Assembly (NCBI GenBank): GCA_014695325.1
Contig: JACJNZ010000048.1
Coordinates: forward strand, 186,001-250,000
From: Cyanobacteria bacterium FACHB-502
GTDB taxonomy: Bacteria; Cyanobacteriota; Cyanobacteriia; Elainellales; Elainellaceae
DNA length: 64,000 nucleotides
Direction: 5' to 3'
The notes below the pieces were generated by a model. That model worked only from the letters and a program-made list of their open reading frames with translations, was not told the origin of the DNA and searched no databases. Positions within the stretch are counted from its first letter, which is position 1; every line of letters begins with the position of its first letter. The position numbers were made by a program, and so were the translations under genes. Positions 1 to 64,000 of this stretch are shown piece by piece.

Positions 1-117
1 GGCTTCTTCAAGCAGATGGGTTCCTTCGAGCAAAAACACCTGCTGTTCTCGTCGCTCTTTTGCCCGGTGCAGTTTCCGAAGTTGCTTGACGAGAGGATTT
101 TGCAAACTGGTCAGCAT
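1..117 (-). CDS. TrmH/SpoU-family RNA 2'-O-methyltransferase, N-terminus only
   Basis: Reading the minus strand from the ATG at 115-117 gives 39 open codons that run off the left edge. The protein begins MLTSLQNPLVKQLRKL and continues with a Lys/Arg-rich stretch and FLLEGTHLLEEA. This is the usual start of the SpoU-like methyltransferase substrate-binding domain (SPOUT superfamily), which transfers a methyl group from SAM to a ribose of rRNA or tRNA. The knotted SAM-binding domain lies outside the window, so the target RNA cannot be told. The tRNA-Leu gene lies upstream on the same strand. The family call rests on the N-terminal sequence alone. Confidence 0.7.
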   Translation of the reverse strand, partial: MLTSLQNPLVKQLRKLHRAKERREQQVFLLEGTHLLEEA

Positions 118-481
118 TTTGGGGCTTCTACTTCGCCTTGGTCGGCTGCTTGCAGAGAATTGCAGTATCGATCAGGCTATCATTTTCGCTCTGGAGTGGA
201 CTGGGAATAGGCGAAATTTGTGGTGGCTATCGCGGCTGAAGGACGAGGTGCAGGATTTCTACCCCGTCGTGCTTCAATTCATCCTATCGATTCATCCGAT
301 CGATAGGAGTGGATGTACAGCAACAGCCCCTACAATAAAGCATTAGGAAATCACTAATTCAGAGAAGCCAGCCCGGAGCAGGTTTCTCCAGGCTTGATCG
401 CTTCAAGGCTAATTTTTTCCAGTTGGCTTATTCAGGCTCAAGATTCGCTTGAATTTAGCTTGAGCTTATTCTGGCTTAAAA
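118..481. other. Spacer between tRNA-Leu and the methyltransferase gene
   Basis: No convincing gene is seen. A 9-bp inverted repeat (370-378 with 386-394, loop of 7) is followed on the plus side by a short CTTGA/TCAAG hairpin and a T6 run near 411-416. It may be a terminator or processing structure for the tRNA transcript. The two short plus-strand open frames here have no family resemblance. Confidence 0.4.
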
Positions 482-565
482 TGCGGAACCCGGGACTTGA
501 ACCCGGAAGTCTTTGCAGACACTAGAACCTGAATCTAGCGCGTCTACCAATTCCGCCAGTTCCGC
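482..565 (-). tRNA. tRNA-Leu (anticodon CAG)
   Basis: The minus strand folds as a class II tRNA of 84 nt. The acceptor stem is GCGGAAC with GTTCCGC and discriminator A. The D arm has the Leu-type GGCGGAATTGGTAGACGC. The anticodon stem CTAGA/TCTAG encloses loop TTCAGGT, giving anticodon CAG. A long variable arm and a GGTTCAAGTCC T-arm follow. CCA is not encoded. It decodes CUG leucine codons. Confidence 0.95.
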
Positions 566-834
566 ACGTTTCTTCGACCTCGCCTGTTCCTTGCAGACTT
601 TCTGCTCGGTTCGGCGAACGGTTTAGCCTGCTGTGTGTCGCATCTCAACCGCGATTTCTAATCTTGCCTTAAAGTCTTTCATTCGTCAACTGGTTCGGCA
701 ATTATTTTTGAAACGGACGAGTTCTGCAAACCTACGCTATACAAATCTGCGGCTCACCTTTACACTCGTTCTGGACATTTTGAAACTTTCCGCTAGAATC
801 ATTACCAAATTTATTTCGTTTCTAGGTAACTTAG

Positions 835-2235
835 TTGCCAACCCCATTCGCTTATTTGGAGGACAGAGCCATTACTTCCACTCTTAGCCTATCGAGCCAA
901 TCTGCTCTACCCGAAGAAGACAAATCGATGCTGCAAATTTTGGGAGGGCACTCTCTTTCCGGAGAGGTCAGCATCAGTGGTGCGAAGAACTCTGCCCTTG
1001 TGATCATGGCAGGTGCGCTGCTTTGTTCAGGTGATTGTCGCCTTCGCAACGTTCCGTCTTTGATCGATGTCAGGCGGATGGGCGAAATTTTGTCTGCTCT
1101 GGGAGTAAAATTGGAGCGGCAGGGCAACGTGCTGGACATTAATGCCAGCCAGTTTGAAGTGACTAAAGCTCCCTATGAGCTGGTCAGTCAGCTTCGCGCC
1201 AGCTTTTTTATCGTGGGTCCGATGCTGGCGAGGTTGGGTGTCGCGAGAGTGCCGTTGCCGGGGGGATGTGCGATCGGGGCGCGTCCGGTCGATTTGCACG
1301 TTCGAGGTTTGCAGGCAATGGGAGCCGATGTGCAGATTGAGCATGGCACCGTTCATGCCCACATCAAGGGCGGCAAAAAACGGCTTCAGGGCGCAAGAAT
1401 TTACCTCGACTGTCCCAGTGTGGGCGCGACTGAAACCCTGATGATGGCGGCAACCCTGGCAGAAGGGGAAACGATTCTGGAAAATGCGGCTCAGGAACCC
1501 GAAGTGACTGATTTGGCGAACTTTTGCCGATCGATGGGAGCCAACATTCAGGGCGCGGGAACCAATACAATCGTGATTTCAGGCGTTCCCCAGCTTCATT
1601 CGACCGATTACCCAATCATCCCCGATCGCATTGAAGCTGGAACCTTTTTGGTGGCGGGTGCGATTACTCGATCGGAAATCAGCCTGTTCCCGATCGTGCC
1701 GGATCACCTGACGGCGGTGGTGGCGAAGCTGAAAGAAATTGGCGTGAAGGTGGTGCTAGAGGCTCCCGATCGGATGCGGGTAATTCCGACGCAGCAGCAT
1801 CGGGCGACCGATATTGAAACGATGCCTTTTCCCGGCTTTCCGACGGATATGCAGGCGCAGTTCATGGCACTCCTGACCCTGAGCGACGGCAATAGCATTA
1901 TCACCGAAACGGTGTTTGAAAACCGTCTGCGCCATGTCGCTGAGCTGAACCGGATGGGGGCTGATATTCGGGTGAAGGGCAATATTGCGATCGTGCGGGG
2001 AGTTCCCCTGCTGTCGGGTGCGCCCGTGGTGGCAACGGATTTGCGGGCTTCAGCTGCGCTGGTGCTGGCAGGGCTGGCGGCAAATGGAACGACTACGATT
2101 CAAGGGCTGCATCACCTCGATCGCGGCTACGACAACCTGGAAGGCAAGCTCAAAGGGTTGGGCGCAAAGCTGGAACGAATCAAGGGCGATTCAACCGAGG
2201 CGATCGCGTTGCTGAGTCCTGCTCCCGTGGGTTAA
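835..2235 (+). CDS. murA: UDP-N-acetylglucosamine 1-carboxyvinyltransferase (MurA)
   Basis: First committed step of peptidoglycan synthesis: transfer of enolpyruvyl from PEP to UDP-GlcNAc, in the cytoplasm. The protein has the two-lobed EPSP-synthase fold. [16 protein letters not shown] is the N-terminal signature, and [13 protein letters not shown] holds the active-site Cys that fosfomycin alkylates. [11 protein letters not shown] and [11 protein letters not shown] close the C-lobe. The start is unsettled. TTG at 835 gives the longest frame. ATG at 928 begins MLQILGG and matches the usual bacterial length of about 420-435 residues. The only good ribosome site, GGAGGA at 858-863, sits 7 nt before an in-frame ATT at 871. 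An intrinsic terminator follows at 2266. Confidence 0.95.
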
Positions 2236-2548
2236 TCAAACCTGCGTGAAGTTAATCCTTGTGGTAAGGGTGGGCAATGCTCACCTTTTTTAGTCAGATT
2301 TTAGTCAGAATTTTTAGAAGAATGCCGATCGGAAGAGTGATAAATTCTAAAGGCTGATCGAAGGAGGAGATTTGAAGCGTTTTTGAGATCCTGCATTGCC
2401 CGCTAAATCCCCCTTTATAGGCGACTTGGAGATCCTAAAGTGAGCTAGGTTCCTCGCAGCGCAGGAAAACTAGAGAGACAAACATAATTTTAACTATCCT
2501 CCTGAACAGCTCACCCTGCTGCACCTGTGTTTTTCACTGCTGTTATTC
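2236..2548. other. murA-ispE spacer
   Basis: 313 bases without a gene. The left end holds the murA terminator. The rest is presumably the ispE promoter region, but I cannot place -10/-35 boxes with confidence. Confidence 0.4.
2266..2291 (+). terminator. Intrinsic terminator after murA
   Basis: AAGG(G)TGGGC pairs with GCTCACCTT across an AAT loop with one bulged G, and runs into T6. It lies 30 nt after the murA stop codon. Confidence 0.75.
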
Positions 2549-3493
2549 ATGCAAACCTATAAACTGCTGGCTCCTGCCAAAATTAATTTGTATTTAGAGA
2601 TCATTGGCGATCGTCCCGATGGGTTTCACGAGCTAGCCATGATTTTGCAGAGCGTTGACCTTGCCGATCGACTAACGCTGCGGGCGAACGGAACCGAGCG
2701 AATTCAGGTATTGTGCAGCAATGCAGAAGTCCCATCGGATCAAAGCAATCTGGCATATCGGGCAGGAGCTTTGATGGCGCAGCAGTTTCCAGAGCAGTTT
2801 CAAAGATTTGGCGGCGTGGAGATTACGCTGGAGAAGAATATTCCGATCGGGGCGGGGCTGGCGGGTGGTTCTGCTGATGCTGCTGCCGTCATCGTTGGCA
2901 TTGACCTGCTGTGGAATTTGGGACTGACGCGAGTGGAACTTCAGGAACTTGCCGCCCGCCTCGGATCAGATATTCCCTTTTGCGTCATGGGTGGCACGGC
3001 GCTCGCCACAGGTCGGGGAGAGCAACTTGCCCCTTTGACCAGTCCCGATCCGCTTTATGCAGTGCTGGCGAAGTATCAAGATTTGCCTGTTTCCACCGTT
3101 TGGGCCTATCAGACTTACCGCAAACAGTTTCAGCATACCTACGCACCCGATCGCGAAACGCTGTTAGGACGCAGAAAGAGCGTGCATTCAAGTGAGCTGG
3201 TTGCGGCGATTACTCAGCGCAACAGTCAGCAGATCGGGCAGCTTTTGCATAACGATCTGGAGAAAGTCGTTTTGCCTGCCTATCCGCAGGTAGCAGATCT
3301 GCGCCGAGTGATGGGCGAACTGGGGACGCTGGGTGTGATGATGTCTGGCTCTGGTTCCACGGTGTTTGCTCTAGTGGGCTCTCAGGCTGAAGCTGATCGA
3401 GTGAAGCAAGCTCTGCGCGATCGAATTCCTGATCCGAATCTCGGCATCTGGACAACTCGTTTGATCGGACAGGGAATTCAAGTGCTGCAATAG
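2549..3493 (+). CDS. ispE: 4-diphosphocytidyl-2-C-methyl-D-erythritol kinase
   Basis: GHMP-family kinase of the MEP pathway. It phosphorylates CDP-ME at the 2-hydroxyl with ATP, on the way to carotenoids, the phytol tail and quinones. The 314 residues begin LLAPAKINLYLEI, the substrate-binding N-terminal motif. The glycine-rich ATP loop is PIGAGLAGGSADAAAVI near residue 100. The C-terminal GHMP motif is MMSGSGSTVFAL. Length and motif order are normal. It starts with ATG and follows murA on the same strand after a terminator, so it is probably transcribed separately. Confidence 0.95.
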   Translation: MQTYKLLAPAKINLYLEIIGDRPDGFHELAMILQSVDLADRLTLRANGTERIQVLCSNAEVPSDQSNLAYRAGALMAQQFPEQFQRFGGVEITLEKNIPIGAGLAGGSADAAAVIVGIDLLWNLGLTRVELQELAARLGSDIPFCVMGGTALATGRGEQLAPLTSPDPLYAVLAKYQDLPVSTVWAYQTYRKQFQHTYAPDRETLLGRRKSVHSSELVAAITQRNSQQIGQLLHNDLEKVVLPAYPQVADLRRVMGELGTLGVMMSGSGSTVFALVGSQAEADRVKQALRDRIPDPNLGIWTTRLIGQGIQVLQ

Positions 3494-3578
3494 AATTCAT
3501 TCCAGCGTTCATTCCATAAGATAAGGAAAGGAGGCTGAGTTCAATCTGCCCTCGCCTTTATTTTCTGGAGATATTGTT

Positions 3579-3953
3579 ATGACCGAGCCAACCCCTCAAC
3601 CGTCTGGACAAAGCGCGGTAGAAAGCAGTTCCCCTTCTAAGCTAAATAAAACAACCGACAGTTCAGGCTATGTACCGCCGACGCCCCTGCGCTGCTTTAC
3701 CGGATCGGCGATCGCCGCAGGATTTGCCTATGTGCTGTATCTGCTCACGCAATCGATTGTTTCCTCGTTTGCGGCAAAGCCGCTTTCTTCTACAAATATG
3801 CTGGCAGCCCGAATCGGAGCAGCCGTAAGAACGCTTGTGGTCGGCATTAGCACCATGGGAACCGGAATCTTTGTGATCGCGGCGATCGGGCTGCTGGCGT
3901 TGGGGATTCAGCTTGTGTTTAAGCAGCTTCGGCAAACTGGCGATGCGAATTAA
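3579..3953 (+). CDS. DUF3082-family membrane protein
   Basis: 124 residues. A Ser/Pro-rich N-terminal tail of about 40 residues is followed by two hydrophobic segments, CFTGSAIAAGFAYVLYLL near residue 50 and GTGIFVIAAIGLLALGIQLVF near residue 95. The layout and sequence match the small DUF3082 proteins found almost only in cyanobacteria and plastid-bearing organisms. No function is established. GGAG lies 9 nt before the ATG. The stop codon overlaps the start of the next gene by 11 bases, so the two are likely translationally coupled. Confidence 0.75.
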   Translation: MTEPTPQPSGQSAVESSSPSKLNKTTDSSGYVPPTPLRCFTGSAIAAGFAYVLYLLTQSIVSSFAAKPLSSTNMLAARIGAAVRTLVVGISTMGTGIFVIAAIGLLALGIQLVFKQLRQTGDAN

Positions 3954-4671
3954 AGTGATTAACGGAAACACCTTTGAGCCCATGACGCGGGGCATTGATG
4001 AATCGGCTCAGGCAGTCCGCTCGCCTCAGACGGAAATTATCACCACGCAGCCGAAGGCGGGTCCAGAGTCGATCGAGGGCTATTACGACGAGTATCTAGC
4101 GATTCCCGGCATTTTGGAAGAAGTGATTTTGTCGGGCGATGAAATTGATGCGTTTGTGATTGCTTGCTGGGGTGATCCGGGGGTGGAAGCGGCGCGAGAG
4201 CTGACGACTAAGCCCGTGGTTGGCATTGCGGAGGCAAGTATGTATGTGGCGAATATGGTGGCGGCTCGCTGGGGCGTAGTGACGACGATGCACCGCGCCC
4301 TCGACATGATCGAGAAAACAATTCATCGGGCTGGGTTTTCCCACCGCTGTGTTTCGATTCGCACCACAGGCTTATCGGTAATCGAAACCGAAACGGCTCG
4401 TCAGGCCACGATCGCTGCTCTGGAAACTGCCGGACGGTTAGCCATTACCGAAGACAAAGCTGAAGCTCTCTGTCTAGGCTGTGCCGGAATGAGCGGACTC
4501 GATAAAGCACTGGAAGAGCGGCTCGAAATTCCCATTATTGATGCGGTGGCGGCAGCCGTCAAAATGGCAGAGGCGATCGTTGGTCTTCAGAAACAAACCA
4601 GCAAGGCTCTGACGTATCAGCGTCCTGAATCGAAGCGCATTAAAGGCTTCCCGGACTATATGCAGTTTTGA
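3943..4671 (+). CDS. Asp/Glu/hydantoin racemase family protein
   Basis: 243 residues from ATG 3943 (MRIKVINGNT), the start that fits the family; a longer in-frame start at 3913 would lie deep in the upstream gene. The family uses a two-cysteine, cofactor-free proton transfer. The two Cys are in FVIACWGDPG near residue 82 and LCLGCAGMSG near residue 183. PVVGIAEAS is also typical. The substrate could be a hydantoin, aspartate/glutamate or allantoin and cannot be fixed from sequence. The gene overlaps the DUF3082 gene by 11 nt. Its 3' end overlaps the convergent kinase gene by 16 nt. Confidence 0.8.
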   Translation: MRIKVINGNTFEPMTRGIDESAQAVRSPQTEIITTQPKAGPESIEGYYDEYLAIPGILEEVILSGDEIDAFVIACWGDPGVEAARELTTKPVVGIAEASMYVANMVAARWGVVTTMHRALDMIEKTIHRAGFSHRCVSIRTTGLSVIETETARQATIAALETAGRLAITEDKAEALCLGCAGMSGLDKALEERLEIPIIDAVAAAVKMAEAIVGLQKQTSKALTYQRPESKRIKGFPDYMQF

Positions 4672-7600
4672 GGGATAGGGCTTGCCAGACTTCCTGAGGG
4701 CTTGACCAGTGCTGCGATCGCCTGGGTAAGCGTTTCTAGGGCAAGCGGTTTGGCAAGGTGTTGCTGAAATCCTGCGGCAAGTGCCTGCTGCTGATCTGTA
4801 TCGCTGGCGTAAGCACTCAACGCGATTCCCGGAAGATTGCTGCTCTGACGATCGGGCAGTGTCCGAAGCCGGCGCATCAGGGTATAGCCGTCCATTCCGG
4901 GCATCCCAATGTCGCTGATCAAGACATCAAAGCTCAATCGCTCCAGTGCCGCTAACGCTTCTAGGGCAGAGCTGACCGGAGTAACGCAAAGCTGCTGCTG
5001 TTCGAGCAGATAGGCAATCAATGCTTGAGTATCGACATCGTCATCCACCAGGAGGACTCGCACTCCTTGTAGATTGGGTGCGGTTTGCCCGCTGGGTTGA
5101 CGATCGTTTGCCCGCTCAGCCATTAGCATCAGGGGCAAATAAATCGAGAAGGTTGTCCCTTGTCCTTCGCCTGCACTTTCCACAGAAATCGTGCCGCCGT
5201 GCGCTTCGACCAACTGGCGGACGATCGCTAGCCCTAAGCCTAAGCCGCCAAATTGCCGGGTCGTTGAACTGTCTTGCTGCCGAAAATGCTCAAATACGTG
5301 GGGCAAAAACTTAGGGCTAATGCCTTTTCCGGTATCCGCAACCTGAATCCGGACGAAGGGAATTTGACAGGTGGGTGGTTTTTGCTCTAGGGACTCCAGA
5401 GGAGAAGGGAGGGAGTCAGGGGAGCTAGGGGAGGATGGAGCCAGCAGGGCATGGGGTTCTGAGGCAGCAAGTTCTGATGGAACCGACAGCCGCACGGTGA
5501 CTTTTCCGCCCTGGGGTGTGAACTTAATGGCGTTACTAAGCAGATTCCACATCACCTGCTGCAGTCTGCCCGTGTCCCCAAATACACGCTGTATCGGCGC
5601 ATCAAACTGCGTTGTGAGCTGAATTGCCTTCGCTTCGGCAGCAAGCCGTACGGTTTCGAGAGCGGCGGCGATCGGGTCAGCTAAATCAACAGGCGTCATT
5701 TCCAGTACCAGCTTGCCGCGCAAGATTCGCGAAATGTCGAGCAGGTCATCAATGAGCTGTGCCTGAAGCTTGACATTGCGTTCGATCGCCTCCAGCCCTT
5801 GCTGCACTTTATCTGGACTGAGTTGTCGATTTTGCAGCAGCTTCGACCAGCCTAGAATCGGGTTCAGGGGCGTTCTCAGTTCGTGAGACAGCACGGCTAA
5901 GAATTCATCTTTGATTCGGTTTGCCTGTTCTGCCTGAGCACGGGCAGTTTGCTCTTGTTGCAGAAGGCCATAGCTCTGCTCGGCGAAGCGTTCGCGCTCT
6001 AGGTCGATCTGCTTGCGATCGGTGATGTCAGTCGCGATGCTGCAAACGGCGTAGGGTATACCATCCACATTGACCAAGGGAAATTTCACCGAGAGGTAAG
6101 TGTGCACACCGTCCGGCAGGTAGAGCCTTTCTTCAAACTTGAGCGGCGTTCCGGCTTCTAAAACATCGCGATCGTGTGACCAGAACAAATCAGTGGCTTC
6201 CGACTCACGCCCTGCATCGTTGGTTTGACCCTGCTGCGCCTGGGTCTGCTGACAAAGCATTTCATACTGGCGGTTGACCAGCAAATACCGCCCCTCGGTA
6301 TCTTTGAGATAAATTACCGCTTCGGACTGATTTAGAATTGCCTGAAGCCGCTGTTCGCTCTCCTGGAGGGAGGCTTCTGCCTGCTTGCGATCGGTGATAT
6401 CGGTATTCGTGCCGTACCATTTCACGATTTGACCCTGCTGATTTCGTAGCGGACGCGCCTGTCCTAAAATCCAGCAATATTCTCCGTTGGCTGCCCGTAG
6501 TCTTGCCTCTGCCTGGTACTCCGTGCCCATTTTTACTGAGGCAGCCCACGTCTGGGTAATTTGTGCTAAATCATCTGGATGCACAATTTCTGTCCAGCCG
6601 TCATTCTGGAGCTGTTCGACCGCCTTCCCAGTGAACTCACACCATCGCTGGTTGTAGTAATCAATGTGACCGTCAGGGGTTGCTGTCCATACCTGCTGTG
6701 GAATGGTTTCTGTGATCAGCCGGAGCTGATCTTCCCGCTGTTTCAGGGCTGCACCCGATCGCTGCCGTTCGATCGCAACACCTGCCAAGTGAGAGGCGAT
6801 CGTGATTAACCGCTGTTCAGTAGCATCCGGCTGGCGTGGCGTGCGGTAATAAAGGGCAAATGTACCTAACACTCTGCCTTGGCTGTCCAGAATTGGGGTA
6901 GACCAGCAGGCTTTCAGATTGTACTGCTGAAGCAGCATCCGACTTGCCGCCCAGCGATCCTCAGCATCAATATCAGAAACAATTACTGCCTGATGGGTAT
7001 GGGCAACTGTGCCGCAAATGGTGTCGATCGAGTTGCCCAAAACTCCGTCAGCAAGGTCATAGCAGAGGCTTTGTGGCAAACTAGGGCTGGCAGCCATATA
7101 GAGTTTATTGGTCGTGTCATCCAGCAGCAAAATCGAGCAAATTGCTTCATTCGACTGGGTTTCGATCAATTGCGCCAAGGTTTCTAGCACTTCACTCAGA
7201 CAGGCACCCGCTGTAATAAGCTCCAGGATGTAATTTTGCGTTGCCAGGAGCACTTCACTGCGGCTGCGATCGGTAATATTTTGAGTCAGCACCATTCCTG
7301 CAAAAATTTCACCTTGTTCGTTGTGAATTGGAACAGTGTGTACCTCATAAATCTGATCCTGAAACGGCATTTCGTACGCCATTGACTGCCCTGCTAGCGT
7401 TGCCCGATAGTAGGGTTCGATCGCCGCACAAACGTCAGGCGGAAAGGCTGCCGATAGCGTTTTGCCAACCAGGTTTGAGCGATCGAGGTTCACTTGTTTG
7501 AGTCCATCGCCTTCGACCAGCAGATAGCGTAAATCGCGATCAAAAAGGAGAACAGCTCCATTGGGAATGTGCTGTGCCAGTGTTCGATAAAGGGCTTCTC

Positions 7601-8240
7601 GCTCCGTCAGAGCTGCATTTGCCTGCTGGAGCTGGTCAGTTCGTTCCGCAACGCGCCGTTCTAGCTCCTGGTTTGCCTGCTGGAGTGCCGCTTCTAACGC
7701 TTTCCGCTCGTCAAGTGCCAGCACCCATCGCTCCTCACGCTGACGCAACTCAGTTTCTGCCCGCTGATATTGGCTGATATCCTGCCCCACGATGTAGACC
7801 AACTGCTGTTCGACCATGGGAGTCATTTGCCAGGCAAACCAGCGATCGCTTACCGTTTCTCCTACGGAATGATTGAGGCTGCCCTGATTCCCCAGGCGGC
7901 TCTCGATTTGCCCTGCCCCTCCAGATTGAATCAATGCCTGCCACTGCTCTAGCACAGTCGCCCGATCGCTTGGGTGAATGAGGTCAAACCAGGAGGAAGT
8001 AATTTCTAACTGGAAGTTTTTGAACAGGTTGCGAAAAGCAGGGTTAATCTGCTGCAAACTACCATCAAATCTGATGATTGCTAGAGGGTTACCCGCATAG
8101 GTAAAAAACTGCTCGATTTCCCCCTCAGGTAACGGCGAAGCAATTGGCTCTGTAGCACCACTGTGCCTTTTGTCGCTTGACGGTTGAGGAAAAGGAGAGA
8201 ACAGACCCATTGGAAACAGCAACGACTCCTGAGTATCCAT
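4656..8240 (-). CDS. Soluble hybrid sensor histidine kinase, PAS-PAS-GAF-PAS-PAS-HisKA-HATPase-REC
   Basis: 1194 residues with no membrane segment. PAS domains lie near 45-160, 215-325, 505-620 and 630-745. A coiled linker (165-215) ends the first sensor, and a GAF domain lies at about 340-495. HisKA has His786 in SHELRTP. The ATPase domain has N-box WNLLSNAIKFTP, then DTGKGIS and GLGLGLA. The C-terminal receiver begins VRVLLVDDD and its phospho-acceptor is Asp1110 in LISDIGMPG. A Ser/Pro-rich insert sits inside the ATPase domain near 925-955. The ligand is unknown. No response regulator adjoins it, so it is an orphan kinase whose output may go through a phosphotransfer protein elsewhere. Confidence 0.93.
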   Translation of the reverse strand: MDTQESLLFPMGLFSPFPQPSSDKRHSGATEPIASPLPEGEIEQFFTYAGNPLAIIRFDGSLQQINPAFRNLFKNFQLEITSSWFDLIHPSDRATVLEQWQALIQSGGAGQIESRLGNQGSLNHSVGETVSDRWFAWQMTPMVEQQLVYIVGQDISQYQRAETELRQREERWVLALDERKALEAALQQANQELERRVAERTDQLQQANAALTEREALYRTLAQHIPNGAVLLFDRDLRYLLVEGDGLKQVNLDRSNLVGKTLSAAFPPDVCAAIEPYYRATLAGQSMAYEMPFQDQIYEVHTVPIHNEQGEIFAGMVLTQNITDRSRSEVLLATQNYILELITAGACLSEVLETLAQLIETQSNEAICSILLLDDTTNKLYMAASPSLPQSLCYDLADGVLGNSIDTICGTVAHTHQAVIVSDIDAEDRWAASRMLLQQYNLKACWSTPILDSQGRVLGTFALYYRTPRQPDATEQRLITIASHLAGVAIERQRSGAALKQREDQLRLITETIPQQVWTATPDGHIDYYNQRWCEFTGKAVEQLQNDGWTEIVHPDDLAQITQTWAASVKMGTEYQAEARLRAANGEYCWILGQARPLRNQQGQIVKWYGTNTDITDRKQAEASLQESEQRLQAILNQSEAVIYLKDTEGRYLLVNRQYEMLCQQTQAQQGQTNDAGRESEATDLFWSHDRDVLEAGTPLKFEERLYLPDGVHTYLSVKFPLVNVDGIPYAVCSIATDITDRKQIDLERERFAEQSYGLLQQEQTARAQAEQANRIKDEFLAVLSHELRTPLNPILGWSKLLQNRQLSPDKVQQGLEAIERNVKLQAQLIDDLLDISRILRGKLVLEMTPVDLADPIAAALETVRLAAEAKAIQLTTQFDAPIQRVFGDTGRLQQVMWNLLSNAIKFTPQGGKVTVRLSVPSELAASEPHALLAPSSPSSPDSLPSPLESLEQKPPTCQIPFVRIQVADTGKGISPKFLPHVFEHFRQQDSSTTRQFGGLGLGLAIVRQLVEAHGGTISVESAGEGQGTTFSIYLPLMLMAERANDRQPSGQTAPNLQGVRVLLVDDDVDTQALIAYLLEQQQLCVTPVSSALEALAALERLSFDVLISDIGMPGMDGYTLMRRLRTLPDRQSSNLPGIALSAYASDTDQQQALAAGFQQHLAKPLALETLTQAIAALVKPSGSLASPIPQNCI

Positions 8241-8671
8241 AGGAATTTAAAAAAGGAAAATAAAACGGATGCAACGATAAAAACTTGTTTCGATCGGGCT
8301 TAGATTTATCGCGTTACTGAATTCGGATATTTTGATTGACAGAAGTAGCAGCTTAATAACTTCCTCATGTCAAAATCATCAGACCTAAAGTTCCGAACTC
8401 AAAAAAATCTGCTTTGAATCCTGGCGTTCATTGCTCCTAACTGGATTAATTTTCTAAAAAACTGCTAATTGTTTATAACAAACAGGTCTTTTCAGGAACG
8501 GGTTGTATTGCCCACTCCTGACGTTTGAACTGGCGTTCGATCGAACTGTTTGATCAACCAGATTGAGCTGTTTTACTCATCACTTATCCTTTGCAACAAA
8601 TTCTTTGCAAAGAAGGCTGAGAAATGCCGCTTTTAAGGGTAGAAATCAGACCGAAAAGGAATTGAGGAGAA

Positions 8672-8785
8672 ATGCCGACTGAACTTATAACCCTGGAACT
8701 ACTACCCTGGAAATATCTTAACTCCTACCTGAAGAGAGAAGCTGATTTAGCGTCTTGCACTCCGGCTTTAGGGAATTTTTTGTAG
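8672..8785 (+). CDS. Possible 37-residue open frame
   Basis: GAGGAG at 8664-8669 lies just before an ATG opening MPTELITLELLPWKYLN and ending at TAG 8783-8785. The close ribosome site is the only support. No family is recognised and no promoter is evident. It could be chance in a long spacer. Confidence 0.2.
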   Translation: MPTELITLELLPWKYLNSYLKREADLASCTPALGNFL

Positions 8786-9008
8786 GCTGACGATCGAAGC
8801 CAACGATTGAAAAGCTCTCCAGAACTTCGATTTGCCCGTATTGCTTAATGGATTAAATTACTTGACGAATCATTGCCAGAGGTAAACTAACCAGACAAGT
8901 TATATTCGCTTCACCCTGCCAGGTCTTTTCACGCGCCTCCATACGCTCCAGGATTCAGTCACTTGCCGAGCGCAGTTATGTTGAGAAGGATATACCGTGA
9001 GAAAAGAC

Positions 9009-9048
9009 AAAAAAATTGCCTGACCCTATAAGCCCCCAAGGTCAGGCA
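9009..9048 (-). terminator. Strong intrinsic terminator, minus strand
   Basis: A perfect 9-bp stem (9017-9025 with 9040-9048, TGCCTGACC/GGTCAGGCA) and 14-nt loop are followed on the minus strand by seven consecutive T. It lies 3 nt beyond the stop codon of the small gene at 9052-9150. Confidence 0.85.
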
Positions 9049-9051
9049 GTC

Positions 9052-9150
9052 TCACCTGTAAGGACGCGCTTTAACCAGAAGAACCTGTACAACCAAATTG
9101 CCCCCTAGTTGTTCAGTTTTTCTGAGTGCGTTCTCCAGAAGTGAATTCAT
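9052..9150 (-). CDS. Small gene encoding a 32-residue protein of unknown function
   Basis: The minus strand encodes MNSLLENALRKTEQLGGN followed by LVVQVLLVKARPYR and TGA. A GGGGA stretch lies about 9 nt upstream of the ATG. The stop codon is followed almost at once by a strong terminator, as expected for a real short transcript rather than chance. The peptide is amphipathic and basic at its C-terminus, with no clear membrane span or signal. I do not recognise the family. An sRNA carrying a chance frame is the alternative. It is too short for ordinary gene finders. Confidence 0.5.
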   Translation of the reverse strand: MNSLLENALRKTEQLGGNLVVQVLLVKARPYR

Positions 9151-9425
9151 TGTGTCTTTTCCCCACGCCTTATCACGTCGAGACAAGTACGGAAGTTATA
9201 CGAGAAACGGCGGCTCGACGAATCAGAAATCCGTAAATTTACCTTTTGCACTGAACTCTTTCCGGCTTAATAGGTTTTGAGGTTCGTGGGGTGGAGGAAG
9301 TTGAGGGGAAGTTGAGGGGGAAGCGGGCAGATCAGGAGTAGATTAGGGGCAAATCAAACAGACTGATGCTAGGCTCAGAGCAGTGATTCCGTCATTTTCC
9401 GGTTAACCGATCGCATCTTCAGGCT

Positions 9426-10352
9426 ATGTTGATTCCTTTAACGCGCAAGAAATTTGAGGAACTGATTCCAATCTTTGCTACCGGAGGACAGTACAAGTAT
9501 TACTGGGGCAAACCTTCAGACTTTTTGCGGCGATTTCTGTTTTCGCTGACGGCGGTGGTGGCGATCGTTCTAATTGAATTTCTTCTGGGCGGGGCGTTTC
9601 GGAATATCTTTTTCATGCTTGGTTTTGCGACAGCGTTTTACTGGCTGTGGTCGCCCATCTTTTTTTCCACGCAGCGAAATCTGGCTTGTCGGCGATATAA
9701 ATATAGCGGCTTTTTGCAGGCAGAAGTCCTGGATGTGTTTTTTAGCGAAGAACTGATCGGCACAGAAGAAACTGTGAATAAGCGCGGCGATCTGGTAGTG
9801 ATTGAAAACCGGGAACGCTGCCTCAACTTGGAGATTGGTGACGATAGCGGCTTTGGTACAAAAATTCAGGTGCCGCTTCAGCGTGAACATCGGGGCATTC
9901 GTCCGGGCGATCGCGCAGCTCTGGTAGTGATGTCCGATCGGCGCGATCTCAGCCTGATCTCCAAAATTTCAGATGTCTATTTGCTTGACTATGACCTCTG
10001 GGTGTCTGACTATCCCTATTTGCAGCGGCAAATTTTTGCTGAACTCTGTCAGCGCATGGAGCGGTCAGCGCAGGACTTTGACGATTCCTTCCAGGAGCGG
10101 CGCAGCGATCGATTTGATCAGCGATACGACGATTATTCTGGGGAACTGGGCAACCAAAATGACGATCGATACGGCGATCGACTTGCAAACAACGAGCCAT
10201 ACGATCGTTTTGACGACCCTGGAGCCAGAACGGAGCGTTACCGAAATCGCTCTCGCGGCAATCGTGCTAACCCTGATCGGCAGTCTCGTCGCTCCCCGCG
10301 CAGGCCTCCGCTCCAGCTTGATTCCTATCCTGATGATCTGCGAGACAATTAG
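9426..10352 (+). CDS. Conserved cyanobacterial membrane protein with charged C-terminal tail
   Basis: 308 residues beginning MLIPLTRKKFEELIPIFATG. Two hydrophobic segments lie near 37-58 and 60-80 (FLFSLTAVVAIVLIEFLLGG and FMLGFATAFYWLWSPIFF). A conserved soluble part (about 85-215) contains RRYKYSGFLQAEVLDVFF and ETVNKRGDLVVIENRERCLN. The last 90 residues are low-complexity, rich in Asp, Arg and Tyr, and built on repeated YDDR/DRYGDR units. Proteins like this are common in cyanobacteria and are sometimes labelled phosphate ABC permease, for which I see no support. No function is established. Confidence 0.7.
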   Translation: MLIPLTRKKFEELIPIFATGGQYKYYWGKPSDFLRRFLFSLTAVVAIVLIEFLLGGAFRNIFFMLGFATAFYWLWSPIFFSTQRNLACRRYKYSGFLQAEVLDVFFSEELIGTEETVNKRGDLVVIENRERCLNLEIGDDSGFGTKIQVPLQREHRGIRPGDRAALVVMSDRRDLSLISKISDVYLLDYDLWVSDYPYLQRQIFAELCQRMERSAQDFDDSFQERRSDRFDQRYDDYSGELGNQNDDRYGDRLANNEPYDRFDDPGARTERYRNRSRGNRANPDRQSRRSPRRPPLQLDSYPDDLRDN

Positions 10353-10387
10353 CCTTAGTTCGGCTTTAGTTCATTCGCCTCGCTGAT

Positions 10388-11008
10388 TTAATTGTCCTTA
10401 CCGTATGCCTGCCACGCCAGGTCAACTAAGCTATTGACGATCGCCGCCGCAACCACTGCACTTCCCTTGCGTCCTTGAATGTGGATATAGGGCACGAGCG
10501 AATCTTTTAACCGCTCCACTGCCTTGCCCACCCCCACAAATCCGGCAGGCGTACCAATCACCAGGGCGGGCTTGATTTCTTCGGTTTCGATTAATTTCAC
10601 TAGCTCAATTAGGGCGGTTTGTTCCTGTCCAATGACAAAAATGCCCTCTGGGTAGCGATGTGCCAGCGTTTCGATACCCCAGGCAACGCGGGTTTTTTCG
10701 CGCTGTGGACGAGTGAGTGCATCCATGCTGCAATAAACTGGATTGGAAAACGTGCTTTGAATAAGCGGCGCGATTCCGACCTGCACCATTGGCACATCGA
10801 CCACGATCGTACTGCGGGCAGCGAGGGCAGCAGCTCCGGCTTGTAGAGCTTGATCTGAAAAGCGAATCAACGACTTGTACTCGAAGTCAGCCGTTGCGTA
10901 AATAATCCGACGTACAATCTCATATTCCGAAGGTGAAAAGGAATGCTCACCGATTTCGGTATCAATGATTCTGAGACTTTCAGCATCGGTGATATGCCAC
11001 TCCATCAC
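10388..11008 (-). CDS. cobH: Precorrin-8X methylmutase (precorrin isomerase)
   Basis: 206 residues, the family length. The enzyme moves the C-11 methyl of precorrin-8 to C-12, giving hydrogenobyrinate (or the cobalt equivalent) on the cobalamin route. Matching stretches include VDVPMVQVGI, PALVIGTPAGFVG and a C-terminal GRKGSAVVAAAIVN. Where proteobacterial CobH has the catalytic His (R-M-V-H-A), this protein reads RRIIYATADFEY, with Tyr at that place. The start is the first of two tandem ATGs. It is alone on the strand apart from the TPM gene 188 bp upstream. Confidence 0.9.
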   Translation of the reverse strand: MMEWHITDAESLRIIDTEIGEHSFSPSEYEIVRRIIYATADFEYKSLIRFSDQALQAGAAALAARSTIVVDVPMVQVGIAPLIQSTFSNPVYCSMDALTRPQREKTRVAWGIETLAHRYPEGIFVIGQEQTALIELVKLIETEEIKPALVIGTPAGFVGVGKAVERLKDSLVPYIHIQGRKGSAVVAAAIVNSLVDLAWQAYGKDN

Positions 11009-11196
11009 TACCCCGAAAATGCAGACGACTGATGCAGGCGGAATGAGCAGATTGCGATCGAAAAAGCGATCGAGACATTTGCATTAGACCGCAGACCTGC
11101 TAGATCATACGCGGAATTCAGTCTGCTGTCCAAGCTTAAAGGAGTGATTCAATGGGCAGCGGGAAGCAGTTTCCCCTTGAGAGTCATTGAGCAACA

Positions 11197-12018
11197 TCAG
11201 GTTTCAGAGGTTGAAGATGAATTACGAAGCATGGGGGACAGGTATGCAACCAGCGCGCCCAGCATAAATCCGGCAATGTTGCGGAAGAGAGGGAGCCAGT
11301 CTGAAGTCCGGGTCACAACAGGTCCAATGCCAAAGGCAATAAATAAAATGCCCCAAAGCGGTGAAAAAATCAGTGCCCACTGCCAGGAGAAGGCTTGCTT
11401 TGAGCCACGCGGCTGAGCGGCAAAGCCAAACACCACGCCGCCAATCAGCGAAGTAATCAGGGTGAGAATCCACTGCTCTCGCGGAAGCCCCGGTACAACT
11501 TGGCAGCCCCCCTGCCGGATACAGGTTTTAATCGAGCCCAGCGCACCCAGAATCGAGGCATCTTCCCCGTTGTCTCGTACAAAGAACTGATTGCCGTAGC
11601 GCGTTTGCAGCTCGATCCAGAAAGTGCGTGGCATTAAATTAAAGAGATCATCTCCAACGCTGAAGTTGAGCAAATTGCCACCGCGCGGGTCAGCTACCAG
11701 CATCACGCTGTGGTTGTCCAGCCCCCAAAAGTCTTTGACAGCTCGCCCTGGTGTGCGATCGTACTGAGTTAATACCCGCAGTTTCCAGCCTGTCTCATCC
11801 TCAAACTGGGCTAAATCCTGCTCTAATGTCTCTTGCTGAGTCGTGGTGAGAGAGTCTGCCAGATCAATTACTGGGGTTTGATGATCAGGAAGCAGCTCAG
11901 GATTGTTGTAGGCGTGAGCGACAGGAGCGATCGACCAAGACAAAACCGTGATCAGCAGGGTTGCCAGAACGCTAAACAGAACTCGAACCGAATAATTTTT
12001 ATCAGCTTGTTTGGACAT
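11197..12018 (-). CDS. TPM-domain membrane protein (Psb32/TLP18.3-like)
   Basis: 273 residues. An N-terminal signal or anchor (VLFSVLATLLITVLSW, cleavage-like AHA near residue 36) is followed by a TPM domain at about 45-170 (VIDLADSLTTTQQETLEQDL and LRVLTQYDRTPG). Two or three C-terminal membrane segments lie in 180-265. The family includes the thylakoid lumen acid phosphatase-like TLP18.3 and cyanobacterial Psb32, linked to photosystem II repair. The plant protein lacks these C-terminal spans, so the functional link is by family only. Confidence 0.75.
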   Translation of the reverse strand: MSKQADKNYSVRVLFSVLATLLITVLSWSIAPVAHAYNNPELLPDHQTPVIDLADSLTTTQQETLEQDLAQFEDETGWKLRVLTQYDRTPGRAVKDFWGLDNHSVMLVADPRGGNLLNFSVGDDLFNLMPRTFWIELQTRYGNQFFVRDNGEDASILGALGSIKTCIRQGGCQVVPGLPREQWILTLITSLIGGVVFGFAAQPRGSKQAFSWQWALIFSPLWGILFIAFGIGPVVTRTSDWLPLFRNIAGFMLGALVAYLSPMLRNSSSTSET

Positions 12019-12090
12019 TGACGCGATTTAGAAACGGGTTGAGATAGGGAAAGAAATGGACTGAAAAAGCCCTCTCAACGAGTTCGTACA

Positions 12091-12135
12091 GCAGAGCAAG
12101 CTAATGCGGCAGAGCAAGCTAATGCGGCAGAGCAA
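12091..12135. repeat. 18-bp tandem repeat, 2.5 copies
   Basis: The unit GCAGAGCAAGCTAATGCG occurs at 12091-12108 and 12109-12126, with a half copy at 12127-12135. All copies are identical. It lies in the 5' region of the TPM gene. Confidence 0.9.
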
Positions 12136-12305
12136 AAATGAGAGTGGTAACAGCCTGTTCTTAATATTTGTTTACTTTAATCTAATAATAATCATAGTAG
12201 GGGGCAAACCCAGTACCGTCAATGTTCTTTTTACGCTTCACCAATGGGAGCCGGAATGCCATCAGGACGCTATTCTCTAGTCCGTCCACAAGCTTCTCAA
12301 CGAAC

Positions 12306-12337
12306 AAAAGCCCCCGGCTGACCTGAACCGGGGGCTT
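12306..12337 (-). terminator. Intrinsic terminator, minus strand
   Basis: A perfect 9-bp stem AGCCCCCGG/CCGGGGGCT (12309-12317 with 12328-12336), loop of 10, is followed on the minus strand by TTTTG. It would stop any minus-strand RNA made upstream of the TPM gene. Confidence 0.65.
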
Positions 12338-12456
12338 CTCTGGAGTAAGGGGCACTTGCCTGATTGTGACGAAGGGTTAATCGAATGACACTCTAGCTAA
12401 AGGCAGATTCTCTTTGTTTCGAAGGGAAAAGCGCGATCGAAAAAGAAGAACGACAA

Positions 12457-12487
12457 AATCCCCCAACCTACAGGCTAGTCGGGGGTT
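12457..12487 (-). terminator. Intrinsic terminator, minus strand, probably for the YbjQ gene or a small RNA
   Basis: Five G:C pairs (GGGGG 12481-12485 with CCCCC 12460-12464 on the plus strand), with flanking A:T pairs and a bulge, are followed on the minus strand by ATTTTG. It lies about 215 nt beyond the YbjQ stop codon. Confidence 0.5.
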
Positions 12488-12700
12488 AATGGATTCACTA
12501 TTTCGTCCAAAGCATATCCTAAGAATGAAGAAAAGCTTAATCTCTCGCAGGATAGATCCTGTTCTAGGCATTCTTATATAAAGGCTTAGCTAGAAGCAGC
12601 TAGAAGCGTAACGGTTCAGCTTTGGTGCAAGTCAGGGACAAGAGCCGGGAAGACTGCTTACCTGACGGATAACATGGTTTCTGTTGATTTGCTTGCTGAC

Positions 12701-13036
12701 TCACTGCGGACTTTGAAAATAGACTGCCGTACCTGTTGCCGTAATCAATAGCAGGCTACCTGCCTGATCGAGGCTAATCGTGCCTGTGTCTACTTTGATT
12801 CCAATCACGGCATTGGCTCCTAGCTGTTCTGCCCGTCTTGCCAGTTCGTCCAGGGCTTCTTGCTGTCCTCGCTCAAACACCCGCTCATAGCTGGCAGTGC
12901 GTCCGCCGATGATATCCCGAATTCCAGCAAAGAAATCGCGCAGTGCATTTGCACCGTAGACCACTTCTGCCGTTACAACTCCCAAATAGGACTGGACGAT
13001 CGCGCCTTGAATGACATCGGTTGTTGATAGAATCAT
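12701..13036 (-). CDS. YbjQ family (UPF0145, heavy-metal-binding domain) protein
   Basis: 111 residues. MILSTTDVIQG at the start, VTAEVVYGANALRDFFAGIRD in the middle and ANAVIGIKVDTG in the second half are the typical YbjQ/DUF74 pattern. The family forms homopentamers and is called heavy-metal-binding from structural-genomics models; the biological role is unknown. It is divergent from the TPR gene at 13073, with only 36 bp between start codons, so their promoters must overlap. Confidence 0.85.
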   Translation of the reverse strand: MILSTTDVIQGAIVQSYLGVVTAEVVYGANALRDFFAGIRDIIGGRTASYERVFERGQQEALDELARRAEQLGANAVIGIKVDTGTISLDQAGSLLLITATGTAVYFQSPQ

Positions 13037-13072
13037 CTATTGGTTGTCCTCACATTGACAAGTTGATTCTAG

Positions 13073-14191
13073 ATGAACTTTTTACCCTTGCGCCGCCCTA
13101 CTCTATTCACTGTTGGCGTTTTGCTTTCGGCGAGTCTTGCTAGCGTACCCCCCCTGCTGACGATCGCCCAGCCTGGTCTGGCTCAAACGACCGCTGCGGA
13201 TAACGACGAGCGGCTAAATCAGCTCTTTGAGCAAGGACAAAATCTGGTGCGGGCAGGCAACCTGTCCCAGGCGGTCGAGGTTTATCAGCAAGCCGCCACG
13301 CTCGCCCCAGACAATGCTCGAATTTTTTCGGCGATCGGTTTTCTTCAGGCGCGACAAAACAACTTTCAGGCAGCCGCAGAAGCCTATGAGAAGGCAATTT
13401 CTCTAGAATCAGACAACGCCGACTTCTACTATGCGCTGGGGTTCAGTCAGGCAAGCTTGGGCAACTATCAAAACGCGGCACAGTCTTATGAGCGCGCAAC
13501 CCAGATCGATCGCAATAATGTCGATGCCTATCTGGGGCTAGGAATTGTGCTGGCACGTCAGGGCAATCTGGAAGGCGCGATCGCAGCCTATCAGCGGGTG
13601 CTGGCTCTGCGTCCTAACAATGCGCGCATTTATGAGTCGATCGGCTCTGCCTACCTACAAAAAGGAGACTATCAGGACGCACTTCAGGCACTTCAGCAGG
13701 CGGCTCGGTTGGATGCCCGTCGCGGCAGTATTCAGCTTAATCTGGGTGTCGCGCTGCTGAATCTGGGCAATACTCAGGCAGGCATGGATGCGCTGAAGCG
13801 GGCTTCAGATCTAGAGCCGCGCAACGGTGTGATCCGCATGCAGATTGCTGATGTTTATCAGGCACAGGGAAATGTTGAGCAGGCGATCGCCCTTTATCAG
13901 CAGGCAATCTCGGTGCAGCCCAATCTGAAAGAGGCTTATGTTGAACTGGGTCAGCTTTATCTGGAGCAGCAAAACTATTTGCTGGCGATCGTTACCTACC
14001 GGGAACTGACTGAACTCGTACCGCAGGATGCCGATGCGCATTTCTATCTAGGTCAAGCCCTTCAAGGACGAAACCGCGCTGATGAGGCGATCGTTGCATT
14101 TCGGCAAGCCCGCGACCTTTATGAGCAGCAAAATAACCGGGATGGTCTGGCTCAGGCAGAAGCCGCTCTGGAAAAATTGGGTCAGGGCTAG
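13073..14191 (+). CDS. Secreted or periplasmic tetratricopeptide-repeat protein
   Basis: 372 residues. An N-terminal signal peptide (FTVGVLLSASLASVPPLL, Ala-Gln-Thr cleavage region near 38) is followed by about nine consecutive 34-residue TPR units from residue 45 to the end. Examples are AVEVYQQAATLAPDNARIF and AIAAYQRVLALRPNNARIY. Such proteins are scaffolds for protein complexes. No catalytic domain is present, so the partner is unknown. It is followed after 116 bp by the AI-2E-type permease gene on the same strand. Confidence 0.85.
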   Translation: MNFLPLRRPTLFTVGVLLSASLASVPPLLTIAQPGLAQTTAADNDERLNQLFEQGQNLVRAGNLSQAVEVYQQAATLAPDNARIFSAIGFLQARQNNFQAAAEAYEKAISLESDNADFYYALGFSQASLGNYQNAAQSYERATQIDRNNVDAYLGLGIVLARQGNLEGAIAAYQRVLALRPNNARIYESIGSAYLQKGDYQDALQALQQAARLDARRGSIQLNLGVALLNLGNTQAGMDALKRASDLEPRNGVIRMQIADVYQAQGNVEQAIALYQQAISVQPNLKEAYVELGQLYLEQQNYLLAIVTYRELTELVPQDADAHFYLGQALQGRNRADEAIVAFRQARDLYEQQNNRDGLAQAEAALEKLGQG

Positions 14192-14307
14192 CGCGATGAA
14201 CTCGTCCAAGTTCTGACTTTGGGTAACTGCCAGATCCTAGAGAAATATGGCATTCTTAAATCCATAATCTTCTTGGAGTCTTGCTCCAGCTTGTTCGGTT
14301 GCATTCT

Positions 14308-15426
14308 ATGTTTCAAGCCCTCAGCCGAGTCCCACGCTTTATCACTTGGGGATTGGCGTTTCCACTTCTGTTTCTGAATGGTTGGCTGCTGCTGCTCGTG
14401 GTGCGAGAGCTGGAACCCCTTGTCAGCATTTTAATTTCAGCAACGGTGATCGCCTTCCTGCTCGATTATCCGATTCGGTTTCTAGCACAGCTCAATATGC
14501 CCAGAGGCATTTCGGTGACACTGGTTTTTCTAGTGTTCATCTTTTTGCTGATTACGCTGGGCTTTTTCCTGGGTCCGCTAATTCTGCGACAGGCAAACGA
14601 ACTGCTGACACGCTTGCCGGAATGGATCGAGTCGGGTCGGCAGCAGCTCAACAGTCTGGAAACCTGGGCAGCCGAGCAGCAGCTCCCGATCGACATTCGG
14701 GAAAACGTGGTGCAGAATATTGCCCAGCTGGGCGATCGGCTCTCGCGCACCCTGCGGCTCTTGACCGGACAGCTCGTGAGTCTGGTATTTGGGGCGATCG
14801 GCAGCATTGTGAATGTGTTTTTGACGATCGTGTTTGCGGCGTTTCTGGTGCTGCGAGGGGAGAGTTTGTGGACGGGGCTACTGAGCTGGCTCCCGGCACA
14901 GTGGAATACACAGATTCGCGAATTTCTGCCGGACAACTTTGAGCGGTTTATCGTGGGTCAGGTAACGCTAGCAACGATTTTGAGCGTTGAGCAGACCACG
15001 ACGCTGTTTATTCTGGGTGTGCCGCTCGCGCTGCTGTTTGGTGTGGTGATTGGAGCCTGTAGCCTAGTGCCCCTGGGTGGCGTAAGCAGCATTATCGTGG
15101 TGAGTCTGCTGCTTGCCCTGCAAAATTTCTGGCTTGGCGTCAAGGTGCTGCTGATTGCGCTGATCGTGCTGCAAATTAATGACAACGTAGTGGGTCCGCG
15201 CATTATTGGCGACATTACTGGGCTGAATCCTGTCTGGATGCTAATTTCGCTGTTTATTGGTTTGAAGATTGCAGGCGGTTTAGGGCTGATTATTTCCGTG
15301 CCGATCGCCAGCTTTATTAAGGAGACAGGCGATCGAATTCGAGCTTCTAAGTTTGATCCGTTAGCAACGGCTCCGCCCACGACGCTGTTGATAGATGCGC
15401 CAGAACAGCCCCTGCCAAAGAAATAA
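14308..15426 (+). CDS. AI-2E family transporter (PerM/UPF0118-like permease)
   Basis: 372 residues from ATG 14308 (MFQALSRVPRFITWGL); an in-frame TTG at 14281 would add nine residues. Seven to eight membrane segments are visible, starting LAFPLLFLNGWLLLLVV and ISVTLVFLVFIFLLITLGFF. A helical loop (about 100-160) separates the N- and C-terminal halves. The C-terminal signature is QINDNVVGPRIIGDITGLNP. The family contains the AI-2 exporter TqsA and Na+/H+ antiporter-like members, so the substrate is unknown. The gene converges on the IscA-like gene. Confidence 0.88.
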   Translation: MFQALSRVPRFITWGLAFPLLFLNGWLLLLVVRELEPLVSILISATVIAFLLDYPIRFLAQLNMPRGISVTLVFLVFIFLLITLGFFLGPLILRQANELLTRLPEWIESGRQQLNSLETWAAEQQLPIDIRENVVQNIAQLGDRLSRTLRLLTGQLVSLVFGAIGSIVNVFLTIVFAAFLVLRGESLWTGLLSWLPAQWNTQIREFLPDNFERFIVGQVTLATILSVEQTTTLFILGVPLALLFGVVIGACSLVPLGGVSSIIVVSLLLALQNFWLGVKVLLIALIVLQINDNVVGPRIIGDITGLNPVWMLISLFIGLKIAGGLGLIISVPIASFIKETGDRIRASKFDPLATAPPTTLLIDAPEQPLPKK

Positions 15427-15477
15427 GAACAGGCATTGAGGCACAACGGCTAATTTTAGACTGGCTGCTTTCTAGAC

Positions 15478-15813
15478 TTAAGATGACGGCGCGATCGAAA
15501 AGGAATTGCCGCAGCCACAGTTTTGCACTGCATTGGGATTGTGAAAGCGAAAGCCGCCGCCCATCAGGTCTTCGGTATAGTCCAGCGTCAGTCCTTTCAG
15601 GTATTGCAGGCTCTGGGAATCGATCACAATCTGCACTCCATCGCAGTGAATGATTTGATCCCCTGACTGCTGCTGCTTGTCCAGTTCCAGCACGTAATGC
15701 AAATCCGCACAGCCTCCTGCCTGAACGCTCAGCCGAAATAAAGGTTGAGCCTTGCTTGATTGTGCCTGGATGCGGTTTACTTCGGTCACTGCCGCCTGGC
15801 TCAGGTGAATCAT
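15478..15813 (-). CDS. IscA/SufA-type iron-sulfur cluster assembly protein
   Basis: 111 residues from MIHLSQAAVTEV; a longer in-frame start at 15852 adds 13 lysine-rich residues that do not fit the family. The three conserved cysteines are present, one in LSVQAGGCADLHY and two in QNCGCGNSFS. These bind a labile Fe-S cluster or iron for delivery to apo-proteins. It is an A-type carrier. Which branch (IscA, SufA, ErpA-like) is not clear, and no suf or isc genes adjoin it. Confidence 0.88.
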   Translation of the reverse strand: MIHLSQAAVTEVNRIQAQSSKAQPLFRLSVQAGGCADLHYVLELDKQQQSGDQIIHCDGVQIVIDSQSLQYLKGLTLDYTEDLMGGGFRFHNPNAVQNCGCGNSFSIAPSS

Positions 15814-15991
15814 AGTCTTTGCTATCTTCTTTTCGCGGTTTTTATCGTTCACTATCTTACTGCGATCGATTTTTTCTATTCACACTTTCTATTCATACGG
15901 AGTAAAGCGATCATTATTTTCCCTGTGCCAAGGAGAATTAGAAATCCTGCGTCAAGGAGAGCCAGAAATTCCGTGACGGTTTGCGAACATT

Positions 15992-16018
15992 AAAAAAAGG
16001 GGCTTACTGCCCCCAAGC
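15992..16018 (-). terminator. Intrinsic terminator after the cupin gene
   Basis: On the minus strand GGGGC-AGTAA-GCCCC is followed by seven T. It lies about 60 nt beyond the stop codon at 16076. Confidence 0.8.
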
Positions 16019-16075
16019 CAACGTCTCAATTGTTTGAATTCGTCGAACGCCGATCGACAGAACTGCGAGATTCGT

Positions 16076-16492
16076 CTATTTTTCGCGGGCGTAGTCATCC
16101 TGAAAGCGAATGATGTCATCCTCGCCCAGGTACTCACCGTTTTGCACTTCGATCAGCACGAGGGGAATGACTCCGGGGTTTTCCAGGCGGTGCTGGGTGC
16201 AGGCAGGCACATAGGTGGACTGGTTGCAGAACACCAGCTTTTCTTCGTCACCGCAAATAACTCGCGCTGTGCCCGATACAACAATCCAGTGTTCACTACG
16301 GTGGTGGTGCATCTGTAGGCTGAGGCGATGTCCCGGTTTTACTTCAATGCGCTTGATCTTGTAGCCCTGCCCTTCTTCCAGAACCGTAAACGCTCCCCAA
16401 GGGCGAAGTTCTGTTGCTGCAATGCTGGGAGCATTTACAGGGCTGGTCAGACTCAGGGCTGCCGATTTAGTTGCTTCTTTGGCTTGAGCCAC
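16076..16492 (-). CDS. Cupin-domain protein, mannose-6-phosphate isomerase C-terminal-like
   Basis: 138 residues. A low-complexity N-terminus (about 28 residues) is followed by one cupin domain. RPWGAFTVLEEGQGYKIKRI opens the domain. The metal-binding motif is LSLQMHHHRSEHW, with a later Glu/His region CTQHRLENPG. This matches the type II phosphomannose isomerase / mannose-1-phosphate guanylyltransferase C-terminal cupin. Stand-alone forms are common in cyanobacteria. The nucleotidyltransferase half is absent, so it may be an isomerase or only a sugar-phosphate-binding protein. Confidence 0.82.
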   Translation of the reverse strand: MAQAKEATKSAALSLTSPVNAPSIAATELRPWGAFTVLEEGQGYKIKRIEVKPGHRLSLQMHHHRSEHWIVVSGTARVICGDEEKLVFCNQSTYVPACTQHRLENPGVIPLVLIEVQNGEYLGEDDIIRFQDDYAREK

Positions 16493-16941
16493 GACTTTTT
16501 TCCTCCAATGCTGACAAAGCTAAGTTGAATGCTTAACGGCTGGAAATTGATAGGGCTGGAATCTGTAGGGCTGGAAGTTGAGAGGGCAAGGATTTGTAGG
16601 AGTTGGGCGAGTAGGACTGACAAGAACAGACGAGGGAGCCAGTTTGCAGCTTTGGATGAGACGATCGATTCAAAACAGCGATCCAATCCTGAGGGCGAGT
16701 TTGAGCGGGGAGAGAACAAGCATGACGTGAATTGCCGTTCTGGAGTGAATATAGCAAAGTCATCTAAGCTGCCCCAAGACAATTGCCTCCAGTTCATTCA
16801 ATTCACATACCCTCTTTACAATCTAAGCCGTCAGAGCCAGTCTGACTTTATGAAACTTTTTGCCGCAACCGAAGGATTACTTAGAACGCAAGCGGCTGCA
16901 TTGCCAAACCTCGGCATAACTTCGGCACAGCTTCGGCATAA
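16493..16941. other. Spacer between cupin and glycosidase genes
   Basis: 449 bases. Three imperfect copies of a TAGGGCTGGAA-type word lie at about 16540-16590. Several overlapping open frames on both strands show no family resemblance. I see no structured RNA. Confidence 0.4.
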
Positions 16942-18855
16942 CTACAGCCTAGGCTGCACAAATACGCCAATTCCGTTGTGGACCCGGGCAGCAGTGCTGG
17001 CAGGACGATCGATTAACTGACCTCCAAGATAAAGGGACGTTGAGCTACCTCCGTCTAAATTGAGGGCGTTCATTGCGCCAAGCTGCTGTGTGATCTGTGC
17101 AGTTTCTGCAAGGGTTGGACCCGCGCCCCCAATGCGGTTATGCACGGTGATGAGCATGAGTTTACCTGCCCCAGTCGTTGCAATCACGCTTCGAGAAGCA
17201 GCCTGCTGAATAAAGGCGGTTGAAAACTGCTCTGCTGTTGGATTCAGCACAATTTGCCCATCAAGCATGAGGACTGGACCACCCCCCAAAATTTGGCTGT
17301 AGCGGCTAAAGTTATCCGGCTGGACTGCCATCTCGATCTGGACAGAAGTTCCAGCTCTAAGGGCTTCCGAGGCAGTTCTATCCGATCGCACGACGAGCAA
17401 GTAACCGTCTGAAGGAATAGAAACCGGCGTTTGTCCGGCAAGACCCATTTGCTGCTGCCGCACGACTTGATTATTCTGCACCGTCATAACCACTTCGTTA
17501 TTGAGGATTGGCGTATAGCTGGCTCCCCACTCTCGCGTATATCGGGCTGTGCCTGCATTGACAAAGCCACTGTTGAGCGATCGCAGCGTGATTCGATTGC
17601 CGTTGCCAGCAAGGAGGGTTTCCTGAATGCTGAGCTGTGCGATCGTGACATTGCCGTTTTCATCCCAGCCGATCGCGCCCCGATTCAGGATTGGACCCGA
17701 CATCCAGCGCCCGTCTCGTCGAATTGCGCCCAAAGGCAATTGATTATTGCGGTTAAAAAATCCACCGTTAATAGCTGCGGCTGCCTGCGATCGCTGAGCC
17801 GTTGTCACCAAAGGCTGGGTGCCCTTCATGTCTGGATTGCCCCAGATTGGCTTGAGCTGCACTTCTGAACTGCGGGGATCAATTTCTAGCGCAACCACCG
17901 GAAAGCGATCGCCGCCCAAATTGACATACTGCTGAGCCCAGCGCATTCCCGGCGACCAGGCAATACTCTGCTCTTGCAGCGCATCGGCACGGATGTCAAC
18001 CAGAATCCGGTTGGGATTATTCAGCGACCAGACCCTTGGACGGGCAGCATCAGCAAACCGGAGGCGGATCACGGTGCGATCGCCGCTGCTTGCCACATTC
18101 AATCCTCGGATATAGCTGCCCGGTCGCCCTGAAAACCCCCGCAGCAAGGCAGGCGCGATCGGGGCATCGAGAGTAATGACGGCTGCATTGCCTTCTTCGC
18201 TGATTTGCCAGGGCGTTGCCCGATCGAGATCAATCACAATGCGATCGCCCCAGGACTGCCGCCCCTGCCGGACAGACAAAATTTTTGCGGGCGGGGTGTT
18301 GATTTGCAGATTTGCCCCTGATATCTGCATCTCCCAGCCAAACTGTTGCGCCAGAGTCGAGATATTGAGATAGCGATATTGCTCGGTCAGCCAAGTGCTT
18401 AGCTTGAGCGGAGCCTGTGTGCCATCGGCAGTATTAGAAAACCACTCGATCGGCTGCTGAGTTTCGTCGTTGCTGCTCAGAAGATTGACGCCGAACCTGC
18501 GGGCTAAGGCAGCATCGCTGATGCCAATTTGCTGCTGTCGCTGGCTCCAAATCGCGTCGAGCGGACGACCATTGAGCGTGATCTGCCCGCCTTGACGAGT
18601 GAGCGGAACTGGAATGGTTGCCTGCGCCAGGGTGGGAACCCAGGCAGGACTGAGAAACGCTTTTTGAGGAATGGGCTGCTCAAAGGTATTAGCAATGACG
18701 CGCTGCCTTGTGAGGGCCAGGGACAGAGCAACGACCAGCAGGGGAGCGGTTAAAATCCAATGAACCCGCTTCAGGCTGAAGGTCTGAGGAACGTAGGTCA
18801 ATCGGCGTTGATGATACCGACGACGGCGATGGGTGCGAATTCTAGGGTTAGTCAC
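16942..18855 (-). CDS. Secreted phosphodiester glycosidase (NAGPA/DUF2233) family protein with AMIN-like N-terminus
   Basis: 637 residues. A basic N-terminus (RTHRRRRYHQRR) precedes one membrane segment (WILTAPLLVVALSLAL), so it is probably anchored or exported. The middle (about 90-300) contains copper-amine-oxidase-like and AMIN-like stretches (GQITLNGRPLDAIW, GSYIRGLNVASSGDRTVIRL). The C-terminal NAGPA domain (about 340-635) has AAINGGFFNRNNQLPLGA and NALNLDGGSSTSLYL, the catalytic-domain motifs shared with the mammalian uncovering enzyme. It probably acts on a cell-wall glycan; the substrate is unknown. Confidence 0.85.
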   Translation of the reverse strand: MTNPRIRTHRRRRYHQRRLTYVPQTFSLKRVHWILTAPLLVVALSLALTRQRVIANTFEQPIPQKAFLSPAWVPTLAQATIPVPLTRQGGQITLNGRPLDAIWSQRQQQIGISDAALARRFGVNLLSSNDETQQPIEWFSNTADGTQAPLKLSTWLTEQYRYLNISTLAQQFGWEMQISGANLQINTPPAKILSVRQGRQSWGDRIVIDLDRATPWQISEEGNAAVITLDAPIAPALLRGFSGRPGSYIRGLNVASSGDRTVIRLRFADAARPRVWSLNNPNRILVDIRADALQEQSIAWSPGMRWAQQYVNLGGDRFPVVALEIDPRSSEVQLKPIWGNPDMKGTQPLVTTAQRSQAAAAINGGFFNRNNQLPLGAIRRDGRWMSGPILNRGAIGWDENGNVTIAQLSIQETLLAGNGNRITLRSLNSGFVNAGTARYTREWGASYTPILNNEVVMTVQNNQVVRQQQMGLAGQTPVSIPSDGYLLVVRSDRTASEALRAGTSVQIEMAVQPDNFSRYSQILGGGPVLMLDGQIVLNPTAEQFSTAFIQQAASRSVIATTGAGKLMLITVHNRIGGAGPTLAETAQITQQLGAMNALNLDGGSSTSLYLGGQLIDRPASTAARVHNGIGVFVQPRL

Positions 18856-19585
18856 GGTGTGGGGAGAGAAAAAGAAGCAACCAGAAAACTGCTGCTGTTC
18901 AGCATAGTTTCTTTCCTTTTAGAATTCCGTCGATTGTTTCAAGTTGCCGCCAGACCGTTACAAATTGTTGTTAACTTGTTATCTACCGTTTTGTCTTTGA
19001 ATTTTCTACCTTTCCAGTGAAATTATGTTTCCTGCCGATCGCTTCAGATGTCAGCTAATCCTGAAAATTGGGCGCGATTGCCCCTAGGAACGTAAAGTTC
19101 GCTTCATAATAAAGAAAGAAGCATGATCAAGCTTGCGGAGACGATCGCCTCAATCAGTGGGATAAACCCGACAGGGTAAACCACTGGCATACCAGAACTG
19201 CAACCCTTAAATAGACTCAACTGAGGTGAGGGATTGTCAAGGACATTGAGTTTTTATAAGATCTTCACTCTGTCTAAAATTTCTGCATTGCCAGCCTCTG
19301 GCGCAAATTGGTGATTTTTGCCTCAGCTCCGAAATTGGGTCGAAGGGCGATGACCTTTGTGAGTGTTTGAGCGGAGTCATTAGAAGCAGTGGCGACAGTA
19401 CAGCTTGGCAGTCTCTCATGGCTGCGCCTGCATAGAGAAACCAGGGGAAAGAATCGCGGAAAATTTATATCAGGAACGAATCAGAAATGGTGCGGCTGTC
19501 GTTACCCAGCACCCTCAGGGGATGAATTGAATCAGCGGGCAAGTTCAGTGGGCAAGTCTAATCACCTCATGGGAGTAGTTCAAGC
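18856..19585. other. Long leader/spacer upstream of gltS
   Basis: 730 bases between divergent genes. The hairpin at 19155-19186 is the only clear structure. I looked for NtcA-type GTA-N8-TAC boxes and saw none. Confidence 0.4.
19155..19186. other. Nested hairpin in the gltS upstream region
   Basis: CAGTGG (19155-19160) pairs with CCACTG (19181-19186). Inside it ACCC (19066+100, i.e. 19166-19169) pairs with GGGT (19174-19177) over a GACA loop. No T-run follows, so it is not a terminator. It could be an RNA element or a protein-binding site. Confidence 0.3.
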
Positions 19586-22500
19586 GTGAATCAGGATCGT
19601 CAAAATCAACAGGGAATCAATATGGGTTATGCAGGGCAGCGTTGGCTAGTTGAGGAGCGGGATGCTTGCGGAGTGGGCTTTATTGCCGATCAGCAGGGGC
19701 GCAAAAGTCATGAGCTAGTGCAAAAAGCACTTGCCGCTGCAACCTGTTTAGAGCATCGGGGTGGCTGTAGCGCAGACCAGGATTCGGGAGACGGCGCAGG
19801 GGTAATGACGGCAGTTCCCTGGGAGTTGTTGCGCGATTGGCTTTCGGCACAGGGCATTCAGGCGGCTGACACGGCTACTTTGGGCGTGGGTATGGTGTTT
19901 TTGCCCCAAGATAGCTCGATCGCCTCAATGGTGCGCGAGATAGCTAACGGCGTAATTCAGGCGGCAGGGCTGAAGGTGCTGGGCTGGCGCGAAGTCCCGG
20001 TAAAGCCTGCGGTATTGGGCATTCAGGCACGGGAAAACCAGCCGCAGATCGAGCAGGTGATTGTCCAGTCTGATTCCCTTCGGGGCGATGATCTGGAGCG
20101 ACGACTCTATCTGACCCGCAAGCAAATTCAGCAAGCTGTTGAAGATGCCGCCGCGCAGGAGCCCAAATTGAACGAGCTGTATATTTGCTCTTTCTCGAAC
20201 CGCACAATTGTTTATAAAGGCATGGTGCGATCGGTGGTACTGGGCGAGTTTTATCAGGATTTCCAGAATCCGCTCTATCAGAGTGTGTTTGCGGTGTATC
20301 ACCGTCGCTTCAGCACAAACACGATGCCCAAATGGCACTTGGCACAGCCGATGCGTTTGTTGGGTCACAACGGCGAAATTAATACGCTGCTGGGCAATAT
20401 CAACTGGATGATGGCGCGAGAGCCGGGCTTGTCGCATCCGGTGTGGGGCGATCGATTTGCTGACCTGATGCCCGTGGTCAATCCCGAAAACAGCGACTCT
20501 GCCAACCTGGATAATGTGATGGAGCTGCTGGTTCAGTCGGGGCGACAGCCGCTTGAAGCCGTGATGATCATGGTTCCAGAGGCGTATCAAAATCAGCCTG
20601 ACCTGGCAAATTATCCCGAAATTACTGATTTCTACGACTACTACAGTGGACTTCAGGAACCCTGGGACGGTCCCGCGCTGCTGGTGTTTAGCGACGGCAA
20701 GATTGTGGGTGCAACGCTCGATCGCAACGGTCTCCGTCCGGCACGCTATAGCATCACCAAAGACGGCTACATTGTGGTGGCATCGGAAGCAGGCGTGACC
20801 GATCTGCCCGAATCTGAGATTCTGGAGAAGGGACGGCTCGGTCCGGGACAGGCGATCGCCTTCAACCTGGAAACGAATGAAGTTCTGAAGAACTGGGAAC
20901 TCAAGCAGCAAATCGCCCAGCAACAGCCCTACCGACAATGGCTTCAGCAATATCGCTGTGAGCTGACCCTACAGGAATTCCCCGATGCGCGTCAGCTCGA
21001 AGCACCCGCCCTGCTGCGTCGCCAGACTGCCTTTGGCTACACCACGGAAGACGTGGAGATGATCATCCAGGAAATGGCATCTCAGGGCAAAGAGCCGACC
21101 TTCTGCATGGGTGACGATATTCCGCTGGCAGTGCTGTCGAGTAAGCCTCACCTGCTGTATGACTATTTCAAGCAGCGGTTTGCCCAGGTGACAAATCCGC
21201 CGATCGACCCCCTGCGGGAAAGCCTAGTGATGTCGCTGGGAATGTCGCTGGGTGAGCGGGGCAACTTGCTGGAGGCGAAGCCAGAGTTTGCGCGGCTGCT
21301 GAAGCTGGAATCTCCGGTGCTCAACGATGGCGACCTGGAGCAGATTCGTCAGTCGGGCTTAGAGACGGCGACCCTGTCTACTCTCTTTAAAGTGGCAGAT
21401 GGTCCTGATGGACTTCAGCGGGCAGTGACACAGCTCTGTCAGGAAGCGACGGCTGCGGTGCGATCGGGTAAGCAAATTTTGATTCTCAGCGATCGATCGG
21501 GCGAGGGTGATCTAAGTCAAGAATACAGCTATATCCCGCCGATGCTGGCAGTAGGCGCGGTTCACCATCACCTGATTCGTCAGGGACTGCGGATGAAAGC
21601 CTCGCTGATTGTAGATACGGCACAGTGCTGGAGCACACATCACTTTGGCTGCTTGATTGGCTACGGAGCCAGTGCGATTTGTCCATACCTTGCCTGGGAA
21701 ACGGTGCGCCACTGGTGGTTTGATGCTAAGACCCAGAAGCAGATGGAAACGGGCAAACTCTCGGCGATCAGCATTACGGGCGCACAGTATAACTACCGCA
21801 AGGCGGTCGAGGCAGGTCTGCTCAAGATCCTCTCGAAGATGGGAATTTCGTTGCTGTCAAGCTATCAGGGGGCGCAAATCTTTGAGGCGATCGGCATTGG
21901 CGACGATCTGCTGCACCTGGCATTTGAGGGAACTGCGTCTCGCGTGGGTGGCATCAGCATTCGTGAGTTGGCACAGGAAATCATTGCTGTTCACAGCCGC
22001 GCCTTCCCCGAACTGACGACGAAGAAGCTGGAGAACTTTGGTTTCTTCAACTACAAACCGGGCGGCGAGTACCACATGAACAGCCCGGAAATGGCAAAGT
22101 ACCTGCACAAAGCGGTGGGCGACAAGAGCTACGACCACTACGAGCTGTACAAGAAATACCTGTCGGAGCGTCCGGTGACGGCTCTGCGCGACTTGCTAGA
22201 TTTCAAAGGCGATCGTCCCTCTGTCCCGCTCGAAGAAGTGGAGCCTGTGGAAGAAATCGTCAAGCGATTCTGTACGGGGGCAATGTCGCTTGGATCGCTG
22301 TCGCGGGAGGCGCATGAGACTTTGGCGATCGCGATGAACCGCCTGGGCGGCAAGTCGAACTCTGGCGAAGGTGGCGAAGATCCGGTGCGCTTCAAGGTTC
22401 TGAACGATGTGGATGAAAACGGCAAATCGGCTGCGTTCTCCCATCTGAAAGGCTTACGCAATGGTGATACGGCAAGTTCAGCAATCAAGCAGGTGGCATC

Positions 22501-24217
22501 GGGTCGTTTTGGGGTGACTCCTGAATACCTGATGAGTGGCAGACAGCTCGAAATCAAAATGGCGCAGGGTGCAAAACCGGGTGAAGGCGGACAGTTGCCC
22601 GGTAAGAAGGTCAGCTCTTACATTGCGATGCTGCGTCGATCGAAGCCCGGAGTGACGCTGATTTCCCCGCCGCCTCACCACGACATTTACTCGATCGAGG
22701 ATTTGTCCCAGCTCATCTTTGACCTGCACCAGATTAATCCGGCAGCCCAAGTATCAGTGAAGCTGGTGGCAGAAGTGGGCATTGGCACGATCGCTGCGGG
22801 TGTGGCAAAGGCAAATGCCGACATCATCCAAATTTCCGGTCACGATGGCGGCACGGGCGCATCACCTCTCAGCTCGATTAAACACGCAGGCGTCCCGTGG
22901 GAACTGGGCTTAACCGAAGTGCATCGGGTGCTGATCGAAAACCGATTGCGCGATCGCGTCCTACTACGGGCAGATGGCGGCATCAAAACAGGTTGGGATG
23001 TACTAATGGCGGCATTAATGGGCGCAGAGGAATACGGCTTCGGCTCGATTTCGATGATTGCTGAGGGCTGCATCATGGCGCGGATCTGCCATACCAACAA
23101 CTGTCCGGTTGGCGTGGCAACCCAACAAGAAAAGCTGCGTCAGCGGTTCACCGGCATGCCAGAGCACGTCGTTAATTTCTTCTACTTCGTGGCAGAGGAA
23201 GTTCGATCGCTCTTAGCACGGCTGGGCTACCGATCGCTGAAAGACGTGATTGGACGGGCAGACCTGCTGAAGGTGCGGGAAGATGCCAGCCTCACCAAGA
23301 CTCAGGCGATCAATCTCGACTGCCTGACCCACCTGCCGGACACACGCACCGATCGAAGCTGGCTAGAGCATGAAACGGTTCACAGCAACGGCGCAGTGCT
23401 GGATGACGAAATCCTGGCAGATGCCGAAATTCAGCAAGCGATCGCGACTCACGGCACGATCAGCAAGGCTTACCGGGTGGTCAACACCAATCGATCGCTG
23501 GGCGCACGAATTTCGGGAGCGATCGCGAAGCAGTATGGCGACACGGGCTTTAGCGGTCAGATCACGCTCAACTTCACGGGCAGCGTCGGTCAGAGCTTTG
23601 GTGCGTTTAACCTGGCGGGTCTGACGCTCAACCTGGAAGGCGAAGCAAATGACTACGTGGGCAAAGGCATGAACGGCGGCGAAATTGCCATCCGACCCTT
23701 TGCAGACGCAACCTATGCTCCTTCCCAAAATGTGATTGTCGGCAATACCTGTCTTTACGGCGCAACGGGCGGTAAGCTCTTTGCTAACGGACAGGCAGGC
23801 GAACGCTTTGCCGTGCGGAATTCGCTGGCGCAGGCAGTCATCGAAGGAGCCGGAGACCACTGCTGCGAGTATATGACGGGCGGTGTTGTCGTTGTTCTAG
23901 GTCGCGTCGGACGCAACGTGGGCGCAGGCATGACGGGCGGTTTAGCCTACTTCTTCGATGAAGATGGCAGCTTCCCTACCAAGGTCAACCCGGAAATCGT
24001 TAAAGTTCAGCGCGTTGTCACCCCCGCAGGCGAACAGCAGCTCAAAGACCTGATCCAGGCTCACGCCGATCGCACAGGTAGCCCCAAGGCAAAGGAAATC
24101 CTGGAAAACTGGTCAGAGGCTCTGCCGAAGTTCTGGCAGGTGGTGCCGCCGTCTGAAGCGGAAAGCTCGGAGGCAAATCCGAATGCTAGTGAAAAGGTGC
24201 TGGCTTCTGCTCAGTAA
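19586..24217 (+). CDS. gltS: Ferredoxin-dependent glutamate synthase large subunit
   Basis: 1543 residues. The enzyme makes two glutamates from glutamine and 2-oxoglutarate using reduced ferredoxin and is central to ammonium assimilation with glutamine synthetase. The N-terminal amidotransferase nucleophile is the Cys of ERDACGVGF. The central and FMN-binding synthase domains cover about 480-1200 ([25 protein letters not shown]). The 3Fe-4S cysteines are in [16 protein letters not shown]. The C-terminal GXGXG beta-helix covers about 1270-1510. GTG 19586 gives the longest frame; ATG 19622 (MGYAGQRW) is equally plausible. It lacks an adjacent NADPH small subunit, consistent with the ferredoxin type. 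Confidence 0.97.
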
Positions 24218-24261
24218 TTAAGGCGATCGTCTGAATCGATCTATCTAATTGAGTTTCATCA

Positions 24262-24291
24262 CTGTTCCTGGTTCGCCGGGAGCAGTTTTTT
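24262..24291 (+). terminator. Intrinsic terminator after gltS
   Basis: A 10-bp stem CTGTTCCTGG/CCGGGAGCAG (two G:T pairs) closed by a TTCG tetraloop is followed by T6. It lies 45 nt after the gltS stop. Confidence 0.88.
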
Positions 24292-24428
24292 GTTGTCGAT
24301 TTTTGGTTGTCATTTGTTGCAAGTTAATTACAAAAAGTCTCGTAACAAGGGATTACCCTTGAGGGTCCTGCTGAGGCACGATTGGGTGACTTAGATTGAG
24401 GGCACAGTATTTCTAATCCAAAGTTTTT

Positions 24429-26138
24429 ATGGATAGTAATTCTTTGCCGAAACCTCGTCTATCGATCCGAGAATTGATTGAATTAAACCAGCTACGCGAT
24501 TTCGAGCAATTGCCAGTTTACATCGATTTCGAAAAGTACTTGCCGCTGCTTAAGCAGCGCATCTCAATCCTCATCGTGACTGATGGGATCACCTTCGGCG
24601 ATGCGGATTTTGGCTTAAGCATGATGATTGCTGCACTCGAAGAAAACTTCTCTTCGAGTGTTTATTTCTCTGTAAAGAAGGCAACACGAACAGGTAGTTT
24701 CTCATTTAATCCCAATCCATCTGTTGGGGAACCTCACTACACAGGTTTTCGATTTAATAGCACTCAAGACGGCAATCTAGTTATCGATCAATTTCAGCAA
24801 ATTTGGTGCTTTGGGCTGCAGCCCGGTAATGGCGCTTTTATCGATACCGAAGTAACCTCGCATCCGCTATATGCTCAAGATGCAGAGTTAGCCGAATTGG
24901 CGCGCTGGATGAATGAACGCCAGGGCGGTGTTTTCGCAACAGGTGACCATGCCCATTTGGGTGCGAGTATGTGTCACCGGATTCCGCGAGTCCGGACGAT
25001 GCGTAAGTGGTTGATAGCTGACAATCCACCCACGTTTGAAGGCTACGATCGCTTCGATACAAATCGACCTCGCAATCCTGGAGACACCAACATTCCAGGC
25101 GAGAATCAAGCCGATGCAACGCCACAGCCGATCGAATGGATTCCAGAGTACTCAAAACGAACTGGTGCTTTCACAATTCAAAAAGAACCTCATCCAATCC
25201 TGTGTGCGGGTAGCCTGGGACCAATCAATGTTTTCCCAGATCATCAGCACGAAGGGCAAGTCATTGAAGACAACCAGGTCGTTGTGACAGGCACGTTCAG
25301 CTTCTCTGCCGCAGATGGAACAGTGTACTCAGGCCCAGAGTATCCGCAAACAGGTGCAACTCAGACACGACCAAAAATCATTGCCCGTGCCCATACCCTA
25401 TCGGAGCCATCCTATACCTTTGATAAAGGACCAACCCCTGCACGCGATTTTGGCTTAGTGGGAGTTTACGATGGGTCTAAAGAAGGCGTGGGTCGCGTGG
25501 TTGTTGATTCCACCTGGCATCACCAGCTCAACATCAACCTGCGATCGCTTGCTGCCGATACCGCCTCAAGCAACTACGCCAAGATTAAAGCTTACTATCG
25601 CAACATTGGGTTATGGCTTGCAAATCGCAGCTCGCGCTATCAAGTCTTCCGCAATGCGGCTTGGAATAGCCTTTATACTTACCAAGCTTCGCAGGAACTC
25701 GCGTTTGAAGGGTCGGTGTTTGAAGTTGGGCAAAGATTCAAGGATATCTTGAAGCACGTACTGTCACCCTGCTTGGTGACGGAGTTCATCCTTGACTTCT
25801 TGCCGCCTGAATTAATCGAGCCGCTCCCCCTACCAATCGATCCAACTCCTTGCTTAACCTGTCCACCATTTGAATTGTTCGAAAGTGCAATTTTAGGTGA
25901 GGTTGTAGCATCAATGCATCCAGCCTTTGCTGAAGCAGAGCAAGTGCGAGCTAAAGAGTATCGAGCACAGTTTGAGCCTGATGTTCAAGCGATCGACAAG
26001 GCAATGGTTGTTGGTGTCCAGAAAGGATTAGAAACGATCACAAGTTTTTATTGCAGCCAGCTTGAAAAGGGTCGAGCAGTATTATCACTGCTTGAAAGAG
26101 TTCAGACGTTGGACGTGCTGAAAGAAGTATTAGTTTGA
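24429..26138 (+). CDS. Large uncharacterised protein with a possible class I amidotransferase/ThuA-like fold
   Basis: 569 residues, no signal peptide or membrane segment. The first 180 residues look like an alternating beta/alpha fold: strand SILIVTDGITFG, strand QIWCFGLQPG, and LARWMNERQGGVFATGDHAH ending in a Gly-Asp-His turn. Near residue 360 GVGRVVVDSTWHHQLNINL resembles the late strand plus His of ThuA-like and amidotransferase-like proteins. The last 110 residues are helical, after a Pro/Cys-rich linker (TPCLTCPP). I do not recognise a named family. It stands alone between two terminators, so context gives no function. Confidence 0.6.
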   Translation: MDSNSLPKPRLSIRELIELNQLRDFEQLPVYIDFEKYLPLLKQRISILIVTDGITFGDADFGLSMMIAALEENFSSSVYFSVKKATRTGSFSFNPNPSVGEPHYTGFRFNSTQDGNLVIDQFQQIWCFGLQPGNGAFIDTEVTSHPLYAQDAELAELARWMNERQGGVFATGDHAHLGASMCHRIPRVRTMRKWLIADNPPTFEGYDRFDTNRPRNPGDTNIPGENQADATPQPIEWIPEYSKRTGAFTIQKEPHPILCAGSLGPINVFPDHQHEGQVIEDNQVVVTGTFSFSAADGTVYSGPEYPQTGATQTRPKIIARAHTLSEPSYTFDKGPTPARDFGLVGVYDGSKEGVGRVVVDSTWHHQLNINLRSLAADTASSNYAKIKAYYRNIGLWLANRSSRYQVFRNAAWNSLYTYQASQELAFEGSVFEVGQRFKDILKHVLSPCLVTEFILDFLPPELIEPLPLPIDPTPCLTCPPFELFESAILGEVVASMHPAFAEAEQVRAKEYRAQFEPDVQAIDKAMVVGVQKGLETITSFYCSQLEKGRAVLSLLERVQTLDVLKEVLV

Positions 26139-26162
26139 GGTGTTTTCATCAAACTAGCCAGA

Positions 26163-26193
26163 GGTAGAGCTTCTTCGGGAGACTCTACCTTTC
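26163..26193 (+). terminator. Intrinsic terminator after the 569-residue protein gene
   Basis: AGGTAGAG/CTCTACCT (26163-26170 with 26184-26191), extended by CTTC/GGAG with a TTCG tetraloop and one bulged A, then TTT. It lies 25 nt after the stop. Confidence 0.75.
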
Positions 26194-26237
26194 ACTATAA
26201 TCACTGGTAGTTTGAACAACATGTCTTCTACTCAATC

Positions 26238-27074
26238 ATGACTTCAGGAACCCTTTATCGTCTGTCCGCCTTTACAACGACTCCTGATGGAGGCAATCCT
26301 GCGGGTGTTTGGGTTGGAGATACGCTTCCCGATCCTGAAACCATGCAGCGGATCGCCGCTGAGGTTGGTTTCTCGGAAACTGCCTTTGTCGCGCCTGCCG
26401 CCGGAGCCGATCGAACGGTTCGTTACTATAGCCCTGAAGCCGAAGTCTCGTTTTGTGGACACGCCACGATCGCCACTGGAGTCCTACTGGGCGAAAACGA
26501 CGGCAATGGAACCTATCGGTTAGAAACCTTGGTTGGAACAATACCTGTTACAGTGTCCCAGCGCGACGGTCATTATGAAGCGTCTCTGACTTCTGTTGAG
26601 CCTTGCTCTGCGCCTGCGTCTGATGCGCTCGTCAGCCAAGCTCTTGCTGCACTGAAATGGGCACCCGACGACCTCGACCGATCGATTCCTCCTGCAAGAG
26701 CCTACGCTGGGGCATGGCATTTAGTGCTTGCGGTTGCGGAGGCACAGCGTCTGGCAGAACTGAACTACGATTTCGAGGCACTCAAGGCACTCATGCTGCG
26801 GGAGGGTCTGACGACGCTACAACTTGTGTGGCGTGAGAGCGATACTGTCTTCCATGCTCGCAATCCTTTTCCAGTCGGGGGCGTGGTAGAAGATCCGGCA
26901 ACGGGGGCTGCGGCGGCTGCGCTCGGCGGGTATCTGCGATCGGCTCAACTCATCCCAGTGCCAGCTACACTCCTGATTCTTCAGGGAGCAGCGATGGGTC
27001 GCCCCAGTCAGCTTGGAGTAAAAATTCCGACCAGCGGCGGGATTGTGGTGACGGGTAAGGCGATTCGGATTTAG
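26238..27074 (+). CDS. PhzF-family isomerase-like protein
   Basis: 278 residues, the normal family length. The protein shows the two-lobed diaminopimelate-epimerase-like fold. NPAGVWVG and GFSETAFVAP contain the conserved Glu used as acid/base in PhzF, and VVEDPATGAAAAALGGYL is the C-terminal signature. No other phenazine genes are near, and most family members in cyanobacteria have no known substrate, so the phenazine name should not be carried over. It starts with ATG 45 nt after the upstream terminator. Confidence 0.88.
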   Translation: MTSGTLYRLSAFTTTPDGGNPAGVWVGDTLPDPETMQRIAAEVGFSETAFVAPAAGADRTVRYYSPEAEVSFCGHATIATGVLLGENDGNGTYRLETLVGTIPVTVSQRDGHYEASLTSVEPCSAPASDALVSQALAALKWAPDDLDRSIPPARAYAGAWHLVLAVAEAQRLAELNYDFEALKALMLREGLTTLQLVWRESDTVFHARNPFPVGGVVEDPATGAAAAALGGYLRSAQLIPVPATLLILQGAAMGRPSQLGVKIPTSGGIVVTGKAIRI

Positions 27075-27348
27075 CGGAAAGGGCACGATCGCCCGTTTTA
27101 GCGGAATTGGTGAAAGTCTGCTGCCGATCGTTCAAGCTGCCAAATGAGGCGCAGAAAATAATCTGCATCAGGTTGAAGAGAATCGAGTTTCATACGATTA
27201 GAGGAAGTAATAGCAAGCACGCCGTGCCTCGTAAACGCTACTGCACCTCATTTTTGCCGCTGATCAGCAAGACAAGCTCTGATTCCTTCCAATAGGCCGG
27301 AAAAATTGCACAAAGAGATTGACAAAACCTGAAAATGTAGGGCGATGT

Positions 27349-27783
27349 TTAGCCAACAGAATCTTCTTCTGGATCACCCGTCATATTAGGGCTGATCAGG
27401 GTAATGTCATATTCATCTGGTGGCACAGTTGTAATTGCATCGCGCTTTAGCAGGTGATAGATTGCCTGCACTCGCGGTCCAAAAATGACTCTATCTTCGT
27501 GCTGGAGGTTGTGTGCTTGCAGCTTGCGCCCATTGATCAGCAGTCCGTTTGCGCTGTATTGCCCTCTGAGATTGCCGTCTACAATTCGGTAATAGTAGCT
27601 GCCGTCTTCGTTGGGCTGCTGAATAAGCGTGGCGTGACGACGGGAGACGAACTGAGAAACCAGCCGAATATCGCACTTAGGGTCACGACCGATCGAATAG
27701 ATTGGCTGATCCAGGGTGTATTCACACCGTCCTTTGTCGTCTTCGATGATTAATAGATGGCTCTGATGCGGTGCTGAAGTCAT
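27349..27783 (-). CDS. FHA-domain protein
   Basis: 144 residues from ATG 27783 (MTSAPHQSHLLIIEDDKG); a further in-frame start at 27849 adds 22 residues unlike the family. The FHA phosphothreonine-binding domain spans about 8-115, with the invariant residues in YSIGRDPKCDIRL, SRRHATL and ANGLLINGRKL. The tail includes PPDEYDITLI, which might be a target for a Ser/Thr kinase; that is speculation. No kinase gene adjoins it. Confidence 0.85.
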   Translation of the reverse strand: MTSAPHQSHLLIIEDDKGRCEYTLDQPIYSIGRDPKCDIRLVSQFVSRRHATLIQQPNEDGSYYYRIVDGNLRGQYSANGLLINGRKLQAHNLQHEDRVIFGPRVQAIYHLLKRDAITTVPPDEYDITLISPNMTGDPEEDSVG

Positions 27784-28070
27784 TCGGCAGGAAGTAGTGC
27801 AACTGCGAAGGGTAGCCCAGAGATCCGGTGGTTGGATCTCACTGATCAATTCTAGACCCAGTCACTCCAGGGAACTTTAGACCAAGTTAGGAAGAGGCAT
27901 CGAGTGCCAATTGGCTTACCCATCATCTTGGCTTACCCATCATCCTATCAGGCAGAGCGACTGCCGATCCGTTGCTTTATCTTAGCCGCTTGCGATCCTT
28001 CTGAAGGATAGAAAACCGTCGATCGAAAACTACGAAAGTCTAGTTTAAATTTAGTTAAAGTTTAATGGAG

Positions 28071-28143
28071 TCCAGGGTGCAGGAGTTGAACCCGCCTGAG
28101 GCGAATTATGAGTTCGCTGCCTAAACCGCTCGGCCAACCCTGG
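28071..28143 (-). tRNA. tRNA with CAU anticodon, probably tRNA-Ile2
   Basis: The minus strand folds as a 73-nt cloverleaf. The acceptor is CCAGGGT/ACCCTGG with discriminator A, the D arm GGCCGAGCGGTTTAGGC, the anticodon stem GCGAA/TTCGC and loop CTCATAA. The T arm contains GGTTCAACTCC. The D-arm and anticodon-arm pattern resembles plastid trnI-CAU more than elongator tRNA-Met, so I favour the isoleucine species whose C34 becomes lysidine. CCA is not encoded. Confidence 0.85.
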
Positions 28144-28220
28144 TAATATTTCAGTCTTTTGACTTCTCGATCTTTTGGCTTCTATTGTATCCTGATGCTT
28201 GACGAATATCAGCAGCATCC

Positions 28221-28466
28221 GTGAATTCAACCGTTGTATTAACGCTTTTTTTGCTGACCGTGATGGTGGGGGCAGGGGTCGGTAGTGCCGCTTGGGGTTA
28301 TCGTACTGGGCGAGAGGCACTCAAGGGAATCACTCAACCTGATGCCCGTCCAGTGAACAATGTGACCGATGCCCAGGGTAAGCCTGTTCGCCGAGAAGGG
28401 CTAACCTTCCTTAAAGAGGAGGACATTTTGCAGCAGGTGAAAGCCAAAATGGAGTCAGGCAAATAG
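28221..28466 (+). CDS. Small conserved-looking single-pass membrane protein
   Basis: 81 residues from GTG 28221. One N-terminal hydrophobic segment (VVLTLFLLTVMVGAGVGSAA) precedes GYRTGREALKGITQPDARPV, and a charged tail ends LKEEDILQQVKAKMES. The gene begins 77 bp from the tRNA on the other strand. I recall no function. The clean hydrophobic/charged layout and ordinary codon use support a real gene. Confidence 0.65.
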   Translation: MNSTVVLTLFLLTVMVGAGVGSAAWGYRTGREALKGITQPDARPVNNVTDAQGKPVRREGLTFLKEEDILQQVKAKMESGK

Positions 28467-28676
28467 GCTTCTTGAGAGGGTGCTTTGAAGATGTATCAAT
28501 GCGTCCCGAACCGCCCCCTCGCTCCCTTCATTCTGGGGGAAGCCGAGCCTTCTCTGCGCTTCAAAGTCGCCCAATGTTGGGGGATCTAGGGGACGCTGTC
28601 GGAGATTGGCAACTCCTCAAACATTCTCTAAACCGTTTTCCTCCTGCTAGACTGCTGTTTCTAGACTGCTTTTAAG

Positions 28677-30191
28677 TTGATCAAATCAATGGTTTCTCCT
28701 GCCCTAAGCGCATCAGCCGATACACTCCCGGTTTTGAGCGGTTCCGATGTGCTGCTGCGAGTGTTGGCAGTGCTGCTGTTGATTATGATTAACGGCTTTT
28801 TTGTGGCAGCTGAGTTTTCGATCGTCTCTGTACGTCGATCGCGAATTAGCCAGCTTGTGTCTGCCGGAGATGTGCAGGCAAAGACAGTGCAGGACTTGCA
28901 GCGTGGGATCGATCGCCTGCTGTCTACTACTCAAATTGGCATTACCTTATCCAGTTTGGCACTGGGCTTTATTGGCGAAAGCACGGTAGCGGTGCTGCTG
29001 TCGGTGTTGCTGCTGCGGCTGCCCCTGCCGTCTGGGGTGGGGAACGTGCTAGCTCATTCGCTGGCGTTGCCGATCGCCTTTTTGCTGATTGCCTATCTGC
29101 AAATTGTACTAGGTGAGCTTTGCCCAAAATCAGTGGCGTTAATGTATCCAGAGCAGTTGGCTCGCTTTTTGGGTGCGCCAAGTCAGGCGATCGCCCGCTT
29201 TTTTAATCCGTTTATCTGGATTTTGAATCAGTCTACGCGCTGGCTGCTGCGGTTGCTGGGTGTTCCCTACACGGGGCAGGGCTGGTACAACCGGGTCACG
29301 CCCGAAGAACTGGAGCTGATCATTGCCACCTCGACCGAATCCCCCGGATTGGAGGAGGAAGAGCGAGAATTGCTGAGCAATGTGTTTGCCTTTGCTGACG
29401 TGACTGCCGGAGAAGTGATGATTCCCCGGATCAGCATTGTGGCACTGCCGCGTGAAGCAACGTTCCAGGATCTTTTGCAAGAAGTCGCTAGTTCTGGACA
29501 TTCGCGCTATCCGGTCATGGGCGAATCCTTAGACGACATTACCGGAATCTTGCACTTCAAAGAACTGGCAGAACCTTTGAGCCAGGGAATGCTGAAGCTT
29601 GATAGTCCGGTGCAGGCATGGGTGCGTCCGGCACAGTTTGTGTCGGAAAATATTCACCTCAGCGAATTGTTGCAGCTCATGCAGCGATCGGGCCAGCCAA
29701 TGGCGATCGTTGTAGATGAGTTTGGGGGCACGGCAGGTCTGGTGACACTGCAAGATCTAGCAGCCGAGATTATGGGTGATACCCACGAAGGCGAAGATCT
29801 GGAAGAACCCGACGTTGAAGTAATAGACGACCAAAATTTCAGAGTGCAGGCGCAAACCGATCTAGAAGAGGTTAACGAACTGCTGGATCTAAATTTACCC
29901 CTATCAGAGGATTATCAAACGCTGGGCGGATTTTTGATTTATCAAATGCAGAAGATTCCCGCTGTCGGAGAAAAGCTTCAGTACGAAACCTACGAGATGA
30001 CTGTTGAGGCGGCAGATGGTCCCAGACTTCAGAAAATTTTGATTCACCGTCTGGAATCATCGCTCAGTTCTGATGAGGCGGATTTATTGGCTGAGACGAT
30101 TCTGTCAGAGACAGGCGATCTGATTGATACGCTAACTGACCGCGGTACAGACCTTCCCGACCCTCCGCGTCCTGCTCAGAAGCAAATCTAG
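28677..30191 (+). CDS. CNNM/CorC (hemolysin-like) family membrane protein, DUF21-CBS-CorC_HlyC
   Basis: 504 residues. A DUF21/CNNM membrane domain with three to four spans covers about 20-210 (VLAVLLLIMINGFFVAAEFS, RLLSTTQIGITLSSLALGF). A CBS pair follows at about 235-355, starting VMIPRISIVALP. The C-terminal transporter-associated domain (about 375-465) begins FRVQAQTDLEEVNELLDLNLP. The family mediates or regulates Mg2+/Co2+ efflux or Na+-Mg2+ exchange. The true start may be ATG 28689 (MVSPALSASA). Confidence 0.92.
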   Translation: MIKSMVSPALSASADTLPVLSGSDVLLRVLAVLLLIMINGFFVAAEFSIVSVRRSRISQLVSAGDVQAKTVQDLQRGIDRLLSTTQIGITLSSLALGFIGESTVAVLLSVLLLRLPLPSGVGNVLAHSLALPIAFLLIAYLQIVLGELCPKSVALMYPEQLARFLGAPSQAIARFFNPFIWILNQSTRWLLRLLGVPYTGQGWYNRVTPEELELIIATSTESPGLEEEERELLSNVFAFADVTAGEVMIPRISIVALPREATFQDLLQEVASSGHSRYPVMGESLDDITGILHFKELAEPLSQGMLKLDSPVQAWVRPAQFVSENIHLSELLQLMQRSGQPMAIVVDEFGGTAGLVTLQDLAAEIMGDTHEGEDLEEPDVEVIDDQNFRVQAQTDLEEVNELLDLNLPLSEDYQTLGGFLIYQMQKIPAVGEKLQYETYEMTVEAADGPRLQKILIHRLESSLSSDEADLLAETILSETGDLIDTLTDRGTDLPDPPRPAQKQI

Positions 30192-30242
30192 CAGGGCTGC
30201 AAATGTAGCAGGGCTGAAGTCGGGGAGCAGCTAGAACTGGGC

Positions 30243-31313
30243 TTAGTTCGATCGCTTCTGGCAGAGAAAATAAGTTCTCATTTCCCCTTTGCCTTTGATA
30301 TCAACCAGTCCACGTTCTTCAAAATCATACTGCTGCTGCAAAAGCTGATAGGTTGTATCCGTAACCTGAATTTTGCCGGGAACGCCCTGGGATTCCATGC
30401 GGCTGGCGGTGTTGACGGTATCGCCCCACAGGTCATAGGAAAATTTGGTTGTGCCAATCACGCCTGCACCCACAGCTCCTGTATGAATGCCGATTCGCAT
30501 CATCAGGGTTCTGGTTCCTCCGTCAGGAGTTGGCACGGTGAACTGCGCGATCGCCGCCTGCATTGCCAGAGCCAAATCTGCTACGGCTTGAACGTGATCA
30601 GGACGAGGCATTGGTAAGCCACCCACCGCTAGATAGGCATCTCCGATCGTTTTAATCTTTTCCAGTCCGTGCTGTTCGACGAGCTGATCAAACGTGGAAA
30701 AAATCTGATTCAGTAGTTCGACCAGGGCGGTGGGAGACAGCGAGACCGACAACTGCGTAAAACTGACAATATCGGCAAATAACACCGTCACTTCGCTAAA
30801 ATTATCGGCGATCGTATGCTGTCCCTGTTTCAGACGATCGGCGATTGGTTTGGGCAGCACGTTGAGCAGTAGCCGCTCTGATTTTTCTTGCTCGTCCTGA
30901 ATGCGCTGAAGATAGGCTTGTTCCTGATCACGCAGCCGCTTTTTCTCCAGGCTGGCTCCGATTCTAGCTTTGAGCAGTGTTGGGTTAAAGGGCTTAAACA
31001 AATAATCTTCTGCGCCCAGCTCAATACAGCGCACCACGCTATCGAGATCATCTAGCGCAGAGATCATAATGACCGGAATATGGCGCAGGTCGGGGTCTGC
31101 CTTCAGGCTTTCAAGAAGCTGATAGCCGTTCATCACGGGCATCATAATATCGAGCAGCACAAGGTCAAACGGCTGCGATTGAAGCTGTTCTAGAGCCTCC
31201 TGCCCGTTTTCTGCCATGGCGATCAGATGTCCCTGACGCAGAAGCCGCCGAGATAGCAGATCTCGATTCATCTCATTATCATCTACTACCAGTACGCGCC
31301 CCTGGTCTGTCAT
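30243..31313 (-). CDS. Response regulator with class III adenylate cyclase output
   Basis: 356 residues. The receiver (1-125) has phospho-acceptor Asp55 in LVLLDIMMP. A helical linker (125-165) leads to the cyclase (about 170-350). Metal ligands are Asp181 (FADIVSFT) and Asp225 (GDAY). Lys221 and Asp294 (YDLWGD) are the adenine-selecting pair, and Asn301/Arg305 the transition-state residues. ATP rather than GTP is therefore expected, giving cAMP under phosphorelay control. The start codon overlaps the stop of the upstream receiver gene (ATGA), so translation is coupled. It is the last gene of the signalling cluster. Confidence 0.93.
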   Translation of the reverse strand: MTDQGRVLVVDDNEMNRDLLSRRLLRQGHLIAMAENGQEALEQLQSQPFDLVLLDIMMPVMNGYQLLESLKADPDLRHIPVIMISALDDLDSVVRCIELGAEDYLFKPFNPTLLKARIGASLEKKRLRDQEQAYLQRIQDEQEKSERLLLNVLPKPIADRLKQGQHTIADNFSEVTVLFADIVSFTQLSVSLSPTALVELLNQIFSTFDQLVEQHGLEKIKTIGDAYLAVGGLPMPRPDHVQAVADLALAMQAAIAQFTVPTPDGGTRTLMMRIGIHTGAVGAGVIGTTKFSYDLWGDTVNTASRMESQGVPGKIQVTDTTYQLLQQQYDFEERGLVDIKGKGEMRTYFLCQKRSN

Positions 31314-31687
31314 ATTGCTGCCTCTTTGACCAGCAGTGCTTGGATTTTACCCATCAGACGGGTGAATTCGATTGGCTTGGTGTCATAATCGTCGCAGCCT
31401 GCTTCCAGGCATTTGTCGCGATCGCCTGCCATCGCGTGAGCAGTCAGCGCAATGACGGGAATCTTTTGCGTGGCAGGAGTGGCTTTGATTTGGCGAGTAG
31501 CAGACCAGCCATCCAGCACCGGAAGGCTCATATCCATCAGGATCAGATCGGGAGACTCGGAAAGTGCAAGGGCAACGCCCTGTTCTCCGTCTGTCGCAAT
31601 CACAACCTGAATTCCTTTGCGAGTTAGCCGCCGAGAGAGCATATCTCGGTTCATTTCATTATCTTCGATTAAGAGAATCTTGGGCAT
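31310..31687 (-). CDS. Single-domain response regulator (CheY-like)
   Basis: 125 residues from MPKILLIEDNEMNRD; the frame extends 15 codons upstream without better support. A complete receiver is present: acidic pair in IEDN, phospho-acceptor Asp52 in LILMDMSLP, Thr in ALTAH, Lys in DTKPI. No output domain follows. It overlaps the receiver-cyclase gene by four bases (ATGA). It could shuttle phosphate between the hybrid kinases and the cyclase; that is inference. Confidence 0.92.
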   Translation of the reverse strand: MPKILLIEDNEMNRDMLSRRLTRKGIQVVIATDGEQGVALALSESPDLILMDMSLPVLDGWSATRQIKATPATQKIPVIALTAHAMAGDRDKCLEAGCDDYDTKPIEFTRLMGKIQALLVKEAAI

Positions 31688-31903
31688 CTCTTGTTCTCCC
31701 AGATGGCACCTCATGTAGGGGGATTGACGCAAATCCGTATGATGAGTTGCTCATAGCCAACTACAGTACGATCGACTGCAATTTCATTAAACTCAAAAAT
31801 TTAATCACCTAGTGGATGCACATACTGACTTCCTACCCTAGAGTGCCCGAAGTTTGCCTAGAGCCAACAGGCACCTGGTATAGCGATTTTCTCCCAGTCC
31901 CTT

Positions 31904-34066
31904 CTATCGGATTGGTTCCTGCTGCAAATGGGAAAGAATATAGGGCTGTACCTGTTGAAGCAGTGGATTTTGCAGAACGCTTCGCTTCATCAGCTGAGCC
32001 ACGCTGGTATTTAAGAACTGATAGCGAGCCGGAGTTAGATCGCTGGCGATCGTGGCGATCGTGGGAATAGATTTCCACTCGCGGATCTGCCGCAAATTAG
32101 CAAGCAGTTCAAAGCTACCTGGTTTCGAGGTGAGCAAATCAATCAAAATCGCATCGGGCGGCTGGGCGCAGGGACGCAGGGCAGTCGAAAGGTCTGCGGT
32201 TAACACTTGCCATCCGGCTTTGGTCAGCAAACGGTGGAGGATTTGTTCGGTGGTTCGGTCTTCTTGGATAAGCAGGATTTCCTGAGTCGATCGTGGGTAT
32301 GCCTGAAGCAGTGCGGTGAGTCGCTTAAAGGAGTTGGCATCGGTCAACACTTCGCAGATGCCTAGCACAAATCCGGCAGGCAGGGCACAATAGCTTGCTT
32401 GATGATTTTCCGGGTGATGGCTTTCGGGGTGATGATTTTCCTGATAATAGCTTTCGTGCGTTCCCTGCACGACGACGGGAATATTTGCCAGTAGCGGATC
32501 GGACTTGAGCATTGACAGCACGATCCAGCTATCCATCTGCGGCATTGCCATATCCAGCATGATCAGCCCCGGCATTAGTTCTCGCGCTAGCCTTAGCCCT
32601 TCACTGCCCGACCAGGCTGTAACGACCCGGAAGCCGTTTTGGTTAAGCTGCTGCACCATAACATCGCGAACGCTGCGATCGTTGTCGATTACCAAGATCA
32701 GGTCGGTGAAGGTGGGTTGGCGGGGAGTGGAGTGAGGGATGGGGGAAGGAGTGAGGGATGGGGGAAGGAGATGGGGGGATGGGGGAAGGAGATGGGGGGA
32801 TGGGGGAAGGAGATGGGGGGATGGGGGGATGAGGGGTGGAGAGTGAAGCGGTTCTTTTTCAGGATGAAGGGAAGCTGAGCGATCGACGGTGACGGGCAGC
32901 ATTACGGTAAACGTTGTGCCTTTGTAAATTGTGCTGGAAACAGTGATTGAGCCGCCCATCATGGTGCAAAAGCGATAGGCGATTGCCAATCCTAAGCCTG
33001 TGCCGCCGTATTCTCTGGTGCTGGATTCGTCGCCCTGGGTGAAGGGCTGGAAGATGAAGGGCTGTTGTTCTTCGGCGATGCCGATGCCTGTGTCAGTGAC
33101 TTCAAACAGAATGTGGGGAACAGGGGAGATCAGGGAGTCGGGGGTGGTCAGAGCGCTGGGGGAGATCGATCGGGACTCGACTTTGAGCGTCACCGTGCCA
33201 TTGCTGGTAAATTTGGCGGCGTTGGTAAGCAGGTTCCAGAGGATCTGACGGACTTTGCTGAGGTCGGCGTGCAGGGTTCCCAGGTCGGGGGTGCAGAAGA
33301 CTACCAGACGATTTCCGTTTGCTCCAATAAGGGGCTGCACTTCCTGAACGACTTTGCTAATCAGCGTTTTCACCTCAAAGCTTTCGAGATACAGATCCAT
33401 TCTGCCTGCTTCGATCTTGGCGATATTTAGCAGATCGTCGATCAACCGCAGTAGGTGTTTGCCTGAGGTATGAATTCTTTCCAGGTCGGGCAGGTAGTCG
33501 ATCGCCCCTTCGCTCTGCAAGTCTTCCTGCAAAATCTCGCTGTAGCCAATGATGGCGTTGAGGGGAGTCCGCAGTTCGTGGCTCATATTGGCGAGAAAGG
33601 CACTTTTTGCGCGATGGGCGGCTTCGACCTGCGCCTTTTCTTGCTGAAGCTGATGCAGGTATGCCTGCTCCTGATCGCGAAGCCATTTGCGCTCCAGACA
33701 GGCATTAATTCTGACGTTGAGCAGCGTGGCGTTGAGCGGTTTTGCCAGGTAGTCTTCTGCCCCTTTTTCGATACAGCGAATGGCGCGATCGTGGTCATCG
33801 CTTGCAGAAATCATAATGACCGGAATCGACCGGAGGGCAGGATTGGCTTTAATTTGCTCCAGCACTTGATAGCCGTTCATCTCCGGCATCACTACATCCA
33901 TCAGCACCAGATCAAAAGATTCGGTATGGAGCCGCTCTAACGCCTCGCGCCCATGAGTCACCAGCGTCACATCGTACTGCTGTTGCAGTTGACGGGCAAT
34001 ATAAAGCCGGGTGACCTCGTTATCGTCAACGACCAGAATTTTGACAGTGGCTGGTTTCATACTCAT
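31904..34066 (-). CDS. Hybrid histidine kinase, REC-HisKA-HATPase-REC-REC, with decayed C-terminal receivers
   Basis: 720 residues, no membrane span. The N-terminal receiver has Asp57 (LVLMDVVMP). A helical linker leads to HisKA with His163 (SHELRTP) and an ATPase domain with FNLLTN-like [18 protein letters not shown] and GTGLGLA. A Pro-rich linker (about 405-450) holds a 7-residue repeat. Receiver 2 (455-590) keeps Asp505 but has DND in its acidic pocket, a His-rich insert at about 538-557 and no TKP lysine. Receiver 3 (595-715) keeps Asp643 and otherwise is degenerate. It starts 3 bp after the larger kinase gene ends, so both are in one operon. Confidence 0.92.
32398..32456. repeat. Degenerate repeat encoding a His-rich insert
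   Basis: About four imperfect copies of a 14-16 bp TGATGATTTTCCGGG-like word, in frame within the kinase gene. It encodes [17 protein letters not shown] inside the second receiver domain. Confidence 0.7.
32738..32831. repeat. 21-bp tandem repeat encoding LPPSPHL units
   Basis: A G-rich (plus strand) array of the unit GATGGGGGAAGGAGATGGGG and close variants. In the minus-strand kinase gene it codes a run of about four LPPSPHL units linking the ATPase domain to receiver 2. The 21-bp period keeps the frame. Confidence 0.85.
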
Positions 34067-34069
34067 GGC

Positions 34070-37000
34070 TTATCCTCTCGCTTGCCGACGCTGAACCCAG
34101 CTCAGAGTTAACTCACGCACTTCGTGCAGCAAAGCGTCTCGATCGTAAGATCCTTTTTGTAGCACTTGCTCGACGGAACTACTCAGGTATAGCCGATCCT
34201 GTGGGGTCAGATCCATTGCGGTCACAACAATCACGGGTAACGATCGCCACTGGGGATGCTGGCGCAGGGTATGGATAAACTGAAAGCCGTCGATTTCAGG
34301 CATCATCAAGTCCAGCAAGATCAGATGAGGAGTCTGCTGTGCAAGGGAGTCTAGGGCAATTCGACCGTTCGCGGCTTCTGTCACTTGCCACCCTTCTTTT
34401 TCTAGCATCCGCCGAAACATTTCGCGGGTTGTGCGGTCGTCTTCTGCAATCAGCACTTGTCCGATCGCGGGTCCGGCTTGAGCGTTTGGCAATTCCGGGT
34501 CGTTTTCTGCTTCGGTAGACTTGGGGCGATAGTGTTCGAGCAGACGCGTTAATCGTTTGTAGTCGATCGGCTTGGTGAGATAATCCGAGGCTCCCAGCGT
34601 GAAGCCCTGCTGCTTATCGTCAATAATGCTCATCATGATCACGGGAATATCTGCCAGATCCGCATCCGCCTTGAGCATCGAGAGAACTTCCCAGCCGTTC
34701 ATTTGAGGCAGCAGCACATCCAGCGTAATCACATCGGGACGCTTCTGGCGGGCAAGCTCTAAGCCTTCGTTTCCAGACGCAGCAACCATGACTTGCAGCC
34801 CATCGCGGTTGAGGTAATGGATCATCAGTTCGCGAACGCTTGGATCGTCATCAATCACAAGAATCGTTCCAATCTGAGCTTCAGGAGCAAATGGCTTTAG
34901 AGCAGACTGGGCTGAGGTGGACTGGGAATGGAGTACAGGGTCAGCCGTTGCTCCAAAACCATTATTTGCAAAACCATTACCTGCAAAACCGCTGCTGCGC
35001 CGTGAATGCTGTTCCTTAGGGTTGGTGACTGCGATCGGCAAATAAATTGTAAACGTTGATCCCTCGCCGATTTTGCTGCTAACTGTGATTTCGCCGCCCA
35101 TCATCTGGCAGAAATGGCGTGTGATTGCCAGTCCCAGACCTGTGCCGCCATACTTACGCGTGGTTGAGGCATCTGCCTGCGTAAATGCCTGAAACACCTT
35201 TTGCACCTGCTCTAGCGTCATGCCAATTCCGGTATCGCTGACTTGGAAGGTGAATTGGGGTGGACGCAGGGCAGTTTCCTGCTGGCGATCGACGGTAAGG
35301 GTAATCGTGCCGTGTTCGGTGAACTTGCAGGCATTGCTAAGCAGATTAAATAAAGCCTGGCGCACTTTGGTGAGATCGGCGTGCATTATTCCCAGATCGG
35401 GATGGCAATGAATTTCGAGCCGATTTTTGTTTTTCTCGATCAAAGGTTGAATTGTGCTTTCGACCTCGGCGACGAGCTGGGCAATGTCAAATGTTTCCAG
35501 ATAAAGCTCCATTTTTCCGGCTTCGATCTTGGAAATATCTAGAATGTCATTAATCAGTGCCAGTAGGTGTTTTCCGGCTCCGCGAATCTTTTCGAGATCC
35601 GGCACAATGTCGCTGTGTCCCAGGTCTTCGGCGTCTTCTTGCAGCATTTCGCTGTAGCCGATGATGGCATTGAGCGGGGTTCGCAGTTCGTGGCTCATGT
35701 TGGCGAGAAACTGGCTCTTGGCGCGGCTAGCTTCTTCGGCGTCTTCTTTGCTTCTTCGCAGCGTATCTTCTGCCTGTTTGCGTTGGCTAGTATCGCGCTG
35801 CACTGAGATCCAGTGAGTGGTCGCGCCGTGTTCGTTGGCGATCGGAACCATCTCGAGTTCTAGCCAAAACTCTGAGCCGTCTTGGCGATAAGCCAGCAGT
35901 TCGGTTTGAATTACTTCTTGCTGAATCAATGCCTGCTGTAATCGGTCGACAACGGCGCAATCGGTTTGTTCTCCAATCAGCATCATGGGCGATCGACCGA
36001 TCACTTCTTCGGGAGTGTAGCCTGTGATTCGGGTAAATGCCTGATTGACGTAGACAATTTCCAGAAGGGGTGGATTGAGGGTTCGCGTTTCGGCAATGAT
36101 CACCGAGTCATTTGTGTTAATAACCACCGATTGCAGTAGCCGCAGGCGTTCTTCGGTGCGTTTGCGCTCGGTGATATCGACAATCACGCCGTCGAGACAA
36201 ACGACCTGCCCATTGCCGTTCAGAATTGCCTGTCCTTTCTCGTAGACCCAGCGGATCGAGCCGTCTGCATGACACAGGCGATACTCTGCTGCAAAGGGGC
36301 GGCGTTTCTCGATTGCTTGGTCAACCATTTGTTGGACAGCAAGTTTGTCTTCGTCTGCAATGACATCTGCATAAGCCAGTGTTTTGTTGTCGATAAAGGC
36401 AGCGGGCGGATATCCGGTGATCTGCTCTACCGCATCGCTGATAAATTCCATTGTCCAATGCTCATCGTAGGCGCAGCGATACACCGCTCCAGAGATGTTA
36501 TTGAGCAGGGTCCGAAACCGTTCTTCCCGCTCTCGTAGAGCTGCTTCGCTTTGTTTGCGCTCGGTGATATCTTGAACAATGGAAATGAGTCCACCGTTAT
36601 CTAGCGCGGTCAGCGATATCTCTTGCAGAAACAGGCTGCCGTCCTGACGCTGACCGATCGCCTCGCCTCGCCAGTAGCCCTCCTGAAAGAACTTCGGCAT
36701 AATGGTTTGCTCAAAACGTGCCAGCTCGGTCGGTGAATATAAAACCTTCCAGACTTTGCCGATCAGATTTGCAGAACTGGGGTAGCCATAAATGCGGGCG
36801 TGGGCAGTATTCACATAAACGTATTGTCCCCGTGCGTCGAGCATTGCGATTCCGACGCTTGCCGCCTCGATCGCTAAAAGCTGCTGCTGCAACGCTTCCT
36901 GCGATCGTTTGCGCTCGGTGATATCTTCGACTGTGCCTTCGTAGTAAAGCAGCCTGCCAGAGTCATTTCGGACGCTGATCACATTCTCGCTAATCCAAAT

Positions 37001-39274
37001 TACCTGCCCGTCTTTGCAATACACCTGCGACTCAAAATCTGAAACTGCCCCTGTTTTTTCGATCAGATACACAAATTCCTCGCGTCGATTGGGGTCCACA
37101 TAAACCTGCTGCGCGATGTCATGAATGCGATCGATTAACGCTTCGGCTGAATCATCGCCGTAAATCTGTGCCAGAGCTGGATTCGCGCTGAGATACTGCC
37201 CTTCTGGAGTGGTTTGAAAGATTCCCGTTACCGCATTCTCAAAAATACTGCGATATTTTTCTTCTGCCTGCCGCAGCAGTCGTTCGCTGGCTGCCAGCGA
37301 GATTTCTGATTTTTTACGATCGGTAACGTCCATCGAAACGCCTGCCATTTGCAGCGGCTGACCTGTCTCATCGCGAGACACTCTGCCCCAGCTAGCAATC
37401 CATCGCACATTCCCGCCCTCACAGAGAATGCGAAATTCTGCTGCGTAGTCCTGATTGCCTGCGAGTGCCTTCGCCTGCGCTTTCTGTAGCCGTTCGCGAT
37501 CCTGCGGATGCACCAAACTAATAAATGTGTCGTAATCCCCTTTAAAGGAGCCTGGCTTCATGCCGAATAGCTGTTCAATCTCCTCAGACCAATGTTCCTG
37601 ACCTGTCTGGATATTCCAGGTCCATGCTCCCATTCGGGCTGCCCCCAGAGCGAGCCGCTGCACTTCTTCGCTTTGCCGCAGGGCGGATTCGGTGTGCTGC
37701 CGCTCCATAAACTGTCCGATTTGTGCACCGATCGCATTCATCAGATCGAGCAAGCCGCTATCGATCGGGGCCACTCGATGGCTATAAAACGTCACGACTC
37801 CTAAGACCTGCTGATTGGCAACGACCGGAAAGCCACAGACCGCATGAACCCCCGCTGGAACGATCGGCTTTCGCACAAAATTTGGATCTTGCTTGAAGTC
37901 AGGAATCCAGAGTGGCTTGTTTTGCTGCCAAACATGACCGGCCAATCCAACTCCGATTGGCAGGGTTATTTCCTTCGATCGGGCTTCAAATTCTGCTGCG
38001 TCTAGATCTTCACGATGCCACCCTGCAATCCATGCCAAAGCATTGTCGGACTGGTTTACCTCCCAGAGTTCGCCCATCTCCCAGTTCAGGCTCTCGCAGA
38101 CTGCCTTGAGGATTTGGGGGGCTGCTTCTTCTAGCGAAGGAGAAGTCGCCAGCACTCCTGTTACGGCGTATTGGGCACTGATGTGTCGCTCCGATCGGCG
38201 CTGTCTAGCAAGATTGCGATCTGTAAGGAAAAATAGCGCAAACACCGTCATGATGACGACGATTGCAAATGCTTCAACCACCATAATTTTTTGCTGTGCT
38301 TTTTGCATTCGAACTTGGAGCAGGCGATCGAGCTGCTGTGCGGCTTGCTGCCACAGGGTAGAGCTGGTTTCAAGAGCCTCTGCTGCAAGATTGAGTTGGG
38401 CAGACGTAAAGGAAAGGGTTTCAGGCTGAATCGCTGGCTGCTGGGTCGCTGTCTGAAGCTGCTTTAGCAACCGGCGGGTTGTACTTTGTAATTGTTCAAC
38501 CAGGGCAGTGAGAGCCGTTTGAAGCTGTGGCTGGTGATTCTCCTGAAGCACAGTGGCAAAGCTGCGATCGATTTCCTGCTGGTTAATCTGAATCTGCCCG
38601 ATCAGGGAAAGGAGTTTTTCGCGTACCTCCGATCGAGAGACAAACGGATGCATCCATTCAGCTTCCTGAAGGCGAGCTTGTGCCAGCAGTTCCTGTGCTT
38701 CTGGTAGTTTGAGCAGCACCAAATTCATTAGATAATAGCTGCTCAAATCTGGGTCAAGAATGAGATTCGAGAGATCGCCCACTTGAAGCATGAGCAGCCG
38801 AATCTGTTGAATAAGCTCACTGTAAATTTCATCTACGACAGCGATCGAGCCTGCTTCAATTGACGCTGTTTTGGAGGAGGGCTGCGAACGCAAGTGAGTT
38901 TCGACCTGCTGGAGGACTGCCCAGGTTTCTTGCGCTTGCTTAACTCCGGCTGCCGTTTGGAGGCGTTGTCTAACCTGCTGATTCACTGCTGCCAGGGTTG
39001 CCAGATCGCGATCGATCTTTTGCGCTTGTGCTTGGAGTTCTTCGCTGAACTCAGACTGGTGCAGAAGCCACTGCGCCTCTGAGACATCGTGCAAGAGCTG
39101 CTCCAGCCGAGGAAGGTATAAAACGCCTTGTCGCTCAGCGTTGGCAAACTCTAGCCGATCGCCAATTTCGCCTACAAGCTGATAAACGACCAGCGCAAAC
39201 GGCAGGATAAAAATGAGCAGCAATGCCATGATGCCGACCCGTCGCTGGGTGTAAGCAGGACGCATATCTCTCAT
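34070..39274 (-). CDS. Membrane-anchored hybrid histidine kinase, GAF-5xPAS-HisKA-HATPase-REC-REC
   Basis: About 1734 residues from ATG 39274 ([14 protein letters not shown]); GGAG lies 8 nt upstream, while the longer frame from 39322 lacks one. A helical periplasmic region (about 40-325) sits between two spans ([17 protein letters not shown] and [19 protein letters not shown]). Then come GAF (about 365-525) and five PAS domains (about 540-1165). HisKA has His1195, and the ATPase domain has DTGIGM and GTGLGLA. Receivers have Asp1519 (ITLDVLLP) and Asp1655 (LILLDLMMP). It heads the cluster ending in the cyclase. The ligands are unknown. Confidence 0.93.
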
Positions 39275-39493
39275 AGAGAAGTCTCCAGACTGAAAGGCAA
39301 TCAACCGGAAATCAAACAGCACTAGATTAGACGCATTCCAGCAGCCGCGCCCCTACTGTGAAACGGCAAAGCTGCTTGCTTAACGTGCCCAGATTCGCCT
39401 GATTCGCCACAATCCTTGAGCCTGACGGTCAGGGGGAAACCTGAAATGCTATAGTTTTTGGGTTGTATTTGTCCCCGTGAGTTTGGCTTGGCT

Positions 39494-39916
39494 ATGGCTG
39501 AGACGGTAGAAATCCTGTTTGAGCAAGGGCTAGAACGCTATAACGCTGGAGAATCTCCGGCAACCTTGCTGCCCTTATTTAAGGAAGTTTGTGAACGCGC
39601 TCCCAAAAGCAGTCCCGCCTGGACGTGCCTCTCCTGGCTTTATTTGCTGGACAACAAGCCCTCTCAGGCATACAAATCCGCGCAAAAAGCGATAAAGCTC
39701 AATCCTCAAGACCCGCAGGCACGGGTGAATATTGCGATCGCCATGCTTGAAACGGCTCAACCCGGTGTTCGGCAGCACGTTGAAACCGCTTCGCAGCTCA
39801 TCGCAGTAGTTCCCGAACTTAAAGAAGAAGTTGAGCGCAATTTTGAAGATGGATTAAGCCGCAAACCAAACTGGAAAAGTTTAATTCGGGTCAAACAGTG
39901 GTTAGCAGAAGGTTAA
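39494..39916 (+). CDS. Small TPR protein
   Basis: 140 residues from ATG 39494 (MAETVEILFEQGLERY). Two to three TPR-like helical pairs are visible, the clearest being AYKSAQKAIKLNPQDPQARV. A C-terminal helix pair ends RVKQWLAEG. No signal peptide or catalytic domain is present. It is divergent from the large kinase gene with about 220 bp between them. Confidence 0.75.
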   Translation: MAETVEILFEQGLERYNAGESPATLLPLFKEVCERAPKSSPAWTCLSWLYLLDNKPSQAYKSAQKAIKLNPQDPQARVNIAIAMLETAQPGVRQHVETASQLIAVVPELKEEVERNFEDGLSRKPNWKSLIRVKQWLAEG

Positions 39917-40205
39917 GTTTTAGAAACAATTGACCTGTAGCGTTGCTGCAAAAACTTCAACTCCGCATCTAACAACAATCTACAGAATCTAATTTGCTGT
40001 CCAAGGAGTAAAACGCTCTAAGGCAGCTTTTTTTCTTAGAAGTTTATACCACTTTATAAATACTCAAAATACTTAAAGGAAAAAGTTAGAACTCTAATGA
40101 TAAGCTTTAGTGAACTCAGGGATAAGTTTCTCTAAAGAGCGATCGCTGAGTTATCACTTTAAAGCTCCAAAAGAACAAGCCCAAGAAAATTCAAGGAGTG
40201 GAACT

Positions 40206-40397
40206 ATGCAGGGACCGAATAGCGTTGACGTTAAACCCGAAACCCGTAATCACAAAGGATTTTTTGTGCAGCAAGGTTCGTACAAGTTTGTGGGCATCGA
40301 TCAGTCCGGTTGGGCGTTAATTTGTGCTGATGAGGCATCGTGCCACTACGTTGATCCAGACAATCTAAAGAAGGTCCCGGAGCTTGTCGAAGGTTAA
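40206..40397 (+). CDS. Small 63-residue protein of unknown function
   Basis: ATG 40206 is preceded by AAGGAG at a 7-nt spacing, and a strong terminator follows 50 nt after the stop, which supports a real transcript. The protein begins MQGPNSVDVKPETRNHKGFF and contains YKFVGIDQSGWALICADEA and CHYVDPDNLKKV. It looks like a small beta-rich domain, with two cysteines. I do not recognise a named family. Confidence 0.7.
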   Translation: MQGPNSVDVKPETRNHKGFFVQQGSYKFVGIDQSGWALICADEASCHYVDPDNLKKVPELVEG

Positions 40398-40757
40398 TCT
40401 TCAACGAATCCCGGCTATCGCTTCCGGTCAAAATTGAATTTTATCTTGTGGCTGTCCTGCTGTGGTGCAGCCATCTTTTTTGGCAATTTTTAGACAAGTT
40501 TTTGGACAACTGAATTGTTAACTTTGATTGCGAATATTCAGAGAGAGCTGGAGCAGATTTTGAGTCAGCGCCTCGTTAGGGGACGGTTGAGGTGTGTGAG
40601 ATTCAACACTGCCCCCTCAATTCCCCAGCTTTTGGCTTTGTGTTACCGTTATTCCTTTTTCGGCATTCCTAAGGCGATCGTCATTGAATAGGCGATCGTC
40701 ATTGAATAATAGTGAATAGTAAACTTTCATGCCAATGGTTCACCCATTCTTCGACTG
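40398..40757. other. Spacer with terminator
   Basis: 360 bases. It holds the terminator at 40449-40481 and a duplicated AGGCGATCGTCATTGAATA word at about 40672-40708. No further gene is seen. Confidence 0.5.
40449..40481 (+). terminator. Intrinsic terminator after the 63-residue protein gene
   Basis: TGGCTG/CAGCCA (40449-40454 with 40468-40473), 13-nt loop, then TCTTTTTT. Confidence 0.8.
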
Positions 40758-41009
40758 ATGAAAGAAAAACTTTTAAACTGGCTCAATTTAATTTTGATGA
40801 TCGACATTTTCCTCGTGCTGGCAAGCTTTGTCTGGTTTGCGGCGGCGGTGGTGGGGCGATCAATGGGCGTTTCACTCGGTTTAGATTTGTGGTATCAGCT
40901 CTGGATGCCTTTCTTTCAGCCTGCGATTGGCATACTGATGGCGGGGGCACTGCTGAGCGGCATGATTAGCTGGGTCAACCGACGATTTTTCTCAAAGCCC
41001 TCTGCCTAA
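40758..41009 (+). CDS. Small two-span membrane protein
   Basis: 83 residues from ATG 40758 (MKEKLLNWLNLILMIDIF). Two hydrophobic segments, LILMIDIFLVLASFVWFAAA and AIGILMAGALLSGMISW, flank a short loop with LDLWYQLW. The tail is basic (NRRFFSKPSA). The overlapping frame at 40712 is a shadow. No function is known. It lies 20 bp upstream of the GNAT gene and is probably co-transcribed with it. Confidence 0.7.
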   Translation: MKEKLLNWLNLILMIDIFLVLASFVWFAAAVVGRSMGVSLGLDLWYQLWMPFFQPAIGILMAGALLSGMISWVNRRFFSKPSA

Positions 41010-41029
41010 ACTGATTCGGGAATTCTGCC

Positions 41030-41482
41030 ATGACCACGATTCGACCCGCCCAGCTCACAGACTGCGATGAACTGGTTTTGCTGTGTCACGAACTGGGTTA
41101 TTTCACCTCGGCGAAGGCTCTGGCTCAGCATCTAGAACAGTTCCAGACCCATCCCGATCACGCTGTTTTTGTGGCAGAAACGGTTTATCCCGAAGGGGGG
41201 CAGGGGGCGATCGGCGGGTGGGTTCATGTTCATTTGCACTGGACTTTGCAGGAGGGACGCGAAGCAGAAATTGGTGGATTGGTCGTTTCGGAAAAGCTGC
41301 GTGGGCAAGGGGTCGGCAAGCGGTTGATGCAGCAGGCGGAAACATGGGCACAGCAGCAGGGCTGTCATGCATTAGTTGTTCGATCGAATGTGAAGCGCAG
41401 CGAGGCGCATCAGTTTTATCAGCGCATTGGCTATCGGGAGATTAAGCGATCGATCGTGTTTCGGCAGTCGATTACCTTCTGA
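41030..41482 (+). CDS. GNAT-family N-acetyltransferase
   Basis: 150 residues. It begins TTIRPAQLTDCDEL, the common GNAT start. The acetyl-CoA pyrophosphate loop is in VSEKLRGQGVGKRLMQQAE (R-x-x-G-x-G), preceded by strand EIGGLVV. The C-terminal motif is AHQFYQRIGYREI. The acceptor, a small amine or protein N-terminus, cannot be inferred. The start ATG lies 20 bp after the small membrane protein gene. Confidence 0.9.
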   Translation: MTTIRPAQLTDCDELVLLCHELGYFTSAKALAQHLEQFQTHPDHAVFVAETVYPEGGQGAIGGWVHVHLHWTLQEGREAEIGGLVVSEKLRGQGVGKRLMQQAETWAQQQGCHALVVRSNVKRSEAHQFYQRIGYREIKRSIVFRQSITF

Positions 41483-41781
41483 TTACCTCATAGGAAAAAC
41501 TGCATCAAGGAAACTGCCTCGCTGACCCTGCTGCCTGTGCCGATGCACAGTTTTGATAAAAAGTCTGTTCGCACAATCTAATCTTTATGCCGTTTCTGCG
41601 TTAAGCGGAAATCATCACGGTAAGATTTAGGCAGACTTGAAGCCGTGCGGCGATCGGATGACCGAAGGCAAGCTTCAAGCCGTTGGACTGAATTGAGTGC
41701 CGCAAGCGGAATGGTCTGCTCTTTTAGAAAGCGAACGATTCCGAGAACGGCTGAGTTCTCCCCTTCATGCCTTAACTCCCG

Positions 41782-43434
41782 ATGATCCATCTGACTCAGT
41801 TAGGCAAAGTAGATTTGCCCCAGATTTCAATGCCGCTTAAACAAGACCACATCCTTGCCGCGATCGATGTCGGCACAAACTCGATTCACATGGCAGTGGT
41901 CAAAATTCAGCCTAGTCTGCCTGCCTTCACAATCATTACCAGAGAAAAATCAACAGTGCGGTTGGGCAATCGCGATCGAAAAACGGGACGGCTCACACCA
42001 GAGGCAATGCAGCGATCGATCCAGGCATTGAAACGCTGTCAGGAAATTGCCAAAGGGTTACAAGCGGATGAAATGATTGCGGTTGCCACCAGTGCCGTGC
42101 GCGAAGCCCCTAACGGTCAGGCATTTTTGCAGCAGATCGAGGAAGAATTGGGCTTGACGGTGAATCTGATTTCGGGACAGGAGGAAGCCCGCCGCATTTA
42201 CCTGGGGGTGCTGTCGGGGATGGAGTTTAACAACCAGCCCCATGTGATGATCGACATTGGCGGCGGTTCGACCGAGCTGATTTTGGGAGACGGACACGAA
42301 CCGCGCAGCCTCAGCAGCACCAAAATTGGAGCCGTGCGCCTGACGGCTGAAATGATCAGCACCGACCCGATTAGCAGCAGCGAATTTAGCTACTTGCAGG
42401 CATACGTGCGGGGAATGCTGGAGCGATCGATCGACGAACTGCGCTCTCATCTGCAACCGGACGAACAGCCGCGCATGGTCGGCACATCAGGCACGATCGA
42501 GACGCTGGCAACGATTCATGCCAGAGAAAAGCTGGGCGTGGTTCCCGCACCGCTAAATGGCTATCAGTTTAGCCTGCGCGATTTGCGCGATCTGGTGAAT
42601 CGGCTGCGAAAGCTCAACGATGCAGAACGGGCGGCAATTCCTGGCATGAGCGATCGGCGATCGGAAATCATTCTGGCTGGAGCCGTGATTTTGCAGGAAG
42701 CAATGACGCTGCTGGGGCTGGATCACATTACCATTTGCGAACGGGCACTGCGAGAAGGCGTGGTAGTGGATTGGATGCTGTCCCACGGCTTGATCGAAGA
42801 TCGCCTGCGCTACCAGGGTTCGATTCGAGAACGCAGCGTGATCAAGATTGCCCACAAGTATCAGGTCGATCTGCCCCATAGCAAACGGGTGGCTGACTTT
42901 GCAACGAGCCTGTTTGATCAAACGCAAGGCATTTTGCATGAGTGGGGTGAAGCGGAGCGACAGTTACTCTGGGCAGCCGCCATGCTGCATAACTGCGGTC
43001 ACTTCGTCAGCCATTCCTCGCACCACAAGCACTCTTACTATCTAATTCGCCACGGTGAACTGTTGGGCTACCCCGAAGTCGAAATTGAGACGATCGCCAA
43101 TCTTGCTCGCTATCACCGCAAAAGTAGCCCCAAGAAAAAACACGAGTGCTATCGCAATATCACCAGCAAAAAGTACCGCCGAGTGGTCGATCAGCTCAGT
43201 CCGCTTCTACGGCTAGCAGTGGCGCTCGATCGCAGACAGATTGGGGCGATCGAGCAGGTGCGGTGTGAGTATCAAGCAGACCTTCAGGAAATGCGGTTAC
43301 ATCTGAAAGCGGCTTATCCGACCGGCGATTGTGCGCTGGAACTCTGGAGCCTGGGGCAGAAGAAGGGCGATTTTGAGGCGGCTTATGGACTGAGGCTAGT
43401 TCCGCTATTGGAATATGAAATTGGGGAGAAGTAG
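41782..43434 (+). CDS. ppx: Exopolyphosphatase / guanosine pentaphosphatase family (Ppx/GppA)
   Basis: 550 residues. The N-terminal ASKHA-fold phosphatase has AAIDVGTNSIHMAVVKI (phosphate 1 loop) and IDIGGGSTELILG (phosphate 2 loop). Catalytic Glu is expected in the GQEEARRIYLG region. The C-terminal HD-type helical domain begins near 330 (HKYQVDLPHSKRVADF) and has the HNCGH motif. It removes terminal phosphate from polyphosphate and possibly pppGpp. The first 17 residues before MPLKQDHI may be extra; ATG 41830 is an alternative start. Confidence 0.93.
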   Translation: MIHLTQLGKVDLPQISMPLKQDHILAAIDVGTNSIHMAVVKIQPSLPAFTIITREKSTVRLGNRDRKTGRLTPEAMQRSIQALKRCQEIAKGLQADEMIAVATSAVREAPNGQAFLQQIEEELGLTVNLISGQEEARRIYLGVLSGMEFNNQPHVMIDIGGGSTELILGDGHEPRSLSSTKIGAVRLTAEMISTDPISSSEFSYLQAYVRGMLERSIDELRSHLQPDEQPRMVGTSGTIETLATIHAREKLGVVPAPLNGYQFSLRDLRDLVNRLRKLNDAERAAIPGMSDRRSEIILAGAVILQEAMTLLGLDHITICERALREGVVVDWMLSHGLIEDRLRYQGSIRERSVIKIAHKYQVDLPHSKRVADFATSLFDQTQGILHEWGEAERQLLWAAAMLHNCGHFVSHSSHHKHSYYLIRHGELLGYPEVEIETIANLARYHRKSSPKKKHECYRNITSKKYRRVVDQLSPLLRLAVALDRRQIGAIEQVRCEYQADLQEMRLHLKAAYPTGDCALELWSLGQKKGDFEAAYGLRLVPLLEYEIGEK

Positions 43435-43600
43435 GGAAGGAGGAGATAAGAGGATCGGGAAAGGACGAGAGGCTTGCGATTTTGAGCAGATTCGGAGACG
43501 CTTAAAAAACGGCACAAATCTTTTCTCGATCGCCCTGGTAAAAAGTTCGTTTTCTCGATCTCAGCAACTTTTATTTCGCCATCTCTAGCAAACCAATTAT

Positions 43601-43680
43601 TTAGAACTCAATAGTTAGCAACTCAATATTCAGCAACTTAGCATTCAACATTTAGCAACTTAGTATTTAGCAATTTAATA
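43601..43680. repeat. AT-rich imperfect tandem repeats
   Basis: Five to six degenerate copies of TTAGCAACTTAGTATT-like words in the spacer upstream of the PEP-synthase-like gene. Copies differ at several positions and the period varies around 13-15 bp. Confidence 0.6.
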
Positions 43681-43733
43681 GAATACCTCTGCATCACTCT
43701 GGTTAAGCATCCACCCGTCTTTTTGCTCTGCTT

Positions 43734-46226
43734 ATGTCCGTGGATTATTTTTTCTGGCTTGACCAGATTCAGCCGCATCATCGCGATCGGGTGGGCAGCA
43801 AGGCGTTTTATCTGGCAGTTCTTCGGCAGCGCGGCTATCCTGTGGTTCCGGGTTTAGTGGTGAGCAACGAGCTGTTTCAGGCATTTCTGAGCCAGCTTGA
43901 GTGGGCTGATCCGACTTTTGCAGATTTGCCTGCTTTGCTGCGTCATCTTGATGTTGATAATCCCCGTCAGCTTCAGGGGGTGGCACAGCAGCTTCGGCAC
44001 GCGGTTACCTCCACTGCGATTCCTAAATCATGGCTGCTGCCAATTAATGAAGCGATCCGCGATTGGCAATCCTCGCAGCAAACCGAAGCCGTAATTCTGC
44101 GTCCTTCTTTTTCGCTGGCGTCTGGGCTTGATCCGTCGATTAGCGATGACACGAGAAGCCTCCTCGAAGCAAAGATCTGTCGGGCAGAGCCAGAGTCGAT
44201 CGCTCATGCGCTGAAGTGGGTCTGGGCAGAGCTATTTCGGGCACGCAGTTTGCTGTACTGGCAGCGATTGGGCGTTGAGCCGCAGCAGGTTCAGCTGGCC
44301 GTGCTGATTCAACCGATTCGATCGCCGATCGCCGCAGGAAAAGCCGTGGTTCAGGGGAATGAACTGAGAGTGCAGACGGTGTGGGGTCTTGGACATGGAA
44401 TGACAGGCGGCGTGACCCCGGATTGCTACCGAGTTGATGCAGCGGGAATCGTCTACTTTGAGACAATTAGCCGGAAAAACGTGGCTTATGGCATTGTGAC
44501 GGAAACTTCAGAACAGGCATTGCTAGGCAGTTTTCCTGTGGGCGGCAGTGAGCAAGACGACAGCCTCCAACTGCTAATGCTCAAGCCAGAGCAGCAGACT
44601 CAGCCTGTCCTTACTCGATCGCAGGTTGAGCGTCTGGCACAGCTAACCCGCCAACTCATGCTGACGCTTGGCATGGCGGTTGAACTGGAGTGGATGCTTT
44701 GTTCTGGTGCTGTTTCTGGAGCTGTCTCTGAGGCGGTATCCGAAGTGGTATCCGAAGCTGTCTCTGAAGCGGAGTTTGGCGATCGAGGGTCAGAACCCAG
44801 CTTTTATATTACGCGGGTAATTCCCTACAGCACGCTCACACCAAAATTCCTCGCCCCTGCTCCTTTAGAAATGGACGCATCGGAGATACGGGAAACTGCC
44901 TCCGATCGTCTAAAAGGGATTGCTGCCGCACCAGGGAAAGTGACAGCAACGGTCTGGGTGATTCCCCTAACGCCTGTGCCTTTACTGGAGATGCCGCCAG
45001 GCTGTGTTCTGGTTGCGCCGATCATTTTGCCAGAGTGGGTTAGTCAGATTCGCCAGGTCGGCGGAATTGTGACCGAGCAAGGCGGAACCACCAGCCACGG
45101 CGCGATCCTCGCCAGGGAGTTAGGAATTCCGGCGGTGGTGGGAATTGCAGGTGCGATGCAAACGCTGAAAACTGGGGATCAAGTCCTAATCAACGGCGAT
45201 CGAGGAGAGGTGATACGGATGTTAGAACCAGCAGCATTCGATGAACCAGACGATCATGACAATCATCGTGCAGCCCATGCTGATTTGCGAATCGAGGCAA
45301 CCCGTTACCAGGGCAATTCGACTCAGATTATGCCTGCAACTGCAACCCGGCTCATGGTCAGCCTCAGCCAAACTGAGTCAATCGCCCAAATCAGTGAACT
45401 GCCGATCGATGGGGTAGGTCTTCTGCGGTCAGAACTGCTCTGGATAAAAAGTCTGGAGGATCGATCGCCAGACGAATGGCTAGCACAAGATAAAGCAGGC
45501 TTGATTGATCGATTAGCACAGCAGATTCAGCAATTTGCCGATCGCATGATGCCCCGCCCCGTTTTTTACCGCAGTCTGGATATGCGCGCCCATGAGTTTC
45601 CGATGCTGGCTGGCTCCTCGGTTGAACGGAATCCAGTGTTGGGTCTGCGCGGAGCGTATCGTTATCAGATTTACCCTGGCTGGTTTGGGGTCGAACTGGC
45701 AGCCTTGCGTCAGGTGCAGCAGGCGAGCTTTGATAATCTGCGACTGATTCTGCCGTTTGTGAGAACAGTTGAGGAGTTTATTTTCTGCCGTGATCGAGTG
45801 ACAGAGGCAGGTTTATGGCAGCCCGGTTTTGAACTGTGGATGATGGCAGAAGTGCCTTCGATTTTGCTGCTGCTGCCCGCCTACATTGAGGCAGGGGTTC
45901 AGGGCATGGCGATCGGCTGTAACGATCTAACTCAGCTTCTTCTGGGGATCGATCGCGATCATCCTCAGATGGCAACCCAATTCAATATGACCCATCCCGC
46001 CGTGATGCAGGCAATTCAGCAGATTGTTCAGGCTAGCCGCGCCGCAGAATTGCCCTGTACCGTTTGCGGTCATCTGCCCAGGAATCTCAATGTCATCGAT
46101 CGGCTTGTTGAGTGGGGCGTGACCGGAATTTCGGTGGAACCAGGTGATGTGGCGTGGATGAGCCAGGCACTCGATCGAGCAGAGCGGCGATTAATTCTGG
46201 AGGGTGTGAGGCGTGTCCACTCGTAA
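43734..46226 (+). CDS. PEP-synthase-like (PEP-utilising enzyme) protein with divergent ATP-binding lobe
   Basis: 830 residues. N-terminal PPDK_N-type lobe (1-360) begins DRVGSKAFYLAVLRQRGYPV. The mobile domain has the phospho-His in GGTTSHGAILARELGIPAVV (about 450). The C-terminal PEP/pyruvate barrel (520-820) has GIGLLRSE-like GVGLLRSELLW, GCNDLTQLLLGIDRD and the CGHLP cysteine. The nucleotide lobe lacks the usual RSSATAED loop (it reads LRPSFSLASGL) and has a VSEA-type repeat near 325-347. The core looks like pyruvate, water dikinase, but ATP use is uncertain. Confidence 0.8.
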   Translation: MSVDYFFWLDQIQPHHRDRVGSKAFYLAVLRQRGYPVVPGLVVSNELFQAFLSQLEWADPTFADLPALLRHLDVDNPRQLQGVAQQLRHAVTSTAIPKSWLLPINEAIRDWQSSQQTEAVILRPSFSLASGLDPSISDDTRSLLEAKICRAEPESIAHALKWVWAELFRARSLLYWQRLGVEPQQVQLAVLIQPIRSPIAAGKAVVQGNELRVQTVWGLGHGMTGGVTPDCYRVDAAGIVYFETISRKNVAYGIVTETSEQALLGSFPVGGSEQDDSLQLLMLKPEQQTQPVLTRSQVERLAQLTRQLMLTLGMAVELEWMLCSGAVSGAVSEAVSEVVSEAVSEAEFGDRGSEPSFYITRVIPYSTLTPKFLAPAPLEMDASEIRETASDRLKGIAAAPGKVTATVWVIPLTPVPLLEMPPGCVLVAPIILPEWVSQIRQVGGIVTEQGGTTSHGAILARELGIPAVVGIAGAMQTLKTGDQVLINGDRGEVIRMLEPAAFDEPDDHDNHRAAHADLRIEATRYQGNSTQIMPATATRLMVSLSQTESIAQISELPIDGVGLLRSELLWIKSLEDRSPDEWLAQDKAGLIDRLAQQIQQFADRMMPRPVFYRSLDMRAHEFPMLAGSSVERNPVLGLRGAYRYQIYPGWFGVELAALRQVQQASFDNLRLILPFVRTVEEFIFCRDRVTEAGLWQPGFELWMMAEVPSILLLLPAYIEAGVQGMAIGCNDLTQLLLGIDRDHPQMATQFNMTHPAVMQAIQQIVQASRAAELPCTVCGHLPRNLNVIDRLVEWGVTGISVEPGDVAWMSQALDRAERRLILEGVRRVHS
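44706..44771. repeat. 12-bp in-frame repeat
   Basis: Five to six copies of a GCTGTCTCTGAG-like unit within the PEP-synthase-like gene, encoding GAVSGAVSEAVSEVVSEAVS. It lies in a surface-loop position between the ATP lobe and the mobile domain. Confidence 0.8.
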
Positions 46227-46296
46227 CCATTACGACAAATTCGCCGGAAATCCACTAGATTGATAAACAGAGTTCATTTATCATTTTTCTCTCCTA

Positions 46297-47004
46297 GTGA
46301 GTTTCGCAGATTGGATTTTTGCAGATTGGATCTTGAATGTGCCTCCGCTGTGGCTTCAGCTTGCGATCGTCGGTCTCTGGCTAAGCCTGGTTGGACTACT
46401 GGCGTTTGGGCTGAGTCGGTGGGAAGGGGCAGATTCCGAGGTCGTGCGAAAAGTGGTGCATATCGGCGCAGGAAATGTGATTCTGCTGGCATGGTGGCTG
46501 CAAATTCCAGGATGGATCGGCATCAGTGCCTCGATCGCCTTTAGTGCCTTGATGCTACTGTCCTATCGTCTACCAATCCTGCCGGGGATCAATAGCGTCG
46601 GGCGAAAAAGCCTGGGAACTTTCTTTTATGCCGTTAGCATTGGCTTGCTCATCTTGCTGTTTTGGCAGCAGCATCCTTACTATACGGTGATCGGCATCTT
46701 AATCATGACTTGGGGCGATGGACTGGCAGCGCTGGTCGGACAGCGGTTGGGGCAGCATCCCTACGAGCTTTGGGGCATGAAGAAAAGTTGGGAAGGTTCG
46801 CTAACAATGGCAGGCGTGAGCTACATCATTTGTAGTCTGGTGTTGCTGGGGATTCAGGGCAACCATTGGCAAACCTGGGCGATCGCCCTTATGGTCGCAG
46901 TTGCCGCAACCCTGCTGGAAGCTTTCTCTAAGCTGGGCATTGATAATTTGACGGTTCCATTAGGCAGTGCTGTGCTTGCCGCCTGGCTGAATCAGCTTCT
47001 TTAG
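46297..47004 (+). CDS. Phytol/polyprenol kinase family integral membrane protein
   Basis: 235 residues from GTG 46297; about seven membrane segments. RKVVHIGAGNVILLAWW and MTWGDGLAALVGQRLG with KKSWEGSLTMA are the signatures of the CTP-dependent dolichol/phytol/farnesol kinase family (VTE5 and Synechocystis slr1652 type). It would phosphorylate phytol released from chlorophyll for tocopherol or lipid re-use. The N-terminus contains a duplicated FADWI from a 15-bp repeat (46309-46338). It lies 70 bp after the PEP-synthase-like gene on the same strand. Confidence 0.85.
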   Translation: MSFADWIFADWILNVPPLWLQLAIVGLWLSLVGLLAFGLSRWEGADSEVVRKVVHIGAGNVILLAWWLQIPGWIGISASIAFSALMLLSYRLPILPGINSVGRKSLGTFFYAVSIGLLILLFWQQHPYYTVIGILIMTWGDGLAALVGQRLGQHPYELWGMKKSWEGSLTMAGVSYIICSLVLLGIQGNHWQTWAIALMVAVAATLLEAFSKLGIDNLTVPLGSAVLAAWLNQLL

Positions 47005-47191
47005 TTTTTTGAGTTCACGCAATAGGCAGCTTTGCTGACCTGCCCTCACTCTCAATCCCTGCACATCGGATTATCGCTGGGTTCTGCTTTCATGCTGCTG
47101 ATTGGAGAGGAACAGCCAAACAGAGGACAGACCCACTTTCAATCCGCTATGATCTTGTTTCAATCTGGCATAAACGTAGAGTGGTTGCGGT

Positions 47192-47455
47192 GTGGAAGTT
47201 CAATCAAATCAGCTAGAGGCAATTCTCCTGCAAATGGGCGAGGCAGTGATTGCGAGCACAGAGACGGTCGATCGCCTTGCAGCACAGCTTGATGCGCTTA
47301 CGAAACAAGTGCAGCAGCAGGGCTATCAGATTTTTGCGTTGAGCGATGCGGTTCAAACGCTGGCAGAAAACCAGGATGGGGCGTTAGAGCGGATTCAGCA
47401 GCTTACAACCGCTCTTCAGCAGCTTGTTGCGGCGATCGAAGAAACGGACAAATGA
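47192..47455 (+). CDS. Small coiled-coil protein
   Basis: 87 residues from GTG 47192 (MEVQSNQLEAILLQMGEAVI). Almost the whole length is helical heptad pattern, for example TVDRLAAQLDALTKQV and ALERIQQLTTALQQLVAA. No membrane segment. Function unknown. It lies 120 bp upstream of the HetZ-related gene. Confidence 0.6.
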   Translation: MEVQSNQLEAILLQMGEAVIASTETVDRLAAQLDALTKQVQQQGYQIFALSDAVQTLAENQDGALERIQQLTTALQQLVAAIEETDK

Positions 47456-47576
47456 GGCGGATTTAGCCTAAACCAGTCGTCTTGATAAGATTTACCCAAA
47501 TTTAGGTCGAGTAAAGTTTGAGCCGAGCCCGATAGAACGGTATAAATAGAAAACGAAATAAAGGAATGCAACCCGA

Positions 47577-48707
47577 ATGGCACTGGCTGAGGAACTGAGG
47601 CAGGCGTGGCAATCCCAGATTGAAGCGGGCAGCCCTAACCTATCGGCAACCGATCGAGCAAGCGTGGTCGGCTGGCTGTTGGGGCAGGATCCGGCACGAT
47701 TTGACTCCCTCTCACCCGCAGAGTTAAACGTGGCGCAGCAGGCGATGGACTATCGCTATCGGATTTTGCAGCAGCGATATTTAGGCGTTCAGCCCGATCG
47801 CGCCTACAACCAGCTAATCCAGCGGCTCAGCAGCCTGTTCCTGATTCGCAGCAAAATTAAAACCTGGGTTGCCCTGTCTCGCGATCGGCGGCGAACGGTG
47901 GTGGATGTGTTGCAGGAAGTGATTCAAGAGCTGCTGCAAAGCGATAACTATATGCGGCAGCAAATCACCTGGATCGGGGAATGTACGCCCAACCCGCGCC
48001 TGCGGAATGCCCTGATGCTGGCAAGCATTGAGGAATATTGCCTGCGCCCAATTCGCAATCAGCCTTTGCTGGTGTATCGATTTGTCAATTATCTCCGTCG
48101 ATCGCAGCGGGGCGGCATGACCCAGGTTCCCACAGGCGATCTGATTCGGCTGGTCTCTGAAGAAATCACCCCCGACGATGCTGATAATCCCGTCAGCTTG
48201 CTGGACGGTCAGGCATTGACGCAATATCAAGACCAGCAGGCGTGGGAGGAGCAGGAGGCACTCCGCAGCAAAGTGATGCAGGAATTTGCCGACTACCTGA
48301 AAGAAAAGGTTGATCCGCTCGCCGCAGACTGGTTAAAACTACACGTCCAGGGACAGTCGCAGGAAGTGATCGCCCAGCGGCTCGACGTCCCGATTCAGCA
48401 GGTTTACCGACTGCGTGAGAAAATTAGCTATCACGCGATTCGCGTCTTTGCCTTTAAGCAGCAGCCCGAACTGGTGGGAGCCTGGCTGGGAACTTCGCTA
48501 GTTGAGCATAATCTGGGCTTGACGATTCCACAGTGGGAGGAGTTTTTGCAGTCGTTAACGCCTGTGCAGCAGAAGATTGTCGAAAAGCTGAAGACCGGAC
48601 AGCCCTTTGACGCGATCGGCAAAGAGCTAAATCTGAGGCTGAATCAGGTTACAGGCGAGTGGAGCAAAATCTACCTGGCAGCTCAAACAGTGCGGAGTGC
48701 GGAGTAA
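47577..48707 (+). CDS. HetZ-related protein
   Basis: 376 residues. SSLFLIRSKIKTWVALSRDR and VYRFVNYLRRSQRGGMTQVP are stretches I associate with the cyanobacterial HetZ-related protein 2 family. HetZ itself is a DNA-binding regulator of heterocyst commitment. Relatives occur in strains without heterocysts, where their role is unknown. Two helix-turn-helix-like segments are visible near 255-275 (SQEVIAQRLDVPIQQVYRLR) and 340-360 (PFDAIGKELNLRLNQV), fitting sigma-region-4-like DNA binding. Presence does not imply nitrogen fixation. Confidence 0.65.
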   Translation: MALAEELRQAWQSQIEAGSPNLSATDRASVVGWLLGQDPARFDSLSPAELNVAQQAMDYRYRILQQRYLGVQPDRAYNQLIQRLSSLFLIRSKIKTWVALSRDRRRTVVDVLQEVIQELLQSDNYMRQQITWIGECTPNPRLRNALMLASIEEYCLRPIRNQPLLVYRFVNYLRRSQRGGMTQVPTGDLIRLVSEEITPDDADNPVSLLDGQALTQYQDQQAWEEQEALRSKVMQEFADYLKEKVDPLAADWLKLHVQGQSQEVIAQRLDVPIQQVYRLREKISYHAIRVFAFKQQPELVGAWLGTSLVEHNLGLTIPQWEEFLQSLTPVQQKIVEKLKTGQPFDAIGKELNLRLNQVTGEWSKIYLAAQTVRSAE

Positions 48708-48741
48708 CCCATCTTTTTGTCAAGTGGATTCTATCAGGGGC

Positions 48742-48782
48742 AACTAATGCCATTAATATGGGTTTAATAAAGGGCATTAGTT
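48742..48782. other. 10-bp inverted repeat, terminator-like
   Basis: AACTAATGCC (48742-48751) pairs perfectly with GGCATTAGTT (48773-48782) around a 21-nt AT-rich loop. It lies 35 nt after the HetZ-related stop. Only a short T-run follows, so termination is uncertain. Confidence 0.45.
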
Positions 48783-48820
48783 TCAGTTGATTATCTTGGC
48801 ATTGATTGGCATTCAATCAA

Positions 48821-48856
48821 ATGTTGAGACAGAATGTTGAGACGAAATGTTGAGAC
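48821..48856 (+). repeat. 13-bp tandem repeat carrying the start codon
   Basis: ATGTTGAGAC occurs at 48821, 48834 and 48847 with a 13-bp period. The third copy supplies the ATG of the longest frame of the GspE-like gene. Because 13 is not a multiple of three, the three ATGs are in three reading frames. Confidence 0.85.
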
Positions 48857-50313
48857 AAGCGTTCGCATTTTTCTCAACCGCGCCTCTTTTGGATCGTCAA
48901 ACTCCTACCCAAGAACCTATGGCGGCTTTCTCGGACGATCGCATCCCGTCCTCTCACAGTGATCGATCCCACTTTTCTGATCGATCGCAGCAGCGTATCC
49001 TTGGTCAGTTTCAAGGGGATTGGGTCGACCGACTCAACCTGGATGAGATGTACGTGCTGATTGATGGTGTGCTGCCTTTTGAAGCCTGTCTTTACTATCA
49101 GGTTCTGCCGCTGTTTCTGGAGGGAAATCGGCTCAATCTCGGCATGGTCTACCCCGAAGATACCACGGCTGCCGACTACGTTCGCCGCATTATCTCCTAT
49201 CTCAACTACTCCCTGGTTGCCCGACGCATCACCACCGAAGCACTCCAGGCTACGCTCACGGCTTATCTCAATGCAGCCGAAAATAAGCAAAAGACCGATA
49301 AAAATCAGCTCGATCGAGTTAGTTTTGGGCATCATCGCCATGCCGGGCGAAATCGAGTCGCTCGTCCTGTGGATCAAAGTGAGCGGCTGACGCTCATCGT
49401 TGATAGCCCTGATGAGCTAGAAGAGGCAGCGGTTTCCGCAGAGCCAGAGCGCGTTGAAGAGCCGCCAATTGCTCCCCTGCAAACGCCAGTCATCACTTCG
49501 GCTCCGTCTATTGCTCACGATGAAGCTCTTGCAACCTGGCAACAGCCTTCTCTGCCGATCGCGAGCGAGGAGCAGTCCACCAGCAGCAAACCTTCAAGCC
49601 GTTCTGCAAATAATCCCCTGACGGCATCTGCCGCACTTCGACAACCTGTCCTGCCGCTCTTGCCTCAGCTTCCGGTTCTGCAACTTGATGCAAAACACCT
49701 CTCTGCTCCGGCAGAAGAACTCGTTACCCTGTCGCCAGAGGTTGTTCTGCAGGAATTGCTGGCACGAGTACTGGTGGGTGGAATCGGCAGACTTTATTTT
49801 GAGAATCATACCCACTACGGCAGGATTCTCTGGAGCCAGAACGGGGTGCTTCAGTCGGTTTTAGAAAATGTGCCGAGCGCCCTCTTTCAAAACCTTCTGG
49901 CCGCCCTGAAGCAGACCGCAAAAATTGCTTCCCCGATCGCAAATTACCCAAAACAGATTGAAACTGAATATCTCTATAGCCCTATGCTGGAGGGCACCGC
50001 CTCGCTGAAGTCGCGTGTCCTGCTGCGCTTTCGCTTTATGCTGAATGCGGGCAATGAAGAAGCAACCCTGCAAATTTTGAGAGGGGCTGCCCTCAAGTTT
50101 CACCAACAGCAGCAGATGAGAAAACTTGAACGGGACGCAATGGGCATTGCCAAACAGCTCCAGACTAAGCTAAATGAGATTCGCGATCAAACGCTGACCG
50201 GAGAAGGGCTTGCAAGCAGTTGTTTCGATGTACTGCCTGGATTGAGTCATTTGCTGCGCGGCATTGAGCAACAGCTCGACGAGTTGGGGGTTAAGGAATC
50301 TGATCAGCCCTAA
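48847..50313 (+). CDS. GspE/PilB N-terminal-domain protein lacking the ATPase motor
   Basis: 488 residues. About 60-140 is an MshEN/GspE N-terminal domain (LNLDEMYVLIDGVLPFEACLYYQ). A low-complexity Ser/Pro/Glu linker runs about 145-290. About 295-445 resembles the N-terminal half of the PilB motor (GRLYFENHTHYGRILWSQNG). The C-terminus is helical. Walker A and B motifs are absent, so it cannot hydrolyse ATP in the normal way; it may regulate type IV pilus assembly or bind c-di-GMP, as some MshEN domains do. The start could be ATG 48919 (MAAFSDDR) instead. Confidence 0.75.
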   Translation: MLRQAFAFFSTAPLLDRQTPTQEPMAAFSDDRIPSSHSDRSHFSDRSQQRILGQFQGDWVDRLNLDEMYVLIDGVLPFEACLYYQVLPLFLEGNRLNLGMVYPEDTTAADYVRRIISYLNYSLVARRITTEALQATLTAYLNAAENKQKTDKNQLDRVSFGHHRHAGRNRVARPVDQSERLTLIVDSPDELEEAAVSAEPERVEEPPIAPLQTPVITSAPSIAHDEALATWQQPSLPIASEEQSTSSKPSSRSANNPLTASAALRQPVLPLLPQLPVLQLDAKHLSAPAEELVTLSPEVVLQELLARVLVGGIGRLYFENHTHYGRILWSQNGVLQSVLENVPSALFQNLLAALKQTAKIASPIANYPKQIETEYLYSPMLEGTASLKSRVLLRFRFMLNAGNEEATLQILRGAALKFHQQQQMRKLERDAMGIAKQLQTKLNEIRDQTLTGEGLASSCFDVLPGLSHLLRGIEQQLDELGVKESDQP

Positions 50314-50718
50314 AAGATGATTTAAAGCAGTGAATCTTCGGCATGACCCCTCAATTTTCCCATGCTGCTCCCCATGCCGCCTAATTCCCAGGCTAAATTC
50401 TCTATGAGTTTCTTCAATAGATATCCATGAATAAGGGAGTTTGAACCCAGAAGGAATGCTGTAGCTCTCCCTGGAATTAGGAGCTAGGGGCGGTTTGGCA
50501 GCGATCGTGACCTGCACCAAATCCATCAAAATGCAAAAGAAGGGAACTAGCACTGCCAATTCCCCCTTAAATTCCAATTGATAAAGCTTGCCTTTACTGG
50601 CCGCAAACGTGCTGCAGGCAGTCTGGTAGCGTTGCTGACCTTGTTAATAACTGATGTTAAAACCGATCAGCAAATCGGCCCAATCGGCGAACCTCAGGGG
50701 AAACTGCTTTGTATCGCG
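50314..50718. other. Spacer between GspE-like and pam68 genes
   Basis: 405 bases between convergent genes. No credible gene, terminator or repeat is seen. Confidence 0.4.
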
Positions 50719-51270
50719 TCAGGATTTATCTTTGGACGACCGCCAAGCTTCGGTCATGCGTCCCCAGTTGGTTGTGAACTCTGACCAGCCCGCCAAGCTT
50801 CCCGGATTTTCTTCATCCCAGGAGGCAGAGAGTACGCCGTAGCTCAGCCCTAGAACGCCTAAACCAAACCAGCCGAGACTCGTCAGCAGCACTGCATAGG
50901 TCGGCACTTCAAACAAAGCATTGACCCGGATCAGATAGCTAACCACAAAGGTAGACATGCCCAGCGCAGTTGGAATCCCGCACAAAATCGCCATGCGTTT
51001 GATCATGCGCCGACTCACAGCATCGGGGATCGCAGCCTCTTGAGCAGTCGATCGCTTTACTGGCGGAGCCATCTGCTGGGCAACAGAACGCTTAGGCGCA
51101 TTTGCCGTAGAGGATGCTTTTGCGGGAGCCTTTGCTGGCGGCGCAACCGGGCTACTCTTGGGCGTTTTCTCAGCCTGCTTGCGGGTTTTGGCTGGTTCAA
51201 AGGGAAGCGACTGGCGCGACTCGCCGCCTTTTTTGCTTTTTGACGAGTCGGGCTGAGACTTGGAGGACAT
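50719..51270 (-). CDS. pam68: PAM68-family photosystem II assembly protein
   Basis: 183 residues. A Lys/Pro/Ala-rich cytoplasmic N-terminus (about 1-85) precedes two membrane segments (MAILCGIPTALGMSTFVVSY and VLLTSLGWFGLGVLGLSYGV) and a conserved SASWDEENPGSLAGWSEF tail. This is the DUF3464/PAM68 pattern. In Synechocystis the protein (Sll0933) helps insert chlorophyll into CP47 during PSII assembly and associates with ribosomes. It begins 6 bp after rpsO ends, so the two are co-transcribed. Confidence 0.92.
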   Translation of the reverse strand: MSSKSQPDSSKSKKGGESRQSLPFEPAKTRKQAEKTPKSSPVAPPAKAPAKASSTANAPKRSVAQQMAPPVKRSTAQEAAIPDAVSRRMIKRMAILCGIPTALGMSTFVVSYLIRVNALFEVPTYAVLLTSLGWFGLGVLGLSYGVLSASWDEENPGSLAGWSEFTTNWGRMTEAWRSSKDKS

Positions 51271-51276
51271 ACAGAT

Positions 51277-51546
51277 CTAACCCCGAATTCCTAACCGTGT
51301 GAGCAGAGCCCGATAGCGTTCCTGGTCTTGCTTTAAGATATAAGCCAACAACCGCTTCCGCTGACCGATCATCTTCAGCAGTCCCCGACGGGAAGCATGA
51401 TCTTTCTTGTTTTCGCGCAGGTGAAGACTGAGGCGATTAATACGCTCGGTCAGCATCGCAACTTGAACATCAGCCGATCCGGTATCCGTTTCGTGGATTT
51501 GATACTCAGAAATGATTTCCTGTTTACGCTCTTGCAGCAGTGACAT
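51277..51546 (-). CDS. rpsO: 30S ribosomal protein S15
   Basis: 89 residues, the standard length. [19 protein letters not shown] and [19 protein letters not shown] are the S15 signature. The C-terminus ends [13 protein letters not shown]. It binds the central domain of 16S rRNA early in assembly. It heads an operon with pam68 on the minus strand; the region upstream (51547-51674) must hold promoters for both this operon and the divergent channel gene. Confidence 0.97.
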
Positions 51547-51674
51547 GAACCAATTAAATCCCTAACGTAATAGAAATGCAGTCAACTATCTTATCACACT
51601 TACCTGGGTTAGGGTGAAGCCTCGGCAGTTTTGCGAATTTCAGGTCGGATTTTCTAAACAGTGGAGCGTAAAGC

Positions 51675-52721
51675 ATGCAGTCGCCCTTTCGGCGAGTTTT
51701 GACAGGCGTGGTGTTTTTGGGGATGACGATCGTGGGTGCCGTTTGGGGGTACTGGTGGTCGGGCTGCCCGCTTTTGGATGCGGTTTATATGGTGGTAATC
51801 ACCATCTTTGGGATTGGCTATGGCGAGTTTTGTCCGGTTTCTGGTTCAACTCGCATCTTTACGATGCTGGTAATTTTGGCAGGCGTGATATCGGTGTCAT
51901 TAATCTTAGGAGGCTTTGTCCAGATGGTGACAGAAGGCGAGATTAAGCAGGTGTTAGAGCATCGACGGAAAACGCAAGACCTGGCAAACCTGAAGAATCA
52001 CACGATTATTTGCGGCTTCGGGCGGATTGGGCAGGTGTTATCGCTGAAGCTGGCGGAGGAAAAGCAGCCTTTTTTGATTATCGACACCAGTGACGATCGC
52101 ATCACCCTGGCAGGAGAAATGGGCTATCACGTCTATCAGGGAAACGCGACCGATGAACACACGTTGCTGCAAGCAGGCATTGAACGGGCAAAGGCACTTG
52201 CAACCGTCCTGCCAGACGATGCTGCCAATGTGTTCATCACGCTGACTGCCAGAGGCTTAAACCCGCAGTTAATGATTGTGGCGCGGGGAGAGCTTGCCTC
52301 TACCGAAAAAAAGCTGCGCCTTGCCGGAGCTAATCATGTTGTCCTACCTGCTGCAATTAGCGGACAGCGGATGTCTAATTTAATCACCCATCCCAACACG
52401 ATCGAATTTCTGGAGCAAGGCGAAGAACGGACTCGGCTGAACGAACTGCTAACGCAAATCGATGTTCAGGTTGATGAGCTATCAATTTCTGTGAATTCGC
52501 CCTTGGTGGGACGGACGATCGCGGATTTGGAAGTGCGGGGACAGGGAACCTTTATTGTGGTTGCACTCAAGCGGCACGACCAGATTACGAATCATCCCGA
52601 CCCCAACCTGGGGCTTCATGCCGGAGATACGCTGATTGTGCTGGGGCATCGCGGTGACATTCCCCGATTTGCCGAACGCTATGCCATTAAGCAGTTGCGC
52701 TATCGCGGGGCACGCTGGTGA
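51675..52721 (+). CDS. Two-span potassium-channel-like protein with RCK (TrkA-N/TrkA-C) domains
   Basis: 348 residues. TM1 is VLTGVVFLGMTIVGAVWGYW, followed by a pore loop (DAVYMVVITIFGIGYGEF) and TM2 TMLVILAGVISVSLILGG. The RCK Rossmann domain (about 108-225) has IICGFGRIGQVLSLKLAEE and conserved acidic IDTSDD. TrkA-C lies at about 250-340. The pore filter reads GIGYGE rather than TVGYGD. K+ or mixed cation flux gated by a nucleotide or Ca2+ is expected from the family. The end overlaps the convergent MATE gene by 22 bp. Confidence 0.88.
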   Translation: MQSPFRRVLTGVVFLGMTIVGAVWGYWWSGCPLLDAVYMVVITIFGIGYGEFCPVSGSTRIFTMLVILAGVISVSLILGGFVQMVTEGEIKQVLEHRRKTQDLANLKNHTIICGFGRIGQVLSLKLAEEKQPFLIIDTSDDRITLAGEMGYHVYQGNATDEHTLLQAGIERAKALATVLPDDAANVFITLTARGLNPQLMIVARGELASTEKKLRLAGANHVVLPAAISGQRMSNLITHPNTIEFLEQGEERTRLNELLTQIDVQVDELSISVNSPLVGRTIADLEVRGQGTFIVVALKRHDQITNHPDPNLGLHAGDTLIVLGHRGDIPRFAERYAIKQLRYRGARW

Positions 52722-54082
52722 GGGGTAACGGTGCGAAGAACTGTAGTGCTAAATCGCCAGGTGAGAATGCTTGCAGCAAACGCCAAGCCGATCGCCAACC
52801 CCCACCACAGTCCCATTCCGCCGTAGCCTAAGCGCAGTCCCAGCAGATAGCCGCAGGACAAACCCAAGCCCCAGTAAGCAATCAAGCCAATCAGCATAGG
52901 AACTCGCGTGTCTTTCAATCCGCGCAGCGCACCGACGGCTGTAACCTGAAGCCCGTCCACAATTTGAAACATTGCTGCCACGCCTAACAGCTGCTCTGCC
53001 AGCAGGACGACTGCCTGATTTGCCGGGTCGTTGATATCAAGGTAAAGGGAGACGATCGCTTCTGGTACAGTCCAGAACAACATTGCCATTGCCGCCATAA
53101 ACAGCACCCCCAATCCCATTCCGGTGTAGCCTGCCCGCTTTGCTCCCCGAAAGTCTCCCTGTCCTAGGCGTTGGCCCACCAGCACGGTTGTGGCAAACGA
53201 AACTCCGAGCGGAATCATAAACGTAATGGCAGCAGTTTGCAGAGCGATCTGATGCGCTGCCAGCGTTACTGTACCCAGTTGACCCATGAGAAAGGTGGTC
53301 ACGGTAAATAGTCCGGCTTCAGCCGCCGTCAGAATGCCGATCGGAATCCCTACATGCAGCAGCTCCCGAAACAGGCGACCCTCTAGGACGTGCAGGTTTT
53401 GGAAGATGCCGTACTGCTGATACCGAGGCTGCTGACAGTAAAAGAGCAGTGCTAGAAACATTGCCCACAGCGACAAACTGCTGGCGTAGCCAATTCCCGC
53501 TAAACCGAGTGCAGGCAAACCCAGCTTGCCAAACATCAGTACGTAGTTTCCAGCAATGTTGAAGAGCGTGCCGCAGACCATAATCACAATCACCGGACGC
53601 GGCTGAGACAGTGCAGAGACAAAATGCCGCAGCACCGCAAAGCCCAACCCTGCTGGGAAGCCCCAGACGATCGCCTGCAGGTAGGCCGCCGATTGAACTG
53701 TAACCGATTCGGATTGACCCAGCCAGAGAAAGAGAGGACGGGGAAATGCCAGCAGCAGCATGAGCGGCAGCGTCATCAGCATTGCCAGCCACATTCCCTG
53801 CTGCACCACGCGCCCGACCTCACGAGTTTGACCTGCCCCGAACGCAGATGCCGCTAAAGGACTGACCGCAGAGACAATCGAAGAACTCACCAGCAGACAA
53901 GCCTGAAACGTCGTCGCGCCCAATCCGCCTGCCGCCAGCACTTCGCCGCCCAGTAAGCCCATCATCACTGTATCGACAAAGCCTGTAGCTGCCTGCGCCA
54001 ACTGTGCTCCCGCTAGGGGAACCGCCAGGGTTAAAGAGGCTCTCACTTCGGAGGTGAGCTGCGATCGAGTCATTTGAAGCAT
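52700..54082 (-). CDS. MATE-family multidrug exporter
   Basis: 460 residues with twelve membrane segments in two homologous bundles. VPLAGAQLAQAATGFVDTVM opens the first, and PIGILTAAEAGLFTVTTFLMG the second. The N-terminal half contains LAASAFGAGQTREVGRVVQQG, and the second the matching GQRLGQGDFRGAKRAGY. Export is driven by Na+ or H+. The substrate is unknown. An upstream in-frame frame is absent; ATG 54082 is followed quickly by a second Met (MLQM). Confidence 0.92.
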   Translation of the reverse strand: MLQMTRSQLTSEVRASLTLAVPLAGAQLAQAATGFVDTVMMGLLGGEVLAAGGLGATTFQACLLVSSSIVSAVSPLAASAFGAGQTREVGRVVQQGMWLAMLMTLPLMLLLAFPRPLFLWLGQSESVTVQSAAYLQAIVWGFPAGLGFAVLRHFVSALSQPRPVIVIMVCGTLFNIAGNYVLMFGKLGLPALGLAGIGYASSLSLWAMFLALLFYCQQPRYQQYGIFQNLHVLEGRLFRELLHVGIPIGILTAAEAGLFTVTTFLMGQLGTVTLAAHQIALQTAAITFMIPLGVSFATTVLVGQRLGQGDFRGAKRAGYTGMGLGVLFMAAMAMLFWTVPEAIVSLYLDINDPANQAVVLLAEQLLGVAAMFQIVDGLQVTAVGALRGLKDTRVPMLIGLIAYWGLGLSCGYLLGLRLGYGGMGLWWGLAIGLAFAASILTWRFSTTVLRTVTPHQRAPR

Positions 54083-54206
54083 GGGTGGCGAAAGATAGAT
54101 TTTGCAAACAGACAGACCATCTACCCTACCAGCCTCTCTGATCCTTTGCCTTCATCCATCCTAGTGAAATGAAAAGGGAGGTTATTGGGAATCTATTGCA
54201 ATAATC

Positions 54207-54235
54207 TTGACAGAGATTTGCAATAAATCTAAGAT
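54207..54235 (+). promoter_or_regulatory. Sigma70-type promoter of the small RNA, with flanking TTGCAATAA repeats
   Basis: TTGACA (54207-54212), a 17-bp spacer and TAAGAT (54230-54235): the -35 is perfect. The word TTGCAATAA occurs at 54196-54204, just upstream of the -35, and again at 54218-54226, in the spacer, 22 bp apart. That arrangement suggests a repressor operator. A Fur-type site is a possibility, not shown. Confidence 0.75.
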
Positions 54236-54241
54236 AATCTA

Positions 54242-54303
54242 CATTGTTCTCCTCTCAAGGATCGGTGGTGGGGTTGGTCGGTTGGCTAGCCCCCCATTTT
54301 TTA
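54242..54303 (+). ncRNA. Small regulatory RNA, possibly IsaR1-like
   Basis: The start is inferred 7 nt after the -10 box and the end in the T-run. The RNA is about 62 nt. Its 5' part, ACATTGTTCTCCTCTCAAGG, is unstructured and carries CTCCTC, complementary to Shine-Dalgarno sequences. Its 3' part is a 10-bp terminator hairpin. Length, anti-Shine-Dalgarno 5' end and repressor-like promoter repeats recall IsaR1, the Fur-controlled iron-stress sRNA of Synechocystis that lowers photosynthetic gene expression. That identity is from memory and unverified; the existence of an sRNA is much better supported. Confidence 0.65.
54270..54303 (+). terminator. Intrinsic terminator of the small RNA
   Basis: GGGGTTGGTC (54270-54279) pairs with GGCTAGCCCC (54284-54293), including three G:U pairs, over a GGTT loop. 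CCA and T6 follow. Confidence 0.85.
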
Positions 54304-54484
54304 TTTAAAGGTAGGGAGGCGGGGGGTGAAGGATTTGTAATACATCATACTACAACCAGCAACGTGGGTGGATATGGAAGTGGGTGGACATAAAGGATAG
54401 GGGTAACTTGCTGTGCCTGCTTGTGTAACAGATAGGAGTTAGACAGACGGAAGCTAGAGGGATCAGCTCATTCCTGAAGGACGG

Positions 54485-54522
54485 GCAGTACCCGAAGGGC
54501 AGACAGACAGTACCCGAAGGGC
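54485..54522. repeat. 16-bp direct repeat
   Basis: CAGTACCCGAAGGGC occurs twice (within 54485-54500 and 54507-54522) in the crtH upstream region. Function unknown. Confidence 0.7.
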
Positions 54523-54591
54523 GGACAATATTAGGGTTAAGATGATCTGCTACTGTGCTACAAAGGTGCGAATTAACGGTGCGACTGTGCG

Positions 54592-56208
54592 ATGTCGGAT
54601 ATTTCTGCTCAAAGTTCTGATTTCAGCCTGCCTCAGTCCGATCGCCTCATGCTTGCTCGATCGGGGAACGGTGAATTGGATGCGATCGTAATAGGCTCTG
54701 GGATTGGGGGTCTAGTGGCGGCGACTCAGCTTGCGGCAAAAGGGGCAAAGGTGCTGGTGCTGGAGCGGTATTTGATTCCGGGGGGCAGTGCGGGGTATTT
54801 TGAGCGGTTCCCTTCTGGGGAAAATTCGGAGCAGCGGGGCTATCGGTTTGATGTGGGAGCCTCGATGATTTTTGGCTTTGGCAGCGAAGGAACGACGAAT
54901 TTGCTCAGTCGGGCGCTGCAAGCGGTGAATGTGAGTCTAGAAACGATTCCCGATCCAGTGCAGGTGCATTACCATTTGCCGAGTGGTGAGACGATTCGAG
55001 TTCATCGGGATTATGAGAAGTTTTTACAGGAACTGATCGATCGCTTTCCCCAGGAGCAAGCAGGAATTCGCCGTTTCTATGACGAGTGCTGGCAGGTATT
55101 TCGCTGTCTGAATCAGATGGATCTGCTGTCGCTGGAAGAGCCGCGTTATTTGATGCGATCGTTCTTCCAGCATCCGTTTGCCTGTCTGGGTTTGGCGCGT
55201 TATCTGCCGCAAAACGTGGGCGGGGTTGCGCGTCGCTTCATTCGTGATCCTCAACTGTTGCGATGGATTGATCTGGAATGCTACATCTGGTCGGTTGTGC
55301 GGGCAGATCGTACACCCATGATCAATGCGGGAATGGTGTTTAGCGATCGACACTACGGCGGGGTTCGGTATCCCAAGGGAGGCGTGGGACAAATCGCCCA
55401 AAAGCTCGTGGAGGGCTTGGAGAAAACGGGAGGACAGATTCGCTATCGATCGCGGGTGACAGAAATTTTGTGCGAGGCGGGAAGAGCCGTTGGGGTGAGG
55501 CTGGCATCGGGTGAAGTGCTGCGGGCAAAGCGAATTGTCTCAAACGCGACGCGATGGGACACCTTTAGTAAACTGCTGCCGCGATCGATTCTGCCTCCGC
55601 AAGAGGTCAAGTGGCAGCAACGCTATCAGAAATCACCCAGTTTTTTCAGCCTACATCTGGGAGTTCGAGGTGAGGTTTTGCCAATCGGAACCGACTGCCA
55701 TCATGTGGTGCTGGAAGACTGGACCCAAATGGAAACCGCACGGGGAACGCTTTTTGTGTCGATCCCGACGCTGCTTGATCCTGCTCTGGCTCCGAGTGGA
55801 CATCATATTATTCATGCCTTTACGCCCGACTGGATTCACGACTGGCAAAACCTTTCGCCCACAGATTATCAGAAGCAAAAAGCAGCCGTTGCCGCTCAGA
55901 TCATCGATCGCTTAAACGCCGTTTTTCCGGGTTTGCGAAAGGCGATCGTTTATCAAGAAGCCGGAACACCCCGCACTCACCGCCGCTTTCTCGGACGGAC
56001 TGATGGCACCTATGGACCGATCCCCGCTCGAAAGCTCCTGGGATTGCTGGGAATGCCCCTGAATCGAACAGCGATCGCGGGACTTTACTGCGTTGGAGAC
56101 AGCACATTTCCAGGGCAGGGTTTAAATGCCGTTGCCTTTTCAGGCTTTGCCTGTGCCCATCGCATTGCTGTGGATTTGGGATTAGAGCCAGGATTTTTGT
56201 CGCTCTAA
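54592..56208 (+). CDS. crtH: Carotenoid (prolycopene) isomerase, CrtISO type
   Basis: 538 residues. An N-terminal FAD-binding Rossmann motif (DAIVIGSGIGGLVAATQLA then LERYLIPGGSAGYF) is followed by GYRFDVGASMIFGFG. The C-terminal flavin motif is GLYCVGDSTFPGQGLNAVAF. Length and motifs match cyanobacterial CrtH, which converts poly-cis lycopene from the ZDS route to all-trans lycopene for beta-carotene and xanthophyll synthesis. It starts ATG 54592, close after the repeats. Confidence 0.94.
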   Translation: MSDISAQSSDFSLPQSDRLMLARSGNGELDAIVIGSGIGGLVAATQLAAKGAKVLVLERYLIPGGSAGYFERFPSGENSEQRGYRFDVGASMIFGFGSEGTTNLLSRALQAVNVSLETIPDPVQVHYHLPSGETIRVHRDYEKFLQELIDRFPQEQAGIRRFYDECWQVFRCLNQMDLLSLEEPRYLMRSFFQHPFACLGLARYLPQNVGGVARRFIRDPQLLRWIDLECYIWSVVRADRTPMINAGMVFSDRHYGGVRYPKGGVGQIAQKLVEGLEKTGGQIRYRSRVTEILCEAGRAVGVRLASGEVLRAKRIVSNATRWDTFSKLLPRSILPPQEVKWQQRYQKSPSFFSLHLGVRGEVLPIGTDCHHVVLEDWTQMETARGTLFVSIPTLLDPALAPSGHHIIHAFTPDWIHDWQNLSPTDYQKQKAAVAAQIIDRLNAVFPGLRKAIVYQEAGTPRTHRRFLGRTDGTYGPIPARKLLGLLGMPLNRTAIAGLYCVGDSTFPGQGLNAVAFSGFACAHRIAVDLGLEPGFLSL

Positions 56209-56516
56209 TCAGAGATGCTTAACAACTGCTGCTGAAATCACCCCTTTGGCAGCTAGAATTCCTGCGTTTGGATGAGGCTTCTGTTTCTCTGTAGCTAGAC
56301 AATCAACCCATGAGAAATGAACACCGTTGTCTTATGACTGCGGAAAGATGTCATTGATTCAAAAAATGCTTAATTCTTGCGAGGGTTGAGATAGCTCTTT
56401 CTTTTGTATCAGTTTGTATCAGAAATTGCTTTCTAACCATACGGCATTTCTCAGGCGAACCCTCACAGAAAGCGACGCCCTTTCTCCCCATTTCCACTAC
56501 AACCTTAGTTCGAGCT
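56209..56516. other. crtH-SBP spacer
   Basis: 308 bases. A TTTGTATCAG word is directly repeated near 56403-56422. No gene or terminator is identified. Confidence 0.35.
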
Positions 56517-57326
56517 ATGTTCAAACGATTTAAGTTTCTATTGACAGTCCTCTTCTCCACACTGTTAACCATTTCGGTGATGACTGCCTGTAATGCTAAC
56601 CAAAATGCAGGAAGCGGCAGCGGCAGCAGAACGGTAACAATGGCAACTTCTGCGGACTATCCTCCCTATGAGTATGTTGATTCGAGTTCGGGAAGTCAGG
56701 AAATTATCGGTTTTGATGTTGACATTGCAAAGGAAATTACCAGCAGGCTGGGCTACGATCTGCAAATTCAAAATATTGATTTCAACGGTTTAGTTTCGGC
56801 ACTGCAAACAAAGCGAGCCGACTTTGTGATGGCAGGCATGACTCCGACCCCAGAGCGCAAGCAAAGCGTTGATTTTTCTCGCATCTACTACGAAGCGAAA
56901 AACACGATCGTCGCCAGACAGGGCAGCAATTTCAGAACGACTGATGCGTTGAAAGGCAAGACCGTTGCCGTCCAGCTTGGTACGATTCAAGAAGGAGTTG
57001 CGAAAGATCTCAACGAAGAGAAAAACTTGGGCCTCAACATTAAGCCGCTTAACCGAATTAATGAAATTATTCAGGAATTAAAGGCAGGGCGAATCGAAGC
57101 AGCGATTGTTGAAGACACCGTTGCAAAGGGCTATGTTGAGTCCAATCCTGACCTGGAATTCAACACAATTCCCAACGCAGGAGAAGCAGGTTCAGCAATT
57201 GCTTTCCCGAAAGGGTCTGAGCTGACGGCTGAATTCGATCGCGTTCTGGGCGAAATGATTGAGAACGGCAAAGTAGAAGAGCTCGTAAGCAAGTGGTTTA
57301 GCACTTCTGTACCGGCAGCAAAATAG
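56517..57326 (+). CDS. Polar amino acid ABC transporter substrate-binding lipoprotein
   Basis: 269 residues. The signal peptide ends in a lipobox, VMTAC, with Cys25 as the lipidation site, followed by a Gly/Ser tether. The mature part is a family 3 solute-binding protein: ATSADYPPYEYVD and IGFDVDIAKEITSRLGYDL in lobe 1, and DFVMAGMTPTPERKQSVDFS as signature. It binds a polar amino acid such as glutamine, arginine or glutamate in the periplasm. The permease and ATPase follow on the same strand after 362 bp. Confidence 0.93.
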   Translation: MFKRFKFLLTVLFSTLLTISVMTACNANQNAGSGSGSRTVTMATSADYPPYEYVDSSSGSQEIIGFDVDIAKEITSRLGYDLQIQNIDFNGLVSALQTKRADFVMAGMTPTPERKQSVDFSRIYYEAKNTIVARQGSNFRTTDALKGKTVAVQLGTIQEGVAKDLNEEKNLGLNIKPLNRINEIIQELKAGRIEAAIVEDTVAKGYVESNPDLEFNTIPNAGEAGSAIAFPKGSELTAEFDRVLGEMIENGKVEELVSKWFSTSVPAAK

Positions 57327-57688
57327 TGGAACTGGAGCAGGAGATCGATCGAAGGATTAGATTGAGGAAATTAAACATCGTCAACTCCGATGTAATTCTG
57401 AAAGTCTAAAGGAATGTTTGAAGAGTGTTCTCGGTTCTAAATTGCCCCTTAGACTTCCCAATCCTGGAGGACTTTGAGGACTTCTAGAAAACTTTTAGAG
57501 AGCTAGATTTCTTCCAGAATTGGCCTGTTAAGGGAGTAATTCGCAATCAGCACTGTTCAAACATTCCTGTTCAAACCTTCTTTGATTCTGGCGATCGGTT
57601 CCTGCGCTTTTAGTATCTAATTACTCGCTTTTTTGAGCCGATTTATTGGATTGTTTAGAAGTTATTTCTTGATAACGATTATTTGACA
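57327..57688. other. SBP-permease spacer
   Basis: 362 bases inside a transporter cluster. CTGTTCAAAC is directly repeated near 57556-57580. No terminator or gene is clear. A second promoter for the permease-ATPase pair is possible. Confidence 0.4.
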
Positions 57689-58444
57689 ATGGAAATATCA
57701 TCAGTCGATTGGACGGCTGGCATCCTCAACGCTTTTCAAATTGAAACTGCTGCCAGCATTTTTGGGCAAGCCGCTCCAACTAAATTTAGCCTTGATTTCT
57801 CCAGGATTGTTCCTAACATTCCATTTATTCTTCAAGGGATTGGAGTGACACTGGGGTTTACGCTGGTTTCTGCGGTGATTGGGTTTACCTGGGGAACGAT
57901 TCTTTCGATTTTTAAAATTTCTACGTTTAAACCATTGCGCTGGTTTGCTGATTTTTATACTTCTGTCTTTCGCGGTACACCACTGATTTTGCAGCTTGCG
58001 ATTATTTACTTCTCGACACCTCAGCTAATTGGCTATTCGATTCCTGCCTTCCAGGCAGGGGTAATTACGTTTTCACTCAATTCTGCTGCCTATAGCTCGG
58101 AAACGATTCGCGGTGGCATTATGGCAGTTGATAAAGGGCAGCGCGAAGCCGCAATGTCGATGGGTGTTGCCTACCCGCTTATGATGTGGGATATTATCTT
58201 GCCTCAGGCATTTAAAAACATTTTGCCTGCGCTAGTAAATGAAAGTATTGCCTTGCTGAAAGACTCGTCTCTGGTGTCTACGGTCGGTGCGCTAGACTTA
58301 ATGCGGCGCGGACAAATTGTTGCGGCTGAAAAGTTTATTTTTTTTGAACCGTTAATTCTGGTTGGTTTGGTTTACTACGTGATGGTGATGGGCTTTACCG
58401 TGCTATCGCGCCGCTTAGAACGGAGGATGCGGAAAAGTGATTAG
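57689..58444 (+). CDS. Polar amino acid ABC transporter permease
   Basis: 251 residues from ATG 57689; the longer frame begins at a TTG two codons upstream. An amphipathic N-terminus of about 40 residues precedes five membrane segments beginning [37 protein letters not shown] and the EAA loop [21 protein letters not shown] identify the His/Glu/Gln/Arg permease family. It pairs as a dimer with the ATPase. The ATPase GTG start lies within its last codons. Confidence 0.93.
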
Positions 58445-59159
58445 GACAGAATTTTTATCAAAATCATTCGGCAAGTTGAACGTTCTAAAAGATATTTCAA
58501 CTGAGATCAAAAAGGGTCAGGTGGTTGCGATTATTGGCCCTTCAGGATGCGGTAAGTCAACCTTTTTGCGCTGTCTGAATTTGCTCGAAATGCCAACACG
58601 CGGACGCATTTATATCGACAATCAAGATATTACTTCTCCTAAAGTTGATATCAAAGATGTGCGTCAAAATATCGGCATGGTGTTTCAGCACTTTAATCTG
58701 TTTCCACACATGACTGTGCTGGACAATTTGACCTACGCGCCGACTAAGGTCAGAAAACTGCCCAAAGCTCAGGCACGGGAAAAAGCAATGGAGTTGCTGC
58801 ATCGAGTCGGGCTATCAGAAAAAGCTGAAGTGTATCCTTCTCGTCTTTCGGGTGGACAAAAGCAGCGGGTTGCGATCGCCCGATCGCTGGCAATGGAACC
58901 TCAAGTGATGCTGTTTGACGAGCCCACTTCTGCGCTAGACCCGGAGATGGTGAAAGAAGTGCTGGACGTGATGAAGGCACTGGCACAAACCCAAATCACA
59001 ATGGCGATCGTGACGCATGAAATGGGCTTTGCGCGAGAAGTTGCCGACCGCATTATCTTCCTTGATAACGGCAATATTGCTGAAGATGCGCCGCCGGATG
59101 TGTTCTTCTCTAATCCTAAGAGCGAACGCGCCTGTCAGTTTCTAGAGAAGGTGCTGTAG
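58437..59159 (+). CDS. Polar amino acid ABC transporter ATP-binding protein
   Basis: 240 residues from GTG 58437, overlapping the permease stop by 8 nt. Walker A is [10 protein letters not shown]-loop MVFQHFNLF, signature [13 protein letters not shown], Walker [13 protein letters not shown] and H-loop VTHEMGF. Typical of GlnQ/HisP-type subunits, which power uptake of polar amino acids. Overlap with the permease implies coupled translation. Confidence 0.95.
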
Positions 59160-59319
59160 AGAAAGTGCTGTAGGGTTCGATTTGCCCTATCTCGTGATTA
59201 GGACAGTTTCCCACACCGGAGAGGGACGGCGATTACGGCGATCGAAAGATTAAACGCTGCTTTATATTCCGTTACGATGAGGGCATTGTTGGTTCCTGCT
59301 TGGCAGGAGGTCAGAACAC

Positions 59320-60471
59320 ATGAACGGTAATCTACGGATCGGTAGCCTGTTTGGAATTCCTTTTTTCGTCAACGCATCCTGGTTTTTGGTCTTCTCGCTT
59401 GTGACCTGGGACTATGGCAGTCAGTTAGGCGCGGCTTTTCCGCAGCTCGGCGTGTCTGCTGGGGTGCTGGGGCTGGTGACGGCTCTGCTGCTGTTTGCTT
59501 CGGTGCTGGCACACGAGTTAGGACATAGCCTGGTAGCCATGCGGCAGGGAATTCCGGTCAAGTCCATTACGCTGTTTATCTTTGGTGGACTGGCAAGTTT
59601 GGGTGAAGAATCGAAGACTCCGGCAGAGGCGTTCTGGGTTGCCGTTGCAGGGCCGCTGGTGAGTTTTGCGCTGTTTGGCATTTTTACAGCTCTAAATATC
59701 TTCACTGCTCTCCCCGCTCCACTAATGGTGGTGGTCGGTGTCCTTGCCTCGATTAATCTGGCATTAGGCATTTTTAACCTACTGCCCGGTTTACCTCTAG
59801 ATGGCGGAAACGTGGTGAAGGCGCTCGTTTGGAAACTGACGGGTAAGCCCTACAAGGGAATTGCATTTGCCAGCCGTATTGGTCGCTTTCTGGGCTGGTT
59901 GGGGATTGGCATCGGTGGCTTGTCGGTGCTGGGCTTTATCCAATTCGGTAGTTTTTGGACGCTGCTGGTGGGCTGGTTCTTACTGCAAAATGCCGATCGC
60001 TATGCCCAGGCTGCTGCGGTGCAAGAACAGTTGAGCGGTCTAACTGCCGAAGATGCGGTGATTCCTAATAGCCCGATCGTTTCGTCTGAGATTTCGCTGC
60101 GGGAATTTGCAAATCAGTACATCATTGGCAATCCGGCAAACTGGCGGAGGTATCTGGTGACGGATACAAACGGTCAGCTTGTGGGTCAGGTCGAAGTGGA
60201 TGCTATGAAGATGATCCCGACGAATGACTGGTGGGATATCTCGGTGCGGCAAATTATGCAGCCTATCACTCAACTAGAAACGATCGCCTCTGATCAGCCG
60301 CTGCTAGATGTAGTGAACCTGATCGAAGAGAAAAACTTGCCTGAATTAGTGGTGCTTAAGGAAGATAAGAAGCCTGCAGGTTTACTGGAGAAGTCCTCCA
60401 TCATCCAACTTCTGCAAGACCGTGCTGCTGCAAAATCAGCTCCCCCTCAACCGATTCCGTCTCAGGCATAA
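59320..60471 (+). CDS. Site-2-type intramembrane metalloprotease with CBS domains
   Basis: 383 residues. The zinc motif HELGH is at 65-69 in the second membrane helix, and the third ligand comes from NLLPGLPLDGGNVV near 160. Five to six membrane segments precede a CBS pair (about 245-370, SLREFANQYIIG and QIMQPITQLETIASDQPL). It cuts substrates within the membrane, classically anti-sigma factors; the CBS domains probably sense adenine nucleotides. No sigma/anti-sigma gene adjoins. AGGAGGT precedes the ATG by 10 nt. Confidence 0.92.
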   Translation: MNGNLRIGSLFGIPFFVNASWFLVFSLVTWDYGSQLGAAFPQLGVSAGVLGLVTALLLFASVLAHELGHSLVAMRQGIPVKSITLFIFGGLASLGEESKTPAEAFWVAVAGPLVSFALFGIFTALNIFTALPAPLMVVVGVLASINLALGIFNLLPGLPLDGGNVVKALVWKLTGKPYKGIAFASRIGRFLGWLGIGIGGLSVLGFIQFGSFWTLLVGWFLLQNADRYAQAAAVQEQLSGLTAEDAVIPNSPIVSSEISLREFANQYIIGNPANWRRYLVTDTNGQLVGQVEVDAMKMIPTNDWWDISVRQIMQPITQLETIASDQPLLDVVNLIEEKNLPELVVLKEDKKPAGLLEKSSIIQLLQDRAAAKSAPPQPIPSQA

Positions 60472-60856
60472 GCGGACTTGCTCCGTAACCTTAATACTCA
60501 CATCGCGCACTAATTGCGATCGCCCCTGTCTCTTTAGGCGGGGGATTTTTTATAGTCAATCCCTGATAGGGTTTTGATTTGGTTGAAATGACGGGTTGCT
60601 GAAAGCTTTGATTTATGGAGTTTTCGAGGTTCGATTGTACGAATTGACCGGGTTGTAGCATTTCTATAGTGGATGGCAAGAAATTTCATTTTGAATCCTG
60701 TCCCAAATCGAGACGGGTCAAGAGTTTGGTGGTTGCGCGGAAGGGAATTGGGGTTCAAATGGTGGAAAGGGCTGTCTTGCAAGAACTTCCGCCCTTGATG
60801 CAGGAATGCCACTCAAAACACCCACCTGTCCGCGCACCGTACCTGAAAACCCCAGT
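60472..60856. other. Spacer between the protease and the duplicated-domain protein genes
   Basis: 385 bases between convergent genes, with one terminator-like hairpin at 60518-60551. Short open frames on both strands have no support. Confidence 0.45.
60518..60551 (+). terminator. Intrinsic terminator after the site-2 protease gene
   Basis: TC(G)CCCC pairs with GGGGGA around a 13-nt loop, with a bulged G, then T6. Confidence 0.6.
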
Positions 60857-61942
60857 TCAGGGATTGCCTGCGATCGCTCCCCAAGCCTGCACGATCGTCA
60901 GCAGATCGGGAGGAAGCTGAGCGGCGACAAAATCAACGTATTGCGTTGTGCTGGTTTGGCTGCTGAGCGTGATGGTAATTGTGTCTGCGGTTGGTTGGCT
61001 GGGAGTATAGCTGAGGCGATCGAATAAGTGAAAGCCTTGCAGCAGCTTTTCAAATTCTTGGACTTGCGCCTGCGATATCTGATGAATGTGGGGCGGAAAC
61101 GAGGACTGGTCTGCCCGCAGCAGCGATCGCATCACCTGACCGCTTTTCAGCAGAATGGTTTCATAGGTGTGTCCGGCAATGCCGCCGCTGGCGATCGAGC
61201 GAAACAAAACCTGCTCTTCGAGGGGAGTAGCCACTTCCGACAAAAACCGGACTCCCTCCAGGCTGGCAGTCGCAAAGCGATTTAAGCGAACCTGCGAGCC
61301 ATCGTTGTTAGAGTGATAGACCCAGCTTTTGCCGTTTCCAGACACAACAACACGCCAGCCGAAGATAGCAATCTGGGAACATATTGCAGTCCCGGTTTCA
61401 ATACCCAGACAGCCATCCCAGTTTTTTTGCTCAGCCTGAGTAATTTGCAGTTGATCGAGCGGAATTCCCGACTCCTGCGAAGCTGCCGATAAGATTCGAT
61501 CGTTGACCTGCTGAGGTAAGGCACTCGATCCCGTGTGGCTTTCCTGCCGGATGGCTTGACCTGTGCTGTCGGTGCGGTAGATCCAGGTTTGCGATCGGTC
61601 TGTCACGGTGATGCGCCAACCCTGCACCAGTGCCAATAAGCAACTTTCCGCAGGTCCGCCCAAGCCCAGACAGCCATCCTGCCAGGTTTCTTTGGTAGCA
61701 GCAACCACTCGCAGACGCGAAGCCGGAATGCCAGTCTCACGGGCGATCGTCCGCCGTACCCGAATGCGAACCGATCGCGGAGCCTGTTCCTGAACACTGG
61801 GGCTGCTGGAGTTTTGGCCAGTGGGCAGTCCCGCTCTGATCGAGGGAAACGAAAATGCAGAAGCAAGCTCTGATGAAGTCGTCAGGAGTACGGCGGTTAA
61901 GCAGGCGATCGAAACCAGACGTGATGCAGATGAATGACGCAT
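60857..61942 (-). CDS. Secreted protein with a duplicated Cys-containing domain
   Basis: 361 residues from ATG 61942 (MRHSSASRLVSIACLTAVLL). The signal peptide ends near SELASA. Two copies of one domain follow. Copy 1 (about 60-125) has ASRLRVVAATKETWQDGCLG and LLALVQGWRITV. Copy 2 (about 140-210) has LDQLQITQAEQKNWDGCLG and IAIFGWRVVV. Each has the DGCLG Cys plus a second Cys, suggesting an intradomain disulfide. The rest (220-361) may be a separate beta-domain. I recall no named family or function. Confidence 0.7.
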   Translation of the reverse strand: MRHSSASRLVSIACLTAVLLTTSSELASAFSFPSIRAGLPTGQNSSSPSVQEQAPRSVRIRVRRTIARETGIPASRLRVVAATKETWQDGCLGLGGPAESCLLALVQGWRITVTDRSQTWIYRTDSTGQAIRQESHTGSSALPQQVNDRILSAASQESGIPLDQLQITQAEQKNWDGCLGIETGTAICSQIAIFGWRVVVSGNGKSWVYHSNNDGSQVRLNRFATASLEGVRFLSEVATPLEEQVLFRSIASGGIAGHTYETILLKSGQVMRSLLRADQSSFPPHIHQISQAQVQEFEKLLQGFHLFDRLSYTPSQPTADTITITLSSQTSTTQYVDFVAAQLPPDLLTIVQAWGAIAGNP

Positions 61943-62041
61943 AACGGTTAAGCCTCTAGAAGGTGAAATCAGCAAGGTGAAATCAGCAAGGTGAGATCAT
62001 CACAAAGTTTGACACTTGCTACCGTAAATCAGGTTCCACGC

Positions 62042-62306
62042 TTTGGCAAAAGCGGTTACAGAAATTGAATCAACCCATGCCAGCATTGGCCAAAAAAATT
62101 GCGATGATCGGGCACATCCGCCAGCTCCCTCCGTCTAAGGGGGTACAGGACAGGACTGAGACGCTCACCATTCGCAAAATTGGCAAGCCGCAGTCTGCCG
62201 GGTGCAATACCGCCGCTTGTAGAGCCTCTGTTTCTCTACGGCTTATTTTCGCTGCTCATGCGCGCAATGGCGCAACTACTCGGTATACAGAACACGGGGA
62301 ACAGGT
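62042..62306 (+). promoter_or_regulatory. Long, structure-rich leader of the hydrolase gene; possible c-di-AMP (ydaO-type) riboswitch
   Basis: 265 bases with several complementary segments. The clearest is GTAGAG/CTCTAC at 62219-62240, within a GCC/GGC outer pair and followed by TTATTTT. Words resembling parts of the ydaO consensus occur, namely GCAAGCCGCA and GGGTGCAATACCGCC, but the match is patchy. Riboswitches of that class often control peptidoglycan hydrolases. The similarity may be chance. Confidence 0.2.
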
Positions 62307-64000
62307 ATGTCAAGCTTTGCTGGAGTCAATCTAAAACAGGCTAGACCCATTGCAGTAGACACTCAAACTCGCATTGCCACCAATCTCAGCGAGACTGGTG
62401 AGGGGATGCCGAATCAACTTTATCGGTTTCGTTTAAACCAACGCAGCAATCTTAATCTGCGAGTAAACAATGCAGAAGCAGGCGTAGAACTGTTGCAGGA
62501 TAAAAATCGGAATGGCAAAGTCGATCGCAACGAGATTTTAGGGCGATCGGTTCAGACCCAAAAATTGCAGCAGCAGGCGAACGATTCTAGAAACGGAAAG
62601 TTAAAGCAGGAATTAAACCAGGGGACATACTTTATCCGCGTTTTGGGAAACGGTGAAGCGGATCAAAGTTATCGCTTTATGCTGTCGGCGATGCCCGTTC
62701 AGTCGAGGGGCAATTTAGCTCAATCAGGAACTCAATCAGGGTTTAATACCTGGTCAGCCACCCGCAACCAGAGCCGCCTGCGGCAATCTACCCCGGTTCC
62801 TTATCGTCTGCAAAGCAACGAAGCCGGACAGGTCTTTGTGCAACCCGACCCCAGCACCCGCAGCTTATCCCGCAACACTGCTGAGAGAGCAAACAATCTG
62901 CGCCCGGTACAGGCTTCTCCCGATCGCTGGAATGCCAGCTTTATTAACCGCACGCGCAGCAACGTCGCCAACTACCGCACCTATAACTTCAATCGGGCGG
63001 ATTTCAAAACCGACTTAGGCAGTCAGGGCAACAATGGCACGGTCATCGCCCGACTCCGGCAGGATTACGGCATGGGCAGCCCCAACAAAAGCATTCGGAC
63101 GCGGCATTTTGCGATGCAAGCTTGGACAAGGGTTCAGCTGGAAGAAGGCAAATTCTACAAAATTACCAGCCAGTCCGATGACGGCACTCGCTTCTTGTTT
63201 AAAAAGCCCGGCAACGACCAAACCGTTACTGAAATTGGCGGCGACTGGCGCAACCGCACTACGAAATCCGCGCCTTGGTCACAAACAATGGTGGCAGGCG
63301 AGGGCGGCAGCTATGACTTTTATGTGCAGTACTACGAGCGCGTCGGAGCTTCCACAATTAACATCACGCTGGAACAAGTTCAAGCCAGCAGCCGCGTCAC
63401 TGCCAATTCTGCAATCAATCTCCGCAGCCAGCCCTCTACGGTAGGCAATACGCCGATCGGAAGCCTCGAAACAGGAACCAGCTTTTCTGTGGTGCGGCAG
63501 GTGCGTTCTGCTACCGATGCCAGCTATCCCAACTGGTATGAAATCACCACCAGCGACGGCAAACGCGGCTATGTGGCAGCCGACAGCAGCTTGATCGAGC
63601 TTGTGGGCAATAGCAATCTGGCGACGATCGGCACAGGTGCGCCCCCAACCAACAATCCTACGATTCCCGGTGGGCCCTTGCCTCCTCAGTCCCCCATTCC
63701 TCAACCTCCACTACCGGGCGGCGTTGGCGGAACCGATCGCAAAACGTTTAACTTCTCGACTACGTATCCCAGCAGTTATTCCTACTTTAAGCAGGATCTT
63801 GCAGAGATTAATAGCCCCAGCTATTACTCCGGCAGCTACAAGCCCATGATCGAAGAGCTGGCACTTCGCTATGACTGGCTCCAGCCTTCGGTTATTGCAG
63901 CGATCGGTTCGCGTGAGTCTGCTTGGGGCTTGCTGCTGGCTCCGAAAGGTCCGAGCGGCACAGGCGACGGCGGATATGGACGCGGTATTATGCAGATCGA
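62307..64000 (+). CDS. Large peptidoglycan hydrolase, PPC/PA14-like/SH3b/lysozyme-like; cut by the window edge
   Basis: ATG 62307 opens 564 codons without a stop to the right edge, so it is easily missed. The order is: a PPC-like domain (about 20-135) with an EF-hand-like DKNRNGKVDRNEI; a Ser/Arg/Gln-rich linker; a PA14-like domain (about 210-355) with HFAMQAWTRVQLEEGKFYKI; an SH3b domain (about 360-435) with INLRSQPSTVGNTPIGSLE; a Pro-rich linker; and a goose-lysozyme/SLT-like domain with AAIGSRESAWG (Glu likely catalytic) and GYGRGIMQID. No classical signal peptide is seen. Probable role: cell-wall cleavage in growth or toxin-like secretion. Confidence 0.85.
   Translation, partial: MSSFAGVNLKQARPIAVDTQTRIATNLSETGEGMPNQLYRFRLNQRSNLNLRVNNAEAGVELLQDKNRNGKVDRNEILGRSVQTQKLQQQANDSRNGKLKQELNQGTYFIRVLGNGEADQSYRFMLSAMPVQSRGNLAQSGTQSGFNTWSATRNQSRLRQSTPVPYRLQSNEAGQVFVQPDPSTRSLSRNTAERANNLRPVQASPDRWNASFINRTRSNVANYRTYNFNRADFKTDLGSQGNNGTVIARLRQDYGMGSPNKSIRTRHFAMQAWTRVQLEEGKFYKITSQSDDGTRFLFKKPGNDQTVTEIGGDWRNRTTKSAPWSQTMVAGEGGSYDFYVQYYERVGASTINITLEQVQASSRVTANSAINLRSQPSTVGNTPIGSLETGTSFSVVRQVRSATDASYPNWYEITTSDGKRGYVAADSSLIELVGNSNLATIGTGAPPTNNPTIPGGPLPPQSPIPQPPLPGGVGGTDRKTFNFSTTYPSSYSYFKQDLAEINSPSYYSGSYKPMIEELALRYDWLQPSVIAAIGSRESAWGLLLAPKGPSGTGDGGYGRGIMQI

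Follow-up and report, generated by a model that had tools for sequence, protein, structure and literature searches.

Layout of the sRNA locus

The window, that is, the whole stretch of 64,000 nucleotides that was analyzed, holds a compact sRNA unit between a MATE transporter gene on the minus strand (52700-54082) and the carotenoid isomerase gene crtH/crtISO on the plus strand (54592..56208; TIGR02730, 901.7 bits). The unit is read on the plus strand and begins with a −35 element TTGACA (54207-54212), found at the same position in relatives, and a −10 element TAAGAT (54230-54235) placed 17 nt from it, followed by a predicted IsaR1-type sRNA (54243..54302) with its 5′ end at A54243 (± 2 nt) and its 3′ end in a T6 tract. 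The rho-independent terminator (54270..54302) is composed of a 10-bp stem and a 4-nt loop (54270-54293) with the T6 tract running to 54302, and crtH begins ~290 nt downstream of the sRNA. With its own promoter and terminator, the sRNA is predicted from sequence to be ~60-61 nt long. Promoter-like sites in the spacer region number two against 0.7 expected, and a 9-bp repeat, TTGCAATAA, flanks the −35 element at 54196-54204 and 54218-54226, 22 bp apart. An earlier note on this DNA had described the same promoter elements and spacing, about 62 nt ending in a 10-bp hairpin and T6, and the repeat on both sides of the −35 element, and all of these were found in place.

The 62-nt RNA has a predicted folding energy of −25.6 kcal/mol (z = −3.58), which none of 200 shuffled sequences equaled. 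Its 5′ part is the seed segment ATTGTTCTCCTCTCAAGGATCGGT (54243..54266, plus strand), made of near-invariant columns and complementary to the ribosome binding sites (RBSs) of the targets discussed below. The earlier note had also claimed a free 5′ end with CTCCTC; the motif is present but not fully free, with CUCC in a weak 4-bp hairpin of the predicted fold and a clear lack of pairing confined to the first ~8 nt. Among Rfam families only tRNA reached the cut-off anywhere in the 64-kb window, and relaxed thresholds added chance matches only.

Putative Fur-type operators in the promoter

Two Fur-box-like operators, each matching the published FurA consensus AAATAAATTCTCAATAAAT (PMC4788461) at 14 of 19 positions, overlap the repeat. 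The upstream one (54180..54198) reads CAATAGATTCCCAATAACC on the minus strand, and the second one, ACAGAGATTTGCAATAAAT (54210..54228, plus strand), overlaps the −35 element and the spacer. The 64-kb window contains three FurA-box matches of at least 14/19, two of which are in the sRNA promoter. Because two such matches fall here and only one more elsewhere in the 64 kb, the 22-bp TTGCAATAA repeat is best read as parts of two putative Fur-type operators. Alignment of 74 promoters shows that they share the −10 element plus a spacer block ATT(T/C)TCAATAAG, that the ATTNTCAATAAG portion of the second operator is kept across them, and that a second, weaker block (TTGAAAAT-n-TTTTTCA) lies 22 bp upstream; the alignment is anchored on the −35 hexamer, so that conservation of TTGACA in it is by construction, whereas that of the other blocks is not. 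At the level of sequence, the promoter matches the Fur-repressed type expected of IsaR1.

Conservation across the class

A DNA search with positions 54180-54310 as query detected the unit in 32 of the 60 related genomes searched, and a covariance model (R1), which gives 68.9 bits (E = 1.3e-17) in the own genome, has matches in 162 of 390 genomes from the class and in 95 of 160 genera, some of the weakest being false (for example L105, which matches on both strands). The earlier note had made its proposal depend on conservation of the 5′ segment in close relatives, and this segment, AGUGUUCUCCUCUCAAAGGAUCGGCAGGUGG, is the best-conserved part of the unit in the alignment of related loci. The consensus of the aligned loci is (C/T)AGTGTTCTCCTCTCAAAGGATCGGCAGGTGGGG..., after which come a terminator, variable between loci, and a T tract; the terminator stem varies among relatives, and four of its pairs show compensatory changes on both sides. 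One clear copy is found by model R1 in each of the five genomes of the genus Synechocystis, with a length of ~64-68 nt predicted from sequence. Synechocystis salina LEGE 00031, a named record, carries the sRNA in the form AGTGTTCTCTTCTCAAGGATTCAGTAGG.... Judged by this comparison, the unit is a real, strongly conserved gene and not a chance arrangement, because promoter, 5′ segment and terminator all recur in dozens of genera.

Variants of the unit were also noticed. Genomes of one genus (g112) have two IsaR1-type copies, the second of which is diverged (AAATGTTCTCCTCTCAGAGACATGGC; L091 930-1000 and L092 979-1039 in G233, also in G204, G210, and G239) and is possibly a sub-functionalized paralogue. 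At L103 958-1054 (G319), the seed segment CAGTGTTCTCCTCT occurs twice within a single 97-nt sRNA, which looks like a duplication of the pairing region.

Linkage to crtH

Under a strict motif test applied to short stretches, at least 52 of 84 loci have crtH 3′ of the sRNA and in the same orientation, and tblastn places the gene in most of the sRNA loci searched, including that of S. salina. The linkage is not universal, several loci having no crtH motif within the sequence searched, and the distance between sRNA and crtH varies widely between genomes. The position upstream of crtH, common to both, supports orthology between the sRNA of the window and that of Synechocystis. A 2026 review names "upp, crtH" among IsaR1 targets (PMC13414033); crtH has no good RBS site for the sRNA in this genome, and we suspect that the two names refer to neighboring genes and not to targets. 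The leader between sRNA and crtH contains a short direct repeat, AGTACCCGAAGGGC(A/G)GACA, at 54480-54530. It is conceivable, if unlikely, that the ancient linkage is functional, with read-through or processing from the iron-stress sRNA promoter also driving the carotenoid isomerase; if so, one Fur-controlled transcript would both repress iron proteins and support photoprotective carotenoids.

Complementarity to ribosome binding sites

The verified IsaR1 targets of Synechocystis PCC 6803 include Fed1, PetJ, SufBCDS, SodB, PetABDC1, AcnB, HemA, and ChlN (PMC8136909). Seven target genes were taken from eight genomes, and nucleotides 1-28 of the sRNA were compared with the region from −45 to +12 of the start codon, with 209 start regions as controls. 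With a crude start-codon rule for the controls and complementarity scored without target accessibility, the control percentiles in this genome are 0.014 for sufB, 0.019 for hemA, 0.048 for fed1, and 0.096 for sodB, and part of this complementarity comes free, the sRNA being an anti-Shine-Dalgarno sequence. The seven tested targets combined give a Fisher p of 0.0055, and the four best alone, a subset picked after the fact, give 0.0006. The target prediction that had been proposed for the CTCCTC-containing 5′ region returns RBS complementarity for fed1, sodB, sufB, and hemA. No RBS site better than the 209 controls was found in this genome for acnB (0.19), chlN (0.79), or petA (0.99), nor an obvious site for petC; a chlN site is present in genomes G053 and G003.

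The sites recur between genomes. The motif GAGAACA(C) adjoins the start of sufB in seven of the eight genomes, the fed1 leader has GAGAGGA in all eight and TGCCG further upstream in seven, and GAACAC or a close variant stands just 5′ of the sodB ATG in most of the eight. The seed TTCTCCTCTCAAGGATCGG of this genome and the form TTCTCTTCTCAAGGATTCAG of the genus Synechocystis are a few bases apart. In that genus, the sodB leader has TTGAGTAGAGAA in three of five genomes and a related site in the rest, complementary to the altered seed found there.

A genome scan with the perfect seed complement returned only the sRNA gene itself, and sites with one mismatch number 18, few of them near start codons. 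Two of these lie just 5′ of an ATG, at L216 (G000:C80:75728) and L204 (G000:C7:133178), upstream of open frames of 348 and 74 amino acids, which have no Pfam matches in their first 60 residues and are candidate extra targets on complementarity.

Assignment to IsaR1 and alternatives

IsaR1 is described as a conserved sRNA of 68 nt (PMC6202907) that is repressed by Fur (PMC7760821). An iron-induced RNA of ~70 nt with likely homologues in diverse cyanobacteria, NC-181 (PMC3516471), is taken to be IsaR1 under an earlier name. We are highly confident that the predicted sRNA of the window is the IsaR1 orthologue, a Fur-repressed RNA that would be made on iron starvation and block translation starts at RBSs, because the homologues in congeners of PCC 6803, the promoter, the size, the distribution, and the targets agree, the comparison with PCC 6803 being an indirect one through these congeners. 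Of the two readings in the earlier note, an IsaR1 counterpart or a new sRNA in that style, the former is supported by the homologues in all five Synechocystis-genus genomes, two conserved FurA-box matches that overlap the promoter, a fitting size, and complementarity to the RBSs of several verified targets. Like IsaR1 of PCC 6803, of which a free-standing sRNA of ~68-70 nt with its own promoter and terminator is expected, the family is ~60-70 nt long (here a length inferred from sequence), has a Fur-type promoter, is mostly single copy, and is conserved throughout the phylum, as its presence in 162/390 genomes and 95/160 genera illustrates. Predicted pairing with fed1, sodB, sufBCDS, and hemA is also shared. 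Unlike in PCC 6803, chlN, acnB, and petABDC1 (petA in the comparison) have no evident sites in this genome; each is one target within a regulon of more than 15 genes, and an IsaR1 need not pair with it in every species. At the published PCC 6803 transcription start, 3164320, no sRNA site is found at that position in any of the five Synechocystis-genus genomes.

The reliance on congeners leaves room for another, crtH-linked family of Fur-regulated sRNAs that exists alongside IsaR1 and shares its targets by chance, and a second iron-induced sRNA, NC-1321 (~80 nt), was indeed reported by Hernandez-Prieto in 2012 (PMC3516471). We consider this quite improbable: each Synechocystis genome has a single clear R1 match, the family agrees in size, breadth of conservation, Fur promoter, and target sites with what is reported for IsaR1, and NC-1321 is longer, homologues in widely different cyanobacteria having been noted for NC-181 only (PMC3516471). 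The nearness of crtH, which follows on the same strand after ~290 nt, and a synteny kept across families would also suit an attenuated 5′ leader of crtH that starts at 54243, with the hairpin as a regulated attenuator and occasional read-through into the isomerase gene. Very little credence can be given to such a leader, however, as the conserved block ends with the terminator, the distance to crtH is highly variable between genomes, several loci lack a crtH motif in the sequence searched, and the 5′ segment shows the conservation of a trans-acting seed and matches the RBSs of other genes. Promoter-plus-terminator patterns without a transcript do arise by chance in single consensus scans, but the probability of one here is practically nil: near-invariant sequence in dozens of genera, covariation in the terminator, and the conserved promoter rule it out.

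Proposed mechanism and significance

As an IsaR1 orthologue, the sRNA would act as follows. When iron is sufficient, Fe-Fur would occupy both operators, which cover and flank the −35 element, and would keep RNA polymerase out. A fall in iron would release Fur from them, and the ~60-nt RNA would be transcribed up to its own terminator. The 5′ segment GUUCUCCUCUCAAGGAUCGG of this RNA would then pair with the RBSs of mRNAs that encode iron-rich or iron-handling proteins, namely ferredoxin Fed1, Fe superoxide dismutase SodB, and SufB, and also with that of the glutamyl-tRNA reductase HemA mRNA; this pairing would stop translation and probably speed up decay.

RyhB of Escherichia coli and PrrF of Pseudomonas are Fur-repressed sRNAs that economize on iron through repression of Fe-SOD and other iron proteins. 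The sRNA of the window would resemble them in this mode of action, but tRNA is the only Rfam family at the cut-off in the window, so that no membership follows; the same analogy has been drawn before (PMC3516471). PsrR1 of Synechocystis, a 131-nt RNA targeting psaL, psaJ, chlN, and cpcA under high light (PMC6202907), is likewise a conserved trans-acting sRNA controlling photosynthesis genes, but its role is in high light, and an iron link is absent from its account in that paper. A 2025 paper suggests that Trichodesmium IMS101 may lack an sRNA of this type (PMC12090762).

An sRNA of this kind is already described, and the finding leaves knowledge of IsaR1 unchanged. IsaR1 is the cyanobacterial sRNA that is switched on at iron shortage and turns down iron-hungry photosynthesis and iron-sulfur proteins, and the present analysis locates it, the chief iron-sparing sRNA known from cyanobacteria, in a genome in which it goes unmarked by any Rfam family. 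What is new is modest, namely an alignment and a model where Rfam stays below threshold, together with the arrangement of two operators and the linkage to crtH; the near-invariant seed, the twin Fur operator, and the long-lived link to crtH are shown across the class. With the alignment and the covariance model, annotation and target prediction could be extended to the whole phylum.
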